A stretch of DNA of 64,000 bases from Methanoculleus sp. 7T (GTDB lineage Archaea > Halobacteriota > Methanomicrobia > Methanomicrobiales > Methanoculleaceae), in assembly GCF_023195915.1 (NCBI RefSeq), contig NZ_JALPRP010000002.1, forward strand, positions 310,001 through 374,000, read 5' to 3'. A model generated the notes under the pieces. The model made no database searches. It had not been told where the DNA came from and saw only the letters and a program-made list of their open reading frames with translations. Shown here one piece after another: positions 1 through 64,000 of the stretch. Each line of letters begins with the position of its first letter. The stretch's first letter is position 1. Position numbers and translations under genes: made by a program.

Positions 1-400
1 TCCGTACCCCTATGATGTCGCCGTCATCAAGGGTACTCTAAGTCCCCTCGAACGGGTGAGGCGGCTTAAAGGTTGTCCCTCCTGGGACGTAGCAGATCGG
101 CATCCCGGCCGTCTGTTCCTGCTCTCCGACCAGTTGCGCGAAGCGTTGCAGGTGCTCACGATCCCTCCGGGTGCTCGAGCACCCGTCGTTTTCCCCGGGG
201 TCCGCAGCGCCGAGACCCCGGAAAAAACCCGTAAAACAGGGTGAAGTTCCCGGACGTAGGGCTCTTCTTCTTCGAGCGATGCCGGCCTTGTCTACAAAAC
301 GGATCCTCGTGCCGCTCCTATTCGGGTTCTCCGAGGAAAGGGTGGAGGGAGGGGCCGAACCGACTCCCATATCCCTCCGCGATCAGTGTCCTGTTCGGTT
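1..400. other. Intergenic region with a 16-bp perfect palindrome
   Basis: No ORF here looks like a recognisable protein; short open frames exist on both strands but have no domain and no good start. The one clear structure is the perfect palindrome GGGTGCTCGAGCACCC at 169-184, whose arms resemble the GGTGC/GCACC hairpin repeats found elsewhere in the window (20.6, 39.1, 42.4 and 54.0 kb). Since the next gene reads leftwards, this stretch is its 3' flank. Confidence 0.5.
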
Positions 401-2134
401 CTACGCCGCGTACTCGGTCTGGTTCCCGGCCGCGGTCTGCGTGACCGTGGGCGTCACCGTCGTCGGGGCCGGAGTGACGGCGGCGGGCGGCACGATCTTC
501 CAGAGTTTGCCGGTGCTGGTGGAGTTGTCAGGCCCTCCCACGTCGTTTGTCAGCACATAGAGGTCCTGGTTGGCGTCCTCACCGAACCCGCGCAGGAACA
601 TACCCAGGGTCTCGTTCGTCCCGCCGGTGATGTTCACCGTCTGAACCTCCCACATGGCGTTCGCGTCGGGCGTCAGGCTCGCGGCGGTCTCCGGCAGCGC
701 TCCCTCGGCCCATCCTGCCGGAGGCGTGGCTGCGAGGAGGGTGCCGTTCCCGACAGTCCGGCTGTCGCTCCAGTAGCCGAAGATGTACCTGCCCTCAAGC
801 CCGGGGACGGCGGTCCCGCGGTAGACGTTGCCGCCGACGACGACAACACCGAGGTCATGGCCGCCCTCGAAGATGGGGCCGATCAGCGGCTCGCCCTGGA
901 GTCCGGTGATGTTGCAGGACTTCCCGGGCGCCGTGGTGGCGTTCGGGTCGAAGCAGTGCGTGCCCTCGCGGATGTTCCAGCCGTAGTTGCCGCCGCTTAA
1001 GACGATGTCTACCTCTTCAAAGAGGTTCTGCCCTGCGTCGGCGACAAAGAGCGCGTTGTTGCCGCCGGAGTCAAAGGCCATGTAGGCGGGGTTGCGGAAC
1101 CCGCAGGCATAGATCTCGGGCGGGACGGAGTTGTAGGCATAGGTGTCGAGGATCCTGGGCTGGGTCTCTGCAAACGGGTTGTCGGTCGGTATGCCGTAGA
1201 GGCTCCCGGCAAACGTCGTCCATGTCGGCTCGGGCGGGTTCTCGGTCCGGTTCACGCTCATGTTCTGTGTCTGGTTCTGGGTCATGTTCTGCTGGGGCAT
1301 GCCCTCGGCGGTGACGTTATCCACGTCGATCCTGAGGATCTTACCGTAGATCTTCGTGAGATCCTGAGCGTTCCCGATACCGGGGGTGTGTCCGTTCCCG
1401 ACGTCGTTCGCCCTTCCACCGTCACCGAGCGAGATGTAGAGGTAGCCGTCGGCCGGGCCGAAGGCGAGTTGGCCGCCGTTGTGGTTATGGTAGGGCTTGT
1501 CGATGTACATCAGGACCTTCTCGGAGGTCATGTTCACCCGATCCGGGTTCTCGGGGTCGACCTGGAACTCGGAGATGTGATTCGTGCAGTTCCAGCCCTC
1601 GGGGGCCTCCGGTCTTAAGGGCGCGCTGTAGAACGCGTAGACCTTGCCGTTCTCCGAGAAGTTCGAGTGGAACGCGATGGAGAGCAGGCCGCGCTCGTCG
1701 TAGGTCGGCCTGAGGTCGACCATCTTATCCCGGAGGTCCAAGAATGGTTCGGGGAGCGTGGTCCCGTTCGCATCGACGACATTCACGACGCCGATCTGGT
1801 CCACGACAAAGAGCCTCCCGGTCCCGTCGTCCGGCGATGTAACCATCATGGGCGAGGTGAAGTTCTGCGCAACGAGTTCAAGGCCGATATCGGCCGTAAC
1901 GTTCTGAACCGGCGTCAGGTTCGTCCGGGATGTATTGTCCTGGAGAACTGCGGCAAGCATGGACCCGGCGTTCGTGAGATCCGTTACGTTGCCGCTAATA
2001 TTCTGCGTGCTTTCCGTCGTCTGGTTTGAACTCTCGTTGGTGCCACTGACATTGCTCAATCCCACCTGTGCGCCCGCACCCGCGACGAGTGCGAGGGCGA
2101 GGAGGGATGCTATGACAATGGTAATTTTTGTCAT
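401..2134 (-). CDS. Secreted glucose/sorbosone dehydrogenase-like beta-propeller
   Basis: A 577-aa exported protein of the PQQ-dependent sugar dehydrogenase (GSDH) family. The start is the ATG at 2134, giving a Sec signal peptide (residues 1-22, hydrophobic core ending AGAGAQ); a longer frame would place basic residues in front of it. Propeller motifs seen: GGQLAFGPADGYLYISLGDG, YGKILRIDVD, IPTDNPF, CGFRNPAYMAFD and ADAGQNLFEEVD. An Asn/Gln/Thr-rich insert breaks a blade near residues 280-300, and the C-terminus is a Pro/Thr-rich tail. Many NxS/T sequons fit archaeal N-glycosylation. Substrate and cofactor cannot be read from sequence; PQQ synthesis is not expected in methanogens, so it may be a non-enzymatic or differently loaded propeller. 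Confidence 0.85.
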   Translation of the reverse strand: MTKITIVIASLLALALVAGAGAQVGLSNVSGTNESSNQTTESTQNISGNVTDLTNAGSMLAAVLQDNTSRTNLTPVQNVTADIGLELVAQNFTSPMMVTSPDDGTGRLFVVDQIGVVNVVDANGTTLPEPFLDLRDKMVDLRPTYDERGLLSIAFHSNFSENGKVYAFYSAPLRPEAPEGWNCTNHISEFQVDPENPDRVNMTSEKVLMYIDKPYHNHNGGQLAFGPADGYLYISLGDGGRANDVGNGHTPGIGNAQDLTKIYGKILRIDVDNVTAEGMPQQNMTQNQTQNMSVNRTENPPEPTWTTFAGSLYGIPTDNPFAETQPRILDTYAYNSVPPEIYACGFRNPAYMAFDSGGNNALFVADAGQNLFEEVDIVLSGGNYGWNIREGTHCFDPNATTAPGKSCNITGLQGEPLIGPIFEGGHDLGVVVVGGNVYRGTAVPGLEGRYIFGYWSDSRTVGNGTLLAATPPAGWAEGALPETAASLTPDANAMWEVQTVNITGGTNETLGMFLRGFGEDANQDLYVLTNDVGGPDNSTSTGKLWKIVPPAAVTPAPTTVTPTVTQTAAGNQTEYAA

Positions 2135-2257
2135 GCGGGTCCGGACACGACATGAGAATAGATAATTGTTATGCCGGATCACTCGCTCGCATCCCGAGGT
2201 TAAGAGGGAAGAATTTTTGGAATGCGGTCAAATCTTCCGAAATATCCGCCCGGCGGC

Positions 2258-2362
2258 TCAGACGGAGGCTCCGTCTACCGGATGGTATGCCGTCACCTCG
2301 CGAAATACCTGCGCGAGCCCGAAGATGACCGATATGGCGATGAGGATCCGGGCGATCTTCAC
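2258..2362 (-). CDS. Possible 34-aa single-helix membrane peptide
   Basis: From a GTG at 2362 the minus strand encodes a short peptide with one hydrophobic helix (ARILIAISVIFGLAQVF) and a polar tail. A Shine-Dalgarno-like AGAAGGAG lies directly against the GTG, which is too close for ideal use, so the true start is uncertain. It lies just upstream of the sugar-dehydrogenase-like gene on the same strand. The membrane-like composition is the only support; it could be chance. Confidence 0.25.
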   Translation of the reverse strand: MKIARILIAISVIFGLAQVFREVTAYHPVDGASV

Positions 2363-2748
2363 CTCCTTCTCCCTGCATTCCGTGCCGGGCCGTTCCTCTG
2401 TGCCGTGGTTGTTAATCTTTTCCCGGCGGGACGTACATCCGATCCGGCGGCGCACGGGGGCAGGGCCGGCAGCCCCGACTGAAGCGGCTCAGGAAAGTAT
2501 ATCTCCAAACAGGCGGCATGCACTGAGCGTAACAGCCCTTGGCCCGCGACACAATACCCCGCACGAGAGCCCGGTTCACTCAAATGCCGCCTCAGCGGTC
2601 GGAAGCCTGTATGTGCCGGCGTACGATAACCCGGATAATCTTGTGTACGGAGCGGGTTACCCTTCAGTCCGCCGGCCCGGCTCATGTCCGGTGCGCTTTT
2701 AGTGACCTGAGAACTATCCACACTCAAGGTCTGGTGAAACAATAGGAT
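2363..2748. other. Intergenic region upstream of the PAS gene
   Basis: No convincing gene, RNA or repeat was recognised. The last part (about 2620-2748) is the leader of the PAS protein gene; no strong TATA box or ribosome binding site could be picked out. Confidence 0.4.
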
Positions 2749-5349
2749 ATGCAGAAAAACCCCTTAAACCGGCAGATTAGCGCCTTCCGGGAGCGTATCG
2801 GTGAACTCACTTCCGGGACGCCGGAATATTCCGGCAGCAGCGCCTCGCACGAGAGACTTCTCCGTGCTGCAGAAAGCCTGGCCGCAGCCGCAACCCGGGT
2901 GGAGGAGGAGCGGCAGCAACTCCAGGACCTCATCGGGTCCTCACCCGACGGATTCGTGGTGACGGACGCGGACGGCAGGATCATCGACGCAAACCCGGCG
3001 GCGGCGAGACTCCTCGGGGAGTCGCTGCCGGGAACGCTCTTTGCGGCGTGCGGTTACCCCGACGCGCAACCGGATATCGCTCTCATGCTTGCAGACCTCC
3101 GTGCCGGGAAAGCGTGCGCACCCCGGGAGACAACCCTGCGCTCCCGGAGCGGCGCCCCGGTCCGGGTCGCGATCGCCGCCGCCGGCCGGGGTGCCGGGGA
3201 GAAGCGGTGGCTGATCCGGGAGCACCCGGAGAGCGAAGAACAGGACCGGCTCCTTGCACGAGTTGAGGAGGAGCGTTCCCTGCTGCGAGCCATCATCGAA
3301 CAGATGCCCGAAGGCGTCGTCATCGCCGAAGCCCCATCGGGAAGGCTCATCCACTACAACGAGCAGTTGCGCCGGATGTGGGGGCAACCCGACATGCCGC
3401 ACGACATCAGGACGTTCAGCGGGCTTCACCCTGATGGGCGGCCCTACCTGCCCGAGGAGTGGCCGATCGCCCGGTCGGTCGCCGGCGGGGAGGTGGTGAG
3501 GGATGAGGAGATCCGGCTCCTCCGGGCAGACGGCACCTGGATCTACATCAGCGCCAGTTCCGCCCCCATCCACGACAAGAGCGGCATCACACGCTATGCG
3601 GTAGCGGTCCTCTCCGATGTGACCGACCGGAAGCAGATGGAGGAGGAACTGCAGGCGAGTGAGGAGAAATACCGGAAACTCTTCGAGAATACGAGTGATG
3701 CCATCAACATCTTCGAGGTGGTCCGCGATGAGCACGGCGAGATCGTGGACTGGATCCTGCGCGACGCAAACCCGGTCTCACAGCGCGACTTCGGCAGGCG
3801 GGACGAGACTATCGGGAGACGCGTCACCGAACTCCTTGGCGCGGAGGAGATGGCCGAGTATATCGCGAGGTCGCGGGAGATCATGGCGTCAGGCATCGGA
3901 CAGAGGTATGAGAACAGTTTCTGGGGCAACCGCTACTACATCTCCTCCACCTTCCCCATCGGAAAAGACCTGCTCGGGGCCGTCAGCACTGAGATCACCA
4001 ACCGGAAACGGATGGAAGAGGAACTGCGCCTCCAGCAGCAGCGGCTCGAACTGGCCCTCAGCGCCGCGAGGATGATCACCTGGGACTGGGACCCCGCCGC
4101 CGGTCGGCTCAGGATCGGCGGCGACTTTGAAGGGATCTACGGCCGGCCGCCCTTCGCCCGGCCCGAGGAGAGGCTGGCGCTGGTCCACCCTGACGATATC
4201 GACCGCCTGCGCACCGAAGGAGAGCACAGCGGCCCTTACCACACCGAGTACCGGATCATCCGCCCCGATACGGGAGCCGCTGTCTGGCTGGAGTCCCGGG
4301 GCGAGGTCCAGAGGGATGAGGCGGGAGGCGTCGTCCGGGCCGTCGGTGTCACGATGGATATCACCAAACAGAAGCAGTCCCGCCAGGCGCTGGAACACCA
4401 GCAGGAACTCCTGCAGGGGATCATCGACGCCATCCCGGTGATGATCACGATCTATGACCCGGATATCAGGCTCTTCCGCCTCAACCGCGAGGTCCAGAGG
4501 GTGTCCGGCTGGTCGGATGAGGACGGGGCCAGGGGTGACCTGATGACGAGGTTCTTCCCCGACCCTGAGTACCGGAAGATGGCCGGCGACTACATGCAGT
4601 CGCTGAAGCCGGGGTGGCGCGACCTCCTGCTGGTCGCAAAGGACGGTTCCGTCATCGAGACCGCCTGGGCCAACATCCGCCTCTCCGACGATACGCGCGT
4701 CGGGATCGGCATCGACATCCGTGAGCGCAAGCGAACCGAAGCCACCATCATAGAGAGCGAAGGCCGTTTCCGGGCGCTCATGAACGCATCACCCAATGTT
4801 GTGATGCTCATCGACCGCGACGGCACCATCCTCATCCTGAACGAGGTGGCTGCCGAGAGGTTCGGGAGGAGCGTCCAGGAACTCATGGGCAGATCGATAT
4901 TCGACTACCTCCCGCCGGACGTCGTCGCACGACGGAAGATGATCGTCGGGGAGGTCTTCTTGACGGGCCGGCCGGCCAGGTTTGTCGATGAGCGGGAGGG
5001 GATGGTCCTCTACAACTCCCTCTTCCCGGTCGCCGACGCAGAAGGAAACGTGGTGCGGGTCGCGGTGATCTCCTATGATATCACCGAACAGAGACGCTTT
5101 GAGGAGATGCGGCATCAGGCATTCACCCAGATCGAGCATAACATGGAGCAGTTCGCGATCCTCGGCGACCACATCCGCCTGCCGCTGCAGGTCATCCTCG
5201 CTACGGCGGAACTCCTGGACGACGAGCAGGCATCGGAGCGGATCCGCAAACAGGTCTGGCGGATCAATGATCTCGTCAGGCAACTCGACAGGGGCTGGGT
5301 GGAATCGAGGGAGATCCGGGAGTTCCTCCGCAGGCACGAACTGGTGTAG
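2749..5349 (+). CDS. Six-PAS sensory protein with HisKA-like tail, no ATPase
   Basis: 866 aa, soluble. A short coiled segment is followed by six PAS/PAC repeats at about residues 55-150, 175-292, 304-420, 430-540, 552-660 and 670-782; several end in the usual DIT/DVT-x-RK or Q linker (for example DVTDRKQMEEEL). The tail (785-866) has HIRLPLQVI, which resembles an H-box, in a helical pair like a DHp domain, but the protein stops before any HATPase_c N, G1 or G2 box. It therefore looks like a kinase-less sensor, perhaps phosphorylated by or dimerising with another kinase. No response regulator lies next to it. The ligand is unknown. Confidence 0.85.
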   Translation: MQKNPLNRQISAFRERIGELTSGTPEYSGSSASHERLLRAAESLAAAATRVEEERQQLQDLIGSSPDGFVVTDADGRIIDANPAAARLLGESLPGTLFAACGYPDAQPDIALMLADLRAGKACAPRETTLRSRSGAPVRVAIAAAGRGAGEKRWLIREHPESEEQDRLLARVEEERSLLRAIIEQMPEGVVIAEAPSGRLIHYNEQLRRMWGQPDMPHDIRTFSGLHPDGRPYLPEEWPIARSVAGGEVVRDEEIRLLRADGTWIYISASSAPIHDKSGITRYAVAVLSDVTDRKQMEEELQASEEKYRKLFENTSDAINIFEVVRDEHGEIVDWILRDANPVSQRDFGRRDETIGRRVTELLGAEEMAEYIARSREIMASGIGQRYENSFWGNRYYISSTFPIGKDLLGAVSTEITNRKRMEEELRLQQQRLELALSAARMITWDWDPAAGRLRIGGDFEGIYGRPPFARPEERLALVHPDDIDRLRTEGEHSGPYHTEYRIIRPDTGAAVWLESRGEVQRDEAGGVVRAVGVTMDITKQKQSRQALEHQQELLQGIIDAIPVMITIYDPDIRLFRLNREVQRVSGWSDEDGARGDLMTRFFPDPEYRKMAGDYMQSLKPGWRDLLLVAKDGSVIETAWANIRLSDDTRVGIGIDIRERKRTEATIIESEGRFRALMNASPNVVMLIDRDGTILILNEVAAERFGRSVQELMGRSIFDYLPPDVVARRKMIVGEVFLTGRPARFVDEREGMVLYNSLFPVADAEGNVVRVAVISYDITEQRRFEEMRHQAFTQIEHNMEQFAILGDHIRLPLQVILATAELLDDEQASERIRKQVWRINDLVRQLDRGWVESREIREFLRRHELV

Positions 5350-5370
5350 CGCCGGACAGGCGGTCTCCTC

Positions 5371-5904
5371 TCACTCCTCCGGGGTGAAGACGAACTCCTC
5401 GATGAGGTTCCAGACCCCTTCTCCCGGGGAGATCTCGTTCCTCCAGGTGATTCTCCCCGGGTCGCTCGCATCCCAGACAAAGCGCAGTTTCATGGGTTCA
5501 GGGCCAACCGATTCCATAACCAGCCGGTCTCCCTCTATCTCACCCAAAAAAACGGCCGAAACACCGTTGCTGTCAAAGCCAGCCGCTCGGTATTCCTGCG
5601 CTGCGAAATCCCACCCCGCAACCCAGTGGGACTTCCAGGTGAGCACCTTCTCACCGCCGGCGAACTGGTCCTGCTCAAGCGTGCAGGAGAACCAGAGACC
5701 GCCAATGACCCGCTCGCAGGTCACTCGGCCGACAACGTCCATCTCCGGAGAGCCCGGCCCCGCTCCACCGACCGGTATAGTTCCTCTCCAAGTGCCGTTT
5801 CGGAGAAAACGTGAAAGCGCCTCAGTCCTGGCCCCCGGTTTCACGACGGCAGGCCTCCACCGGGGTTCCGCAGCCTGCTGCAATTCTCGCGAACTATCAG
5901 TCAT
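5371..5904 (-). CDS. DUF1579 family protein
   Basis: 177 aa, cytoplasmic by appearance (no signal or membrane helix). The pattern of a small lipocalin-like beta-barrel with GTWRGTI near residue 37, then CERVIGGLWFSCTLEQ and a WDFAAQEYRAAGFDSNGV stretch, matches the DUF1579 group of uncharacterised proteins. It converges with the PAS gene (21-bp gap). Function unknown. Confidence 0.7.
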   Translation of the reverse strand: MTDSSRELQQAAEPRWRPAVVKPGARTEALSRFLRNGTWRGTIPVGGAGPGSPEMDVVGRVTCERVIGGLWFSCTLEQDQFAGGEKVLTWKSHWVAGWDFAAQEYRAAGFDSNGVSAVFLGEIEGDRLVMESVGPEPMKLRFVWDASDPGRITWRNEISPGEGVWNLIEEFVFTPEE

Positions 5905-6004
5905 AGGACATCCGTCCGCAGAATAAGAGTGGGAGTATATAACCTGTAGGGGAGGAGGTGCGGGGTAACCCCGCTCCTTCTTCCCCGGCCAATCTGTACC
6001 TGCA

Positions 6005-6787
6005 TCACTCTACGATGAAATCACCGTTCATGGAGGGATGGACGTCACACTGGAAGTAGTAGGTGCCGGGCTCGGATGGTGCCGTGAAGGTGTAGTTGGT
6101 TGTCGCTGGGCCGGTGATGATCTCACCCACAAAGATCTGCTCAGACCGGAGGGAACTGTCGTAGACCGCGAAGTTGTGGGGGATGCCGTCGTCCTTGTTG
6201 TTGAAGTTCACCGTCACGTTCGCCCCCGCCGGCACTGTGATGGTGTCCGTATCAAAGGCGATGTTCTCGGCGGTGAGGTTCACCACCGTCGCGTTCCCGG
6301 TCACGTTCCCACCGACCGTCACGTTCACCGTGTCAAACACAAGCGGTATGATCGGCGTGTGGTCGTTGTTGACCACCTGGACCGAGAGGTTGTGTGCGCC
6401 CGGTGTCACGTTCTCCCAGGTGTGGGAGGTGTTCGTGGAGATGACGTAGCCGCCGGTCTCCGGGATGGCCGGAGCACTCGCATTCGTCGGCACTACGGCA
6501 TCGAGGTAGTAGTGCAGGTGGCCTTCACCCGGGGCGTTCGGCTGTCCGGTCGGCTCGACCAGCGTGAAGTTCGTCAGGTTCACGCTCACCGTGACGTTCC
6601 CGGCAGCAACGGTGGCACCCTCCTCCGGCGACGTGATGGTGACGTTCACTTCAGCAGTTGGTGTCACGTTCGCTGTCGGCGTCGCAGTTGTGTCGTACCC
6701 GTACCCCTCCTGGGCGACCGCCCCGGAGAAGAGGGCTACACACCCTATCACTAGGGTGAGGATCAGGAGTCTTTTCAGTCTCGTCAT
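6005..6787 (-). CDS. Secreted cupredoxin-domain protein
   Basis: 260 aa with a Sec signal peptide (residues 1-25, cleavage near AVAQ). The first half is a DUF4399-like beta domain (HLHYYLD, GAHNLSVQVVNNDHTP). The second half, from about residue 165, is a plastocyanin-like cupredoxin with the expected type-1 copper ligands: His in IPHNFAV, then Cys, His and Met in QCDVHPSMNG. Many NxT sequons suggest surface glycosylation. A blue-copper protein is unusual in a strictly anaerobic methanogen; electron transfer or copper binding outside the cell is the likely role. Monocistronic, leftward. Confidence 0.85.
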   Translation of the reverse strand: MTRLKRLLILTLVIGCVALFSGAVAQEGYGYDTTATPTANVTPTAEVNVTITSPEEGATVAAGNVTVSVNLTNFTLVEPTGQPNAPGEGHLHYYLDAVVPTNASAPAIPETGGYVISTNTSHTWENVTPGAHNLSVQVVNNDHTPIIPLVFDTVNVTVGGNVTGNATVVNLTAENIAFDTDTITVPAGANVTVNFNNKDDGIPHNFAVYDSSLRSEQIFVGEIITGPATTNYTFTAPSEPGTYYFQCDVHPSMNGDFIVE

Positions 6788-6940
6788 ACGGGCGGGGAGA
6801 TGGAAGCGAGCATGATATACCTTTCGCAGGGTTGCTCCTCCGGCACCGGAGAAGCCCTGCCGGCAAGAATATTCCCCCGAGCGGTCCTGGTTCCCCGACC
6901 GGAGGCAGGGTTAAGTAGGGGTCCGCCGTATCCCTGCCCC

Positions 6941-7285
6941 ATGATACGCATAAAAAGGATCTATGAAGAACCCTCGGAGGACGACGGGCTCCGGGTCCTC
7001 GTCGACCGGCTCTGGCCAAGGGGCATCTCGAAGGAGAGGGCGTTGATCGACCGGTGGGAGAAGGACCTTGCGCCGACGACCGAACTGCGCCGATGGTTCG
7101 GGCACGACCCGGCGAAGTGGGAGGAGTTCTTGCAACGCTACCGGGCTGAACTTGAAGGCAGGGAGGAGTTGCTTACCAGGCTCCAGCATGAGGCGAACGA
7201 CGGGACCGTCACGCTCCTCTACGCCGCCAAAGACGAGGAGCACAACAACGCCGTGGCGCTGAAGCGGTATATCGAAGAGGGGTAG
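6941..7285 (+). CDS. DUF488 family protein
   Basis: 114 aa. The start is the ATG at 6941, about 25 nt after a TATA-like TTAAGTA, so the transcript is probably leaderless; a longer frame to 6800 has no such support. The sequence VLVDRLWPRGISKE, followed by EWxKDLAPTTELRRWFGHDP-type residues and a final TLLYAAKDEEHNNAV, is typical of the DUF488 family. Biochemical function is unknown. A T-rich run at 7297-7304 just after the stop may terminate it. Confidence 0.85.
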   Translation: MIRIKRIYEEPSEDDGLRVLVDRLWPRGISKERALIDRWEKDLAPTTELRRWFGHDPAKWEEFLQRYRAELEGREELLTRLQHEANDGTVTLLYAAKDEEHNNAVALKRYIEEG

Positions 7286-7332
7286 GCTGCACCGATACTT
7301 TTTTTACGACCCGACTCGGTTATCTGCCCGGT

Positions 7333-9243
7333 ATGACCATGGAGAGCAACAGGATATCCTACCACGACTCGGTCCGAACCGTCTACGAGCGGCTCAAAGC
7401 AGACGGTATGTCCAACGTCTGGGACCGCTACGAGGCCCAGGGCCTCGGGACCGACCCCGACCGGCGGTGCGCTTTCTGCCAGGCGGGGGCACGGTGCGAC
7501 TTCTGCTCAAACGGTCCCTGCCGGGCCGACGCGAGCCGGGACCATCGGGGGGTCTGCGGGATCAACGCCGACGGCATGGCGATGCGGATGATGCTGCTGC
7601 GCAACGTCATGGGGGCGTCGAACTACCACTTCCACGCGGCGCAGGCGGTCAGAACCCTCCGGGCGACCGCCGAGGGCAAAACCCCGTTCTCCATCACGGA
7701 GCCCAAGAAACTCAGGACGTTTGCGGGACGGCTCGGGATCGAGACGGGCGGGAGCGACGCCGAGGTAGCCCTCAGACTCTGCGACTTCGTGGAGGAGGAC
7801 TTCCACCGGTTCACCCACGAGCCGAGCCTGATCGTGGAGCGGCTCGCCCCTCCTGAGCGAAAAGAGGTCTGGAGGAGACTCAACCTCTTCCCGGGCGGGA
7901 TCTACGGGGAGACGATCGTCGATACCGCCTCCACCCTCACGAACGTCGACGGCTGGTTCGCGAGCCACGCCATGCGGGCGATGCGCCTCGGCGTCGCGAT
8001 GGCCTACCAGAGCCAGATTGTGCTCGAGTACATCCAGGATATCCTCTACGGCATCCCCCGCCCGCACCCCATGCGCGTCGACCTCGGGGTGCTCGACCCC
8101 GACTACGTCAACATCCTCCCGAACGGCCACGAACCCTTCCTCGGGTTCGCCCTCATCGACCTTGCCCGCACCGAGGAGTGGCAGGAGAAGGCACGCGCGG
8201 CGGGGGCGAAGGGCCTCCGAGTCATCGCGAACATCGAGACCGGGCAGGAGCTGATCCAGCGCCGGGAGATGGACGACGTCTTCTACGGCTACACCGGGAA
8301 CTGGATCATGCAGGAGGCGGTGCTCGCCACCGGGGCGGTCGACGTATTCGCCGCCGACATGAACTGCTCGCTCCCCCTCGACCCCAGATACGCCGAGAAG
8401 TACCACTTCAAACTGATCCCGGTCAGCGAGGTCGTGGTCTTCGAGGGCGGGGGCGAGCGGCTCGAGTACGTCCCCGAGAAAGCGAAGGAGCAGGCGGCGA
8501 CGCTCCTCCAGATGGGGATCGAGAACTTCAAAGAGCGGCATGCGAAGATAGAGGCGATCCGGGGGCTTCCCGTGCGGGAAGCGGTGGTCGGGTTCGCCCC
8601 CGAGAGCATCGTCGCGGCGCTCGGGGGGAGCCTCGACCCGCTTCTTTCCGCCATCAAGGACGGCACCATCCGGGGCGTCGTGGGGCTGGTCTCCTGCACC
8701 ACCCTCCGGGACTCCGGGCAGGACGTCCACACCGTCGCGGTCGCGGAGAACCTGATCGCCCGCGACATCCTGGTCCTCGGGATGGGCTGCGGGGTCGCGG
8801 GTCTCCAGGTGGCCGGGCTCTGCTCCCCGGAGGCGAAGGAGAAGGCCGGATCGGGGCTGAAGAACCTCTGCACGGCGCTCGGCGTGCCGCCGGTGCTCGG
8901 GTTTGGGACCTGCACCGACACCGGCCGGTGCGCCGACCTCCTCCACTCGATCTCCGACGCCCTCGGCGGCGTCCCCCTCCCCGACCTCCCGGTCGCCGTA
9001 GCCGCTCCGGAGTACATGGAGCAGAAAGCAACCATCGACGCCCTTTTCGCGCTCGCACTTGGGCTCTACACCTACGTCAACCCGGTCCCGACGGTCACCG
9101 GCGGGCCGGACCTCGTCAAACTCCTCACCGAGGACCTCCGGGGGATCACCGGCGGGGTGCTCCACGTCGAGACGGACGCGAACGCGGCGGTGGAGGGAAT
9201 CCTGGGGCATATTGAAGAGAAGCGGGCGAAGCTCGGGATATGA
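7333..9243 (+). CDS. CooS/Ni-CODH-family protein with altered C- and D-cluster ligands
   Basis: 636 aa, full length for the monofunctional CO dehydrogenase family. B-cluster cysteines are C55, C58, C63 and C75. C-cluster positions H266 (NGHEPF), C345 (ADMNCS), C455 (GLVSCTT), C486 (GMGCGVAG) and C527 (GFGTCTD) are kept, as is K565. By alignment from memory with CODH-II of Carboxydothermus, the position of Cys295 is Glu302 (ANIETGQE), and the D-cluster Cx7C is replaced by C46-x2-C49. This is the pattern I recall for the CODH-V-like clade, which carries a different Fe-S-O cluster and lacks CO oxidation. No cooF, cooC or ACS gene is adjacent. Calling it a true CODH would be unsafe. Confidence 0.85.
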   Translation: MTMESNRISYHDSVRTVYERLKADGMSNVWDRYEAQGLGTDPDRRCAFCQAGARCDFCSNGPCRADASRDHRGVCGINADGMAMRMMLLRNVMGASNYHFHAAQAVRTLRATAEGKTPFSITEPKKLRTFAGRLGIETGGSDAEVALRLCDFVEEDFHRFTHEPSLIVERLAPPERKEVWRRLNLFPGGIYGETIVDTASTLTNVDGWFASHAMRAMRLGVAMAYQSQIVLEYIQDILYGIPRPHPMRVDLGVLDPDYVNILPNGHEPFLGFALIDLARTEEWQEKARAAGAKGLRVIANIETGQELIQRREMDDVFYGYTGNWIMQEAVLATGAVDVFAADMNCSLPLDPRYAEKYHFKLIPVSEVVVFEGGGERLEYVPEKAKEQAATLLQMGIENFKERHAKIEAIRGLPVREAVVGFAPESIVAALGGSLDPLLSAIKDGTIRGVVGLVSCTTLRDSGQDVHTVAVAENLIARDILVLGMGCGVAGLQVAGLCSPEAKEKAGSGLKNLCTALGVPPVLGFGTCTDTGRCADLLHSISDALGGVPLPDLPVAVAAPEYMEQKATIDALFALALGLYTYVNPVPTVTGGPDLVKLLTEDLRGITGGVLHVETDANAAVEGILGHIEEKRAKLGI

Positions 9244-9807
9244 AAGGGGTGTTGTTCAGAAGAATGAACTCCTACTGAAACGATGCGCGAGAGCGGGGAT
9301 CTTCGGCCCGGAAATCGCACCAGCAGCGCCTGAACGTTTCCAGTCGCACAAACCCTTGCACGGCTTCCCACCAGGTATCGAGCCTGGGAGGAGGAGGCAC
9401 TCGGGGAGGGTGGCCCGCCCTCCTCCCCCCGTCCCCGCCTCCGGATGCGATATCCGCCACGGTCCACCGTACTGGGTGAGCCGGGAGGAAAGACCGGGTC
9501 CGGCATATCTGCAGCTTTTCCGGCATCCAACACCCGTTTTTCACCAGTTCAGCACACTCTGGCACGGCTTCCCGCTGGCCGCCACGGTCCAATGTCTGGG
9601 GATAAACCTGCTGACAGAACCGTGTCCGGGCACGGCTTCCCCCCGACTCTTCGCCACGCACTGCCCCCGCACCCCGTGGGAGACTCCCACCACGGTCCAT
9701 TGCACGGGAACAACCCCGGCAAAAACCAGGCCTGACGACTGGTATCCCGCGCCTACCACCCCGATTGTCATCACTGAAGCCCGGGGCACCCCCTGTCACC
9801 CGGCAGG
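9244..9807. repeat. Intergenic alternating short-repeat region
   Basis: No gene. Two motifs alternate: GCACGGCTTCCC at 9358-9369, 9562-9573 and 9630-9641, and CCACGGTCCA at 9457-9466, 9582-9591 and 9690-9699. The copy at 9447-9466 belongs to a wider family (GCGATATCCGCCACGGTCCA) also seen near 49.45 and 54.01 kb. Spacing is irregular (about 70-200 bp), so this is not a CRISPR array. Role unknown. Confidence 0.6.
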
Positions 9808-10623
9808 TTACAGGTCCCCGCCCACCCGCGCCGGCCCCTCGATCCTCTCTGCGCTCGCGATCATTCGGTTGACGAACTGCCGCTGGACGCAGGTGATGAA
9901 CGGCAGGGTGATCACGACGGCATTGCGTACACCGTTCTCCCGGTAGACGATCATGCAGACGCGGTCGTCGGCGATGAAGACGTACTCAAGCAGGTACGCC
10001 GAACCGTCCACCGAGAGGGGGCCGCAGTAGATCTTCTCGAAGATGTTCTCCTGAAAAAAGGCGCAGAAGGGTTTCGGGACGTGGAGAGAGGCGTTCCCGA
10101 GCGGTTTTCTGATCCCGCGCTTCCCGTTCGGGAGGAGGACGCTCACCGGGTGGTCTCTTGACGTATCGGCGATCAGCCGGGCAAACTCGCCGATCTGCCC
10201 GTAGTCCAGGCAGACGACCGCAAGGTCGCGGGTGACGCCCCCGGCGAGCGACTCCGCGTGGCGCCGGATGCTCCACTCCCCCTGCACGTACCAGATCGGC
10301 GAGTTCTTCGACCGGGCATCGAGCGAGAGCGCATCGAGACCCTGCACCGCCGCCGTCGCCGCGGCATCGGCGGCGCTTTTCAAGTGGTGGATGACGACGG
10401 CGGGTTCGGCCGGGATGTAGACGTGCGGGTTCCCCCGCCTGACGGTGACGAACCCCCGGGCGGCAAGCCCTTCGGCGATATCGTAGACCCTCGGGCGGGG
10501 AACCCCGCTCGCCTCATGGATCTGGCGGGCGCTCCCCTCCCCGATCCCGACGAGGGCTGCATAGACCCGTGCTTCGTACTCCGTCATTCCGAGCGTCATC
10601 AGGTTTCGGATCAGGTCGTCCAT
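9808..10623 (-). CDS. TrmB-family transcriptional regulator
   Basis: 271 aa. An N-terminal winged helix (residues 1-75: LGMTEYEARVYAAL, then SARQIHEASGVPRPRVYD as recognition helix) is typical of TrmB regulators. The rest is a sensor domain without the long sugar-binding module of classical TrmB. It starts at the ATG at 10623 and is divergent from the UPF0305 gene; a perfect 10-bp inverted repeat lies between them, a plausible operator for itself and its neighbour. Effector unknown. Confidence 0.85.
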   Translation of the reverse strand: MDDLIRNLMTLGMTEYEARVYAALVGIGEGSARQIHEASGVPRPRVYDIAEGLAARGFVTVRRGNPHVYIPAEPAVVIHHLKSAADAAATAAVQGLDALSLDARSKNSPIWYVQGEWSIRRHAESLAGGVTRDLAVVCLDYGQIGEFARLIADTSRDHPVSVLLPNGKRGIRKPLGNASLHVPKPFCAFFQENIFEKIYCGPLSVDGSAYLLEYVFIADDRVCMIVYRENGVRNAVVITLPFITCVQRQFVNRMIASAERIEGPARVGGDL

Positions 10624-10642
10624 GTTGTTACTCTATTAGTTA

Positions 10643-10693
10643 CACCAGAGTTAAACCTCTCCGCGTCCCATGCTCATCCGGAGAACTCTGGTG
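10643..10693. promoter_or_regulatory. Candidate operator: 10-bp inverted repeat between divergent genes
   Basis: CACCAGAGTT (10643-10652) and AACTCTGGTG (10684-10693) form a perfect 10-bp inverted repeat with a 31-nt spacer, between the TrmB regulator and UPF0305 start codons. The right arm also contains the GGTG that could serve as a ribosome binding site for UPF0305. A GTTAC direct repeat (10627-10631, 10638-10642) sits beside the left arm. Binding is inferred, not shown. Confidence 0.4.
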
Positions 10694-10698
10694 AGACC

Positions 10699-11478
10699 AT
10701 GCGGCTGAATACGATCTTGGAGCGCATCCGGCGGCTCTTCGACCGGAAAGGCGGCGGCCGGCCAGGGGCCGACCCTGGGGAGGTCTGCTCCCTTATCATC
10801 GATCCCTTCGCCGGGGATCTCGGCGAGGAAGCAAGTGGGAGGCCGGCATCCGTAGAGGCCATCCGGATGGCCTGCCGCCGGATGCAGGGAGCGGCGACGA
10901 GAGAAGAACTCCTCCGCATCATCGCCGGCGAAGTAGGAGCGTATCACCTGCACGACCTCGAACAGATGAACGCCGGGTTCGAGCGGAAGGTCTGCCACCT
11001 CCCTGAGGGCTACCGCGACCGCCTCCTTGCAAGTGTCAGGGAGGAGATCTTCGGGGCGCACCACCGCCTGGTCCTCCTCTCTCGGAACGGTGCGGGCCCC
11101 GGCATGGACGAACCCCCGGACCCGAGGCTCTCGGCCTACGCCGCCATGGTGGCGGAGGCCTGCGCCGCAAAGGCCCGGGAGAAGGACCCGAGGTATCTCT
11201 ACCTGAAGTATCTCCTCTCCGCGTTCACCATGTTTGTCCTCGCGGAGCCCGCCCACCCGGTCGGCACCCCGTTCCCGGGCGGGCAGGTTGTCGACGAATG
11301 GGAGGGCACCTACCTCTGCCCAGTCAGGGATATGGCAGACGACGTGCCCTACGCCCTCTGCCCCTACTGCCCGGCAGTTCAGAGCACCGAACCGACCTTC
11401 CCTGAGATGCGGGCTCGCCGCCTGGAGAGGAGGAGGCGGGAGAACCTTGCAAACTACTGGACAAATTATAAAGGATAA
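10699..11478 (+). CDS. UPF0305 (DUF2115) protein
   Basis: 259 aa from the ATG at 10699, preceded by TGGTGAG; an open frame continues upstream but reads through the divergent promoter. The C-terminal block CPVRDMADDVPYALCPYCPA with its three cysteines, and PRYLYLKYLLSAFTMFV before it, identify the UPF0305/DUF2115 family, which is largely restricted to methanogens. Function is unknown; the cysteines suggest a metal site. It may be controlled by the divergent TrmB gene. Confidence 0.8.
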   Translation: MRLNTILERIRRLFDRKGGGRPGADPGEVCSLIIDPFAGDLGEEASGRPASVEAIRMACRRMQGAATREELLRIIAGEVGAYHLHDLEQMNAGFERKVCHLPEGYRDRLLASVREEIFGAHHRLVLLSRNGAGPGMDEPPDPRLSAYAAMVAEACAAKAREKDPRYLYLKYLLSAFTMFVLAEPAHPVGTPFPGGQVVDEWEGTYLCPVRDMADDVPYALCPYCPAVQSTEPTFPEMRARRLERRRRENLANYWTNYKG

Positions 11479-11508
11479 CGCTCACAGGTATTTCTGGAGG
11501 TGAACGAG

Positions 11509-11847
11509 ATGAAGATTGTTGATGTATCCAAGGAACCGATCGGCGAGAACCCGCACCATGTCGATGCTCGGAAGATCTACGACACCGAGCACGCGACTGC
11601 GGTGGTGATTACGCTTGCGCCGAAAGAGGCGCTCAAGAAGCACGCAACCCCGGTGGACGTCTTCTTCTACGTCCTTGAGGGGACCGGAATCGTCGAGATC
11701 GGCGACGAGCGCGCCGAGGTCGGGAAGGACCACCTGGTCGACAGCCCGGCAAAGATACCGCACCGCTGGATCAACGAGAGCGATGAGACCTTCCGGGTAC
11801 TCGTGGTGAAGGTCCCGCGCCCGACGACCGGGACAAGGCTGCTGTGA
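11509..11847 (+). CDS. Small cupin-domain protein
   Basis: 112 aa. The sequence GGAGGTG at 11497-11503 fixes the start at the ATG at 11509 rather than the in-frame GTG at 11500, which overlaps that site. A single cupin barrel is seen: KKHATPVDVFFYVLEGTGIVEIGDE, then DSPAKIPHRWINES. The metal-binding His/Glu set is only partly present. It lies 7 bp from the polyferredoxin gene, so probably one transcript. A sensing or small-molecule-binding role is inferred. Confidence 0.8.
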   Translation: MKIVDVSKEPIGENPHHVDARKIYDTEHATAVVITLAPKEALKKHATPVDVFFYVLEGTGIVEIGDERAEVGKDHLVDSPAKIPHRWINESDETFRVLVVKVPRPTTGTRLL

Positions 11848-11854
11848 GGGTTCG

Positions 11855-12637
11855 ATGGTCATCGAGTCCATCCCGAAGGCCGTAGGATTTATCTACGGCC
11901 TCCTCGCTTTTGCCGCCCTTGCCTGGCTCTGGTACTCGGGTCGGTTCACCCGGCGGCGTGCGCTGCCGTTCCTGATTGTATCGGCGTTCCTTGGGTTTCT
12001 GGTCTTTGCGCCGGTCTTCCCGTACCAACTGCAGATGGTCGTCCTCGGGAACGCGGCAGCGCTCGGGTCGCCGCTTCCTGCGGCGATCGGCGGACTTCTT
12101 GCCTTCATCATCCTAGCCCTCATCTTCGGCCGGGTCATCTGCGGGCAGGTCTGCCCGGCGGGGGCCGTCCAAGAACTCATGTACCTGCTCCCGGTGAAGA
12201 AACACGGCCGCGCCGAGAGCCGGGTCTCGGTGGCGGTCAGGGCCGGGGTCCTCGTCGTCTTCCTCGTCGCCGGCCTCGGGCTCTCGGTGAACCTGCTTGG
12301 ACTCATCGGTCTTTCGGCCTTCTTCCACCTCGCGGTCGCGAGCGTATCGTTCTTCATCTTCCTCGGGATCATCCTCCTCTCCGCCGTCGTCTACCGGCCG
12401 TTCTGCCGCTACGTCTGCCCGTATGGAGCCCTGCTCGCCCCTGCGGCGGCAAAGGCCCTCTACCGGATCCGGCGGACGGACGCCTGCATCGGGTGCCGGA
12501 AGTGCGAGCGGGCGTGCCCGACCGGGGAGGCGAACCCTGCCGCCGGCCTCGGGGAGTGCTACCTCTGCGGCCGGTGCACGGAGGCCTGCCCGGTGGAGGG
12601 GGCGCTCCTGTACGGACGAAATAAGAAGAGTAAATAG
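11855..12637 (+). CDS. NapH-like membrane 4Fe-4S protein
   Basis: 260 aa with about five membrane helices (residues 8-28, 36-56, 75-96, 125-148, 155-180). Two cytoplasmic-loop motifs CGQVCPAGA and CRYVCPYGA are the signature of the NapH/polyferredoxin group. The C-terminus carries two ferredoxin motifs (CIGCRKCERACP and CYLCGRCTEACP). It probably moves electrons between a soluble donor and the membrane or an outside acceptor. Flanked by two cupin genes, with which it seems co-transcribed; partner enzyme unknown. Confidence 0.85.
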   Translation: MVIESIPKAVGFIYGLLAFAALAWLWYSGRFTRRRALPFLIVSAFLGFLVFAPVFPYQLQMVVLGNAAALGSPLPAAIGGLLAFIILALIFGRVICGQVCPAGAVQELMYLLPVKKHGRAESRVSVAVRAGVLVVFLVAGLGLSVNLLGLIGLSAFFHLAVASVSFFIFLGIILLSAVVYRPFCRYVCPYGALLAPAAAKALYRIRRTDACIGCRKCERACPTGEANPAAGLGECYLCGRCTEACPVEGALLYGRNKKSK

Positions 12638-12676
12638 GCAAAGGATAGCAGAGTAAAAGAAAGGGTTGGTGTATCA

Positions 12677-13012
12677 ATGTCTAAAGAGAAACGTCTCGAG
12701 TTACAGGGGAAGGTCCTCCGGTTGGCAGACCTCGTCGCCTACCAGGACGGGACCGTGGCAAGCAGGATGATCATCAACAAACCCTCGGGGAGCATCACCC
12801 TCTTCTCGTTCGACGAGGACGAGGGGCTCTCGGAGCACACAGCACCGTACGATGCGGTGGTGACGATCCTCGACGGAGAGTGCGAGGTCTGGGTCGCGGG
12901 CGAGACGCACCAGATGAGCGCGGGCGAGACGATCATCTTTCCGGCAAACGTCCCCCACGCCCTCTCCGCCATAACGCGGTTCAAGATGTCGCTTACAATG
13001 ATCCGGGAGTGA
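12677..13012 (+). CDS. Cupin 2 family protein
   Basis: 111 aa. A complete cupin fold: LSEHTAPYDAVVTILDGECE (motif 1) and AGETIIFPANVPHAL (motif 2), with His residues in the usual metal-binding places. Many archaeal proteins of this size carry this single domain. An A-rich leader (12640-12675) separates it from the polyferredoxin gene and may hold a promoter. Six bases follow before the next gene, so the two are likely translated together. Substrate unknown. Confidence 0.8.
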   Translation: MSKEKRLELQGKVLRLADLVAYQDGTVASRMIINKPSGSITLFSFDEDEGLSEHTAPYDAVVTILDGECEVWVAGETHQMSAGETIIFPANVPHALSAITRFKMSLTMIRE

Positions 13013-13018
13013 TCCGAC

Positions 13019-13294
13019 ATGACAAACGAGAAGGAAGGCGACTACTGCACCATCTGCGGCGGGGTCAGGCCGGATGCGATCAAGATCAAGACGGTCCTCG
13101 TAGACGGGAAGGAGACCGGCATCAACCACCTTGAGCTGATCGTCGACGGCGTGCGGAAGCTGCACTTGACGGACGACGCCGCGATCCGCGAGGAGCTCCT
13201 CAGGAGGGCCGGTGCCTTCAACTACATACCGACGAAGAAGAAAGAGGCTTACGGCGACGCCCTGATGCGGGAGTATAAGGCGGCTCCGGAGTGA
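13019..13294 (+). CDS. Small CxxC protein of unknown function
   Basis: 91 aa, not recognised. The N-terminus has YCTICGG, half of a zinc ribbon or a redox CxxC, followed by a well-ordered alpha/beta stretch (IKTVLVDGKETGINHLELIV) and a basic C-terminal helix. It follows the second cupin by 6 bp, so it belongs to the cupin/polyferredoxin group. A metal- or redox-linked role is suggested only by position. Confidence 0.6.
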   Translation: MTNEKEGDYCTICGGVRPDAIKIKTVLVDGKETGINHLELIVDGVRKLHLTDDAAIREELLRRAGAFNYIPTKKKEAYGDALMREYKAAPE

Positions 13295-13826
13295 AGGGGG
13301 CCGCCCTCGAACTCCTATGGTGCCGTATCGACCGTAGGCCTGACTGTGAACATCGGGGTAGTGGGTGCGATGTGCTGATCGGGATTGTCCCGGCACCCTA
13401 GAAGTCCCCACCCCTGAGGGATGGGGCAGTGCGTGGCGGTAGCCCGGGTATGCCCGGCAAGAAAATAGAACCCCGATTGTGAACCCGCGCGGAAAGAATA
13501 TGGCAACAGTGCTCGGGCCAGCCGGATTTCAGGATCCTCGGAAGCAAGGACTATCCCGGGAGAAAACCCAGACCGGCGCATCTGCCTTCAATACACCGTT
13601 TTCCGTTGATTCCTCCTGAGGCACTGTCTCATGGACGTTTCTATCGTTTTGCTTTCCATTCCCTGCACCCATGCGCTCTCTCCTGTGGAATTCCCGGTCA
13701 GATTGGGCGGACAACGGCAGGAAACGATACGACGGCGTGCGTACCGGGTCGATCAGAGATGAGGACACCTCTAACTCCGACCTGCTAAAAAAAGTGAGAT
13801 ATTCGGGGTGCTCTTCTGCCGAATAC
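13295..13826. repeat. Intergenic region with a GGGGCAGTGCGTGGCG repeat
   Basis: No gene was recognised. The 22-nt sequence GGGGCAGTGCGTGGCGGTAG (and CC) at 13423-13444 recurs with one or two changes at 20684-20704 and 42559-42580, always on the plus strand and always between genes. The flanking sequence AAAATAGAA is also partly shared with the 42.6-kb copy. It may be an RNA element, a small mobile element or a terminator-related repeat. Confidence 0.6.
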
Positions 13827-14087
13827 TTAGTACCGGCGGAAGTCGCTTCTCGGTCTCGGAGGCCGGGCCTCGTCGATCTTTAAGGTGCGACCCTCAAATA
13901 CGGTATCGTTCAGGGCTTCCTTTGCCTTCTCAGCCTCTTCAGGGCTGGACATCTCAACAAACCCGAACCCCTTGCGTTCGATGACTCTGACGTCATTTAC
14001 CGTCCCATACTGGGCAAATAACTCTTTCAACTGCTCTGCATTTACCGAGTAGGTGAGGTTTCCGACGTACAGCTTGCTGCTTTCCAT
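13827..14087 (-). CDS. RRM RNA-binding protein
   Basis: 86 aa, a single RNA recognition motif with RNP2 LYVGNL (residues 6-11) and RNP1 KGFGFVEM (about 39-46), then a short Arg/Pro-rich tail. Stand-alone RRM proteins of this size occur in some methanogens and in cyanobacteria, where they are cold-related. Monocistronic; the 5' flank (14088-14120) holds AAAGAGGATC before the ATG as ribosome binding site. RNA target unknown. Confidence 0.9.
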   Translation of the reverse strand: MESSKLYVGNLTYSVNAEQLKELFAQYGTVNDVRVIERKGFGFVEMSSPEEAEKAKEALNDTVFEGRTLKIDEARPPRPRSDFRRY

Positions 14088-14571
14088 TCAAAGATCCTCT
14101 TTACTCATGTACATTCAAACCTTAATTACCCTTCGGCGGGAATTCGTGCAAAAATCTGAGTTATCTATCTGCTGTCGGGAATGCACGGGTCGAAGGGTCG
14201 GGTTTCCATAAGTGGTATTTGATCCGTCTATCCCGCAAAAGGGGGCAGTATCTCCCTCTTCAGTTCGGCGGCCGTGTGGAGAGGGCGTTCCGGCAGGTGC
14301 TCTCCCATCTTGCTTGCCGCCGCAGTTGCCGGTCCGGCGTGCGGCAATGACGATCAGCATCGTTGCCGTATCATTTGGGCACGGCAAGGCAGTCCCCCCG
14401 CACCTCGGGCACGAGCACCTCATCGGCCCCAGTAGCGCCTTGCATGTGCTTGGTTCTCCTCAACGAACCCGAATTGCACAAATCTTGGGGACAGATACAT
14501 TAATGATGGCTCAGGTCATTGGTATACACCTTAAGGACTATGCAGGCGGGTCTTATGTTACTGCCTGTCAT
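14088..14571. other. Intergenic region upstream of aIF-1A
   Basis: Open frames of about 100-120 codons exist on both strands but show no domain, good start or believable composition, so I leave them out. TATA-like AT-rich pieces occur near 14490-14510. The region probably holds the promoter and leader of the translation factor gene. Confidence 0.4.
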
Positions 14572-14580
14572 GGAGTTGAT
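14572..14580 (+). promoter_or_regulatory. Ribosome binding site that points to a CTG start
   Basis: GGAGTTGAT at 14572-14580 matches the archaeal consensus GGAGGTGAT at eight of nine positions. It is followed, after TAA, by the in-frame CTG at 14584. No ATG, GTG or TTG in the aIF-1A frame lies between this site and codon 35. Confidence 0.55.
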
Positions 14581-14583
14581 TAA

Positions 14584-14901
14584 CTGACGAATACACGAGG
14601 ATCACAAAAAAACGGAAGCGAAGAGATCGTACGGGTACGGTTACCGAAAAAGCGAAACCGGGAGATATTCGCCCGGGCCGATCTGATGCTCGGGGCAAAT
14701 CATATCCGGGTCCGCTGTGAGGACGGCGTCACACGCACCGGGCGGATCAAAGGCAAGATCAAAAAACGGCTCTGGATACGCGAGGGCGATCTTTTGATTG
14801 TCGTCCCCTGGAGTTTCCAGGACGAGAAGTGCGATATTATCTACCGCTACATCAGGCCCCAAGTAGACTGGCTCAAGAGGCATAACTACCTCAATCAATA
14901 A
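14584..14901 (+). CDS. eif1A: Translation initiation factor aIF-1A, apparent CTG start
   Basis: 105 aa if translation starts at CTG 14584. The OB-fold factor promotes mRNA and initiator tRNA binding on the small subunit. Conserved blocks: EEIVRVRLPKKRNREIFARA, LMLGANHIRVRC, GRIKGKIKKRLWIREGD, and VVPWSFQD. The conserved N-terminal strand lies upstream of the first ATG (14686), so an ATG start would remove it. The frame is closed by TAA at 14581-14583 and has no ATG, GTG or TTG before 14686, leaving CTG as the only sensible start, with a strong ribosome binding site 3 nt upstream. A sequencing error is the main alternative. Confidence 0.85.
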   Translation: MTNTRGSQKNGSEEIVRVRLPKKRNREIFARADLMLGANHIRVRCEDGVTRTGRIKGKIKKRLWIREGDLLIVVPWSFQDEKCDIIYRYIRPQVDWLKRHNYLNQ

Positions 14902-15005
14902 TTTCTTGTGTTTCTACGCCACGGTCGAGAGACCGTCGCCGGTCCCGGCATGACCTCGCACCGGTATCTACGGGAGCGGAGGCGGCCAAACCCGATGGTG
15001 AATGA

Positions 15006-15581
15006 TTACCTCGAATCTTGATCGATGGCGTCGGCCAGGTCGGCTTTGAGCTCGGTGTGCACCAGCATGAACGTTCTGCTCACCGACGCTGTCACGCTCG
15101 CTGCTATCTGCATAATGAGCATGATGAGCCGTATGGCATCCGCGATCGTCCCTCCCTCCCATGCCTCCTGAATGCACTGGTTGGCGATCTGCTTCGTGAT
15201 CTCGTTCCCGAGCACTACGAAGTTGCTTGCCCCGCCCTTCTGTGTCACCCGTAACCGGGAGTCGATGACCTCGGCGATTGCGTAACTCCCCTTCGTAGCG
15301 TACAGCCTCCTCTTTCGGATTGCCGGCCCCTCGGTCTCGGTCACCTCGCCGATGAGCACCCCGCCCTGTTGCGAGATCTTGGCCTTGTCGTCCCTGACCC
15401 GGATCGTCACCCCGATCTCGCCTGCCCGCTCCTTCAGGTCGTCATCCGAGGCGATCGAACCGCTGTAGAGCTCGCGCTCCAGTTCTTCGATGCAGGATTC
15501 GTCTCCTTGAAAGGCTATCTCCCGCATATCCCCTGCCATCACGGCACCCTGTTTTCCGATGAATGCGATCACAAGTGTCAT
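15006..15581 (-). CDS. MJ0548-type connectase (DUF2121), proteasome-related ligase
   Basis: 191 aa starting at the ATG at 15581, which has GGAGGTCACC just upstream. The start MTLVIAFIGKQGAVMAGDM is that of the connectase family: removal of Met exposes Thr1, the proteasome-like nucleophile, and GAVMAGDMREI parallels the Lys/Asp region of proteasome beta subunits. Known members are transpeptidases/protein ligases that act on a conserved motif in MtrA of the methyltransferase complex in methanogens. The C-terminal half (about residues 120-180) is helical. Monocistronic here; mtrA is not in this window. Confidence 0.8.
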   Translation of the reverse strand: MTLVIAFIGKQGAVMAGDMREIAFQGDESCIEELERELYSGSIASDDDLKERAGEIGVTIRVRDDKAKISQQGGVLIGEVTETEGPAIRKRRLYATKGSYAIAEVIDSRLRVTQKGGASNFVVLGNEITKQIANQCIQEAWEGGTIADAIRLIMLIMQIAASVTASVSRTFMLVHTELKADLADAIDQDSR

Positions 15582-15948
15582 AGGGTGACCTCCATGCACG
15601 GAGCGAGAGTCGCGCACACCGTATCAATCTGTTGATGCCCCTACGTCTACCTCTTCTCGCCGCCGCCGGGGGTGTCCGCAGTGTCCAACAAGGCTTGTCC
15701 GGGCGGCGGTTGAGGGGGTGATGCGGACGCGGCAATCATGCGAGTAAAAAATATTCATGCAAAACAGAGGATGTATGAACGTCTGTTAAGTTGCGTATTT
15801 ATACTGGTTTTGACTGTAAATCATACCTCATTTACCGAAAGATATTATTTTCAAAATGGCATAAAATATGTCCAGAATTGGTTATTGCCTATATAGGATC
15901 TTTAAAATTTAATATCTTGTCTAAATCTTGTAAATTGATAAAAGATAG
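15582..15948. other. Intergenic region turning strongly AT-rich
   Basis: From about 15770 the sequence changes from GC-rich to very AT-rich (runs such as AAAATTTAATATC). A 65-codon frame lies here but its composition looks accidental. This may be an inserted piece of foreign DNA or an extended upstream control region for the HAMP protein gene. Confidence 0.4.
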
Positions 15949-15962
15949 TTTTATATATAAGT
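15949..15962 (+). promoter_or_regulatory. TATA box of the HAMP protein gene
   Basis: TATATATAA at 15952-15960 lies about 25 nt before the ATG at 15981, the spacing expected for a leaderless archaeal transcript. Confidence 0.6.
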
Positions 15963-15980
15963 ATGAGATAATATTCCCCC

Positions 15981-16406
15981 ATGGCTGAAATGATCCCGCC
16001 AGAGGTCGGGATACGGCGAGACGGACTCGCCATTCAGATCCCGATATTCTACAAACTTATGGCGAGCATGCTCACCGTTGCGGTCATCCCAATCTTCCTG
16101 CTGGGGATTGTCTCGGCGGGGGACACCGGAAGCGTCATCGCCACACTCGGGCTGCAGAACGGCATCATTGTCTTGACCTTGCTCACGCTCTCCGTGATCT
16201 TGATGTGGAGTTTCTACCTCGCAAAAAGCATCACGACCCCTATCGAGCAGCTCTCAAAGGTTGCGACCAGCGTAAGTCAGGGCAACCTCGCAGACACCGA
16301 GATCACGGTGACGAGCAACGATGAGATCGGCGAACTGGCAGTAGCGTTCAACCGCCTGATCAACTCCTACAGGATCCTCGACACCCTTGCAAAGGACGAC
16401 GAGTGA
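15981..16406 (+). CDS. Two-helix membrane protein with HAMP domain
   Basis: 141 aa. Two membrane helices (about residues 27-47 and 58-79) are joined by a very short outer loop, then a HAMP domain (about 79-132: AKSITTPIEQLSKVATSVSQ and DEIGELAVAFNRL). No output domain follows. It likely relays a signal from the membrane to a separate partner; the next gene, with a roadblock-like domain, is the obvious candidate. The start is fixed by the TATA box. Confidence 0.85.
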   Translation: MAEMIPPEVGIRRDGLAIQIPIFYKLMASMLTVAVIPIFLLGIVSAGDTGSVIATLGLQNGIIVLTLLTLSVILMWSFYLAKSITTPIEQLSKVATSVSQGNLADTEITVTSNDEIGELAVAFNRLINSYRILDTLAKDDE

Positions 16407-16471
16407 GGACGACGGTCCGGTTAGGGCCGCTTCCTTGAGCGCGAAAGACACGGTTCGATAGGAATCAAGAC

Positions 16472-17203
16472 ATGATGGAGAGACTACCAGAGGGAAAGGC
16501 CATCGGGCAGATGCAAGCGCCGATCCAGTGGATCTTCTCTCACACCTCCCGCTTTCTTGGGGCGGTGCGGATTACGATGCAGGACGGCGAGGGGTTCCTG
16601 CTGGTGCGGGGAGGAGAACCTCTCGCTGCGTACTTCGAACACCCGCTGAAGTCCTTGGCCGGGCCGCCTGCATTGAAATTCTTCAGCGGCCAGCCCGTCG
16701 TCGACTTTAGCCTCAGGAAGTACGAACTCGAAGAGATGCGGCAAGCGCTCGCTCTCTCCATGGAGGTGCAGGCCCTCATGCAGCCCGACTGTTACTCCCC
16801 GGCGGCCGACCGCTCCGAAGAGAGCGGCGGGACCGTTGAGGTGAACGAGGAGACCCCCTGCGACGTACTTCTCAAAGAGGAGCCCGGGCCGCTCGATGCG
16901 GTGCTGCAGCACCCTGGGGTGACCGCGGTGGCCTGCTTCGCCGACGGCCTCTGCATCTCTTCTGCCGGAGATATCGATGCCGACTATACCGTCGCCTTCG
17001 CCGAAGACCTGATCCGGTGGTCGCTCAACCTGCAATCGGCCGCGCCGGGCTGCGGCGGATTTATGCAGATGACGCTCTTTTATCGCGGCGGAAACGTCAT
17101 CATCGCTCCGTACGGGGACGAGCACCTCTGCATCTTTACCACGCCGGAGGTGCAGTTCGGGCAGATCCGGCGGATGATCCGGGAGATACAGGACGGGGCG
17201 TAG
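16472..17203 (+). CDS. Roadblock/LC7-like protein, partner of the HAMP protein
   Basis: 243 aa, soluble. The N-terminal half (residues 1-100, GFLLVRGGEPLAAYFEHP) resembles DUF2226/DUF4388-type domains; the C-terminal half (about 140-240: LDAVLQHPGVTAVACFADGL and a final IRRMIREIQ helix) has the pattern of a roadblock/LC7 domain, often a platform for small GTPases or regulators. It lies 66 bp after the HAMP gene on the same strand. Family assignment is by pattern only. Confidence 0.55.
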   Translation: MMERLPEGKAIGQMQAPIQWIFSHTSRFLGAVRITMQDGEGFLLVRGGEPLAAYFEHPLKSLAGPPALKFFSGQPVVDFSLRKYELEEMRQALALSMEVQALMQPDCYSPAADRSEESGGTVEVNEETPCDVLLKEEPGPLDAVLQHPGVTAVACFADGLCISSAGDIDADYTVAFAEDLIRWSLNLQSAAPGCGGFMQMTLFYRGGNVIIAPYGDEHLCIFTTPEVQFGQIRRMIREIQDGA

Positions 17204-17369
17204 GCGGCGAAAGGGTCGAAACCCCGGGTGCCGGACCCGGATTGCTCTCCGGGATGCACAGCCGCGCCGTCGTCTCTTTTGCGTCCTGGGGGACTCCTGT
17301 CCCGCCCCTGTACTCTTAGCAGCAACAATGCAGGGAAGAAACGGGTATATTTCATTAATATGGTAAATT

Positions 17370-17378
17370 TTTTATAAT
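17370..17378 (+). promoter_or_regulatory. TATA box of the DUF2795 gene
   Basis: An AT-rich block with TTTATAATT at 17370-17379 would place transcription start near 17398, giving a short leader with GGAG (17406-17409) before the ATG at 17419. Confidence 0.5.
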
Positions 17379-17418
17379 TCTATACCTATGGTGCGCGGTG
17401 TCACAGGAGTGGCAGAAG

Positions 17419-17625
17419 ATGGCTGAACAGAGAGTAAGTGTAAGTACGGCAGAGATCCAGCGGTATCTCGGCGGGATCGACTACCCTGCGAACAGGGAAG
17501 ACCTGATCAACCATGCGAGGAAGAACAGCGCACCGGAAGAGGTCATCTCCGTCCTGAGCAGGATCGAGGAGAGAGAGTTCCATTCCGCAGCCGATGTGAA
17601 CCAGGCGATCGGTAAAATCGAGTAA
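17419..17625 (+). CDS. DUF2795 domain protein
   Basis: 68 aa from the ATG at 17419 (GGAG 9 nt upstream); an in-frame GTG at 17398 is close to the likely transcript start and less probable. The pattern AEIQRYLGGIDYPANREDLINHA and the C-terminal FHSAADVNQAIG are typical of DUF2795, a small helical domain in archaea and bacteria of unknown function, often found near stress proteins. It lies 18 bp before the KGG repeat gene, in the same orientation. Confidence 0.8.
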   Translation: MAEQRVSVSTAEIQRYLGGIDYPANREDLINHARKNSAPEEVISVLSRIEEREFHSAADVNQAIGKIE

Positions 17626-17643
17626 CCTCGGAGACTCGGCGTT

Positions 17644-17964
17644 GTGACCGGTGAGACGAAGAAGGCGAGACGCGGCCTCGCCTCCGCAGACGAAGCGACC
17701 CGGAAACGTGTCGCACGAAAGGGTGGGACGGCGCCGCATGCCGAGCGGGGGCTTGCGGCTGCTTCCCGCAAGACCCGGCAGCGCGTCGCGAGGGCCGGCG
17801 GCAGGGCTCTGCATGAGGTCAGGGGCCTCCAAGCCGCGAGTGAGGAGACCCGGAAGCGCGTGGCACGGGCCGGCGGGATGGCCCCGCACGCTGAACGGGG
17901 GCTTGCTGCCGCATCCGAGGAGACTCGCCGCCGGGTCTCTCGAAAAGGCGGCAGGGCCTCGTAG
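17644..17964 (+). CDS. KGG-type repeat protein, four tandem repeats
   Basis: 106 aa from a GTG start. The whole protein is four copies of a roughly 25-residue unit, RGLAAASEETRKRVARAGG plus APHAE, the last copy short. Each unit carries a [K/A]GG motif as in KGG stress-induced or plant Em-like proteins. It is very rich in Arg, Ala and Gly, with no hydrophobic core, so it is probably disordered and may bind nucleic acid. Copies 2 and 3 end in ARAGG, copies 1 and 4 in RKGG. Likely co-expressed with DUF2795. Confidence 0.75.
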   Translation: MTGETKKARRGLASADEATRKRVARKGGTAPHAERGLAAASRKTRQRVARAGGRALHEVRGLQAASEETRKRVARAGGMAPHAERGLAAASEETRRRVSRKGGRAS

Positions 17965-17972
17965 GCAGGGTT

Positions 17973-20213
17973 CTACCTGCTCCCTTCCCCGACCTTCCCG
18001 TGTGCCTGCGCTTTCCACGCCGGCGGCCGGGGTTTTGCCGCTCCCGAAGGAGCCCGGACAAACGCCGCACCGGCGCCCTTCAGGAGAGACGGGTAGTACC
18101 GGGCGACGTACTCCTTCACCATCCGGCGGGCCGAGAACCGAGGGCCGTTGCTCTTGATCGACTCTTTCATCATCGCTACCCAGCCGTGGGGGATATCGTC
18201 GGCCGAACGGTTGTAGTAGAGCGGGACGACCTCGTTTTCGAGGATATCGTAGACCGCCGCGGCGTCTGCGGCGTCCCTCCCCTCGCAAGCGGCCGCCTCG
18301 CTCCCGAACGCCCAACCGTTTCTGCCGTTGTAACCCTCGGTCCACCAGCCGTCGAGGATGGAGAGGTTCAGCACCCCGTTCAGCGACGCCTTCATGCCGC
18401 TTGTGCCGCTCGCCTCCATCGGAGGCAGCGGGTTGTTCAGCCAGACGTCGACGCCGTGCACCAAGTACCTGGCAACCTGCTCGTTGTAATCCTCGACGAA
18501 GGCTATCCGCCCCCCGAACGAGGGGTCCTGCGTGTAGCGGTAGATCTGCCGGAGCACCTCCTTTCCTTCGTTGTCCGCCGGATGAGCCTTGCCTGCAAAG
18601 ATGATCTGGACGGGGTACCACGGGTTGTTCAGGATATTCTTGAGCCGTTCCAGGTCCTCAAAGATGAGGTACGCCCGCTTGTAGGTCGAGAACCGCCGGG
18701 CGAACCCAATCGTCAGGACGGAGGGGTTCAGGAACGCCCCTTCGGCTGCAGGGTTCGGCGCTCCGCCGCGGTGTGCCGCCCACTTGGTCCTCTCCCGCTC
18801 CCTGACCCGGTCGATGAGTTTCGCTTTCAGCCGGGTGTGGAGGTGCCAGAGTTCGGCGTCCGGGATCTCGTCGATGAGTTCCCATACCGCCGGGTCGTCG
18901 TGCTCCGAGAGCCAGTCGGGCGAGGTCGGCCCGATGTGCCGGTCGTAGAGGCCCTTCATCCGGGGGTTCAGCCACGTCGGCACGTGGACGCCGTTTGTGA
19001 CGTGGTCGATGGGCACCGTCGCCTCGGGCGTCCCGGGCCAGAGGCACCGCCACATCTCCCGGGTGACGGTCCCGTTTGTGCGTGAGACCCCGTTGTGGTG
19101 CGCCGATGCACGCAGAGCGAACGCGGTCATGTTGAAGCCTGCTCCGGGGCTCTGCGGGTGGACGCCAAGCTGCAGGAACTCGGTTCGGTCGATCCCGAGC
19201 GCCGGGTAGTAGGTCCTGAAGTAGCGGTCGATGAGGTCGACGGGGAAGATGTCGTGCCCTGCCGGGACTGGCGTGTGCGTGGTGAAGACCGACGTCGCCT
19301 GCACCTCGGCAAGCGCCGTATCGAAGTCCATCCCCCGCTCGGCCCGCTCCCGGACCCGTTCGAGCAGCGCAAACGCGGGGTGGCCTTCGTTCAGGTGCAC
19401 CGCCGCGTACTCGATGCCGAGCGCGTGGAGCACTTTTCTCCCGCCGATGCCGAGGACGATCTCTTGCCGGAGACGCTGCTCAGGGTCTCCCGCGTAGAGC
19501 CGGGAGGATATGCCCCGGTTCTTGGGGTCGTTGCAGGGGATATCCGTATCGAGGAGGTAGAGCGGTATCCTGCCGACCTGGACCTTCCGGACGGCGACGT
19601 AGATGGGCGGGTCGATGTGCGGGACCCGGACCACCAGGTCTTCGCCTGCCGAGTCGAGCACCCGGGTGACGGGCGCCGCGTCGCGGTCGAACCGCTCGGT
19701 GATGTCGTTCTGCCGTCCGTCATGGTCGATCTGCTGGCGCAAGTAGCCCTGCGAGTACAAGAAGCCGACGGCGACCATCGGAAGACCGAGGTCGCTTGAC
19801 TCTTTGAGGTGGTCGCCGGCGAGGAACCCGAGCCCGCCCGCATAGATCGGAAGCGAGTGGTGAAGCCCGTATTCCGCCGAGAAGTAGGCGATCGGCAGTG
19901 AGGGGCGGTCGGAGTACTCCTCGGAGAACCAAGTTCCGCCGGTGCTCATGTAGTTCCCGAACCGGTGCATGACGATATCGTAGCGGCGGAGGTAGACGGG
20001 GTCCTCCGCCGCCCTGTTCAGAAACTCGACCGGTATATTGCGGAGCATCCGGATCGGGTTGTGGCCGCTCCTTTCCCATGCCTGCCGGTTCAACTGCTTA
20101 AAGAGCATCCGGGCCTCCGGGTTCCAAGTCCACCAGAGGTTGTATGCGAGGTCGACGAGCCCGGAGAGCCGCTCCGGGACGCGGGTAAACTGATCGTGCA
20201 GCAAGTCCACCAT
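17973..20213 (-). CDS. glgP: Alpha-glucan (glycogen) phosphorylase
   Basis: 746 aa from the ATG at 20213; the frame extends 19 codons further but that part covers the TATA box. It removes glucose units from glycogen as glucose 1-phosphate with PLP. Seen: an N-terminal DUF3417-like helical region (DLAYNLWWTWNPEA), AYFSAEYGLHHSLPIYAGGL, HLNEGHPAF, GFARRFSTYKRA, and the PLP-site region EASGTSGMKASLNGVLN. Length fits the short phosphorylase form common in archaea. It is 650 bp downstream of malQ and has its own promoter. Confidence 0.95.
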   Translation of the reverse strand: MVDLLHDQFTRVPERLSGLVDLAYNLWWTWNPEARMLFKQLNRQAWERSGHNPIRMLRNIPVEFLNRAAEDPVYLRRYDIVMHRFGNYMSTGGTWFSEEYSDRPSLPIAYFSAEYGLHHSLPIYAGGLGFLAGDHLKESSDLGLPMVAVGFLYSQGYLRQQIDHDGRQNDITERFDRDAAPVTRVLDSAGEDLVVRVPHIDPPIYVAVRKVQVGRIPLYLLDTDIPCNDPKNRGISSRLYAGDPEQRLRQEIVLGIGGRKVLHALGIEYAAVHLNEGHPAFALLERVRERAERGMDFDTALAEVQATSVFTTHTPVPAGHDIFPVDLIDRYFRTYYPALGIDRTEFLQLGVHPQSPGAGFNMTAFALRASAHHNGVSRTNGTVTREMWRCLWPGTPEATVPIDHVTNGVHVPTWLNPRMKGLYDRHIGPTSPDWLSEHDDPAVWELIDEIPDAELWHLHTRLKAKLIDRVRERERTKWAAHRGGAPNPAAEGAFLNPSVLTIGFARRFSTYKRAYLIFEDLERLKNILNNPWYPVQIIFAGKAHPADNEGKEVLRQIYRYTQDPSFGGRIAFVEDYNEQVARYLVHGVDVWLNNPLPPMEASGTSGMKASLNGVLNLSILDGWWTEGYNGRNGWAFGSEAAACEGRDAADAAAVYDILENEVVPLYYNRSADDIPHGWVAMMKESIKSNGPRFSARRMVKEYVARYYPSLLKGAGAAFVRAPSGAAKPRPPAWKAQAHGKVGEGSR

Positions 20214-20249
20214 GAGATCTGTCCCCTTTAGGATGCAGTACTCTCCGTA

Positions 20250-20263
20250 TTTATTATTATATA
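20250..20263 (-). promoter_or_regulatory. TATA box of glgP
   Basis: On the minus strand, CATATATAATAATA lies about 40 nt before the chosen ATG at 20213, implying a leader of about 20 nt that includes AAAGGGGA. Confidence 0.5.
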
Positions 20264-20865
20264 TGTCCATGGATTTTAGTATCTGTTTGAGAAAATGGAA
20301 AAAATTGCGAAATTTGAGGTTTATCCAGAAATCCGGAAGTCAGAGATGCGGTCATGACGTACGGGGTGTTGGGTGTCTGCGGGAGGCCCGAGAGCTGGGG
20401 GAGCGACGGTCCCGGGGGCCTCAGGGACCGTTGCTATCCCCCGCCGGAACCCCATGACGGGATGCCTGCGCGGCGTCGAGGCGGTCCTGGATACTCATCG
20501 AGGGGGCCTCCCTGCAAGAAGGGGGTCAGGATATCGGGCAGTTTTTGGTGGGGATCATGGAGCGGGAGCACCACCCGGTGCGAAGGGCCGGAGTTTGAGC
20601 ACCGCCGGGTGTGCCGGGGGCTTGCCCCCTCCCCTGTCTCTCGCAAGGGGATACCCGCAAGCCCAACCCCGCACCTAGGATCGGGGGCAGTGCGTGGCGA
20701 TGCCCGGGGAATATCGGTTTACGTGTTGTGCGCGTGGAACAAGGCTCCCGAGAACTCCTCGAAGAAAGCAGAGAGGTTCAACAACGCAGAAGTCCTAAGA
20801 ACCCTGCGGGTTTCAGTGTCGCGCGACCGGAGCGAGAACCGTCGAAATCCCACCGACCCCTGCCC
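20264..20865. repeat. Intergenic region with hairpin and GGGGCAGTGCGTGGCG repeats
   Basis: No gene was recognised. A CACC-GCCG-GGTG hairpin lies at 20600-20611 inside GAGTTTGAGCACC, a repeat seen at other sites. A stretch CTTGCCCCCTCCCCTGTCTC (20622-20641) recurs near 42465-42483, and GGGGCAGTGCGTGGCGATGC at 20684-20703 recurs at 13.42 and 42.56 kb. The composite element of about 100 bp is therefore shared with the 42.5-kb intergenic region. Confidence 0.6.
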
Positions 20866-22362
20866 TCACCACCTCCCGTAGATCCCCGTAACCTCCGAGA
20901 ACTCCCGCATGGCCTGCTCCCCCGCCTGTTCAGGCCGGAGCCGCCACTCCCAGTTCCCCTCCGTCGTGCCCGGCCGGTTCATCCGTGCCTCCTCACCGAG
21001 ACCAAGGATGTCCTGCATCGGGACGATGACGGTATCGGCAGGGGAGAGCATCGCCAAGCGGATGAGGATCCGGTGGATCTGGTCGGCGCCGACCTGGCCC
21101 CCGATGTAGCGGAATATGAGGTCCTTCTGGTCGCCCGGGACCTCATGCTCGAACCATCCCCTGACCGTGTTGTTGTCGTGCGTCCCTGTGTAGGCAACGC
21201 ACCCCTTTGTGATATTGTGGGGCGCATGAGGGTTCCTTGCGACGTCGCCGGAGAAGCCGAAGGTCAGGATCTTCATCCCCGGGAATCCGAAATGAGCCAT
21301 CATCTCGTGGACGTCGGAGGTGATGTAGCCGAGGTCTTCGGCGATGATCGGGAGGCACGACCTGCTCCGAGCAAGCAGGGTGAAGAGGTCCCGGCCGGGT
21401 GCATCGACCCAGCGTCCGTTCTCTGCGGTCGCATCCCCGGCAGGCACCTCCCAGAACTGCACAAACCCCCGGAAGTGGTCGAGGCGCAGCCGGTCGACGA
21501 GGGCGAGGGTGCGGTCGATCCTGCTCTCCCACCACGAAAACCCCTGCTGTTGATGCGCATCCCAGTTGTAGACCGGGTTTCCCCAGAGTTGCCCGGTCGC
21601 GCTGAAGGCGTCCGGGGGGACGCCCGCGACGAAGGCCGGTTTCTTATACTCGTCGAGTTTGAAGAGCCCCGGGTTTGCCCAGAGGTCGACGCTGTCGTAG
21701 GTGAGGTAGATCGGGATATCCCCGATGATCTGGAGGTGGCGCTCGCGGCAATGGTTCTTAAGCGCCCTCCACTGGCGGTCGAAGACGTACTGGAGGAACT
21801 TCTCTCGGAGGATCCGGTCCGCAAGTTCGGTGCCGTGTTTCCGCAACGCCTCCTCGTGCCGGTCCCGGATCCCGGACGGCCAGTCGCCCCAGACCTTCCC
21901 CCCGAACCGGTCCTTGAGGGCGACGAAGATGGCATAATCGTCGAGCCACGAGACGTTCTCGGCCGCGAACTCCTTGTAGTGGAAATCCGCTCCCCGCTCT
22001 TTGAACCCCGCAAACGCCCGGTCGAAGAGGCTGTTCTTGTAGTTCATAACCGCTTGGTAGTCCACCCGATCCTCAGGGAAGCCGGGGGGGTTCTCGATAT
22101 CCCCCGGCCCGAGGAGGCCGTCCGCGACCATCTGCTCCGGGCTGATGAGCCAGGTGTTCCCGGCAAACGCCGAGGTGCTCTGGTAGGGTGAGTTTCCGAA
22201 CGCCGGGCACGTCGGGTTGAGAGGGAGGATCTGCCAGTAGCGCTGCCCGGCACCGGCAAGGAGGTCCACAAACCGGTGCGCTGCGGGCCCGAGGTCGCCG
22301 ATGCCGTACGCCGACGGCAACGACGAGACATGGAGGAGAACCCCGCTGCCCCGCCGGTTCAT
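20866..22362 (-). CDS. malQ: 4-alpha-glucanotransferase (GH77)
   Basis: 498 aa, normal for MalQ. It moves maltodextrin segments between chains (disproportionation). Conserved GH77 residues are seen: SSLPSAYGIGDLGPAA, the nucleophile Asp in LRLDHFRGF, the acid/base Glu in IIAEDLG and the third Asp in GTHDNNTV. It is the last gene of the five-gene run starting with the GH57 amylase, 13 bp after the DUF3536 gene. It would trim and recycle glycogen branches together with GlgP. Confidence 0.95.
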   Translation of the reverse strand: MNRRGSGVLLHVSSLPSAYGIGDLGPAAHRFVDLLAGAGQRYWQILPLNPTCPAFGNSPYQSTSAFAGNTWLISPEQMVADGLLGPGDIENPPGFPEDRVDYQAVMNYKNSLFDRAFAGFKERGADFHYKEFAAENVSWLDDYAIFVALKDRFGGKVWGDWPSGIRDRHEEALRKHGTELADRILREKFLQYVFDRQWRALKNHCRERHLQIIGDIPIYLTYDSVDLWANPGLFKLDEYKKPAFVAGVPPDAFSATGQLWGNPVYNWDAHQQQGFSWWESRIDRTLALVDRLRLDHFRGFVQFWEVPAGDATAENGRWVDAPGRDLFTLLARSRSCLPIIAEDLGYITSDVHEMMAHFGFPGMKILTFGFSGDVARNPHAPHNITKGCVAYTGTHDNNTVRGWFEHEVPGDQKDLIFRYIGGQVGADQIHRILIRLAMLSPADTVIVPMQDILGLGEEARMNRPGTTEGNWEWRLRPEQAGEQAMREFSEVTGIYGRW

Positions 22363-22375
22363 GCTCCGCTCCTCC

Positions 22376-24742
22376 TCACGCCACCCTCACGCCGAGGCAT
22401 GCCGCCGCCCTCCGAAACGATCGTGCCCACTGTTGCGCGCTACCATCCCCTTCCTCCGCACGCCGCTGCATATCGGCGTAGCGCCCGCGCATCCCGATAC
22501 AGATGTTCTGACTCTCCCATAAGGAGAGCGGCAGCGGAAATACCTTTGCACATCGGACGATGCGGGCGATCTCTTCGAGCGGGGCCGGGTCGGCGGGCCG
22601 GGCCGCCGCCGTTCCGGCAGAGAGCGTAATCCGTCCGCTCGCCGCCTCCCCGAGGGCCGCAAGGTCGGACCTGAGTTCTTTTGCCCGCATCTCTCCGGCG
22701 AGCGCGAGAAATCGGTCCGGGTCGGGGCACCCTTCCCCGAGCATCGCGGCGAGGCGCTCATTGTAGGAGTGCTCCATGAGCCGGGTGACGGCTCCGGATG
22801 CGGGGATACCGAGGTCTGCAAGCACCCCAATCAGCGCCGCCGCGTCCCGGTAGACTGCAGAGACCGCCTGCCCGACGCCGGGGGCAAGCCGGCGGGCGAC
22901 CGCCCATCGCTCCTCGTCGGAGAGGTCGGCCGCGGTGTAGACCCGAAGATCGGCGCCGGCCTGATTGCCTCTTACCATCTTCTCCCAAGCCTCCCGGAGC
23001 GCCTCATCGCCGCCCGGCTCGCGCACCCCAAGGACGACCCGGTCCATACCGGCAAAGAGCGCGGCCACGTCGTAGAGTGCCTCATCCCCCGTCGCCCGGG
23101 ACCGCACGCGGACGGCCCCGGCAAGACCGCGCCGCCCCTCCTCCTCCAGCCGGTAGCGCCGGTCTCCGTCGACGGCATACATCGCGGGCGGCTCAAGGTC
23201 GAAGAGCCCGTAGAGGGCGGCCCCTGCTGCGACTCGGGCAAGGTCCCTCGCCGCCGGCCTGACCAGAGCCTCGTAGACCGCGGCACCGTTCGCGTAGTTC
23301 GGGTCGTTTGACGGGGCGCGGCGGAGGATATCGATGAACGCAGGCTCAAGGTCGAGCCCGAAGACCTGCCGGGCAAGGTCCATCGCGCGGCATGCGTGCC
23401 GCATCGCCTGGACGCTCCCCGGCTCCCCGACATCGTCGAAGAACCATCCGCAGCTCGTCTGCATCAGGACCGCCTGCCGCTCCATCTCAAGGAGCGTTAA
23501 CACCCGCCGCCGCTCCGCGGGGGCAAGGCCGCGGAGCGCGTGCCGCGAGAAGAACCCCTCCACGGCCTCGTCCGACCACCGGCCGAGGACGAGGCCGATG
23601 GCGTCGTCACGAGCCGCATCAGGGTCGCGGAGGTGGGCCGCGAGCGCCTCTGTGGATCGGGGGGCGAGAGCGTCCCTCGCCATGACGACCGCCTCCCGGA
23701 GCGGCCGGCGCCATGCCTGCGACCAACCGGGGTGCGCCCCGCTGTGACACCCGCACTCGTCCCGCCAGCGCTCGACGCCGTGGGCGCAGCTCCACGACGT
23801 CCCCTCCCGGACAACGACCTCGTGCGTAGGCGGGTAGGCGGCAAGATACTCGCCGTAGACCGTGAGGCGCGTATCACTCCGTGCCTCGATGGTGCGGAGG
23901 CAGTAGACGAGCGCCATCTCCCCAAACGTGCGGTGGTGGCCGTAGGTCTCTCCGTCGGTCGCGATATGCACGAGTTCCGGGCGTCCCCCTCCTCGGGAGA
24001 ACGCACCGAACAGCCGCCCGGCAAACCGCCGCCCGTCGAGGAGCAGGTCCCCGAACGCAACGTCGCGGGCGATGCTCCCGTTGTAGAAGAAGACGGCGAT
24101 GCTCTGGCCCGAGGGGAGGCGGCAGAGGTAGGGCATTCGCGTCTCGACCCGGCCGCCGGAGACGTCCGTCCAGCCTGTAGCTCCGATCACCCGCACCCTC
24201 TCGGCCTGGTGGGGGGCGAGGACCGTGAACCTGATCCCCGCCTCGGCCATCAGGTCGAGGGATTCGATATCGACCGCCGTCTCCGGGAGCCACATCCCTT
24301 CGGGCTTCCGGCCGAACCGTGACGCAAAGTCGCGGACCCCCCAAGCGACCTGAGTCCGCCTGTCCCGCGGGCTCGCAAGCGGCATGATGAGGTGGCTGTA
24401 ACAGGAGGCGATCGCGGACCCGTGGCCGCCGTAGCGCTCCCGGCTCTCCCGGTCGGCATCGACGACCGCCCGATAAACCTCCGGACGATGCCGTTCCAGC
24501 CAAGAGAGGAGCGTCGGTGCGGCTGTGAAACTGATCTTTGAATAGGTGTTTGCGGCCTCCGCGATCATCCCGTCCGCATCAAGGATGCGTGCGGCGGTGT
24601 TCGGCCCGTAGCACTCCGCGGTCACCCGTTCGTTCCAGTCGTGGTACGGGGCGGCAGACCGCTGGACCTCGACGTCGCCGAGCCAGGGGTTCTCCCGCGG
24701 CGGCTGGTAGAAGTGGCCGTGGATGCAGACGGCGCGGTCCAT
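22376..24742 (-). CDS. GH57 family protein with DUF3536 domain
   Basis: 788 aa. The N-terminal domain begins CIHGHFYQPPRENPW, a GH57 hallmark, with WLPETAVD and HIATDGETYGHHRTFGEMAL matching further conserved blocks; the C-terminal half is DUF3536-like. Members are usually called amylopullulanase-like or of unknown specificity. It starts 3 nt after the branching enzyme stop, so translation is coupled. A role in glycogen debranching or trimming is inferred from context. Confidence 0.9.
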   Translation of the reverse strand: MDRAVCIHGHFYQPPRENPWLGDVEVQRSAAPYHDWNERVTAECYGPNTAARILDADGMIAEAANTYSKISFTAAPTLLSWLERHRPEVYRAVVDADRESRERYGGHGSAIASCYSHLIMPLASPRDRRTQVAWGVRDFASRFGRKPEGMWLPETAVDIESLDLMAEAGIRFTVLAPHQAERVRVIGATGWTDVSGGRVETRMPYLCRLPSGQSIAVFFYNGSIARDVAFGDLLLDGRRFAGRLFGAFSRGGGRPELVHIATDGETYGHHRTFGEMALVYCLRTIEARSDTRLTVYGEYLAAYPPTHEVVVREGTSWSCAHGVERWRDECGCHSGAHPGWSQAWRRPLREAVVMARDALAPRSTEALAAHLRDPDAARDDAIGLVLGRWSDEAVEGFFSRHALRGLAPAERRRVLTLLEMERQAVLMQTSCGWFFDDVGEPGSVQAMRHACRAMDLARQVFGLDLEPAFIDILRRAPSNDPNYANGAAVYEALVRPAARDLARVAAGAALYGLFDLEPPAMYAVDGDRRYRLEEEGRRGLAGAVRVRSRATGDEALYDVAALFAGMDRVVLGVREPGGDEALREAWEKMVRGNQAGADLRVYTAADLSDEERWAVARRLAPGVGQAVSAVYRDAAALIGVLADLGIPASGAVTRLMEHSYNERLAAMLGEGCPDPDRFLALAGEMRAKELRSDLAALGEAASGRITLSAGTAAARPADPAPLEEIARIVRCAKVFPLPLSLWESQNICIGMRGRYADMQRRAEEGDGSAQQWARSFRRAAACLGVRVA

Positions 24743-24745
24743 CGG

Positions 24746-26677
24746 TCACGCCCCCTCGGGAGCGAAGACGACGACCCCGAGCGGGGGCAGGGTGAGCGGG
24801 AGCGACCACGGCCGGCCGTGCGCCGGGACCCGTTCCGCCTCCACCCCGCCGAGATTCCCGACGCCGCTCCCGCCGTACTCGACCGCGTCGCTGTTGAGCA
24901 CCTCCTCCCAGAACCCGCCGAACGGGATGCCGACCCGGTAGCCGTAGCGCGGCATCGGGGTGCAGTTGCAGACGACGAGGACGACCTCGTCTGCCGACCG
25001 TCCCCGCCGGAGGTAACTGATGATGCTCTTCTCCACGTCGGAGAAGTCGACCCACTCGAACCCGCCCGGCTCGGCGTCCCGCTCGTGAAGGGCGGGCACA
25101 CGCCGATAGAGGCGGTTTAGATCCCCGACCCACTGGAGGATCTCCCGGTGGGGAGGATACTGCAGGAGGCCCCACTCAAGCCCGGCGTCATGGCTCCACT
25201 CCGACCACTGCCCGAACTCACCCCCCATGAAGAGGAGCTTCTTCCCCGGGTGCGTGAACATATACCCGTAGAGGAGGCGGAGGTTCGCCCGTTTCCGCCA
25301 CTCGTCGCCGGGCATCTTCCCGATGAGCGAACTCTTCTCGTGGACGACCTCGTCGTGCGAGAGGGGGAGGACGTAGCGCTCATTGAACGCATACCATATG
25401 CTGAACGTGAGAAGATCCAGCCGGTACTTCCGGAAGACCGGGTCGAGCGCGAAGTAGTCCAGGGTGTCGTGCATCCAGCCCATGTTCCACTTCAGGTCGA
25501 ACCCGAGCCCCCCGGTCGCGGTCGGGGCGGTCACTCCCGGCCAAGAGGTCGCCTCCTCGGCAATGACGAGCGTATCGGGAAAGTTGGCGTGGACCGTGTC
25601 GTTCACCTTCCGAAGGAACCCTATAGCCTCGAGGTTCTCCCTCCCGCCGTAGACGTTCGGAGTCCACTCTCCGGCGCTCCGTGCGTAGTCGAGGTAGAGC
25701 ATCGAGGAGACCGCATCCACCCGCAGCCCGTCGGCATGGTAGCGCTCAAGCCAGAAGTGGGCGCTGCTCAGGAGGAACGACCTGACCTCGTTTCTCCCGA
25801 GGTTGAAGATATAACTCTTCCACTCGGGGTGGTAGCGCTGGCTGGGGAGAGCATGCTCGTAGAGGTGCGTGCCGTCGAAGTAAGAGAGTCCATAGCCGTC
25901 GGCCGGGAAGTGGGACGGCACCCAGTCGAGGATCACCCCGATCCCGCGTTGGTGGAGGTAGTCGACGAGATACATGAAGTCCTGTGGGGTGCCGTACCTG
26001 CTTGTCGGGGCGAAGTAGCCGAGCGTCTGGTAACCCCATGAGGCGTAGAACGGGTGTTCCATGATTGGGAGGAACTCCACGTGGGTAAAATCGGCGTTAA
26101 GCATGTATTCGGCGAGTTCTTCCGCCGCCTCCCGGTAACTGAGGGACCGGTTCCCCTCCTCCGGCACCTTCCGCCACGAACCGAAGTGGAGCTCGTAGAT
26201 AGATATCGGAGCATCAGGGGAGTTGTTCTCCTCGCGGCCCCGCATCCACGCCCGGTCGCGCCAGGTGTAGGCGAGGCCCCAGACGACGGACGCGGTCTTC
26301 GGCGGGACCTCCCAGAAATAGGCGAACGGGTCGCCTTTGTCTACGGAGTAGTCGTTGTACCTACTTCTGATATGGTATTTGTAGAGCGCCCCGTGGCCGA
26401 CCTCCGGGATAAACCCCTCCCAGATGCCGGAACCGTCGCCGCGCATCCAGAGCGGGTTTCGGCCCGCCTCCCACTCGTTGAAGTCCCCGATGACCGAGAC
26501 TTCCGCCGCGTTCGGCGCCCAGACCGCAAAGAACGTTCCCTCCGTATCTCCGGCGGTGACAGGGTGCGATCCCAGTTTCTCATGCAGGCGGAAGTGGTTT
26601 CCCTGCTTGAAGAGGTAGACGTCGTAGTCGGTGATGAGGCTGCCCGTCCTCATGATATCCGGTAGGGTCTGGTGCAT
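24746..26677 (-). CDS. glgB: 1,4-alpha-glucan branching enzyme (GH13)
   Basis: 643 aa. It makes the alpha-1,6 branches of glycogen. An N-terminal CBM48 domain (about residues 35-125, [19 protein letters not shown]) is followed by the GH13 barrel with YFAPTSRYG, the nucleophile Asp in [15 protein letters not shown], the Glu in [11 protein letters not shown] and [13 protein letters not shown], and a C-terminal beta domain. GAGGTGAAACC precedes the ATG at 26677. It follows the synthase gene by 4 bp. Confidence 0.95.
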
Positions 26678-26681
26678 GGTT

Positions 26682-27848
26682 TCACCTCATGGTCGAGAGG
26701 CTGCCGGAAAGAACTTTTCTGTAGACGTCGACTGTCCTCTCCGTGACGACGTCCCACCTGAACTTCTCCATTACCTTCCTACGCCCCGCCTTCCCGAGTT
26801 TCTGCATATACGCCGGGTCGTCGATGAGGTGACCGATCCCCCAAGCGATCGAGTCCGGCCGAACCGGGACTTTGATCCCGTTTACGTAGTTATCGATGTT
26901 CTCGGAGAGCCCTCCGACGTCGGTCGCGACGACGCAGCGTTCCGCACTCCACGCCTCCGTGAGGACGAGCCCGAAGGGCTCGTTTCTGCTCGGGATGGCG
27001 ACGAGGTCGCAGGCGTTCAGGAGCCGGATGTGCTCGGCGTCGGAGACGTAGCCGAGAAACCGCACGGGAAGACCGTGCGCCGTCCCTTCGAGGTAGCCGC
27101 GCATATCTCCGGTGCCGGCGAAGAGAAACTGCACGTCCCAGCGTTTGGCGAGGATCCCGGGAACGGCTTGGACGAGGAGGTCGGGCCCCTTCTGGTAGGT
27201 GAGACGCCCGACGAAGAGGACGACGGGCGCGAGCGGATGGATGCCGTAGTGCTTCTTCACCTCGCCCGGGTCGACCCCGATACGGTAGGCAGAAGGATCG
27301 ATTCCGTTCGGGATGACGGTGACTTTCCACTCCGGGACGTTGTAGAGCCACATCACCTCGGTCTTCGTCGAGTTCGAGACGGTCGTGACCGCCTTTGCGA
27401 TGTAGCCCCCATACCACTCCTTGCCCGATATCTCCTTAAATTCCCACCAGCCGCCGAAGTTCCCCCCGTGGCGCCCGTACTCGGTGGAATGGAAGGAGAG
27501 GACGGTGTTTCGGTCGCGGAGGGCGTGCATCGCCTCGACGGGGTGCCAGTCGTGGAAGTGGAGGATATCGAACGCCGGGGCATCGCAGGCGCGAAAAGCG
27601 TCTACGAGCATGTTGCTCATGGTCCTGCAGTACTCGATGATGTTGTCTCCGTACGGCAGGCAGTAGTGATAGCGGACGCCGTTTATCTCCGTCGCATCCC
27701 CGGGCTTTCCCCGCGTGAAGAAGTGGACTTCGTGCCCCCTCCGGGCGAGATGCTCGGCGAGGCGGGTCGCCGCCGGGGCAAGGCCGCCTACCTTGAACGA
27801 GGAGTGGAGCGACTCCCAGCAGAAGAATGCTATCTTAAGCGTCTCCAT
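26682..27848 (-). CDS. GT4-type glycosyltransferase, likely glycogen synthase
   Basis: 388 aa. The GT-B fold is visible: an N-terminal [19 protein letters not shown] loop, [14 protein letters not shown], then [30 protein letters not shown] and the nucleotide-sugar block [15 protein letters not shown]. The KVGGL motif is shared with starch/glycogen synthases. Position between the branching enzyme and a GH57 amylase supports synthesis of the glucan chain; the sugar donor cannot be told. Its start overlaps the end of the upstream GH57 gene by 19 bp. Confidence 0.85.
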
Positions 27849-29269
27849 AGTCTCTCAATCCTCTTCTGGATCGCGGACCGGAGTTCGGCGCGGTCGGAGA
27901 TATCCCCGACCTTCCCGGCGAGCTTCGCATCGCCGATGACCTGGTCGATCCACCGGGAAAAGTCCCCCCGCTCGACGTGGTAACTGACGACGTCGTCCGG
28001 GGTAAATTCGAGCATATTCGCAAGTTCCTGCAGGCTGTGGGCGGCGTAGCCGGCAGGCCGGTCGTATGACGAGAAGGAGAACGCCAGATCGGGCGGGACG
28101 CAGCGCAGGGAACGGGCCGATTTCGGGGACCGTGTGCCGGCCGCGGACTGTTCCTCGAAGTGCGAGAGGATCCGCATGAAGGAGGCGAAGTAGTCGTAGG
28201 CCGCTTGGTGGCTGACGGCGTGGAGCGGTTTCCCGCACGAGACCGAGCGCATGGCCATCCTCCGGATATGGTCGGTCATGAGGAGGCACCGCCAGACCTC
28301 CTTCTCCGCAACCAGCCCCTCGGCCCCCTCAAGCGCTTCGAGTGCGGACTGCTGCATGATGGTCTTCTGCCGGTCCGGGCCGGCGGTCTCCTTGATATCC
28401 CCGTACGGCGGGAGGCGGGCGGCGTCGGAGGGGTGCACGGTCTCGATCCCATTCTCGGCGAGGGCGGACGGGAGTGCACGCAGGAACTCGAAGATGCCCG
28501 TCTCGGGGCCGACGGCATCCCCGAAGACGCGGTAGTCGAGGAAGAGCGTGATGCATTCGCCGGGGGAGATCGAGAGCCACTCTGCATACCGGTCGGCCAT
28601 GAGCGGCCACTTGTCCCACTCCCTCCACGGAAACCGCACGGCAATGTCGTCGGAAAGTTCGCAGTGGGTGATGAGGACCGGGAGGCCATGGTAGGTGTAG
28701 GTGTGGTTTGGGTCCCTCTCCGGAGCGGGCTCCACACTCCCCTCGATGATCGCCGCCTCGATCCCGGCTCCGGCAAGGGCCTCTGCGGTGGCCGGGGTGA
28801 TGGGGTAGTCGGTATGCGCAAACGTGGTCGGCACGACCGAGAAGTGCTCCTTCATCGTGTCGCGGTGCATGAGAAGTTCGTCCACGAACTCCCGGAGGTC
28901 GGCAAACTGCCCGGCGACGCTGTGGTAATAGGTCTGCGCGAGGACTTCGGCGTTTGGGTGCTTTGCCGCATGAGAAACGAGTTCGAGCGTATCCGGGTAC
29001 CACTGTTCAAGGCGCTCCATCACTGTTCCGGAGATGCTGAAGGCGCATCTGAACCCTTCGTCGAGAAGGTCGAGGAGAACCTCGGTCGTCGGCCGGAACG
29101 ATCGGTCGACGATCCGTCCCAAGTCTTCCTTTGCATCCGGGTAAAAGTAACTGTTCTTCAGGTTTCTCTTTCGCCTGATATCTGGTCGAAATCCGGGATT
29201 GAGATAGCAGGGATAATGGATATCGAATCCCAGACAGACCTTCGGTGGATTTGAGCCCTCGCCCGTCAT
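27830..29269 (-). CDS. GH57 alpha-amylase-type glycoside hydrolase
   Basis: 479 aa from the ATG at 29269. The frame extends to 29410, but a TATA box lies 27 nt before 29269 and family members start just before VCLGFDIHYPCYLN. GH57 blocks: CAFSISGTVMERLEQW and EVLAQTYYHSVAGQF. It is the first gene of the glycogen operon. It would cut internal alpha-1,4 bonds of the store or shape the growing glucan. The C-terminal helical domain (about 340-479) is usual for GH57. Confidence 0.9.
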   Translation of the reverse strand: MTGEGSNPPKVCLGFDIHYPCYLNPGFRPDIRRKRNLKNSYFYPDAKEDLGRIVDRSFRPTTEVLLDLLDEGFRCAFSISGTVMERLEQWYPDTLELVSHAAKHPNAEVLAQTYYHSVAGQFADLREFVDELLMHRDTMKEHFSVVPTTFAHTDYPITPATAEALAGAGIEAAIIEGSVEPAPERDPNHTYTYHGLPVLITHCELSDDIAVRFPWREWDKWPLMADRYAEWLSISPGECITLFLDYRVFGDAVGPETGIFEFLRALPSALAENGIETVHPSDAARLPPYGDIKETAGPDRQKTIMQQSALEALEGAEGLVAEKEVWRCLLMTDHIRRMAMRSVSCGKPLHAVSHQAAYDYFASFMRILSHFEEQSAAGTRSPKSARSLRCVPPDLAFSFSSYDRPAGYAAHSLQELANMLEFTPDDVVSYHVERGDFSRWIDQVIGDAKLAGKVGDISDRAELRSAIQKRIERLWRRLR

Positions 29270-29290
29270 CGGTGGTAGATAGTAGTTTCC

Positions 29291-29300
29291 GTATATAAAG
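29291..29300 (-). promoter_or_regulatory. TATA box of the glycogen operon
   Basis: CTTTATATAC on the minus strand is centred about 27 nt before the ATG at 29269, implying a leaderless transcript for the five-gene run that follows. Confidence 0.65.
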
Positions 29301-29447
29301 GTCGTCGGCCCGGACACCTTCCGGTCCTGTGCCTCTCGGCAAGCCATGGTGCCCAGGTGTCGGATAACGGCACCTCCTGAGATGGAGTGGAGAACTCCGG
29401 ATATCCTCAAATGAGAGGAAGACTTACCGCATAATGAGGATCAGGCG

Positions 29448-30296
29448 TTGAGCACCGATGGGTTTGCCGTGAGGACGATGACGCGGCAGGAGGTTCGAGT
29501 CGCCGTCGGCTGGGCGGAGCAGGAGGGGTGGAACCCGGGGATTTACGATGCGGAGGCCTTCTATGCCGCCGACCCGGAGGGGTTCTTCGTCGCGGAACTC
29601 GACGGCAAGCCGATAGGGTCGATCTCGGTCGTCAACTACAGTGAGACGTTCGCCTTTGCCGGCCTGTATATCCTGAAGCCGGAGTACCGGAACAGGGGTT
29701 ACGGGAGCAGGCTGTTTGCCGCAGGCACGGCCCACGCCGGGGACCGGAACATCGGGGGCGACGGCGTCCTCACGATGCAGGAGAAATACCGCACGCGGTC
29801 CGGCTTTTCGCTCGCCTACAGAAACATCAGGTTCGAGGGCACCGGCGGCGGCAACGAGCCCGAAGGACTCGTCGATACCGCCGCGGTGCCGTTTGACCGG
29901 CTTGCCGCATACGATGCCCGGCACTTCCCGGCGCCGCGCCCTCGCTTCCTTGAGGAGTGGATCCGGCAGGAGGGGACGCGGGGCCGGGCGGTGCTCGGGG
30001 GAGACGGCGAGGTCGCAGGATACGGCATCATCCGGCGATGTCATCGCGGCCATAAGATCGGGCCGCTCTTTGCGGATACGCCGCAGGTTGCGGAGGATAT
30101 CTTTCTTGCGCTCTCGGCGCAGGCTCCGGGCGAGCCGGTCTACCTCGATGCACCGGAACCGAACGCCGCCGCCGTGGCGCTCGCACGCCGGCACGGGATG
30201 GTCCCCGTCTTTGAGACGGCACGGATCTACACGAAGGCGGTCCCCGACTTGCCCCTCGACGAGATCTTCGGCGTGACATCGTTCGAGCTCGGGTGA
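29448..30296 (+). CDS. GNAT family N-acetyltransferase
   Basis: 282 aa. A GNAT domain (residues 5-145) has AELDGKPIGSISVVNY and the acetyl-CoA-binding YILKPEYRNRGYGSRL; the C-terminal part looks like a second, degenerate GNAT-like domain (AVPFDRLAAYDARHFPAPR). The start is probably TTG 29448, with GAGGATC a few bases before it; ATG 29478 is possible. It lies 58 bp before the decarboxylase gene. A polyamine or amino-acid substrate is a guess from that neighbour only. Confidence 0.8.
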   Translation: MSTDGFAVRTMTRQEVRVAVGWAEQEGWNPGIYDAEAFYAADPEGFFVAELDGKPIGSISVVNYSETFAFAGLYILKPEYRNRGYGSRLFAAGTAHAGDRNIGGDGVLTMQEKYRTRSGFSLAYRNIRFEGTGGGNEPEGLVDTAAVPFDRLAAYDARHFPAPRPRFLEEWIRQEGTRGRAVLGGDGEVAGYGIIRRCHRGHKIGPLFADTPQVAEDIFLALSAQAPGEPVYLDAPEPNAAAVALARRHGMVPVFETARIYTKAVPDLPLDEIFGVTSFELG

Positions 30297-30354
30297 GGAG
30301 AACCAAAACATTCTAAAGAGACCTCCGAAGAGTACCATCACGGGGTATGACCGC

Positions 30355-32655
30355 ATGGACTATCTGGAGGAGTTTCCCGTTCTCATCATCGACGACGAAC
30401 TGCATTCCGATACCGCGGAGGGCCGGGCTTCGCGGGAGATCGTGAAAGAACTGAAAGCCGAGGACTTCCCGGTCATCGAAGCCCTGACCGCCCGCGACGG
30501 GGTTCATGCCTTCCTCTCGCACCCGCATGCGAGTTGCATCATCATCGACTGGGAACTCACCCCCGAGCCCGCCGACGGCATGCTCACCGCGCGAGATGTC
30601 ATAACCCTCATCAGGGAGCGCAACCCGAAGGTCCCGATCTTCTTGAATACCGAGAAACTGGCGATATCCGCCATCCCGCTCGGCGTCATATCCCGGATCG
30701 ACGGCTACATCTGGAAACTCGAGGATACCCCGGCGTTCATCGCCGGCCACATCAAGCGGGCGGCAAAGAACTACCTCGCCGACGTCCTCCCCCCGTTCTT
30801 CCAGGGGCTCATGGACTACGTCGAGGAGTACAAATACTCCTGGCATACCCCGGGGCACATGGGCGGCGTCGCGTTCCTCAAGAGCGCCCCCGGCCGGATC
30901 TTCTACAACTTCTTCGGCGAGAATACGTTGCGGGCCGACCTCTCGGTCTCGGTGCCGGAGCTCGGGTCGCTCCTGAAACACTCCGGCGTCGTCGGGGAGG
31001 CGGAGCGGAAGGCCGCGGAGGTCTTCGGGGCCGACCGGACCTACTTCGTCACCGGCGGCACGTCGGCCGCGAACAAGATCGTCTGGCTTGCGACCGTCAC
31101 CCCCGGCGACGTCGTCCTTGTCGACCGGAACTGCCACAAATCCGTGATGCACGCGATCATCATGACCGGCGCCGTCCCGGTCTACCTCATCCCGGCACGG
31201 AACGAGTACGGGATCATCGGCCCCATCCACAGCCGCGAGTTCCGCCCCGAGGTCATCCGGGAGAAGATCCGGGACTGCCCGCTCATAGAGGACCCTGCAC
31301 TGCAGACGGTCAGGCTGGCCGCGATCACGAACTCCACCTACGATGGGATCTGCTACAGCGCAGAAAGGATCGAGGAGCAGCTGCGGGGCGTGGTCCCGTA
31401 CCTCCACTTCGACGAGGCATGGTTCGGCTACGCCAGATTCCATCCCCTCTACGCCGGGCGATTCGGGATGCACACGGAAGACGAGGTCGGCCCGACGGTC
31501 TTCGCCACCCAATCGACCCACAAGGTCCTCGCCGCCTTCTCGCAGGGCTCGATGCTCCATATCAGGCAGGGCCGGGGGCCTGTCGACCACCCGCGGTTCA
31601 ACGAGGCGTTCATGATGTTCACCTCCACCTCCCCTCAGTACACCATCATAGCCTCACTCGACGTCGCCACCAAGATGATGGCCGGGCACTCGGGGAAGTT
31701 CCTCGTCGAGGAGTCTATCGAGGAGGCGATCGTCTTCCGGAAGAAGATGGTGACGGTGGCAGAGGAGATCCGGGCAGGGAGCCGGTCCGGGGAGGACTAC
31801 TGGTGGTTCACCGTCTGGCAGCCCGACTGCATCTTGGACCTTGGAGAGGAGCGGTCGTTTGAGGAGGTGGACGACCGGGTCCTCCTCGACAACGCCGGGT
31901 GCTGGCTCCTGGACCCGCACGATGCCTGGCACGGCTTTCCCGGCCTCGAGGAGGGCTACGCCATGCTCGACCCCATCAAGGTGACCATCCTCACCCCCGG
32001 GATCGGGCCGGGCGGGGAGATGGAGGACCGGGGGATTCCTGCGGCCATCGTCACGAAGTACCTCCGCAAGAGCGGGATCGTCGTCGAGAAGACCGGGTAC
32101 TACTCGTTTTTGATCCTCTTCACGCTCGGGATCACCAAGGGCAAGTCCGGGACGCTGCTTGCGGAACTCTTCCGGTTCAAGGCCCTCTACGATGGGAACA
32201 GCCCGCTCGAGGAGGTCTTCCCCGATCTCGTGCGGGAGCACCCGGCCCGATATGCCGGCCGGGGCCTCGCCGACCTCTGCCGGGAGATGCACGCCTACCT
32301 CCGGGAGCGGCCGATAGCGGACGTCGTCCAGAGGATATGCGCGACGCTGCCGGAACCGGCGATGACGCCGGCGGAGGCCTACCGCCATCTGGTGCGGGGC
32401 GAGGTGACGCCGGTGCCGGCAGACGAGCTTGAGGGGAGAACCGTCGCGGTGATGGTCGTGCCCTACCCGCCGGGGATCCCGGTCATCATGCCGGGGGAGC
32501 GGTGCGGGCCGGCGACGCGGGGGATCGTCGACTATCTCGTCTCCCTGCAGGAGTTCGACATTCTCTTTCCGGGATTCGAGAACGAGGTGCACGGGGTGGA
32601 CGTCGTCGCGAGGGACGGACGCCGGGTCTACTACATCTACTGCGTTGCGGAGTGA
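30355..32655 (+). CDS. PLP-dependent Orn/Lys/Arg decarboxylase, inducible type
   Basis: 766 aa, the length of the large fold-I decarboxylases. Residues 1-130 form the receiver-like wing domain (FPVLIIDDELHSD, ASCIIIDWELTPEP). The PLP domain has SWHTPGHMGGVAF, YFVTGGTSAANKIV, LHFDEAWFGYARFHP and the Schiff-base Lys in ATQSTHKVLAAFSQGSM; the C-terminal domain follows. Whether the substrate is arginine, lysine or ornithine cannot be decided here. It could serve polyamine synthesis or pH control. It converges with the MFS gene. Confidence 0.9.
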   Translation: MDYLEEFPVLIIDDELHSDTAEGRASREIVKELKAEDFPVIEALTARDGVHAFLSHPHASCIIIDWELTPEPADGMLTARDVITLIRERNPKVPIFLNTEKLAISAIPLGVISRIDGYIWKLEDTPAFIAGHIKRAAKNYLADVLPPFFQGLMDYVEEYKYSWHTPGHMGGVAFLKSAPGRIFYNFFGENTLRADLSVSVPELGSLLKHSGVVGEAERKAAEVFGADRTYFVTGGTSAANKIVWLATVTPGDVVLVDRNCHKSVMHAIIMTGAVPVYLIPARNEYGIIGPIHSREFRPEVIREKIRDCPLIEDPALQTVRLAAITNSTYDGICYSAERIEEQLRGVVPYLHFDEAWFGYARFHPLYAGRFGMHTEDEVGPTVFATQSTHKVLAAFSQGSMLHIRQGRGPVDHPRFNEAFMMFTSTSPQYTIIASLDVATKMMAGHSGKFLVEESIEEAIVFRKKMVTVAEEIRAGSRSGEDYWWFTVWQPDCILDLGEERSFEEVDDRVLLDNAGCWLLDPHDAWHGFPGLEEGYAMLDPIKVTILTPGIGPGGEMEDRGIPAAIVTKYLRKSGIVVEKTGYYSFLILFTLGITKGKSGTLLAELFRFKALYDGNSPLEEVFPDLVREHPARYAGRGLADLCREMHAYLRERPIADVVQRICATLPEPAMTPAEAYRHLVRGEVTPVPADELEGRTVAVMVVPYPPGIPVIMPGERCGPATRGIVDYLVSLQEFDILFPGFENEVHGVDVVARDGRRVYYIYCVAE

Positions 32656-32667
32656 CCGGGCCTGCCG

Positions 32668-34068
32668 TCACTCCCGCACCCTGCCGCTGGCGAGCGAGGC
32701 GAGGATGCCTGCGGTGCAGAGGACGGCGAAGACGGAGAACGCCACCCGGAGGCTCGTCATGAACGGCTCCTGGGCCTCCGGCCCGATCTGGGTGGTGCCG
32801 ATGAAGAGGGCGAACGTGACGGTGGCGATGCCGAGCGAGAACATCATCCCCGTCGTCCGCATGGTGGCGAGCATCCCCGAGGCGAGGCCGTAGAGGGACC
32901 GGTCGACCGAGCTCATGACGGCGTTTGTGTTCGGGGAGGAGAAGAGGGCGAACCCGAACCCGAGGAGGATGAGGCTTGCGACGATCCAGGTCATCGGGGT
33001 GGTCGGGGAAAGAAGCGTGAGGAGGGCGAGACCGGTGGCAGTGAGCCCCATCCCGGCCGAGGCGACGTACCGGGGTTCTACCCGGTCGGAGAGCCTTCCG
33101 GCCGGGGCGGCGAAGAGCGCCTGGGTGACCGGCTGCGTGATCAGGACGAGACCCGCGAGACTGGGGTCGAACCCACGGACCACCTGGAGGTAGAGGGAGA
33201 GGAGGAACCCGACGGCAAACGTCGCGCCGTAGTTGATCAGGGCGGTCAGGTTTGAGAAGGCGAATGCCCGGTTCGATGCGAGGAGGCCGATGTTGAGAAC
33301 CGGACTTTCCACCCTTCTCTCCCATGCGTAGAAGACCACAGAGAACGCCACGCCGGCGACGATTGCCGCGACGCCGGCCTGCTCCGGAAGGAGCGAGAAT
33401 CCGTATATCGCGAAAAGGAGCATCGCGCCGTAGAAAACCGAACCGACGATGTCCAGCCGCTCTCCGCAGGCGTCGGCCCACTCCCCGGCAAGGTGGCGGC
33501 GGATCTGGTAGACGATGTAGATACCGAGGGGGATGTTGGTGAGGAAGATGCTCCGCCAGGTGAGGAGCTCGGTGAGGTAGCCGCCGAGGAGCGGCCCGAT
33601 GGAGAGGCCGACGTAGACGGCGGTCACGTTGATCCCGAGCACCCGCCCCCGCTCCTCTGGAGGGAAGACCGACGTGATCATGGCGACCCCGGTGCCGTAG
33701 ATCATGGCGCTTCCTATGCCCTCGAGGAACCGGAAGACGATGAGCATGGGTCCCGACGTCGCAAGCGCGGAGAGCAGGGCCGACGCGGTGAAGATGGTCA
33801 CGCCGAGGGTGAAGACTTTTTTGCGTCCGTATATGTCGGCGCACCGCCCGAGCGGGACGAGGAAGATCGCGGTCGCGAGGAGGTACGACGAGGCCACGAG
33901 GCTGAGGGAGACGGCGTCGAGATCGAACTCTGCGGCGATCGACGGGAGCGCGATGTTCACCGCCGAGCCCATGAACGGGGTGAGGAACGCGGCGAGGGTG
34001 GCGATGATGAGGACGGTCCGGCGTTCGACGGCGTCGGAGGCGGGCATGGAGACTCTTTGCTGCGGCAC
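32668..34068 (-). CDS. MFS transporter, DHA2 (14-helix) type
   Basis: 466 aa with about 14 membrane helices. The N-terminal LAAFLTPFMGSAVNIALPSIA, LGRCADIYGRKKVF (motif A) and GVAMITSVFPPEERGR are typical of the DHA2 drug:H+ antiporter family (EmrB/QacA-like). It probably exports small hydrophobic compounds. It lies at the left edge of the accessory island at 34-39 kb but is itself GC-rich like the rest of the chromosome. Confidence 0.9.
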   Translation of the reverse strand: MPQQRVSMPASDAVERRTVLIIATLAAFLTPFMGSAVNIALPSIAAEFDLDAVSLSLVASSYLLATAIFLVPLGRCADIYGRKKVFTLGVTIFTASALLSALATSGPMLIVFRFLEGIGSAMIYGTGVAMITSVFPPEERGRVLGINVTAVYVGLSIGPLLGGYLTELLTWRSIFLTNIPLGIYIVYQIRRHLAGEWADACGERLDIVGSVFYGAMLLFAIYGFSLLPEQAGVAAIVAGVAFSVVFYAWERRVESPVLNIGLLASNRAFAFSNLTALINYGATFAVGFLLSLYLQVVRGFDPSLAGLVLITQPVTQALFAAPAGRLSDRVEPRYVASAGMGLTATGLALLTLLSPTTPMTWIVASLILLGFGFALFSSPNTNAVMSSVDRSLYGLASGMLATMRTTGMMFSLGIATVTFALFIGTTQIGPEAQEPFMTSLRVAFSVFAVLCTAGILASLASGRVRE

Positions 34069-34160
34069 TTACTGGAACTGAGGACGGCCGGGGAGTAAAG
34101 GGTTGCGATACGGCGTGCGTCACGTGCAGTCCTTCTGCGGGGGCGAGGAGGGTCGGCGGC

Positions 34161-34298
34161 CGGGCGAAGGTCGATGATGTCATCGAGATCCTGGTGCAGC
34201 AGGGCCTCTCCCGCGACAACGTCGAGCGCATCCTCGAGCAGCTGAAACGGGGCGGGGGGATGCTCGAGCCCCGGCACGGGCTGGTGAAGTTGATCGGG
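34161..34298 (+). pseudogene. Short relic resembling the C-terminal winged helix of MCM
   Basis: About 46 codons without a start read KVDDVIEILVQQGLSRDNV, then ERILEQLKRGGGMLEPRHG and LVKLI. This layout (two helices, then a small wing with EPRxGxxxLI) resembles the end of archaeal MCM helicases. No helicase domain precedes it; the upstream sequence is the 5' flank of the transporter gene. The frame stays open to 34760 but loses protein-like character after about 34305. It may mark a past insertion or recombination at the end of an mcm gene. The identity is by eye. Confidence 0.4.
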
Positions 34299-34314
34299 TT
34301 GGGGATCAAACTGT

Positions 34315-34475
34315 CCCCTCTTCGCGTTCTTCGCGGTGATCGAATTTCGGCCCGTCGCACTTCGCGTGAGTTCATTGGTGCGGATAGCGATACGGCCTCA
34401 CGTGAAATGCGACGGATGGGACATCCGGAGCTTGAGAAGACCGAAGGTCTTCGAAAGACGCGAAGCCGCGAAGGA
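34315..34475 (+). repeat. Outer direct repeat, left copy
   Basis: This stretch shares CTCTTCGCGTTNTTCGCGG, TTCGCGTGAGTT, GACGGATGGGAC and CGCGAAGCCGCGAAGGA with 39021-39188, in the same orientation though with segments shifted. It contains the 7-bp hairpin GAAGACC-GAA-GGTCTTC (34436-34452). Together the two copies frame the island. Confidence 0.6.
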
Positions 34476-34549
34476 GTATCACACAGCGGGCCTGGCGGCT
34501 TTTCGAACTTCGGTTCCCAACCCCTCACGCGGTCTCTACGGCATAGGCC

Positions 34550-34866
34550 GCACGACCCTCCTTGCCGCGAGAACGGCCTCTCTCCTGTGTCCGCGTCCCC
34601 CGGAACGGGATCGAGCACCTCGTTTTTACAAACAGCCAGAGAACGTGTAGCTGCAGTGGCCGTAAAACATAAATGTCAAGACGTTCAGGTCATTGTGCGG
34701 ATGCTCAAAACGCGTTCGCAAAACGGCGGAGGCTCACCCCATCCGTCCAAGACCGGGTGAACCCCCCACTGCCCGAAGGCAAGAGATAGGTTTGCACTTC
34801 CTGTACTTAAGGACTGTGCCTCTTTGCCTCCGGGGACGTTATAGGAGGAAAGCAAATGAATGGAAA
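34550..34866 (+). repeat. Duplicated promoter module, left copy
   Basis: About 317 bp that match 38153-38476 with scattered changes: shared blocks include GAACGGCCTCTCTCCTG/GAACCGCCTCTCTCCTG, GTTCAGGTCATTGTGCGGAT, TTCGCAAAACG, GGGTGAACCCCCCACTGCCC and CTGTACTTAAGGACTGTGCC. The similarity runs through the ribosome binding site and the first four codons (ATGAATGGAAA) of the gene downstream. It therefore carries promoter, leader and start. Confidence 0.8.
34731..34763 (+). promoter_or_regulatory. Conserved inverted repeat in the promoter module
   Basis: GGCTCACCC (34731-34739) and GGGTGAACC (34755-34763) pair over nine positions with one G-U/mismatch and a 15-nt spacer. The same arms with a different 19-nt spacer recur at 38336-38372. 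Conserved arms with a changed spacer suggest a protein-binding site. A TATA-like CTTAAGG follows at 34806-34812. Confidence 0.5.
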
Positions 34867-35617
34867 CATTGGAATGCGGGCACTCTCCGCGCTCTTCGCC
34901 GTGCTGCTGGTGAGCGTGGGTGTTGTGCCGGCGATGGCGTGCGAACCTGGAACACCTTGTAGCGATGTAAAACAAGGTATGCAAAAAACCGATTTGTCGG
35001 GCTTGGAGAAGTACGAAGCTGTTGCTTTTGCTTTGAACTTGGATGATGTGAAAAAACTCTCGGACATCTCGCGCTCTGAAGACTTTGGTTTGATCGTCGA
35101 CAACGCCCAAGCATTCTCCTTCGAAAAAAAGCTTGAAGACGGATCTATCAATCACATAACGGCCGTAGTACTCCCCATAGAATCCATTGTTGAGAAAGAC
35201 GGCTCCGTTCAGACATCGAACGTTGCCGCAATCTGGGACAGTGACACTAATCGGGTACTCAAGTCCACGTATATCTTCCAGAACAAGTCCCTATACAAAC
35301 TCACATTCAGCATAATCGATGCCAATGGAGATGTACTCGAAGAAGTAATAGTCGATGAGGGTTCATTCGTCGAAAAAATGCCGGGGCAGTTATTTGCAAC
35401 AGCAGAGGATCCGAGTTATTGGGAGTGTATTGCCGCGTGTGTCGCTATAGACTGTGCCTGCGCACTTGCTGGAATTCCCTGTCCGGGGCTGCCAATCTGT
35501 GATTTTTGTGTAACATTGTTGCCAGCCTGTGTTTACGTGCCAACCGTGATAACCTGTGGCGCTGTTGTGGCCTGCTTCGGGTTGGAAGCAACTTCATGTA
35601 TGGTCAGTTGCCTGTAA
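34856..35617 (+). CDS. Secreted halocin C8-like precursor (candidate archaeocin)
   Basis: 253 aa. A Sec signal (residues 1-28, ending PAMA before Cys29), then a hydrophilic domain (about 30-185) without recognised family, then a compact hydrophobic domain (about 188-253) with 12 cysteines at 191, 195, 200, 202, 209, 215, 218, 225, 234, 240, 248 and 252. The layout matches halocin C8 as I recall it: a precursor of similar length whose N-terminal part is the immunity protein and whose Cys-rich C-terminus is the peptide antibiotic. Composition is clearly more AT-rich than the flanks. Followed by a lipoprotein, a membrane protein and a thioredoxin-CcdA fusion. Similarity is by layout, not by profile search. 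Confidence 0.6.
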   Translation: MNGNIGMRALSALFAVLLVSVGVVPAMACEPGTPCSDVKQGMQKTDLSGLEKYEAVAFALNLDDVKKLSDISRSEDFGLIVDNAQAFSFEKKLEDGSINHITAVVLPIESIVEKDGSVQTSNVAAIWDSDTNRVLKSTYIFQNKSLYKLTFSIIDANGDVLEEVIVDEGSFVEKMPGQLFATAEDPSYWECIAACVAIDCACALAGIPCPGLPICDFCVTLLPACVYVPTVITCGAVVACFGLEATSCMVSCL

Positions 35618-35651
35618 CTATGGCAAATTTCTCATTTTTGGGGAGGGTATA

Positions 35652-36323
35652 ATGACACCACAACAGCACTATCTACTCGTGCTGGTTATCGCATTAATCG
35701 GACTCATTTGCTCTGGTTGTTTAGAAACAAACGTTGATGCCGATACGTTTCTGCGAAATGTCGCAGAGAAGCAGGCGAATATCGAAAACCTGACATATAC
35801 TGAAATATTTACTTTTCATATAGGAGAAGAAACAAGGACTGTTGAATATGATGCTACTTTAAAGACACCAGATAAATTTCGAAGAATTGAGAGGATCGGC
35901 TCGATTATACGCTCGGAGACTGTCTCTAATGGGGACATAGTCTGGATCTATGATCCAGAGGTAAACATTCTATTCATTAGAAATTCAACACCCTCAGAGA
36001 AGATACCGGAGCCTTCAATCTATGCGTTGCTGACTGACAACATTACTGAAAAATACATAATAGAGGATCAGGACGTGGGATCGCTTAACTCAATTTCAGT
36101 CCGTAAGGTAAAATTGTCTCCTCGCGAATTGGACAACGAGGATATGAGAGAGTATCTGATATGGATCGATTCTGACAGTCTTATCCCGTTGAAACTGGAG
36201 AGTTACGACAAGGGCAATCTGATGTTAACCCTGGAGTATCAAGATTACTCGATAAATTGCATAACAGATGATAATGAATTCACCTTTGCAATTCCTGCTG
36301 GCGCGTCGGTGGTGTACGCATGA
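35652..36323 (+). CDS. LolA/MucB-like lipoprotein
   Basis: 223 aa. The ATG at 35652 follows GGGAGGGT and gives a lipoprotein signal with LICSGC as lipobox (Cys about residue 23). The body (FLRNVAEKQANIENLTYTEI, LKTPDKFRRIER, GDIVWIYDPEVN) has the look of the LolA/MucB-like or DUF4292-type beta fold that binds lipids or hydrophobic partners. Codon use is AT-rich like the precursor gene 34 bp upstream. Its stop overlaps the next start (ATGA). A protective or chaperone role at the cell surface is inferred. Confidence 0.65.
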   Translation: MTPQQHYLLVLVIALIGLICSGCLETNVDADTFLRNVAEKQANIENLTYTEIFTFHIGEETRTVEYDATLKTPDKFRRIERIGSIIRSETVSNGDIVWIYDPEVNILFIRNSTPSEKIPEPSIYALLTDNITEKYIIEDQDVGSLNSISVRKVKLSPRELDNEDMREYLIWIDSDSLIPLKLESYDKGNLMLTLEYQDYSINCITDDNEFTFAIPAGASVVYA

Positions 36324-36943
36324 GGATTGATCATATCGTCAAAGAGGAACTCTTGCGCTCACTCGCAATCTACTGGATATTGTTTCTCATCATTGCTATT
36401 CCCACCGTGGGTGGCTACTTGCCGTTATCCACGGCTTCTGCATTTCCTCTGGCAGCGATCCTCACTGCAATATATTTCTGTGTCATGGTGTGGTACAGGC
36501 GGAAGGAAAATCTGCACGACCCCAACCCCATAAGCATTCTCCATCACGCCCTCCGGTTGGGAGAACAGAGAGAGGAGAAGACGAAGCAGAGAAGAGCCCT
36601 CGTTGAGAAGGTGACCGATGCCGTCCTTGCCGTCGTGATCTTCCTGATCTATCTCTACGCGTCCCTTGCATACTCCATCAACCAGGTATTCTGGCTCCCT
36701 GTCCTTGTCATCATCGGCCTGCTCCTGACGCGCATCGTCTTCATCGATGCCGGGGAGCGCCGCGTCACCCTTGCACGATCGGTTGTCTTCTACCTCATAG
36801 CAGCCGCAATCGTTGTTCTGCGCTACCTGGCACTGGGGTATCCCGTTGTCCCCCTCCTCCAGGCAATCGTGCTTATTGGTGTCGTTTCTTTTCCCATCCT
36901 CTACGTCTGGGAAAGACGATCTGCCCCGAAGGGAAAGGACTGA
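36320..36943 (+). CDS. Six-helix membrane protein of unknown function
   Basis: 207 aa with six predicted membrane helices in two groups (about residues 13-33, 38-56; 94-113, 118-137, 148-170, 174-195) separated by a charged loop (REEKTKQRRALVEKVTD). No family recognised. It starts within the stop of the lipoprotein gene, so the two are coupled. The first third is AT-richer than the rest. Immunity or export are possible roles for a membrane protein in this position; nothing in the sequence decides. Confidence 0.65.
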   Translation: MRIDHIVKEELLRSLAIYWILFLIIAIPTVGGYLPLSTASAFPLAAILTAIYFCVMVWYRRKENLHDPNPISILHHALRLGEQREEKTKQRRALVEKVTDAVLAVVIFLIYLYASLAYSINQVFWLPVLVIIGLLLTRIVFIDAGERRVTLARSVVFYLIAAAIVVLRYLALGYPVVPLLQAIVLIGVVSFPILYVWERRSAPKGKD

Positions 36944-37005
36944 GGGATGATGTCCTGCGGAGGGATGGATGTGCTCTGCACACCTCTGCGAATGACGGAG
37001 GGTTC

Positions 37006-38010
37006 ATGATCGTGAAAGCAGTGCAGGTACTTGCCGTTCTGCTCATCGCATGCACTTTGTGCATTCCTGCAGTCGCGGCCTCAACGATCTCCCTTGAATA
37101 TTACCATATGGACCGGTGCCCGGACTGTAAACTGACCGATCCCCTGATCGCGGACATAGAAAGCACCTACGACGGCGCCCTCGCGATCGAATGGATCGAT
37201 GTCGAAACCGTGGACGGATGGGAGCGATGGAACGCGTACGCATTTCTCGAAGTCCCGGCCGTGGTTGTGAACGGCACCGTCACAATTCCCAAAGAGGAGA
37301 TCACCGAAGAGAACGTCAGGGCGGCGATCGAGCAGTCCCTTGCCGGCACTGAGCCGCAGGAGAACTCGCCGCCGATTAACTGGAATATCCCGTTTGCATT
37401 CTCCCTGGGCCTTTTCTCCGGGTTTTCACCCTGCCTGATGGCAATACTCGGATTCATACTGGTTTACGTTACCGGGTCGGGCAAAGGGCTGAGAAGCAGT
37501 CTCCTGAACTCATTGATATTCGGCCTGGGGCTGGTAGCCGCGTATATCGTCCTGGGGTGCTGCTTCCTGCTGGCAGGGATGTCCCTCGGCGGTTTCGGTC
37601 CGTACCTCGCCGTCGCGGCAGGACTGATCACGATACTCACCGGGGTGAACCTGCTTGGGTTGATAAAACTCCCGATCTCCGCGGACAGTTATATCCGGTC
37701 CGCTATACAAAGGCACTCGACCACCCTTGCCGGGTTGTTCATTCTGGGCATGATATTTTCGATTGTCAAGGCTCCGTGCGCCGCACCGATGCTCCTCGTC
37801 CTGCTGAGCAGAATCCTGATCGACGGCACCGTGCAGGATTTATCACTCCTGCTGGTCTTCGGAGCCGGGGTGCTCACGCCGTTTCTCGGCGTCGGGGTCC
37901 TCGGTGGATACGCCTCATCAAGCCGGATAAGAGGATACCGGGATATAATCAAGGCTGTCAGCGGGGTTGTTTTGATTGGATTTGGGCTCTGGCTCATCTT
38001 CTGGGGATAA
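37006..38010 (+). CDS. Thioredoxin-CcdA (DsbD-like) fusion
   Basis: 334 aa. GGAGGG precedes the ATG at 37006. A signal peptide (1-25) leads to an outer thioredoxin-like domain (about 28-110) with active site CPDC (MDRCPDCKLTDP) and a cis-Pro region EVPAVVVNG. From about 125 follows a six-to-seven-helix CcdA/DsbD transmembrane domain (LGLFSGFSPCLMAILGFIL and FSIVKAPCAAPMLLVLL with the paired Cys and Pro). Such proteins carry thiol electrons across the membrane. Next to a 12-cysteine secreted peptide, a role in its disulfide formation or isomerisation is a reasonable inference. Confidence 0.85.
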   Translation: MIVKAVQVLAVLLIACTLCIPAVAASTISLEYYHMDRCPDCKLTDPLIADIESTYDGALAIEWIDVETVDGWERWNAYAFLEVPAVVVNGTVTIPKEEITEENVRAAIEQSLAGTEPQENSPPINWNIPFAFSLGLFSGFSPCLMAILGFILVYVTGSGKGLRSSLLNSLIFGLGLVAAYIVLGCCFLLAGMSLGGFGPYLAVAAGLITILTGVNLLGLIKLPISADSYIRSAIQRHSTTLAGLFILGMIFSIVKAPCAAPMLLVLLSRILIDGTVQDLSLLLVFGAGVLTPFLGVGVLGGYASSSRIRGYRDIIKAVSGVVLIGFGLWLIFWG

Positions 38011-38152
38011 ACGCTGCTGGATCCAAGCATCCGGTTCCGTATCGTTTTCATCGCTCCCTCAACGGGGAGTGAACGGTCAACGGGTAAATCTTACGGCCTT
38101 CGTCCCGGTACGGGATGTCTATAACAGTCGATTGCCGGGACTGTTGTACCTT
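38011..38152. other. Short intergenic spacer before the second promoter module
   Basis: No gene seen. It separates the CcdA fusion from the duplicated module and holds GATCGCTCCC-type GC-rich sequence without clear repeats. Confidence 0.4.
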
Positions 38153-38476
38153 GCACGATCTCCCTCGCCGCAAGAACCGCCTCTCTCCTGTACTCGTGCC
38201 CCCCGGGATGGGATGGATTGCTTCACTTCCGCAAAAACAGCCGGTTGACGTGTAGAGAGATGTGACAGAAAACATAACTGTCAGAACGTTCAGGTCATTG
38301 TGCGGATGCCCGGAATGCGTTCGCAAAACGTCGGAGGCTCACCCAGCCGATTTGCCAAACGTCGGGTGAACCCCCCACTGCCCGAAGGCGAAAGAGCGGT
38401 CTGCACTCCCTGTACTTAAGGACTGTGCCTCTTCTGCCTCCGGGTCGCGACTGGGGGAAAGAAAAATGAATGGAAA
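38153..38476 (+). repeat. Duplicated promoter module, right copy
   Basis: The second copy of the module at 34550-34866, about 324 bp, direct orientation. It includes the inverted repeat arms GGCTCACCC (38336-38344) and GGGTGAACC (38364-38372), the block CTGTACTTAAGGACTGTGCC, GGGGGAAAG as ribosome binding site and the first codons of the lipoprotein gene that follows. The spacer between the arms differs from the left copy while the arms are kept. Confidence 0.8.
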
Positions 38477-38840
38477 GAGCAGAACAAGAGACGTAGGTCA
38501 AACAGTTGGAATCACATCCATCCTCATTTTAACATTGCTCTCAAGCGGTTGCACTGATACAGGAAAAACCGATGAAGAGACCGTCATTGGAACGGTCGTA
38601 CACGTCGAAAACGACAGTGGAGTATATATCATACAGGCGGAAAACGGAACATGTTACGCTCCTGTTCATCTGGACGAAGCCTATCGGGTAGATGGCATGA
38701 TGGTTGGCTTCCGGGGGGTCATTCCGGAGAATGATGGTGTGCCAGAATCGCCGTGTATTCCTATCGAAATTCATTATATCGGTACATACGTTCCGCCCGA
38801 AACAAATGCCACATTCACACTTGAGAAACAGTTGCCGTGA
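38466..38840 (+). CDS. Small lipoprotein under the duplicated promoter
   Basis: 124 aa. The lipoprotein signal ends LTLLSSGC (Cys at about residue 30), then a small beta-rich domain (ETVIGTVVHVENDSGVYIIQ) resembling OB-fold-like secreted proteins; no family recognised. Its first codons and its entire upstream region are duplicated from the archaeocin-like gene, so the two genes are probably expressed together. Self-protection is one possible role; there is no direct sign of it. Confidence 0.65.
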   Translation: MNGKSRTRDVGQTVGITSILILTLLSSGCTDTGKTDEETVIGTVVHVENDSGVYIIQAENGTCYAPVHLDEAYRVDGMMVGFRGVIPENDGVPESPCIPIEIHYIGTYVPPETNATFTLEKQLP

Positions 38841-39336
38841 GACAATCTCGTATTGTATTGCAGAGTTCAACCGACTGCCTGAAGGAACCACGGGAACGGG
38901 TGCATCCCTTTCCCTAACAAACAGTCTGCATCGGTTCCGATTGTGAGGGAAAAATCCTGTATACGACTCCAGTACTTCGCTAAAATGTTTGAGACGGTCA
39001 TCGAGAGGTTAAACCATCGATCCCTCTTCGCGTTTTTCGCGGCTCGCACCTGGCGGTGCTCAAGCTCGCTTCGCTCGCATTTCGCGTGAGTTAACCAGTG
39101 AGGGGTACTGCCTCACGCGAAGAACGCGAAGCCGCGAAGGACGACGGATGGGACGTCAGGAGTTCGAACACCGTCAGGTGCGAAGGAAGTCGATTGTTTG
39201 ACCTCCGGGGGCCTCAGCAAAAGACGTTAGCGAAGTACTGAGACTGGTTTGTATTTCCCGTACTGTCGAGATAGAGAATAGGCTGGACCTGATTCTGCCC
39301 CGGCAAAACTTCCGGGCCCACCCCAAAAAAAGAGTG
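38841..39336. repeat. Intergenic region with outer direct repeat, right copy
   Basis: No gene seen. From 39021 to 39188 it matches the left outer repeat (34315-34475). Within it are two copies of the dispersed hairpin: GCACC-TGGC-GGTGC at 39046-39059 and CACC-GTCA-GGTG at 39169-39180. The island ends here and GC-rich core genes resume. Confidence 0.6.
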
Positions 39337-40680
39337 TTATTCTTCCTTCAGCATCGCGTTGATTGCCGCAGCTGCCTTCTTCGCCGAGCCCATAGCCTCG
39401 ATCACCGTCGCCGCGCCGGTGACGATGTCACCGGCGGCGTAGACGTGGTGGATCGAGGTCCGGCCGTTTTTGTCGGCGACGACGTTGCCCTTCCTCCCGC
39501 GCTCGAGGCCCGGGATCAGGGAGACGAGGAGCGGGTTCGGGCTCGTGCCGATCGCCTGGATGACCATGTCCACGTCGAGGGTGAACTCGCTCCCCTCGAT
39601 CGGTTCGGGGGACCGGCGGCCGCTCGCGTCGATGCCACAGAGGGACATCTTCACGCACTCGACGCCGGTGACGCACTGCTCGCCGAGGATCTGCGTCGGG
39701 TTCGTGCAGGTGAGGAACTCGATCCCTTCCTCCTTTGCATGGACGACCTCGGCCCTCCGTGCCGGCATCTCCTCCTCACCCCGCCGGTAGACCAGGGAGA
39801 CCTTCGCTCCGAGGCGGCGTGCCACCCGGGCGGCGTCCATAGCAACGTTGCCGCCGCCGATCACCGCCACGCGGGCCCCGTGCAGGACCGGCGTGTCGAA
39901 CTCGGGAAACGCGTCGGCGTGCATCAGGTTCACCCTCGTGAGAAACTCATTTGCCGAGTAAACGCCGTTTTTGTTCTCCCCGGGAATACCCATAAACGCG
40001 GGGAGCCCCGCCCCGGTCGCAAGGAAGACCGCGTCGTAGCCGAGGAGTTCGTCGACGCTGACGCTCCTCCCCACGAGGTGGTTCTTCTTTAAGCGGACGC
40101 CGAGGGCGAGCACTTGGTCGAGTTCCGCCTTGACGACGTCTTTCGGCAGCCGGAACGCGGGGATTCCGTAGGTCAGGACGCCGCCCGCCTCATGGAGCGA
40201 CTCGAAGACCGTGACGGCGTGGCCTGCGCGGGCGAGTTCGGCCGCAGCCGTCAGCCCTGCCGGACCGGACCCCACGACCGCCACCCGCTTCCCGGTCGGG
40301 CGGGCTGTCTCGGGGAGTTCGGCGCCGTTTCCCCGTTCCCAGTCGGCCACGAACCGCTCAAGCGCACCGATCCGGATCGGGGTCTCTTTGTTGCCGAGGA
40401 TGCAGACCCCCTCGCACTGTGTCTCCTGCGGGCAGACCCGTCCGCAGATGGCGGGGAGCATGTTCTGCTCCTTGAGCGCCCGTGCGGCCCCGAGGAAGTC
40501 CCCCTCAGCGACCTTTCGGATGAATGCCGGGATATCGATGCAGACCGGACAGCCTTTTATGCAGAGCGGCTTTTTGCACTGCAGGCACCGCTCCGCCTCG
40601 GCGATAGCCTCTTCGGCGGAGAGGCCGCAATCGACCTCTTTAAAGTCGTTGACCCGGATGTCGGCAGGCCGGTCACTCAT
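39337..40680 (-). CDS. NfnB/GltA-type NADPH oxidoreductase subunit
   Basis: 447 aa from the ATG at 40680; a longer frame to 40731 would run far into the upstream gene. An N-terminal Fe-S domain (CLQCKKPLCIKGCPVCIDIP, then CGRVCPQETQCEGVC) leads to two Rossmann domains: FAD site VVGSGPAGLTAAAELARAGH and NADPH site VIGGGNVAMDAARVARRLG, ending VYAAGDIV. The arrangement is that of glutamate synthase small subunit and NfnB. Paired with the flavoprotein gene upstream (8-bp overlap), it fits the electron-bifurcating NfnAB complex that links ferredoxin, NADH and NADPH. Confidence 0.9.
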   Translation of the reverse strand: MSDRPADIRVNDFKEVDCGLSAEEAIAEAERCLQCKKPLCIKGCPVCIDIPAFIRKVAEGDFLGAARALKEQNMLPAICGRVCPQETQCEGVCILGNKETPIRIGALERFVADWERGNGAELPETARPTGKRVAVVGSGPAGLTAAAELARAGHAVTVFESLHEAGGVLTYGIPAFRLPKDVVKAELDQVLALGVRLKKNHLVGRSVSVDELLGYDAVFLATGAGLPAFMGIPGENKNGVYSANEFLTRVNLMHADAFPEFDTPVLHGARVAVIGGGNVAMDAARVARRLGAKVSLVYRRGEEEMPARRAEVVHAKEEGIEFLTCTNPTQILGEQCVTGVECVKMSLCGIDASGRRSPEPIEGSEFTLDVDMVIQAIGTSPNPLLVSLIPGLERGRKGNVVADKNGRTSIHHVYAAGDIVTGAATVIEAMGSAKKAAAAINAMLKEE

Positions 40681-41524
40681 GGTGGTGGCCTCCTTCGCCG
40701 CACCGGCATCGGTGCTCCGCAAACCGCTCAAGCGAGATCTTCTCCTGTCCGGTGTAGATCCGCTGCCGCTGCATCAGTTCGGCAAAGTCGACCTGATGCG
40801 CGTCGAACTCAGGGCCGTCGACGCAGGCAAACTTCGTCTCTCCCCCGACGGTCACCCGGCAGGAGCCGCACATCCCGGTCCCGTCGACCATGATCGGGTT
40901 GAGGCTCACGTAGGTCTTCACGCCGTAGGGGACCGTCACGCCGGAGGTGACCTTCATCATGATGGCGGGGCCGATGATCCAGACCCGGTCGATCGTCTTC
41001 TGCTCAAGCAACTTCTTGAGGACGTCGCTTGCAAACCCGTGGACGCCCTTGCTCCCGTCGTCGGTCGTGATATAGAGTTCGTCGCAGACATCCCGCATCT
41101 CGTCCTCGAGGATGAGGAGGTCGGCGCTCCGTGCCCCGATGATCCCGATGACGTGGTTGCCCGCCTCTTTTAGTTCCTTTGCGATGAGGGGCGTGCTTGC
41201 GATCCCCACGCCGCCGCCGATGACGCAGCAGGTGCCGTAGTTCTCGATCTCGCTCGGCTTTCCGAGCGGTCCTACGACGTCCTTGATGCTGTCCCCCGCG
41301 CGGAGCGTCGCAAGTTCCTGGGTCGTCTTGCCGACGGCCATAAATATCACCCGGACGGTATCTCCCTTGACCGCGGAGATGGTGAGCGGTATCCGCTCGC
41401 CTGTCTCATGCAGGCGCAGGATGAGAAATTGGCCTGCCCGTGCATGTTGCGCCACCTGCGGCGCACGTATCCAATATTCGTAAACCCGATCGGCGAGTTT
41501 GGTCGCCAATTCCACCTTATACAA
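40673..41524 (-). CDS. NfnA-type FAD/NAD and 2Fe-2S subunit
   Basis: 283 aa. The start is probably TTG 41524, placed 8 nt after AGGAG; the in-frame GTG at 41533 overlaps that site. The fold is that of ferredoxin-NADP reductase / dihydroorotate dehydrogenase electron-transfer subunits: RIPLTISAV flavin site, CCVIGGGVGIASTPLIAKEL nucleotide site, and a C-terminal 2Fe-2S motif DGTGMCGSCRVTVGG...FACVDGPEF. With the following gene it forms the NfnAB pair. Confidence 0.9.
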   Translation of the reverse strand: MYKVELATKLADRVYEYWIRAPQVAQHARAGQFLILRLHETGERIPLTISAVKGDTVRVIFMAVGKTTQELATLRAGDSIKDVVGPLGKPSEIENYGTCCVIGGGVGIASTPLIAKELKEAGNHVIGIIGARSADLLILEDEMRDVCDELYITTDDGSKGVHGFASDVLKKLLEQKTIDRVWIIGPAIMMKVTSGVTVPYGVKTYVSLNPIMVDGTGMCGSCRVTVGGETKFACVDGPEFDAHQVDFAELMQRQRIYTGQEKISLERFAEHRCRCGEGGHHHE

Positions 41525-41691
41525 CCGCTTCACTCCTGATAATCCTGGTCGATGTTAACGTCAAACAGTATCTAACGCTTCGTACATATTGTGGCTCCAG
41601 CCTCATTACTGCAGCTATTCTGCGCGGCGCGGTCTTCCCATAACGAGACAGAACACGAATTATTATCCCTACATTTGTCGCACGGATATGT

Positions 41692-41847
41692 ATGCGGAGC
41701 CAGGTACGCTGGGGGATCGCCCTGACCGTCATCGGCGCGGTGATTGCACTTATAATCCCTATTTACGGCATTCCCATCGCCGTGATCGGCATCGCGCTGT
41801 TCATCTGGCGGGGGCGCGAGGATGTCATCGAAGAGATCAGGGAGTGA
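41692..41847 (+). CDS. 51-aa membrane peptide
   Basis: An ATG at 41692 opens a 51-residue frame: a short basic start (MRSQVRW), a long hydrophobic stretch (about 8-38) with a Pro-Gly break (IPIYGIP) that would form a helical hairpin, and an acidic tail REDVIEEIRE. A TATA-like AATTATTAT at about 41659-41667 suggests a leaderless transcript. The stop is 3 nt before the YbjQ gene, so they are coupled. Too short for many gene finders; function unknown. Confidence 0.65.
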   Translation: MRSQVRWGIALTVIGAVIALIIPIYGIPIAVIGIALFIWRGREDVIEEIRE

Positions 41848-41850
41848 ACA

Positions 41851-42171
41851 ATGATACTGACGACGACTGCAGAGGTGCCGGGCTACGCCGTAGGGGAGAT
41901 CCTCGGCGTGGTCTTCGGCAACACGGTACGGACGAAGAACGTAGGAAAGGACGTCATGGCGGGCTTAAAGAGCCTTGTCGGCGGTGAACTCCAGGAGTAC
42001 ACCGAGATGCTCTCCGATGCCAGGACCGAGGCGTACAACCGTATGGTCAACGCCGCGCGCGACCTCGGGGCCGACGCGGTGGTGAACATCCGGTTCACGA
42101 CATCCCAGACAATGGCGACGGCGGCGGAACTCCTCGCCTACGGGACGGCGGTGAAGCTCGTCCCGAAGTAG
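41851..42171 (+). CDS. YbjQ/UPF0145 family protein
   Basis: 106 aa. The pattern TTAEVPGYAVGEILGVVFGNTV, then EYTEMLSDARTEAYNRM and ARDLGADAVVNIRF, is typical of the YbjQ/UPF0145 family, small proteins of unknown function that form pentamers. Codon-level coupling to the membrane peptide upstream suggests they act together at the membrane. Confidence 0.9.
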   Translation: MILTTTAEVPGYAVGEILGVVFGNTVRTKNVGKDVMAGLKSLVGGELQEYTEMLSDARTEAYNRMVNAARDLGADAVVNIRFTTSQTMATAAELLAYGTAVKLVPK

Positions 42172-42712
42172 GGCTTTGGGGTTTAGGGCAGGATCTCTTG
42201 CTCTCTTTTTTGGGTTGGGACTCGCGTGGTGGGTTGAGTCTTTCGAAGGCACGTGATGCGCAGTGGGCGTGGTCTCTCCTGTGAATGGAACTCCTAAGTT
42301 AGACTGTGGGATGTCAACTTTGCAATGAGGGACTGTTGGAACTTTAGATCGGTGAAAAGCCCCGTACACTGGACCGTGGTGGCCTGCGCACCTGCTGGTG
42401 CTCGAGCTCCATTCCGGAGGAACGTCGCTTATCGCAACTGGGGGAGGGGCTGACGGGGAGGGGGCGTGCCCCCTCCCCTGTCTCTAACGCGTAGAGATCC
42501 AAACTCCCCGTAGCCCCACCCCGCCCGGCCTTCGGCCTCCTCCCCCGCCCCTGGGGCGGGGGCAGTGCGTGGCGATAGCCAATAGAAATCCGTGTACGGG
42601 TTTATGCAACTGACGAAAGTTTGGGTGTCGCAGGCGTGAAAGACACGTTCTGCGACGCTAAATTTGAGCGCTACAACGCGTGAATCCCCGAGGGGCTGAG
42701 CCCCCGGCCCCC
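42172..42712. repeat. Intergenic region with three dispersed repeat types
   Basis: No gene was recognised. It holds GGACCGTGGT (42371-42380, reverse of the ACGGTCC motif), the hairpin GCACC-TGCT-GGTGC at 42388-42401, a block GTGCCCCCTCCCCTGTCTCT near 42465-42484 shared with 20.62 kb, and GGGGCAGTGCGTGGCGATAG at 42559-42578. It is the richest of the composite repeats. Confidence 0.6.
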
Positions 42713-44350
42713 CTACTCCGCAAGTTTCTTTGTCTTCCTCACCCTGACCGCGACCCCGCGCTTCGACCGGAGCATCTCGTCCGCCCCCATCATCGCCCGC
42801 CCGGTTGCGACCGCGAGCGGCCCTTCCACGAGCACCTCGTCGCCCTCCCGTATCCGGGGGTCGCAGTCCGTGACGCCCGGGGCGAGGACATCGCCCTGCG
42901 GCACGAACGCGTCGATCTTGATCCGGTAGCCCTCCGGTATCAGGTCCCAGCCCTCGAATGTCGGGCGGAAGAGCCCGGTTCCCGCATCGATGCTGAAGAG
43001 TTGCTGTTTCCCGCGGAGGACCGCCATCTGCATGCTCCTGCCCCGGATCTGGAGCCCCTTCGTGTTGATGTCGGTCGCAAACTGCCAGGAGACCGTGCCT
43101 CGGATGGTATCGGTCTGCATCCGGCGCTCGCCCTCAAGGGCGGCATCCAGCGCCGCGAGTGACGCAGGCGACGTCGGGTGGCCGCGGCAGGTCACCTCGA
43201 GGTCGATCCCGCAGGCTTCCGCCGCCATCTCCGCGACGGTGAGCGCCCCGCCTTCGAGGTGGGCGACTACGCGGCGGTAGGGGTGCGCGGCGAAGTAGCG
43301 GGCGAGGATATCGGCGATGAAGGCGCACTCCTCGCGGTCCCAGTAGCCGGTCACCGGCACATCGTAGTGTCCTGCCGGGTAGATCAGTTCCAGTTCCCGG
43401 GGCACGAGGCCGAGCGGCGAGGTGACGATCAACTCATGCGCCCGCCGGTTCACCGTGTTCATAAAGAGCCGGTGGCTCCGGGAGAGCGAGTAGGGTTTCC
43501 GCGCCGAGCAAGGGAGGAGGACCGCGACGTCGGTCCGGGTCGGGACGAACCGCTCGATCACCCGGTCGGCGAACCGCCGGATCTCCGCCCGGTTCTGCGA
43601 CTCGGCGGTGTTTGCCCGCATCGGCACCGCCCGCGCCACCGGGAGGAAGCGCTCCATGAAGGCATAGTTCCGGTCGAGGAACCGGAGGATGCCCACCTGC
43701 GCCGCGTCCGTGCGGCACCGGGCCTCCATCAGCTCCCGGAGCCTTCCGGCCTCGATGTAGTGCCGCACGAGGGCGATCTCACGGTCCAGCGCCAGGCGGT
43801 TGTGCCGGACCAGATCGCCGTCCCGGCAGCCCTCGCACCCGCAGACCCCGGTCTCCATCAGCGAGGCGGGGAACTCGCCTTCCGGCAGGCAGAAGGTCTT
43901 CTGTGCGGACGCAAGGTCGACGGCCCGGTAGTCGAAGAGGTCGAAGCCCGAGTATATGAGGAGGCAGGCAGTCGAAGGGAGCGCCGACGCCGGGGCGTAC
44001 CATGCGGTATCCGGCGGGACGCTCTCTTTTAAGGCGACGAGCCACGCCGCGTAGTTCCGGGGGTTCGCAAGCGCCGTGTGCCAGTTTGCGGCCATCGTGC
44101 AGTCGCCCGACTCCGACTTCGGCGGGGCGAGCGGGTGGACGGCCACTGGCTGCCCCTCTCCTGGGGAGAAGTAGTCCCGGACGAACGCCGAGTCAGCAGA
44201 GAGCGGGACGTTTGAGAGGGGGCGCCTGCCGAGCGCAGGGAAGAGAGCGTCCGCATCGAGGGCGGCGGGGAGGGATACGCTCATCTCCTCGTGCTCGTAG
44301 GTCCCTATCCGCGCCAGTCCGTCGCGCTTTGCTGCCTCATACCTGCTCAC
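42713..44350 (-). CDS. arcS: Archaeosine synthase
   Basis: 545 aa. It converts preQ0 at tRNA position 15 towards archaeosine. The start is GTG 44350, with GGAGGTG four bases upstream inside the end of tgtA. A TGT-like N-terminal domain lacking the catalytic aspartates ([17 protein letters not shown]) is followed by the DUF5591 core with the ArcS signature [14 protein letters not shown] and a C-terminal PUA domain ([18 protein letters not shown]). The overlap of 14 bp with tgtA makes the pair one translational unit. Confidence 0.9.
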
Positions 44351-45788
44351 GGTACACCTCCGCGTCAGGGACCTCTTCGAGGATAATGCGTGCCCACGCC
44401 TCATCGCACCGGACTGCGAACCGACTTGTTGGGTGCGCCTCCATCAGGGCGCGGATCCCGGCGCACCCGGACCTGACCATATCGTCGTCCCATTCAGGGA
44501 CCTCGCTCTGGCCGATCGGGAATGTCTCTGCGAGTTCGGTAGGATACGGCCCGAAGGGAGGCTTGAAGTTCAGCACCGTATCGAACCCGGGGATCTCGCG
44601 CCCGTCGAACGAGACCAGCACCCGCTCCCCGAGGGGAATGCGGGGGATGACCTCGTGGTACCGCAGCACCTCCGTCCGCCGGCAACTCTCAGACCCGCAG
44701 TAGAAGAACCGGCGCTTGGAGACGTTGTCGTAGTGCTCGAGTTCGGCGGCGTGGCCGAGGAGTTCCCGGTAGCCGGCGAGTAGCCGCGGATGGCTCCGGC
44801 ACCGCTCGTCGACCAACTCCCAGAGGGTTCCGTCCTGAACCGCCTGCCTGATGCGGGCGATCTCCGCGAGGGTGACGTAGAGGTTGTGGAGGGCGAGCAG
44901 CCGCTCCCGGTCTTCGGACCGCCTGAGTTCGTCGGCGGTCATCGAGCGGCAGACCTTGCAGGGGCAGGGGAGTTCGGCGAGCTCGTCTATCTTGAAACTC
45001 CCATGCGGAGTGATATAGCGCCCCTCTCTGGCAAAGAGCGCGTATGCGGCCGAGTCGAAGAGGTCGCAGCCCATCGCTACGGCAAGAGCGAACATCGACG
45101 GGTGGCCCGCACCGAAGAGGTGGACGGCCGTCGCCGGCGAGAGGCCGCGTTTGGCCGCGAGGACGACCTGCACCAGGTCCTGATAACGGTAGTTTTCCAT
45201 CAGCGGCACCACGGCGCCGACCGGGCAGAAGGAGAACCCAAGGTCCTGAACGGCCCGCCCGGCCTCCTCGCGGAGGTCGGTGAAGATGCCGCCCTGCACC
45301 GGCCCTGCTAGGTTCGCGTCGGGGAAGAGTTCCCGGGCCTCTCGGATCCGGTCCAAGGTGACCGCAAGTTCCCGTGCGGCCCGCTCCCGGCTCGCATCCG
45401 GCGGGGTTGGGATGTCCAGGGGGACGATGATGTCGCTTCCTATCGCCTGCTGGAACTCAAGCGTCTCGCGGTTGCTCACCTCGACCTCTCCGTAGACGGA
45501 GAGTTGGAACGAGCCGGAGTCGGTCATGATGGCGCCGTCGAAGTCGAGGACGCCGTGAAGCCCTTCCTCGAGCGCCCGGTCGCGGTACTCCGTGCTCCGC
45601 CTGAAGATGTAGGCGTTCGTGATCAGGGCCTCGACGCCCATCTCCTGCATCTCTCGGGGAGTCACCAGAGGAAGATGGGGGTTGACGACCGGGAGGAGCG
45701 CGGGTGTCCGAACCGTTTTGTCGTTCACCCTGAGCTTGCCGACCCTTCCAGCGATATCTTTGTGTATGACCTCAAAACTGATTGCCAT
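44337..45788 (-). CDS. tgtA: Archaeal tRNA-guanine(15) transglycosylase
   Basis: 483 aa. It exchanges guanine 15 of tRNA for preQ0, the first step on tRNA of archaeosine synthesis. Catalytic Asp in [13 protein letters not shown], nucleotide-binding [32 protein letters not shown], and the zinc site [10 protein letters not shown] with a following LHNLYV His. The length suggests the catalytic domain plus one C-terminal domain, with the PUA part in ArcS. It starts 5 bp after the AMMECR1 gene ends. Confidence 0.95.
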
Positions 45789-45793
45789 TCGGG

Positions 45794-46360
45794 TTAAACC
45801 GCCTTTTCATCGAATATCTGCCCCTCGAAAGTCAGCACGGCGACGTCGTCGCGTCTCCAGCATCCTACCGGGAGCCCGGCCTTGACGCAGGTCTGGTCGA
45901 GGAACTCCTTGCTGGTCCAACCGTACTCGGTCGGGACCTGCGGGAGGAGGAGGCCCCCGGTCCCAAGACCGCTGACGATCAGACCGTGCTTCCCGACCAC
46001 GACGCAGTCGGGGCGCCGTTCCGGCGGGCAGTCGAGCGTTTGGGGCTCCGTGAGCACCGTCACCTCAAGGTCGAGACCGTCGAGTTCCCGCTGTGATACC
46101 GGCGGGAACCGAGGGTCCTCCAAGGCGGCCGATACGGCCGCCTCGACGATTGCATCCCCAAGCGGCCGTATGGGGTACGGGAGGCCGATGCATCCGCGGA
46201 GATGTCCCTGACGCTTGATCGTGACGAAGACGCCGCGTCTCTGCAAAAAGACCGGGGGGAGCCCGGGCAGCACCATTCGCTCGCCGTTCACGGCTTTCTC
46301 GATGGTGCTCCGTGCCAGATGAACTGCCGTTCTGCCTTCTTCCGGGGTCAGCATTTCCAT
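45794..46360 (-). CDS. AMMECR1 family protein
   Basis: 188 aa. The invariant motif LRGCIG (in [13 protein letters not shown], about residues 52-58), followed by [22 protein letters not shown] and [16 protein letters not shown], identifies the archaeal/eukaryotic AMMECR1 family. Function is not established. It is the first gene of the tgtA-arcS run, though no mechanistic link is known. Confidence 0.9.
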
Positions 46361-46399
46361 CAGAATGGGTCGTATGAGATTGAATACCTTTAGCCTTTC

Positions 46400-46963
46400 T
46401 CAGGAAGAAGCGCCTGTGTCGGGAAGAACCCTGACCGGCCCGGTGATCGTGCAGGGTGCGCTGCCTTCGGGGCGCACCTTGACGGTCAGGCCCTCGCCGA
46501 CAGGGATGGGGCGGTCGAGGTTGACCCGGATCGTGCAGTCCTCCCCCGCCTCAAGGAGGGTGCCGCCCTCACCGCCGGATGGCGGTGTTGCCGTCCACAT
46601 CCCCGGCCCCGGGAGAGAAGCCCCGGACTGCGTGAGAACCTCGAGGTAGGTTCCCGCCATGACCGTCACGGTGACCCGGGAGAGGTCGACGGGCCCGCCC
46701 TCTCCTGTGTGGGTGATGCGAAAGGCGAGGGCATCGATGTAGCCGCCGGAGAGTTCAGGGACCGACGAGGAGCCGGTGACTTCCCCGACCGGCGCGAGAT
46801 GCGGTTCGCCTGCGGTCAGGACCGGGTATGCGCCCGCATCGGCCGAGGGCCCGCCGCCCATGGCGCCCGCTCCGAGTGAGACGAATGAGAAGAGCGTGGT
46901 GACGGTGATGAACGCCGCAAAGATCGCCGCAAGCTCCAGTGTGCAGGCCTCTCTCCCCCCCAT
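46400..46963 (-). CDS. Archaellin/pilin-like secreted protein
   Basis: 187 aa. A very short class III-like leader (MGGRE) is followed by a hydrophobic helix (CTLELAAIFAAFITVTTLFS, then FVSLGAGA) as in archaellins, with the conserved Glu at about +4 after the expected cut. The remainder is beta-rich with many Gly, Thr and Val. No other archaellum gene is nearby. It may form a pilus or an accessory filament. A TATA box precedes it. Confidence 0.75.
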   Translation of the reverse strand: MGGREACTLELAAIFAAFITVTTLFSFVSLGAGAMGGGPSADAGAYPVLTAGEPHLAPVGEVTGSSSVPELSGGYIDALAFRITHTGEGGPVDLSRVTVTVMAGTYLEVLTQSGASLPGPGMWTATPPSGGEGGTLLEAGEDCTIRVNLDRPIPVGEGLTVKVRPEGSAPCTITGPVRVLPDTGASS

Positions 46964-46993
46964 AGTAACGCCACTGGTAAGACCCGGATACGA

Positions 46994-47007
46994 GTATATA
47001 AATATAT
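46994..47007 (-). promoter_or_regulatory. TATA box of the pilin gene
   Basis: An A/T block (ATATATTTATATA on the minus strand) lies about 35 nt before the ATG at 46963, giving a leader of about 10 nt. Confidence 0.55.
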
Positions 47008-47083
47008 CGCGTATGCGCGGTCGGTCCGGAAGCCTTTGCAGAAGCCTGTAGTGCTGGTCGCCGAGTGGGGAGATACCCGTACT

Positions 47084-47093
47084 GATATATATT
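47084..47093 (+). promoter_or_regulatory. TATA box of the RNase P RNA gene
   Basis: GATATATATT is centred 25 nt before the 5' end of the RNase P RNA inferred from its P1 helix. Confidence 0.65.
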
Positions 47094-47113
47094 CTCTACA
47101 CAAAATATTAGAT

Positions 47114-47466
47114 GGGAGAGGGAGAGTGCGGCCGACGGTGGCACACCTTGTGCTGCTGAGGAAAGTCCTCCCACCAGCCAGACACGCAGCCGCATGCAAG
47201 TGCGGGTGGCGAGAGTCACGGCAATGACACAGAAACGACACGGCCCGCCGTCAGTGATGAAACGACCGAGCCCCCGTTACAAGGGGCGAGAAGCGCGGTC
47301 ATCTCCGCGCCGCAACTCGTTGAACGTAGCGTCGGGATACGATGAAACGGTGAATCCCTGCGGGTGCAAACCAGAGTAGGGCAGATGGATTGTCTGGTAT
47401 CCGCCCAGGTATGGCGCTTAGCTGAATGCCGCACAGAACAGAAGGAGGCTTACTCCTCCCACTCCT
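47114..47466 (+). ncRNA. rnpB: RNase P RNA
   Basis: Catalytic RNA that trims 5' leaders of tRNA precursors. Conserved pieces: GAGGAAAGTCC (47158-47168, CR I), ACAGAAAC (47229-47236, CR II), GGGTGCAAACC (47362-47372), and ACAGAACAGAAGGAGGCTTA near 47433-47452 (CR V). The ends are set by helix P1: GGAG-A-GGGAG (47115-47124) pairs with CTCCC-A-CTCC (47456-47465). Its length of about 350 nt fits archaeal type A. Short ORFs here are accidental. Confidence 0.9.
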
Positions 47467-47610
47467 TGCTATGGCAAACTCTTCTCTTTGAAGCGTATCC
47501 CTATCCCTATATCCGGTCCGGGTTGTTCTCACCCGTGGGTATCCTAAAACAGCGATGAACCTCTTAGGGCCGCCGGTGCGATTGTATCTCTTGTTGGTCC
47601 CCTGACGGAG

Positions 47611-47636
47611 GGGCTTTCGTCCGTATCCGAAAGCCC
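47611..47636. terminator. Perfect 9-bp hairpin between convergent genes
   Basis: GGGCTTTCG (47611-47619), an 8-nt loop and CGAAAGCCC (47628-47636) form a perfect stem that ends at the stop codon of the leftward 89-aa gene and follows rnpB. It may end or protect transcripts from both sides. There is no long T run, so the terminator role is uncertain. Confidence 0.45.
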
Positions 47637-47906
47637 TCAGCCTTTCCCCTTTAGTTTCAGTTCGATCTCATCAAACGTCACCACATGCGAATCGAAGACG
47701 TCGCCCCGGTCGTTCACGAAGAGTTGGACGAAGATCTCGGCAAGCGTGTTCTCCAGCGATACGACGTCCCTATGCTCCGCTCTGACGTCGAAGCCGAGGG
47801 ACTCCAACTCACTGCGGACGGCGTCTTGGGTGTGGTAGGTCGAGAGGATGTCCCTGACTTTTGCGAGGATGTTATGCTGCTCCTCTTTGTTCACGGCCAT
47901 ACTCAC
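47637..47906 (-). CDS. Small acidic protein of unknown function
   Basis: 89 aa from GTG 47906 (or ATG 47900). A TATA-like TTAATATA (47920-47927) fits a leaderless start. Helical N-terminal half (EEQHNILAKVRDILSTYHT), then DVRAEHRDVVSLENTLAEIF and a final beta stretch. No family recognised; it looks like a conserved small methanogen protein, intact and with normal composition. Confidence 0.6.
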   Translation of the reverse strand: MSMAVNKEEQHNILAKVRDILSTYHTQDAVRSELESLGFDVRAEHRDVVSLENTLAEIFVQLFVNDRGDVFDSHVVTFDEIELKLKGKG

Positions 47907-47989
47907 CCAATAAGCCCGGTGCTATATTAACCTCTCCGGGAGGTTGTGCGGGCAAACGTATAAGTGAAAAAATTACCTATAGTAATAAT

Positions 47990-48544
47990 ATGGAGATACC
48001 CACCCCGGCCGAACTGCGGGAAAAGAGGATTCGCATGGGCTTGAAGCAGGCAGATGTAGCCCGGATGGCCGGAATCAGCCAATCCATGGTCGCGCGGATC
48101 GAAGCGGGCAGTGTGGACCCGAGGGTCAGCACGCTTGCGAAGATCGTTGAAGTCCTGCAGGCTGCGGAACACTCGGCGATTACGGCGGCCGACGTGATGA
48201 ACTCGCCCGTGCTCTTCGTCGCTCCAGACGACCCCGTCAGCCGCGCCGTCGAGATCATGGGCCAAAACGGCATCTCCCAGCTGCCGGTGCTCGAGAACGG
48301 GATACCGGTGGGGTGCGTATCGGAGTCGGGGATCATGAACGCCATGGAAGAGGGCGGGTTCCATCAGACGCACCAAAAACTGGTGCGGGACTGCATGGAA
48401 CCGGGTTTCCCGACGGTTCCCCCGACGGCGCCTATCGACACGATCGTCCACCTCCTGCATCATAACCATGCGGTTATCGTGCTTGAGAAAGGGAAGGTGC
48501 AGGGCGTCATCACCAAGCACGACCTGATATCGTTGATCACGTAG
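47990..48544 (+). CDS. HTH-CBS transcriptional regulator
   Basis: 184 aa. The ATG at 47990 lies about 28 nt after CGTATAAGT, so leaderless. An XRE-type helix-turn-helix (about residues 5-58: MGLKQADVARMAGISQSMVA) is followed by two CBS domains (about 65-120 and 128-184: TAADVMNSPVLFVAPDDPVS, VRDCMEPGFPTV, GVITKHDLISLI). CBS pairs bind adenosyl ligands, so this regulator probably answers to the energy or SAM state. Divergent from the 89-aa gene. Confidence 0.9.
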   Translation: MEIPTPAELREKRIRMGLKQADVARMAGISQSMVARIEAGSVDPRVSTLAKIVEVLQAAEHSAITAADVMNSPVLFVAPDDPVSRAVEIMGQNGISQLPVLENGIPVGCVSESGIMNAMEEGGFHQTHQKLVRDCMEPGFPTVPPTAPIDTIVHLLHHNHAVIVLEKGKVQGVITKHDLISLIT

Positions 48545-48551
48545 GGTTTTT

Positions 48552-49220
48552 CTAGAGCAGAGAGACGAGGTCCCTGAGGACCGCCTCGGGGTCGTCGGCC
48601 TTGACCACGCTTGAGGCCAAGAGGACGCCGCAGGTCCCGAGGTCGACGGCTATTTTCACGCATTCGCCGGACTGGATGCCTGCCCCGGTCAGAACTCTGA
48701 CGTCCGGGTTCACCGCCCTGACGGCGTTGACGGACCGCTCGATGATCCCCGGGTCGGCCTTCGAGACCGAGACCCCGCTCCCGATCAGTTCCGGGGGCTC
48801 GATCGCCACGTAATCGGGCCGGAGGACGGCTGCGGCGGCGCTTGTCGCGTCGTTGTTCGTGCAGACGACCGATTCGAGGTGGAGCCTTCGTGCCGCTTGG
48901 ACGCAGGCGTCGATATCGGCGAGGGTGAGGCGGCGTTCGGAGTGGTTGATCAGAGTGCCGCGTGCACCGGCCGATCTGATCGCCTCGGGCAGAATATGGC
49001 CGGTATGAGCCCCGGGCGCGATCGCATCGATATGCTGGGCGTAGACGGGTATCGCGTAGTGCTGGCTCAGCGGGCGGATCTCGGTGTAGACCGGCGCGAC
49101 CCCGATGACGACCCCGCTCTCTCTTGCCACAGTCTCGGCCGCAGCGGCGATCCGGTGAGCGTTTTGGCCCATACCTTCCTGATAGGTCTTCAGATTGACC
49201 AGAATCAACGGTGAAACCAT
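48552..49220 (-). CDS. tpiA: Triosephosphate isomerase
   Basis: 222 aa, the short archaeal form. It interconverts dihydroxyacetone phosphate and glyceraldehyde 3-phosphate. Active-site residues: Asn and Lys in [10 protein letters not shown], His in [10 protein letters not shown], Glu in [12 protein letters not shown], and the phosphate loops [10 protein letters not shown] and [11 protein letters not shown]. The start is ATG 49220, or ATG 49226 two codons earlier; the longer open frame to 49682 covers repeats. Convergent with the HTH-CBS gene. Confidence 0.95.
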
Positions 49221-49695
49221 ATTCATCACGTCTGCCAGATAGGTTGCTCCTTCTGATATTAACTCTGATGCCGAAGAACCGGCGATGGGGCGGCCGGGAG
49301 GATGGATCATTTGGCGGCGGAACCCCGTTATGGTTCTTGTCCCGATATCTGGACGAAGAAGCCCGGCACAACGGATCGTGGGAGTATCGCCACGGGGGGG
49401 TAGAGACAGGGGCGGGGGGCCGGCCCCCCTCCCCTGCAACCCCTCCCCCAGACGCGATATCCAGCAGAAGTCCGTGGATGGGGAGTGCGAGGAGCAGAAC
49501 GCTCGGTGTTCGAGCCGAGCGTAGTGAGCCTGAGTACCAATAAGTAGAGAAACCCAGCCCAACTGATACATGCAGGTGAGTCCCGCCATTGCGTTGTACA
49601 AAATCTTCTTCACCAAACGAGAACCCGTCCTTGGTGGCGCACAGGCCCCTCCCAGCCTGAGACCTCTATGCCCGCTCGGCACATCACAACCAGCT
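49221..49695. repeat. Intergenic region with GCGATATCC repeat and hairpin
   Basis: No gene. A GC-rich run with CCCCTCCCCTGCAACCCC leads to GCGATATCCAGCAGAAGTCC at 49454-49473, a relative of the elements at 9447 and 54013. Next to it CGCTCGG-N7-CCGAGCG (about 49500-49520) forms a 7-bp hairpin. The 5' end of the TIM gene and the 3' end of the U32 gene border it. Confidence 0.55.
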
Positions 49696-52236
49696 TCAAT
49701 CAGGGAGTCCCCTGGCGAAATGTCCGCAGGTGATGCCGCCGAGGGACCGCTGTTTCACCTCATCCTTGAGTGCGGGGAGCACACCGAGGTCTCCCCGGCC
49801 CACGGCCTCGATTCCCGTCCGGTAGAGCCCGGCCATATCCCCGGCGTAGCGGGGTCCCCGCCCCCGCGCGTCGATGGCGACCGCGTCGATCCGCATCCCT
49901 GCGATCTCGGACAGGCGGTCGATCAGGCAGGTCTCGACCGCGTTTGCGATATATGTTCTCCCCTCACCGTCGCACCGGAGCGGGAAGACGCGGTTCCTCT
50001 GGTCCTGCAGACCCAAGAACCGCCCGCCGGTTTTTTCACCAAAGACCCCAGCCACCAAGCGGTCCTCGGTCACCATCGCCTCGATGTTGCCCTGCACGAG
50101 CACCTCCAACTCTGGAGCGCCCCCGGCCGTCTCCGCGAGCCCTGCAAGGTCGGCGGCCGGGAGTTCGGGGGATGCCGTGCACCGCAGGAAGAGCGGGGCC
50201 AGTTCCGCGGCGGTGCGGTGGTTCCAGACATTCAGCCCGGCGGCGGCAAAAAGCCTCATCCTGGGTTCGGCCCGCCTCACCGCGTCCGCAGCGCCGAGCC
50301 CGCTCACCATGACCCCGCGGACGCCTGCGTCGTAGAGCGACGGGAGGAGCGGGGCCGCCGCATCGAGGAACCTGCGCCTGGTGATCGACGGCCACTTCCA
50401 GACAAGGTCCGCACCCCCCTCCCGGCAGACGGCGGCGGCCTCTTCGAGGAGGTCGGGGGTCACGGGGCCGCAGGGTTCAAGGTAGACGGTCCGTGCGCCG
50501 CTCCGGACGGCGGCCTCCGCACCCTCCAACGTGTCGGTGTAGACCGAGACCGACGGGAGCCGGGGCTCCCCGCCCCGCCCCGCCGTGCGCATCATCCCGG
50601 CAATCGTCGCTTCGGCCCGCTCCCGGGCCGCACGCACCGCATCCGGTCCCGGGCGCCGTGCGGCGAGCACGGCCTCCTCGACCTTTTCTAAGAATGTCCG
50701 GCGAACCCGGTTCAACTCACCGAGCGGTGCAAAGAGACCGCCCGGGTAGCGGAGGTCCATCCTGCGGACTATAAACGGCGTCCCCCCGGTCTTTCCGAAC
50801 TGCTCCGCGATATCTTCCGGGGCAAGCGGCCGGTTCCGTGCCGGCTCCATCTGCAGGTCCGCCCGGTAGGAGACCCGGAGCGGTTCGCCGCCGCCCCGAG
50901 CGAGCACTGCTTCCAAGCAGGGCGTGCCGTCCTCCCAAGCGACCGTCACGTCGATCGGCAACTGCGGGAGCGGCTTTTCCATGATCCGTTTTGCACGCTC
51001 TTCGAGGTCCGCGCTCTTCGTCAGGAAGACCCTGGCGCCGCGCCCGACGGGCGCCGGGACCCCGAGCCGAACCATGCCGCGGCGGACGGCAGGTGTGCCG
51101 CGGACGACCGCTCCCACGTCCCGGTCGGGATCGTCCGTGCAGAAGGCCAGCCCGTCGCCGGAACGGGGCGCGAGGTCGCCGGCGAGGCGCACGGTCGCCT
51201 CCTGCCTCCGCGGGTCGTAGCCGACGACCGTGCCGAGCATGACGCCCCGGTTCCCGGGCCGGTTGCGGGCCATGATATCGGAAGCGCCGAGGATGTAGCC
51301 CTCCGTGAACTCCCGGTTGAACGCGAGCGCGAGGTCCCGCATATCCTCCCGCGAGGGCGACCAAGCCTCTCCGGCGGCGATCGCATCGAGGGCACGCCGG
51401 TAGATGCTCACGACCGTGGCGACGTACTCGGCCGAACGCATCCTCCCCTCGATCTTGAGTGATTCCACCGTTGCCCGAGCGATCCGGTCAAGGTAGGGGT
51501 ACACGGCCAGATCGCGTGTCGAGAGCAGGTAGTGGTCCTTTGCGGGCACGGCCTTAAGATCCGCCGGACGGCCGTAATCGTCCATCTCCCCGACCATAAG
51601 CCGGTAGGGCTTCCTGCACGGCTGGGCGCACATCCCCCGGTTCCCGCTCCGCCCGCCGATGACCGAGGAGAGGAGGCACTGGCCCGAGTAGCAGTAGCAG
51701 AGCGCACCGTGGGCGAAGACCTCGATGCCGATCCCCTGTGCCTCCGCGATATCCTCGATCTCGGGGAGCGTGAGTTCCCGTGCCAGCACGACGCGGGAGA
51801 ACCCCTCCCTCGCGGCCCGGGCCACACCTTCACGGTTGTGGATAGTCATCTGGGTGGAGGCATGGAGAGGAAGGTCGGGGACCACTTCCCGTGCGAGCGA
51901 CGCCACCCCGATGTCCTGCACCAAGACGGCATCGACCCCGGTCTCGTAGAGCCGGACGAGGTAACGGACCACGTCGGGGAGTTCGGCGTCCCGAACGAGG
52001 GTGTTGACGGTGACGTAGACCTTGACGCCCCTGATGTGCGCGTAATCGACGGCGGATCGGAGTTCCTCGTCGGAGAAGTTCGCCGCGTAGCGCCGGGCTC
52101 CAAAACGCCTCCCGGCAAGGTAGACCGCGTCGGCGCCGGCGGCAACCGCTGCGGCCAGGGCCTCCGGCGACCCGGCCGGCGCAAGCAGTTCCGGCGACGT
52201 ACCCGGCCTGTGTTCCTGAGGGTGTTCGTGCGGCAT
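49696..52236 (-). CDS. U32 family protein, two-domain (RlhA/TrhP-like)
   Basis: 846 aa. The N-terminal U32 domain has [56 protein letters not shown] and [14 protein letters not shown], with the cysteines expected for the iron-sulfur site of U32 RNA-hydroxylation proteins. A DUF3656-type middle part and a second, diverged U32-like barrel (about 560-840) follow. Members modify tRNA or 23S rRNA at cytidine/uridine positions; older annotation calls them peptidases or collagenases. Monocistronic. Confidence 0.85.
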
Positions 52237-52356
52237 CTGTCGGGTACCATTCGCCCCGCCGGCCTATATATCCCTCCACGGATCTGCGGGCGGCACCCGG
52301 TAAAAAGCGGGTATCCTTTTTGGGAGAGAGAACGATGTGGAGAGAAGGCTTGAATC

Positions 52357-53157
52357 ATGGACCATGTAGGAATTATCGGATATGGACATATGGGGAGCAT
52401 GCTGGTGAGCGGTTTTCTCGCATCAGGAGTGCTCCGCATCGATGAGGTCGTGGTTGCGTCCCGGAGCCGGGGGAGCCTGGACGCGTGCGCAGCAGCATGG
52501 CCTGGCATCGGCATCGCCGCGACGAACGCAGAACTCGCACGGAGGTGCCGTCTGATCATCATCGCCGTCAGGCCGCAGGAGATACGAGGCGTCCTCAACG
52601 AGATCGTTCCGGTGATGGACGGAGATGAGCATATCGTCTCGCTCGCCGCCGGCATCAGTCTGGAGGAATTGGAGGCGGCGTTTACGGGTTCGGTTACCCG
52701 GGCGGTGCCCACGGTCACCTCGGAGGTCGGGCAGGGGACGACGCTGATCTGCCACGGGCGGCAGATCGGGATGAACGACGCTCTCCGGGCGGAGGGGCTC
52801 TTCTCTGCCGTCGGGGATGTGGCGCTCGTCGGAGAGGAAGACCTCCCGGCGGCCACGCTTCTTTCGAGTTGCGGGCCGGGGCTGCTTGCCGCCGTCATCG
52901 AGGAACTGGCGGGTGCAACGGCCCGTGCGAGCGGGCTTTCGCCCGACCGGGCGCTTTTGCTGGCAACGGAGATGGTCACGGCCACGGCCGCCTACCTGAA
53001 AGAGACCGGCGAGGCGCCCTCCGACCTGATCCGTCGGGTTGCGACCGGCGGCGGCATCACCGAAGTCGGGGTGCAGGGACTCCGGGAACGGCTGCCGGGG
53101 GTCCTCGACGAGGTGTTCGCCGCCATGCTGGAGCGCTCCGATACGGTGGGGAAGTGA
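52357..53157 (+). CDS. proC: Pyrroline-5-carboxylate reductase
   Basis: 266 aa. The last step of proline synthesis. N-terminal Rossmann motif VGIIGYGHMGSMLVSGFL, IIIAVRPQEIRGVL, AVPTVTSEVGQGTTLI, and the C-terminal helical signature DLIRRVATGGGITEVGVQGL, close to the ProC consensus. The gene is divergent from the U32 gene and stands alone; proA and proB are not in the window. A related reductase of different substrate is possible. Confidence 0.85.
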   Translation: MDHVGIIGYGHMGSMLVSGFLASGVLRIDEVVVASRSRGSLDACAAAWPGIGIAATNAELARRCRLIIIAVRPQEIRGVLNEIVPVMDGDEHIVSLAAGISLEELEAAFTGSVTRAVPTVTSEVGQGTTLICHGRQIGMNDALRAEGLFSAVGDVALVGEEDLPAATLLSSCGPGLLAAVIEELAGATARASGLSPDRALLLATEMVTATAAYLKETGEAPSDLIRRVATGGGITEVGVQGLRERLPGVLDEVFAAMLERSDTVGK

Positions 53158-53251
53158 CGGGTGTCACGAGGTTATTGCATTCTCGACGAGCGCTATCCCG
53201 CGAGGATGCGGGCAGACCTTTAAGTGATAGGGGGATTATACTCCGGTAGAT

Positions 53252-53881
53252 ATGAAGATCGTCGTCTCAGTGGAGAATGCAAGCGTTATCGACGAGGTGG
53301 TGGAGTACAACCCGACGTTCATCGAGATCAGGCTTGACCGGATGGACGGAGACCTGCTGGACCAAGTCCGTGCGATCCGTGAGAAGACCGCCATTCCCCT
53401 GATTGCCACGCTGAGGAGCAGGGAAGAAGGAGGGATGTTTGTCGGCAATGCGGATCTCTGGGCCCGGATCATCGGTCCGCTTACGAGGTACGTCGATTTC
53501 GTAGACGTCGAAGCTCGCTACCGAGACCACGCGCCGTTCATCAAGAGCCAGGGAATTCAGATCCTCGCCTCTCTCCACACGAACGAGATGCCCACCCCGC
53601 CGGAGTTAGCAAAGATCGAGGGTATGCTCAGGTCCTACGGCGACATCCCGAAGATCGTCGTGAAGCCCCGCACCAAGGACGACCTCCTTGCGCTTGTCGC
53701 GTTCACTCACCAGGCGCAAAAGCCCATCTGCACAAGCATCATGGGCGCCGAGTTTCGTTACGCCCGCGCGATCCTGCCCCTCTTCGGGTCGGAGTTCGCG
53801 TTCTGCCATGCCGGCACCCCGACGGCCGAGGGACAATACCATATACGTGAGATGCGGCAGATCGCGGACCTGTTGAAGTGA
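53252..53881 (+). CDS. aroD: 3-dehydroquinate dehydratase, type I
   Basis: 209 aa. It removes water from 3-dehydroquinate in the aromatic pathway through a Schiff base. [25 protein letters not shown] (catalytic His region), [13 protein letters not shown] (Lys) and [14 protein letters not shown] are the expected blocks. TTTAAGTGATAG about 30 nt upstream may be the promoter. It faces the main aromatic operon, which lacks this step, across a 383-bp repeat-bearing spacer. Confidence 0.95.
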
Positions 53882-54264
53882 ATAGAACGGCGGGAGGGTG
53901 ACTGGCGGGTTTCGGGTCGCCGACCGCGGGGAGCGTAAGAAACCCGAAGGGTTTCGAGTTGGGAGTTCGAGCACCGAGAGGTGCGATGGGGGACCGGGGA
54001 GACCCCCCCGAGACGATATCCGTCATGGTCCAGTCTACGGGGTTTTTGGCAACTTCTTGCTCTCCCCTCTGTTACAACTCGTATTTGGCGGTCAACGTTC
54101 TAACCGGGTCAAACGGTACCTATGCTAAAGCGCAGATAATTGCGTATAATGTCCCGCGAGGAACTGGAGCCTGAGATGCTGTCTGGTTATCATGGCGCGT
54201 CCAACGGAGCGGCGGGTATCTGAACTCCTTTCCTTATCCGGAACAGAATTTGGGCACCTGTATC
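53882..54264. repeat. Intergenic region with two hairpins and a GATATCC repeat
   Basis: No gene. Hairpin 1 is GAAACCC-GAA-GGGTTTC (53939-53955). Hairpin 2 is GCACC-GAGA-GGTGC (53971-53984) within GAGTTCGAGCACC. The repeat ACGATATCCGTCATGGTCCA follows at 54013-54032. The rest to the aroC stop holds nothing recognised. Confidence 0.6.
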
Positions 54265-55266
54265 CTACTCCCCGCCCCATCCCCGATACTTCGCCTGCTC
54301 AAGCATCGTATCGAGGATAACAAGTGCAAGCATGCACTCCGCGACCGGGACGATGCGGGGGGCGATGCAGGGGTCGTGCCTCCCCGCAACCGTTATCTCC
54401 CGCTCTTCTCCGGCCGTATCGACGGTCTGCTGCGTCCGGCGTATCGAGGGCGTCGGCTTGACTGCGATCCTGACGACGATATCCTGGCCGGTGCTGATCC
54501 CGCCGAGGACCCCGCCCGCGTGGTTGCTTGCAAATCCGGCTTTGCCGATCGGGTCGTTCATCTCGCTCCCGAGCAGCCCGGCGGCGCCGAACCCCTCGCC
54601 GATCTCGACGCCCTTCACTGCACCGATGCCCATCATCGCCCCGGCGATGGCGGCGTCCAGTTTCCCAAATACTGGGTCGCCGAGGCCGGCCGGGCATCCG
54701 GCCGCCGTCACCTCGACGACCCCGCCCACGGAATCCCCCGCATCCCGGGCGGCTAGGATCTCCGCTTCCATCGCTCCCGGCTCGGTCGCTCCGTGAACCT
54801 CGACGACCCTTCCCCCGACCGTGATGCCGTAGGGCGCAAGGCAGCGCACCGCCACCGCTCCGGCCGCGACGCGGGCGAGGGTCTCCCGCCCGGAACTCCT
54901 CCCGCCGCCCCGGTGGTCGCGGAGCCCGTACTTCGCTTGGTAGGTGTAGTCGGCGTGTCCGGGCCTGAAGACGTCCCGGAGCGCATCGTAGTCCTCCGAG
55001 CGGACGTCGCGGTTTCGGACGACGAGCGCTATCGGGGCGCCGGTCGTCCGCCCCTCAAACGTCCCCGAGAGGATCTCAACCCGGTCGAGCTCCTGCCGTG
55101 CCGACTCAAGCGGGCTCTTCCCCGGCCGCCTCCGGTCGAGGTAGGGCTGGATGTCGGCCTCCGTGAGGGGGACGCCGGGCGGGCAGCCGTCGACGACCAC
55201 GCCCATCGCCTTCCCGTGGCTCTCACCAAACGTCGTGCACCTGAAGTTTCTCCCGAAGGTGTTCAT
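54265..55266 (-). CDS. aroC: Chorismate synthase
   Basis: 333 aa. It forms chorismate from EPSP with reduced flavin. The start is ATG 55266, overlapping the stop of aroKE as ATGA. Family blocks: [54 protein letters not shown], and [19 protein letters not shown]. It is the last gene of the operon. The final step of the common pathway. Confidence 0.97.
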
Positions 55267-56615
55267 GCAAGCATCTCCCTCACCAGTTCTGGCGAGACCG
55301 CAATCCCGGTGATCAGGCGGAACTGTTCCGCCGCCTGGTGGACGAACATCTCGGTGCCCGGTATCACCTCGCACCCGGCCTCCTTCGCCGCCCTGATGAG
55401 AGGCGTCTCCGGCGGCGTGTAGACGAGGTCGAAGACGGTCGTCCCCGCTCTAAGGTCGCCGGGGGCAAGCAGGCTCCGGGTGTCGGGCTCCATCCCGACC
55501 GGGGTTGCGTGTACCACCACATCGGCGTTGCTCCCCCTAAAGTCTTCCAGTGCCCCCCACCGGCACCCGAACCGCTCCGCAAGCCTCCGTGCCGCATCCG
55601 GTGTCCGGGCAAGCACCGTCACGTCCATATCGAGCGATACGAGGGCATAGACCGCCGCGGCCGCCGCCCCTCCTGCGCCGAGGACAACCGCCCTGGCGCC
55701 CCGACGGTGGGCGAGCGGGGCCCGAACGCCCAGCCAGTCGGTGTTATGGCCGTACATCCGGCCGCCGCAACGGACTACGGTGTTTACCGCCCCGATCGCC
55801 GCCGCATGGTCGTCAACCTCGTCGATGTGGCGCATAACGTCGGCCTTGAACGGGATGGTGACCGAGAGCCCTTTTAGGGGGAGGAGGTTTGCGAGGCGGA
55901 TGATCGTCGCCGCATCCGGCCACTCGAAGCGGGTGTAGCGGTAGTGCATGCCAAAGTGCGCAAAGAGCCGGTTGTAGAGAAGCGGGCTCTTGCTGTGGGC
56001 GCAGGGGTTGCCGGCGATGGCGCATACCCGGAGGCCTGGGTCTTGGTCGATCATCTCCCCGAGATCCGAAAGCCCGAGCCGCCCGAGGAGGCCGTCGCGC
56101 TCACGCTTCTCGTCCGGGGAGATCTCGGCATCCCGGAGAATCAGGTCCGCAACCTCGTCCGGCATGCGCCTTCCGGTATCGATGCAGGTGTCGGCCGCAC
56201 CGAGGTAGGCCTCCTTCCTCCGGGCAAGGAGGGTCTGCACCTCCTCTGCCGGCGGTAGCCCGGTCAGCCCCGGCCGGTCGCTCCCGGCGATCCGTTCATG
56301 AATGACGTCGGGCGGGGCCGAGAGGAGGAAGACCGTGCCGTGCCACCGGAGGTCGGCGACGTTCGCCGGGTCCGAGACCGCCCCGCCGCCGGTGCTGATA
56401 ACGCCCTCTGCAGTCCGGAGCGACGCGATCGCCTCCCGTTCGAGAGCCCGGAAGTGCGCCTCACCGTGCCGTCGGAAGATCTCCGGGATCGGCATCCCGG
56501 CCCGGCGCTCTACAAGCGTATCGGTATCAAAGAACGGCGCCTGCAACCGGTCGGCGAGGATCCGCCCGACCGAGGTCTTCCCGGTCCCCCGGAAGCCGGT
56601 GAGGACGACCTTCAT
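55263..56615 (-). CDS. aroKE: Fused shikimate kinase - shikimate dehydrogenase
   Basis: 450 aa. Residues 1-165 are a bacterial-type shikimate kinase: Walker [40 protein letters not shown] and the LID residues SDRPGLTG. Residues about 185-450 are shikimate dehydrogenase: [30 protein letters not shown] with the catalytic Lys, [16 protein letters not shown], and [16 protein letters not shown]. The two catalyse consecutive steps in the order dehydrogenase then kinase. Methanogens more often use a GHMP-type shikimate kinase, so a P-loop kinase in fusion is notable. ATGA overlaps join it to aroA and aroC. Confidence 0.92.
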
Positions 56616-57880
56616 AGCAGTCCCTCCCCGTAGAGCGCCTCCCAAAACCCGGGGAATGACTTCTCCACGCACCCGGGTTCACGGATCGCCATGCCCCCGA
56701 CCGCGAGCCCGAGCACCGCGAACGCCATCGCCGTCCGATGGTCGTCCTTCGGGTCGACAAGCACGCCGTGGAGGGGTGCGGGCGTGATGGTGAGGGAGTC
56801 GTCAGTGACCGCGACACCCACGCCCATCCTCCTGAGGGTCTCCGCCGTCACCCCGACGCGGTCGCTCTCCTTGTACTGCAGGTGCGCAATCCCGGTGATC
56901 GTCGTCGGTGACTGTGCCGTCGCCGCAACCGCTGCGAGGGTCTGGACGGTGTCGGGGGACGAGGACATATCGATATCGACGCCCTGGAGGTCACCCGTAC
57001 GCTCCACCGTCACAGCACCGTCGTCGGCGGTCACCCGGCAGCCCATCGCCTCGAGGGCGTCGAGGAACCGGCGGTCTCCCTGGACCGACGCCGGGTTTAG
57101 GCCGGTGACCGCGACCCTCCCGCCGCAGACGGCTGCGACCGCGAAGAGGTAGGATGCCGACGAGTAATCGCCCTCGACCCGGTAGTCCCTTCCCCGGTAG
57201 GGCACGCCGCTCTGCACCCGGAACCAGTCGTAGCCCCGCCGTTCGAGCCGGGCGCCGAACCGGAGCATCACGTCCGCGGTCACGTCGAGGTAGGACCGGG
57301 ATGCGAGGGGAACCGGGAGCGTGAGCTCCACGTCCTCGTCTGCATACGGCGCAGCCATCAGGATAGATGATACGAACTGGCTGCTCATGCTCCCGTCGAT
57401 CTGCGTCCTCCCGCCTCGGAGCCTCCCCGAGACCCGGATGGGCGGAAAGCCCGGCCGCCCGGCGAACGCGACGTCGCCGCCGAGGGCCTGCAGAGCATCG
57501 GCGAGCGGCCCTACCGGCCGCTCGAGCATCCGCCGGCTGCCGGTGAGCACCACTGGGTGCCGGGAGAGGAGCGCCGCCGAGGTGAGGAGCCGGAGGGTCG
57601 TCCCCGAGTTCCCGCAGTCGATGGTAACCTCTCCCGGCGCCGGGAAGGTGCCGCCGCACCCGGTGACCGTGATCTCCCCGGGCAGCCACTCGATCGACAC
57701 CCCCAGTTGCTCCAGCCCGCGCGCGGTCAGTTCGGTATCGTCGGCGCGGAGCGGCCCGACTATCCGCGACCTCCCGGCGGCGAGCGCCCCGGCGATCAGG
57801 GCCCGGTGGGTGTAACTCTTGGAGGGAGGAGCCTCAAACGTCGCATCGACCGGTCCGGTCCGGGAAATCCTCACGATCAT
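56612..57880 (-). CDS. aroA: EPSP synthase (3-phosphoshikimate 1-carboxyvinyltransferase)
   Basis: 422 aa. It joins phosphoenolpyruvate to shikimate 3-phosphate. PPSKSYTHRALIAGALA, GNSGTTLRLLTSAAL, GDYSSASYLFAVAAV, and QYKESDRVGVTAETLRRMG are family motifs. The ATG at 57880 overlaps the pheA stop, and its own stop overlaps the aroKE start; frames further upstream are only shadow reading of pheA. Confidence 0.96.
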   Translation of the reverse strand: MIVRISRTGPVDATFEAPPSKSYTHRALIAGALAAGRSRIVGPLRADDTELTARGLEQLGVSIEWLPGEITVTGCGGTFPAPGEVTIDCGNSGTTLRLLTSAALLSRHPVVLTGSRRMLERPVGPLADALQALGGDVAFAGRPGFPPIRVSGRLRGGRTQIDGSMSSQFVSSILMAAPYADEDVELTLPVPLASRSYLDVTADVMLRFGARLERRGYDWFRVQSGVPYRGRDYRVEGDYSSASYLFAVAAVCGGRVAVTGLNPASVQGDRRFLDALEAMGCRVTADDGAVTVERTGDLQGVDIDMSSSPDTVQTLAAVAATAQSPTTITGIAHLQYKESDRVGVTAETLRRMGVGVAVTDDSLTITPAPLHGVLVDPKDDHRTAMAFAVLGLAVGGMAIREPGCVEKSFPGFWEALYGEGLL

Positions 57881-58671
57881 CTCTGCGGCACCTCCAGGCG
57901 GGCGTAGCACCCGAGTTCCCTGACGGCAGTCATCCTTTTGAGTTCTTCTTTCGCTTCCCGCCATCCTTCCGATATCTCGAGGTCGATGAAGAATACATAA
58001 CTGCCGATCCCGCGCCGGGACGGCCGGGACTCGATCCTGGTCAGGTTGATCCCGCGCCTGGCGAAGACCCCGAGGATCTCGGCAAGGAGCCCGACCCGGT
58101 CGCTCTTTGGGTCCACAAGGAGGCTGCACTTCGTGCATTCGGCGCCTTCGCGGGGGGCGGCTGATATCAGCACGAACCGGGTGGTGTTCTCCTTGCTGTT
58201 CTGGATGTCTCGGAGGGCGATGGGAAGGCCGTAGATCGCCGCCGCCGTCTCCGAGACGACCGCGCCTGCATGCTCGTCTCTCTGCATGGCGACAGCGCTT
58301 GCGGCGTTGCTGCTCGTGTGCACGACCTCCACACCGAGGCTGTCGAGGAGGACGGAGCACTGCTCATGCGTCTGCGGGTGGGCGTAGACGGCCTCAAGTT
58401 GTCTTGGATCTCCCCGGGCCGCCAGGTGGTGCCGGACGGGCATGTAGGCCTCTCCGGTGATCGAGACGCCGAACTCCGTAAGTCCCTGGAGCGTCTCACC
58501 CACCCCGCCGGCCTCCGAGTTCTCGATAGGCACGAGGCCCCCGGCGGAGCCGCCCGCCACACGTTCGATGATGGCGCGGATGGTCGGCAGAAGTTCGATA
58601 TCATCGCCAAAGAGCGCGGCGGCGAGCTCGTGGCTGAACGTCCCGGCCGGCCCGAGCGTCAGGACCGTCAT
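57877..58671 (-). CDS. pheA: Prephenate dehydratase
   Basis: 264 aa, stand-alone (no chorismate mutase fused). It makes phenylpyruvate. LGPAGTFSHELA and IENSEAGGVGETLQGL open the catalytic domain; NTTRFVLIS carries the catalytic Thr-Arg-Phe. Residues about 185-264 are an ACT domain (GLLAEILGVFARRGINLTRI, SRRGIGSYVFFIDL) for feedback by phenylalanine. Coupled on both sides by 4-nt overlaps. Confidence 0.96.
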   Translation of the reverse strand: MTVLTLGPAGTFSHELAAALFGDDIELLPTIRAIIERVAGGSAGGLVPIENSEAGGVGETLQGLTEFGVSITGEAYMPVRHHLAARGDPRQLEAVYAHPQTHEQCSVLLDSLGVEVVHTSSNAASAVAMQRDEHAGAVVSETAAAIYGLPIALRDIQNSKENTTRFVLISAAPREGAECTKCSLLVDPKSDRVGLLAEILGVFARRGINLTRIESRPSRRGIGSYVFFIDLEISEGWREAKEELKRMTAVRELGCYARLEVPQR

Positions 58672-59501
58672 CGGTTCACCACGTGGTTGATGAGGTCGTC
58701 GGTCTCCTCGGTCGCGGCCGCGAGGTACGATGCGTAGTGGGCGGCATTCTCCGCAAAGAACGCCCGGAACCTATCGTCGTCGCCTGACTCCACGATCTCC
58801 CGGAGCTCCCGGACCGCTTCCTCGAATGCCGCAAGCACCTCCGGGACCGCCGGGTTCAGCCGGAGCATATCCCCGTAAAGCCCAGCGTCTTGGGCGAGGA
58901 GCCGTCCGACGAGCCCCATCTCGATCCGGTAGACCGGGCTTGTGAACGCAAGGGTCTTATCCACGTCGGTGCCGGTCCGGCGGATGGCCTCCGCCTTCGC
59001 AAGCGTCCCGAAGTGGGTGAGCCCCTGGATCACCGCCATCATCCGGTCATGGTCTTGGGGCGTCGAGAGGGTGATCGCCGCTCCTTGGTCGCGGAAGACG
59101 GAGAGGACGCCGTCGAGGGTTTCCGGGTCGCACCTTGCCGGAACGGCGACGATCGTCTGGCCCCGGAGCGATACTGCCCCCGGCCCGAACATCGGGTGGA
59201 GCCCGATCACCTGCGCACGGGAAGCGAGCATCTCCCTGACCGGCTCGACCTTGAGGGAAGTGAGGTCGCAGAAGACCTGCTCCTCCGAGAGCAGTCCCGC
59301 GACCTCCCGGATCACTCCGGTGGTGGCGGATATGGGCACCGAGACCATGACGAGGTCCGCCATCTCAGCGATGTCCCGGTTGGTGAGCGGCGTCTTCCTC
59401 CCGGAGACGATCACGTCCCAGCCGGCCTGTTTGAAGACCGCCGCAAAGAACCGCCCCATCTGTCCCGTGCCGCCGATGATACCTGCGAGCATCGCCGTCA
59501 C
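58668..59501 (-). CDS. tyrA: Prephenate dehydrogenase
   Basis: 277 aa. It makes 4-hydroxyphenylpyruvate for tyrosine. Rossmann motif IIGGTGQMGRFFAAVF, then DLVMVSVPISATTGVI, QVIGLHPMFGPGAVSLRG and DHDRMMAVIQGLTHF. I take GTG 59501, which gives the GTGA overlap with aroB' seen at the other joints; ATG 59492 is also possible. No fused mutase is present and no chorismate mutase gene lies in the window. Confidence 0.94.
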   Translation of the reverse strand: MTAMLAGIIGGTGQMGRFFAAVFKQAGWDVIVSGRKTPLTNRDIAEMADLVMVSVPISATTGVIREVAGLLSEEQVFCDLTSLKVEPVREMLASRAQVIGLHPMFGPGAVSLRGQTIVAVPARCDPETLDGVLSVFRDQGAAITLSTPQDHDRMMAVIQGLTHFGTLAKAEAIRRTGTDVDKTLAFTSPVYRIEMGLVGRLLAQDAGLYGDMLRLNPAVPEVLAAFEEAVRELREIVESGDDDRFRAFFAENAAHYASYLAAATEETDDLINHVVNR

Positions 59502-60484
59502 TTCTCCAAGATTGTCTCCTTGACGGCGACGCCGAAGTGCCGCCCGCCTTCTGCGACGCTCCCGAGCACCCGGTCGCCCACAGCGAGTCGGGCGACCGAT
59601 ATGGGCGTGCCGTCCTCCCTGACGAGCCGGATGGTCTCGGCGTTCTGAAGGACCAGGCTTACCTTCGCATCGCCGGCCTTCGCCTCGACGAGGAGGAGCG
59701 GGCGGCGCTCGATCTTCACCCTGCCGACGACCGCCTCATGGGTCGCGCCGGTATGCTCCGCGACGAGCACTCTGTCGCCCACCGCGAGATCGGCGAGGTA
59801 TGCGGTCTTCCCGTCGGGGAGGAGGATGTAGGCGTGCACCGCCCCTGCGTTCACCCGGAACGGACGCGGCGCCACGTAGGGGTTCTCCAGCGTCTCGGGG
59901 TGCACCATCAGGAACGCCGAGGAGGTGTTGCCGACGAGCATCCCCTCTCCGTCGGCGAGGAGGGAGCAGGTGTCCACGCAGACCCGGTCCCCCATGCCGA
60001 CCGGGGCGATCCCGGTCACCTCGAACGGGACGAGGGAGACCTCTGCGCCGGAACCGGCGATCACGCCCGCCACCCGCCTGATCTCCGCAGGGTCGTCGGT
60101 CGCAAGAAGGACGCCCGCCGCCCCGCGTTCGAGGACGGTTAAGGCGACCGACGCCTCATCGGCGGTCGTGACCGCGGCGATGATCCGGTTCGACTGCGCG
60201 ACGAGGTTTTCGAGCGGGATGACCGTCCAGTCCCGCGTCCTGACGATGGCCCAGCCCTGTCGGGAGAGCCGGAGCGCCTCCTCCTCGGTCGCTTTGTCGG
60301 ATATCTCAACCTCGAAGACGTCTTTTTCGGGGACGAGGTCGCCATTGTCTGCGACGGTCGTCACCCGCCCGAGCTCCCGCACGCGCTCAGCATCGTCCAC
60401 CACAAGGGCGTCCGCCCCGCTCTCGATGGCGGCGGTTGCAAGGTCCTTCCTCCACGGCCTGACATCGACCCAGAACTGTTTCAT
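59498..60484 (-). CDS. 3-dehydroquinate synthase II (archaeal type)
   Basis: 328 aa. It closes the ring from ADH by oxidative deamination with NAD, replacing bacterial AroB. Blocks: QFWVDVRPWRKDLATAAIES, VGDRVCVDTCSLLADGEGML, VGNTSSAFLMVHPETLENPY and FRVNAGAVHAYILLPDGKT. Start and stop overlap the neighbours by four bases. With the aldolase upstream it defines the methanogen route to dehydroquinate. Confidence 0.95.
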   Translation of the reverse strand: MKQFWVDVRPWRKDLATAAIESGADALVVDDAERVRELGRVTTVADNGDLVPEKDVFEVEISDKATEEEALRLSRQGWAIVRTRDWTVIPLENLVAQSNRIIAAVTTADEASVALTVLERGAAGVLLATDDPAEIRRVAGVIAGSGAEVSLVPFEVTGIAPVGMGDRVCVDTCSLLADGEGMLVGNTSSAFLMVHPETLENPYVAPRPFRVNAGAVHAYILLPDGKTAYLADLAVGDRVLVAEHTGATHEAVVGRVKIERRPLLLVEAKAGDAKVSLVLQNAETIRLVREDGTPISVARLAVGDRVLGSVAEGGRHFGVAVKETILEK

Positions 60485-61275
60485 CGCTCACGCTCCAGCG
60501 CATCGGCCGGGCTTGCCCCTTCGTGCACCACCCGGCAGATCGCATCTATGAACCGGCCGGGGTCTTCACGCTGGAAGGCGTTCCTTCCCATGCAGACGCC
60601 CGCCGCGCCCGCCCCGACGGCGTCCCGGATGGTCGTGAGCGTCTCAAGGTCTCCTCCCTTCTCGCCGCCGGCGATCATCACCGGCACTGAGCAGGCCGCG
60701 GTGATCCGCCGGAACGAGTCCGGATCACCGGTGTAGGTCGTCTTGATCAGGTCGGCCCCGAGCTCCTCGGCGACACGGACGCAGTGGCCGATAGCTTGCG
60801 GCGATGTAGGATCGATCCCCTTGCCGCGGGGGTAGATCATGATCAGGAGCGGCATCCCCCAGCGGTTGCAGTCCCGCACCACCGCGCCCGCCGACTCGAT
60901 CATCCGCGACTCGTTCGGCGCGCCGAGGTTGATGTGGATCGAGACCGCATCGGCGCCGAGCGCGACCGCCTCCTCCACGGTGCAGACGAGCACCTTGTCG
61001 TTCGGGTCAGGGTTCATCGACGTGCTTGCGGAGAGGTGCACGATGAGACCGATATCCTTTCCGTGTTTCCGGTGCCCTCCCTTCACCATCCCCTTGTGGA
61101 GCACGATGGCGTTCGCCCCGGCCTCGCTCACCTCGCTGACGATCTGCGTCATGTTGCAGAGCCCCTCGATCTGGCCCATGGTAAACCCATGGTCCATAGG
61201 GATAATCACGGCACGACTGGTGTTCCGGTCCATTATCCGTTCTAAACGGATCTCTTTTCCAATCATCTTCCTCAC
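60481..61275 (-). CDS. ADH synthase / class I DhnA-type aldolase, copy 1
   Basis: 264 aa from GTG 61275 (GTGA overlap with the gene before it), or 261 aa from ATG 61266, where alignment with copy 2 begins. Expected reaction: condensation of 6-deoxy-5-ketofructose 1-phosphate with aspartate semialdehyde to give 2-amino-3,7-dideoxyheptulosonate. Seen: [34 protein letters not shown], Schiff-base Lys in [15 protein letters not shown] and [10 protein letters not shown]. Its position directly before dehydroquinate synthase II suggests it is the ADH synthase of the pair. Confidence 0.9.
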
Positions 61276-62063
61276 ACCCCAAGAATTTCCATTGCTTCTT
61301 CGGCCGATCGCCCTTCATGAATGATCTGCGCCGCGGCACGGATCAGACGGTCGGGCGCCGAGTGCTGGAAGGCGTTCCTGCCGATCGATATCCCGGCGGC
61401 TCCTCCCTCCATAGCCCCCTCGACCAGGTCGAGGATCGCGCGGTCGTCGGTCTTCGAGCCTCCCGCGACCACGACCGGCACCGGGCACCCCCGGGTCACC
61501 TCCCGGAACGAGTCCGGGTCCCCGGTGTAGACGGTCTTAACGATATCGGCGCCGAGTTCGGCCGCCACCCGTGCGGCGAGTTTGACGCTCTCAAGGTCGT
61601 GCTCGTCCGCGACCTTCCTGCCCCGCGGGTACATCATCGCAAGGAGCGGCATTCCCCACTCCATGCACGCGACCGCGACCCTGCCGAGGTCTTCAAGCAT
61701 CCTTGCTTCGGAATCGGCCCCGACGTTGATGTGCACCGAGACGCCGTCGGCGCCCATCTTCAGGGCGTTCGTGACGGTGTTGACGAGCACCTTGTCGTTC
61801 GGGTCGGGGCCGATGCTGGTGCTCGCCGAGAGGTGCATGATAAGGCCGACGTCCCGCCCGTGCCCCCGGTGCCCGTACAGCGCAAGCCCCACATGGCCGA
61901 TCACCGCGTTCGCTCCGCCCTCCGCGACGAGGTCGATGGTCTTTCCGACGTCGACCAGCCCCGGGATGGGGCCGAGCGTCACGCCGTGGTCGAGCGGCAC
62001 GATGATGGTCCTGCCGGTATTCCGATCCATAATACGTTCCAGACGAATCTCTTTTCCTCTCAT
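61272..62063 (-). CDS. DhnA-type aldolase, copy 2 (DKFP synthase or second ADH synthase)
   Basis: 263 aa from ATG 62063, with GGGGAG upstream. It shares the full layout with copy 1: [51 protein letters not shown], the Lys in [14 protein letters not shown] and [13 protein letters not shown]. In Methanocaldococcus one paralogue of this family (MJ1585) makes the 6-deoxy-5-ketofructose 1-phosphate used by the other (MJ0400). Which copy does which cannot be told by eye. First gene of the operon. Confidence 0.9.
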
Positions 62064-62443
62064 AACCACAATCTCCCCCGGATTTTGAGTAACTACCGTT
62101 TCCGGGACGATTTAATACTGGGTAAAATAGCGATAGAACACTGCCGTCCCGTAGTCACGGATACCGGCGGTCAAAAACTGGCGTGTTGCTCCTGCGCGGG
62201 TGGCGGTTACTCCGTTAACCGAGGTAAAAGCGGTCACCGGCGAAAAAACATTCACCCTGCATTGCGTATATCGTTACGCGTTCCCGTATAAAAACATGCC
62301 GGATGGTTGCGCGAGAGGCGGATCGGGGCCGGCCCCGCGAAAACCCGGGGGGCCCGGTATCGGAGAGCGATATTGGGGAAGAATCCCCCAAAGGATAGCC
62401 GACGAGTCTCCACCCAGGCTTTGAAAAAGTATTGGGAGAAACC
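62064..62443. other. Intergenic region with possible structured RNA
   Basis: No ORF is convincing. GTATAAAAAC (62286-62295) is a TATA-like element in plus orientation, followed by a GC-rich segment able to fold (GGGGCCGGCCCC at 62327-62338 is self-complementary, then CCCGGGGGGCCCGG). The upstream half holds the leader of the aromatic operon, where aromatic amino-acid control could act. No known riboswitch or leader peptide was recognised. Confidence 0.35.
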
Positions 62444-62932
62444 TTACTTTCGGCTCTTCTTGAATGATATGACGTCGCCGACGGTCATGGTCACCCGGCC
62501 GGGCCCGCCGGTGGATGTGGTGTCTTCGGCGGAATCGATCAGCCTGATATTGAGTGCTCTCTCGAGTTTCCGCCGGACGTCGTCTTCGGGGATGAGGTCT
62601 CCTTTCTCGATCTTCTTGATCAGGACCTCACGCTCCTTGATCGCCTGTGCGAGGTCGAGAGTGGACCATTCTTTCTCTTCACGGGCGATGCGGATCCTGT
62701 CGGCGTAGTCTTCGACGATCTCTCCCTCCATCAGGTCGAAGACGTCCCGCGGTTTTCTCCGGGCTTGTGGGACGGCGAATCCCGGTGCCTTCTGCTGAAC
62801 CCCTCTTCGTCGCGGCTGCTGGACTTCTGTACCGTGTTTTGCACATCGGACGCAGACACAGAGTTCTGCACCCTCGATCTGGATGGTTTTCGGCGGTCCT
62901 TGTATGAGAGCGCCGCATAGTTCACACTGCAT
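62444..62932 (-). CDS. Multiprotein bridging factor 1 (MBF1)
   Basis: 162 aa from ATG 62932. An N-terminal zinc ribbon (CELCGALI with later CVCVRCAKHG) and a C-terminal XRE-type helix-turn-helix (about 75-135: YADRIRIAREEKEWSTLDLA, KEREVLIKKIEKGDLIPE) are the archaeal MBF1 arrangement. Archaeal MBF1 associates with the ribosome and TBP-type factors in some species. Divergent from the PAN gene with overlapping promoters. Confidence 0.92.
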   Translation of the reverse strand: MQCELCGALIQGPPKTIQIEGAELCVCVRCAKHGTEVQQPRRRGVQQKAPGFAVPQARRKPRDVFDLMEGEIVEDYADRIRIAREEKEWSTLDLAQAIKEREVLIKKIEKGDLIPEDDVRRKLERALNIRLIDSAEDTTSTGGPGRVTMTVGDVISFKKSRK

Positions 62933-62944
62933 AAGTCTCGCAAA

Positions 62945-62978
62945 CAACTTTATATTCATTTTAACCTATATAATTAAT
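62945..62978. promoter_or_regulatory. Overlapping divergent promoters of MBF1 and PAN
   Basis: In only 57 bp between the two starts lie two TATA-like boxes: TTTATATT (62950-62957), well placed for the rightward PAN gene with a leader carrying GAGGAG, and ATTATATA on the minus strand (62965-62972), well placed for MBF1. The two transcription complexes would compete. Confidence 0.5.
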
Positions 62979-62989
62979 CGAGGAGACCT

Positions 62990-64000
62990 ATGGGAGATAT
63001 CGCTCGGCAGGCACCAGAGAAGGATACCGGTGAAGACATCTACCAGTATCTCCTGGAACGGATAACGAACCTCGAAAACCGAAATCTGGAGCTGCGCGAA
63101 CAGTTTCGCCAGATGGAGTCCGAGAAACGATATATTGAGACCCAGAAGATCCGCTACGAACGCGAGTTGCGAAAACTCAAGAGCGAAATCGAACAGCTAC
63201 GGAGCCCTCCTCTCGTGATCGGGACGGTTACGGACGTTATCGACAACAGCCGGGTGATTGTGCGGAGCAGCGCAGGGCCGCGGTTTTTGGTCCGTACATC
63301 GCAACTTATCGACCCCGATCTCCTCAAACCGGGGGTCCGGTGCACGCTCAATCAGCAGTCCTTGGCGATCGTGGATGTGCTCCCCACAAGCTACGACGCG
63401 CAGATCTACGGTATGGAATTGGTGGAGTCTCCGGAGGAGACCTACGAGAACATCGGCGGCCTTGAGCCGCAGATCGAGGAGGTCAGGGAAGCGGTCGAGC
63501 TCCCCCTGACAAAGCCGCACCTCTTCGAGAAGGTCGGCATCTCGCCCCCGAAGGGGGTGCTCCTCTACGGCCCGCCCGGGACGGGAAAGACGCTCCTTGC
63601 ACGGGCGGTCGCCCACCAGACGAACGCGCACTTCCTCCGTGTGGTCGGCTCGGAGCTGGTGCAGAAGTACATCGGCGAGGGTGCCCGCTTGGTCCGGGAG
63701 CTCTTCGACCTTGCGAAGCAGAAGTCGCCGTCGATCATCTTCATCGACGAGATCGATGCGATCGGCGCGCACCGGAACGACTCGACGACGTCGGGCGACC
63801 GGGAAGTCCAGCGGACGCTGATGCAACTCCTTGCCGAGATGGACGGGTTCGACAACCGCGGCGACGTCAAGATCATCGCGGCGACTAACCGGATCGATAT
63901 CCTCGACCGTGCCCTCCTCCGGCCGGGCCGGTTCGACCGGATGATCGAGATACCGCTCCCCGACCACCAGGGGCGGCACGCCATCCTTCTGATCCACACC
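62990..64000 (+). CDS. pan: Proteasome-activating nucleotidase PAN (5' part, cut by window end)
   Basis: The first 337 residues, frame open at the window edge. GAGGAG precedes the ATG at 62990. A coiled coil (about 15-70: [20 protein letters not shown]), an OB domain (about 73-145: [16 protein letters not shown]), then the AAA module with [20 protein letters not shown], Walker A GPPGTGKT, Walker [12 protein letters not shown] and the SRH-like [23 protein letters not shown] unfolds proteins and feeds them to the 20S proteasome. The C-terminal HbYX motif lies outside. Confidence 0.96.

Follow-up and report, generated by a model that had tools for sequence, protein, structure and literature searches.

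Does a methanogen carry the genes for an antibiotic peptide of the halocin C8 kind? The question is raised by a locus in the window, the 64,000-nucleotide stretch of Methanoculleus sp. 7T DNA analysed here, in which an earlier note made from the sequence alone had recognized a candidate archaeocin locus of five genes. The archaeocins described so far are products of haloarchaea and Sulfolobales (PMC10105419). The open reading frame list and translations place all five genes where the earlier note had put them (Table 1). We hold, with a probability of about two in three, that this cassette encodes a methanogen archaeocin of the halocin C8 kind whose tail belongs to a new family; its disulfides, cleavage, killing and immunity, and the role of each partner, are what we infer.

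Table 1. Features of the locus, in window coordinates
Feature	Coordinates	Strand	Evidence
Upstream region, promoter-like, and P0001 start codon	34550..34866	+	aligns with copy 38153-38476
P0001, secreted precursor, 253 aa	34856..35617	+	ORF; orthologues
P0001 signal peptide/leader, Sec-type, residues 1-28	34856..34939	+	sequence; leader-only matches in many genomes
P0001 N-terminal domain, residues 29-187	34940..35416	+	leader-free profile-profile comparisons; remote halocin C8 N-domain homologue
P0001 proposed peptide: hydrophobic C-terminal domain with 12 Cys, residues 188-253	35417..35614	+	sequence; helical model; paired Cys losses
P0002, LolA/MucB-like lipoprotein	35652..36323	+	profile scores; family enriched beside Trx-CcdA genes
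P0003, integral membrane protein	36320..36943	+	hydrophobic segments; family enriched beside Trx-CcdA genes
821-bp block shared with G328: P0002 end, whole P0003, P0004 start	36271..37091	+	blastn, 96% identity
P0004, fusion of an extracytoplasmic CPDC thioredoxin with a CcdA/DsbD membrane domain	37006..38010	+	PF13386/PF02683; structure matches
Copy of P0001 upstream region	38153..38476	+	local alignment
P0005, small lipoprotein outside conserved cassette	38466..38840	+	ORF; homologue distribution

The P0001 signal peptide ends AMA/C at residue 28, and the leader, MNGNIGMRALSALFAVLLVSVGVVPAMA, has no twin arginine and is of the Sec rather than the Tat type. Residues 188-253 hold exactly 12 cysteines and no lysine or arginine, with a GRAVY of 1.60, so that the sequence bears out a secreted precursor with a hydrophobic 12-Cys C-terminal domain. 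In P0001 and its orthologues a single gene encodes both the N-domain and the Cys-rich peptide. A sequence search of the PDB with the P0001 family gave nothing credible, tblastn found no P0001 in plasmids, and none was found in viral contigs.

The P0001 leader, and partly its upstream DNA too, is common to many otherwise unrelated secreted Methanoculleus proteins (copies at window 34856-34939, in the leaders of loci L008-L020 and at G000:C1:1129330-1129435), as though copies of a single promoter-leader module had been set before them. Some leader-bearing proteins (L026:14085-14918 and L014 from 1501) have an Ala/Gly/Val-rich hydrophobic C-terminal segment with few cysteines, and are possibly another precursor class.

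We examined whether P0001 is itself a halocin C8. The earlier note had called the precursor halocin C8-like, and for the 12-Cys domain this was not supported by the profile search that it had proposed: TIGR04449 gave no match to P0001 at E up to 10, and profile-profile comparison of the tail with the halocin C8 domain was not significant (P 0.065 over 7 columns). No sequence test places the tail in the halocin C8 domain family. PF22862, the Halocin 8-like N-terminal domain, also gave no hmmscan match to P0001. The N-domain tells more. With leader-free profiles, P0001-type N-domains match those of other methanogen precursors (P 2e-10, probability 96.8%), and the methanogen precursor N-domains in turn match those of haloarchaeal halocin C8 (P 2e-7, probability 93.6%), while the LolA and thioredoxin controls gave P 0.02 to 0.7. 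These two profile steps support the halocin C8-like build that had been proposed, and suggest that the P0001 N-domain is remotely homologous to that of the halocin C8 precursor. The homology is transitive, via the methanogen precursors, because the direct step from P0001-type to haloarchaeal-only N-domains is weak (P 0.058). A match to the profile HNmeth was set aside in favor of the leader-free tests, since that profile covers the leader too, a part found on further secreted proteins of Methanoculleus. All halocin C8 family comparisons were made with database sequences; what we take to be the halocin C8 sequence stands verbatim in genome locus L049. The conserved stretch of the N-domain, about LTG-EK-...-AL--S-VKKL---L, looks helical, and it is tempting to match it to the N-terminal helix-loop-helix of HalI, reported as needed for immunity in a title cited in PMC11509114.

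TIGR04449 proteins are nevertheless present in methanogens (L056/L077, L067/L079, L059/L081, L084 and others), although PF22862 matched none of those at L077, L079, L081, L119 and L128, and none of the papers searched links HalC8 with methanogens. The methanogen TIGR04449 proteins and the P0001-type proteins have leader, N-domain and partner genes in common, and P0001-type partners stand beside bona fide TIGR04449 precursors at five loci (L077, L079, L081, L119, L128). Grouped by eye rather than by formal classification, about nine tail types sit on the methanogen scaffold, each with 8-16 cysteines and a hydrophobicity near that of halocin C8; one of them, type H, belongs by leader and position, its N-domain not being alignable with that of P0001. 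By profile search, the tail family of the window is described by none of the curated models searched.

P0004 was described in the earlier note as a CPDC thioredoxin-CcdA fusion, and is so by several measures: it scores above the Pfam cut-offs for PF13386 (43.7 bits, cut-off 24.9) and PF02683 (42.4 bits, cut-off 27.1), its profile matches solved CcdA and thioredoxin structures, and its family has four invariant cysteines (C38, C41, C143, C258). As control we used a more distant Trx-CcdA paralogue from the same family of genomes (31 loci); the P0004 family is set apart from it by its best matches, mostly at E<1e-100 against 1e-26 to 1e-37, and by its tie to Cys-rich precursors. Each locus was scanned over at least 7 kb to either side for secreted Cys-rich precursors, by a rule that does not depend on their family. 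Such a precursor lies near 24 of 47 P0004-family loci and near none of the 31 paralogue loci (p 4e-7), where 18 of the 47 had been chosen for a precursor or are the window itself. The remaining 29, taken from the P0004 search alone without reference to precursors, give 7/29 against 0/31 (p 0.004). Both p-values are guides, as the rule was written after several precursors had been seen, and as two pairs among the loci either overlap or share a genome. The linked thioredoxin-CcdA partner thus recurs beside Cys-rich precursors, true halocin C8-domain ones among them. The other 23 of the 47 loci have no Cys-rich precursor by the rule, some of them having other secreted proteins. Proteins of another secreted family, 310-415 aa long and with a W-(I/V)-S-like module at the C terminus, also adjoin P0004-family genes (L130:3937-5181, L144:8400-9347, L148:8399-9334, L149:8820-9914), and two members of the family match in leader or N-domain.

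The remaining partners show the same association. LolA-like genes lie near P0004-family genes at 19/46 loci and P0003-like genes at 18/46, each against 0/31 paralogue loci. The lipoprotein nature of P0002 stands (lipobox ICSGC), and it scores as LolA-like, in both cases below the curated cut-off: TIGR00547 at E 3e-10 and 39.9 bits (cut-off 112) and PF17131 at 29.8 bits (cut-off 30). P0003, noted before as a six-helix membrane protein, has several hydrophobic segments amounting to about 5-6 helices.

Near P0004-family genes we also observed, at 17/46 loci and 0/31 controls, a protein that is anchored in the membrane and has two winged-helix-like domains (L077:15167-15976, L079:3944-4726, L025:5838-6713 and 14 further loci). 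It is absent from the window. It is a candidate regulator with two helix-turn-helix domains, and as such would suit a reading in which the tail does not kill but is secreted as a peptide signal or a marker for kin recognition, to be sensed by either the lipoprotein or the membrane protein; the variation of tails between strains would suit this reading too. We judge this distinctly improbable, given the absence of the regulator from the window, the very hydrophobic tails, and the precedent of halocin C8, an antibiotic whose N-domain confers self-immunity (PMC11509114, PMC8628083).

P0001 orthologues were found in 5 of 35 Methanoculleus genomes, our own included, with two copies in G005; those within the genus are 66-68% identical. 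Outside it they occur in another Methanomicrobiales family (G481, locus L141) and in three genomes of a Methanosarcina-like family (G178, G447, G449), with 44% identity for an orthologue in a Methanosarcina-like genome. The order P0001-P0002-P0003-P0004 is preserved in most orthologue-bearing genomes. The search for linked genes in relatives that the earlier note had advised therefore yields four-gene cassettes in other Methanoculleus as well as in both outside families, and the arrangement is not due to chance because the four genes keep their order in other genomes. The fifth gene fared differently. A copied promoter before P0005 was confirmed by local alignment, in which 34550-34866 and 38153-38476 can be aligned, ATG included; by DNA search of the own genome, the two upstream copies are 81% identical over about 230 bases. 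P0005 homologues appeared only in L144 and L020 among the loci examined, so that P0005 has its upstream region in common with P0001 yet is no member of the conserved four-gene cassette, contrary to its earlier listing as part of the locus.

The GC contents of P0001 to P0004 are 0.49, 0.41, 0.54 and 0.57, against 0.63 for the window. The AT-richness of the first two genes had been read as suggesting transfer. We dropped it as a sign of transfer into this strain because the Methanoculleus orthologues compared are equally AT-rich (P0002 GC is 0.41-0.42 in all five). Better evidence of transfer is the patchy distribution together with an 821-bp block, window 36271-37091, that matches L084:1057-1877 of G328, a genome of another family, at 96% identity by blastn. 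The precursor upstream of the block in G328 is a different, halocin-C8-like one, which points to a recent exchange at this cassette. The LolA-like gene of G328 looks chimeric, its last residues coming from a P0002-like gene. We make no claim of tail swapping within the P0001 type from separate N- and C-domain trees, the C tree being poorly supported (77/85).

A variable chromosomal site, holding transferred blocks and a copy of an upstream region, is also where a Cys-rich protein and a Trx-CcdA fusion with unrelated tasks might come to be mere neighbors. Their recurrence in three or more families, where both tails and flanks differ, and the lack of any Cys-rich precursor at the 31 control loci speak against this, and we consider it the least probable of the readings weighed here.

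Rates of change differ along the cassette. Among Methanoculleus members, with G005/G023 set aside as a close pair, identity is 0.45-0.68 for the tail, 0.64-0.81 for the N-domain, 0.59-0.78 for P0002, 0.64-0.71 for P0003 and 0.86-0.93 for P0004, making the tail the most variable part and the thiol carrier the least. This fits a specific product served by generic maturation machinery, and is not by itself proof of immunity. Disrupted precursors were seen near kept partner-type genes at three loci, namely L026 (G023), with a frameshift and intact partners, L027 (G035) and L139 (G019); these truncations and frameshifts are in draft genomes, where assembly error is possible. Such patterns bear on the strongest alternative, that these are uncleaved cell-surface or secreted Cys-rich proteins (e.g., of the envelope, or with a metal or redox role) of no antibiotic action, whose thiols Trx-CcdA keeps in order. 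P0001-type proteins are indeed conserved over their whole length, the cassette includes no protease, and Trx-CcdA adjoins secreted proteins that are not Cys-rich. Even so, uncleaved proteins would poorly explain different and fast-changing tails on one N-domain family, presence in so few genomes of the genus, disrupted precursors with kept partners, and a scaffold in common with true halocin C8-domain proteins; we regard this alternative as unlikely.

For the archaeocin that we favor, the cysteines themselves give some clues to structure. Out of the twelve, L022 and L026 lack precisely C1 and C12, and three Methanosarcina-like orthologues (L078/L117/L118) lack precisely C2 and C11. Nested bridges C1-C12 and C2-C11 are suggested because the two paired losses fall in separate clades and at mirror positions; the chance of mirror pairs in both is (6/66) squared, about 0.008, reckoned post hoc. 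AlphaFold, given the tail alone with two sequences, predicts three helices (2-21, 28-43 and 47-68; pLDDT 85.9, pTM 0.62), and Foldseek found no match of this model in the PDB at E<1. A plain up-down-up bundle would not bring C1 next to C12, so the three-helix model and the pairing from Cys losses do not yet agree. A full-length P0001 model from two sequences was discarded as useless (pLDDT 37.7).

We propose that one gene yields a secreted proprotein made of a leader, an N-domain akin to HalI, the pro/immunity domain of halocin C8, and a tail, the last being a Cys-rich helical peptide of roughly 66 residues whose sequence family is new. The cysteines of the tail would pair outside the membrane, probably nested as C1-C12 and C2-C11, with further bridges besides. 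The Trx-CcdA fusion would supply reducing power to the outside and so allow wrong bridges to be reshuffled, a role favored over oxidation because CcdA-type carriers normally pass electrons outward. A protease encoded elsewhere would cut near residues 184-187, and the freed peptide would act against related strains at their membranes. Producer protection or peptide exit may be the task of the N-domain, LolA-like lipoprotein and membrane protein.

On a broader view, at least three methanogen families may have a modular antibiotic-peptide system, with a halocin-C8-type N-domain, about nine unrelated-looking disulfide-rich tails, and dedicated Trx-CcdA and lipoprotein/membrane partners; we rate this tentatively, at slightly under even odds. 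If true, it would be the first methanogen antibiotic-peptide class with a dedicated disulfide-handling partner. It would also be a testable means of competition in digesters, sediments and guts. Relatives are apparently present in Methanosarcina-like genomes, and genetic tools exist for the Methanosarcina group. The locus also raises the question of how an organism that is strictly anaerobic can form five or six disulfides in a peptide that it secretes, and set wrong ones right.

Among known systems the closest is halocin C8 (HalC8/ProC8 of Natrinema/Halobacterium and relatives), likewise a secreted proprotein with an N-terminal domain and a hydrophobic Cys-rich C-terminal peptide, the length of which spans 66-76 residues over the two systems. 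Tail length and hydrophobicity are similar in P0001, and the N-domains appear remotely homologous. The halocin C8 peptide, however, has ten cysteines in 76 residues, whereas the P0001 tail has 12 (10 or 12 in orthologues) in 66-68 residues with other spacing; export is by a Tat signal in halocin C8 and a Sec signal in P0001; and the haloarchaeal plasmid halocin C8 loci seen are without the LolA-like, membrane or Trx-CcdA partners of the P0001 cassette. The methanogen TIGR04449 proteins (L077, L079, L081, L084, L119, L128) are like P0001 in leader, N-domain family and partners and differ in tail family. P0004 has the thioredoxin domain and CcdA-type membrane domain of the CcdA/DsbD thiol-disulfide carriers. 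PMC10105419 cites a 2019 survey of archaeal polymorphic toxin systems by Makarova et al. (mBio 10:e00715-19). That survey reportedly also enlarged the halocin C8 family and may already list some of these proteins. With polymorphic toxin systems the methanogen system has in common a single scaffold whose C-terminal domains can be exchanged, and accessory genes that lie downstream, but the methanogen tails are small disulfide-rich peptides and not enzymes.
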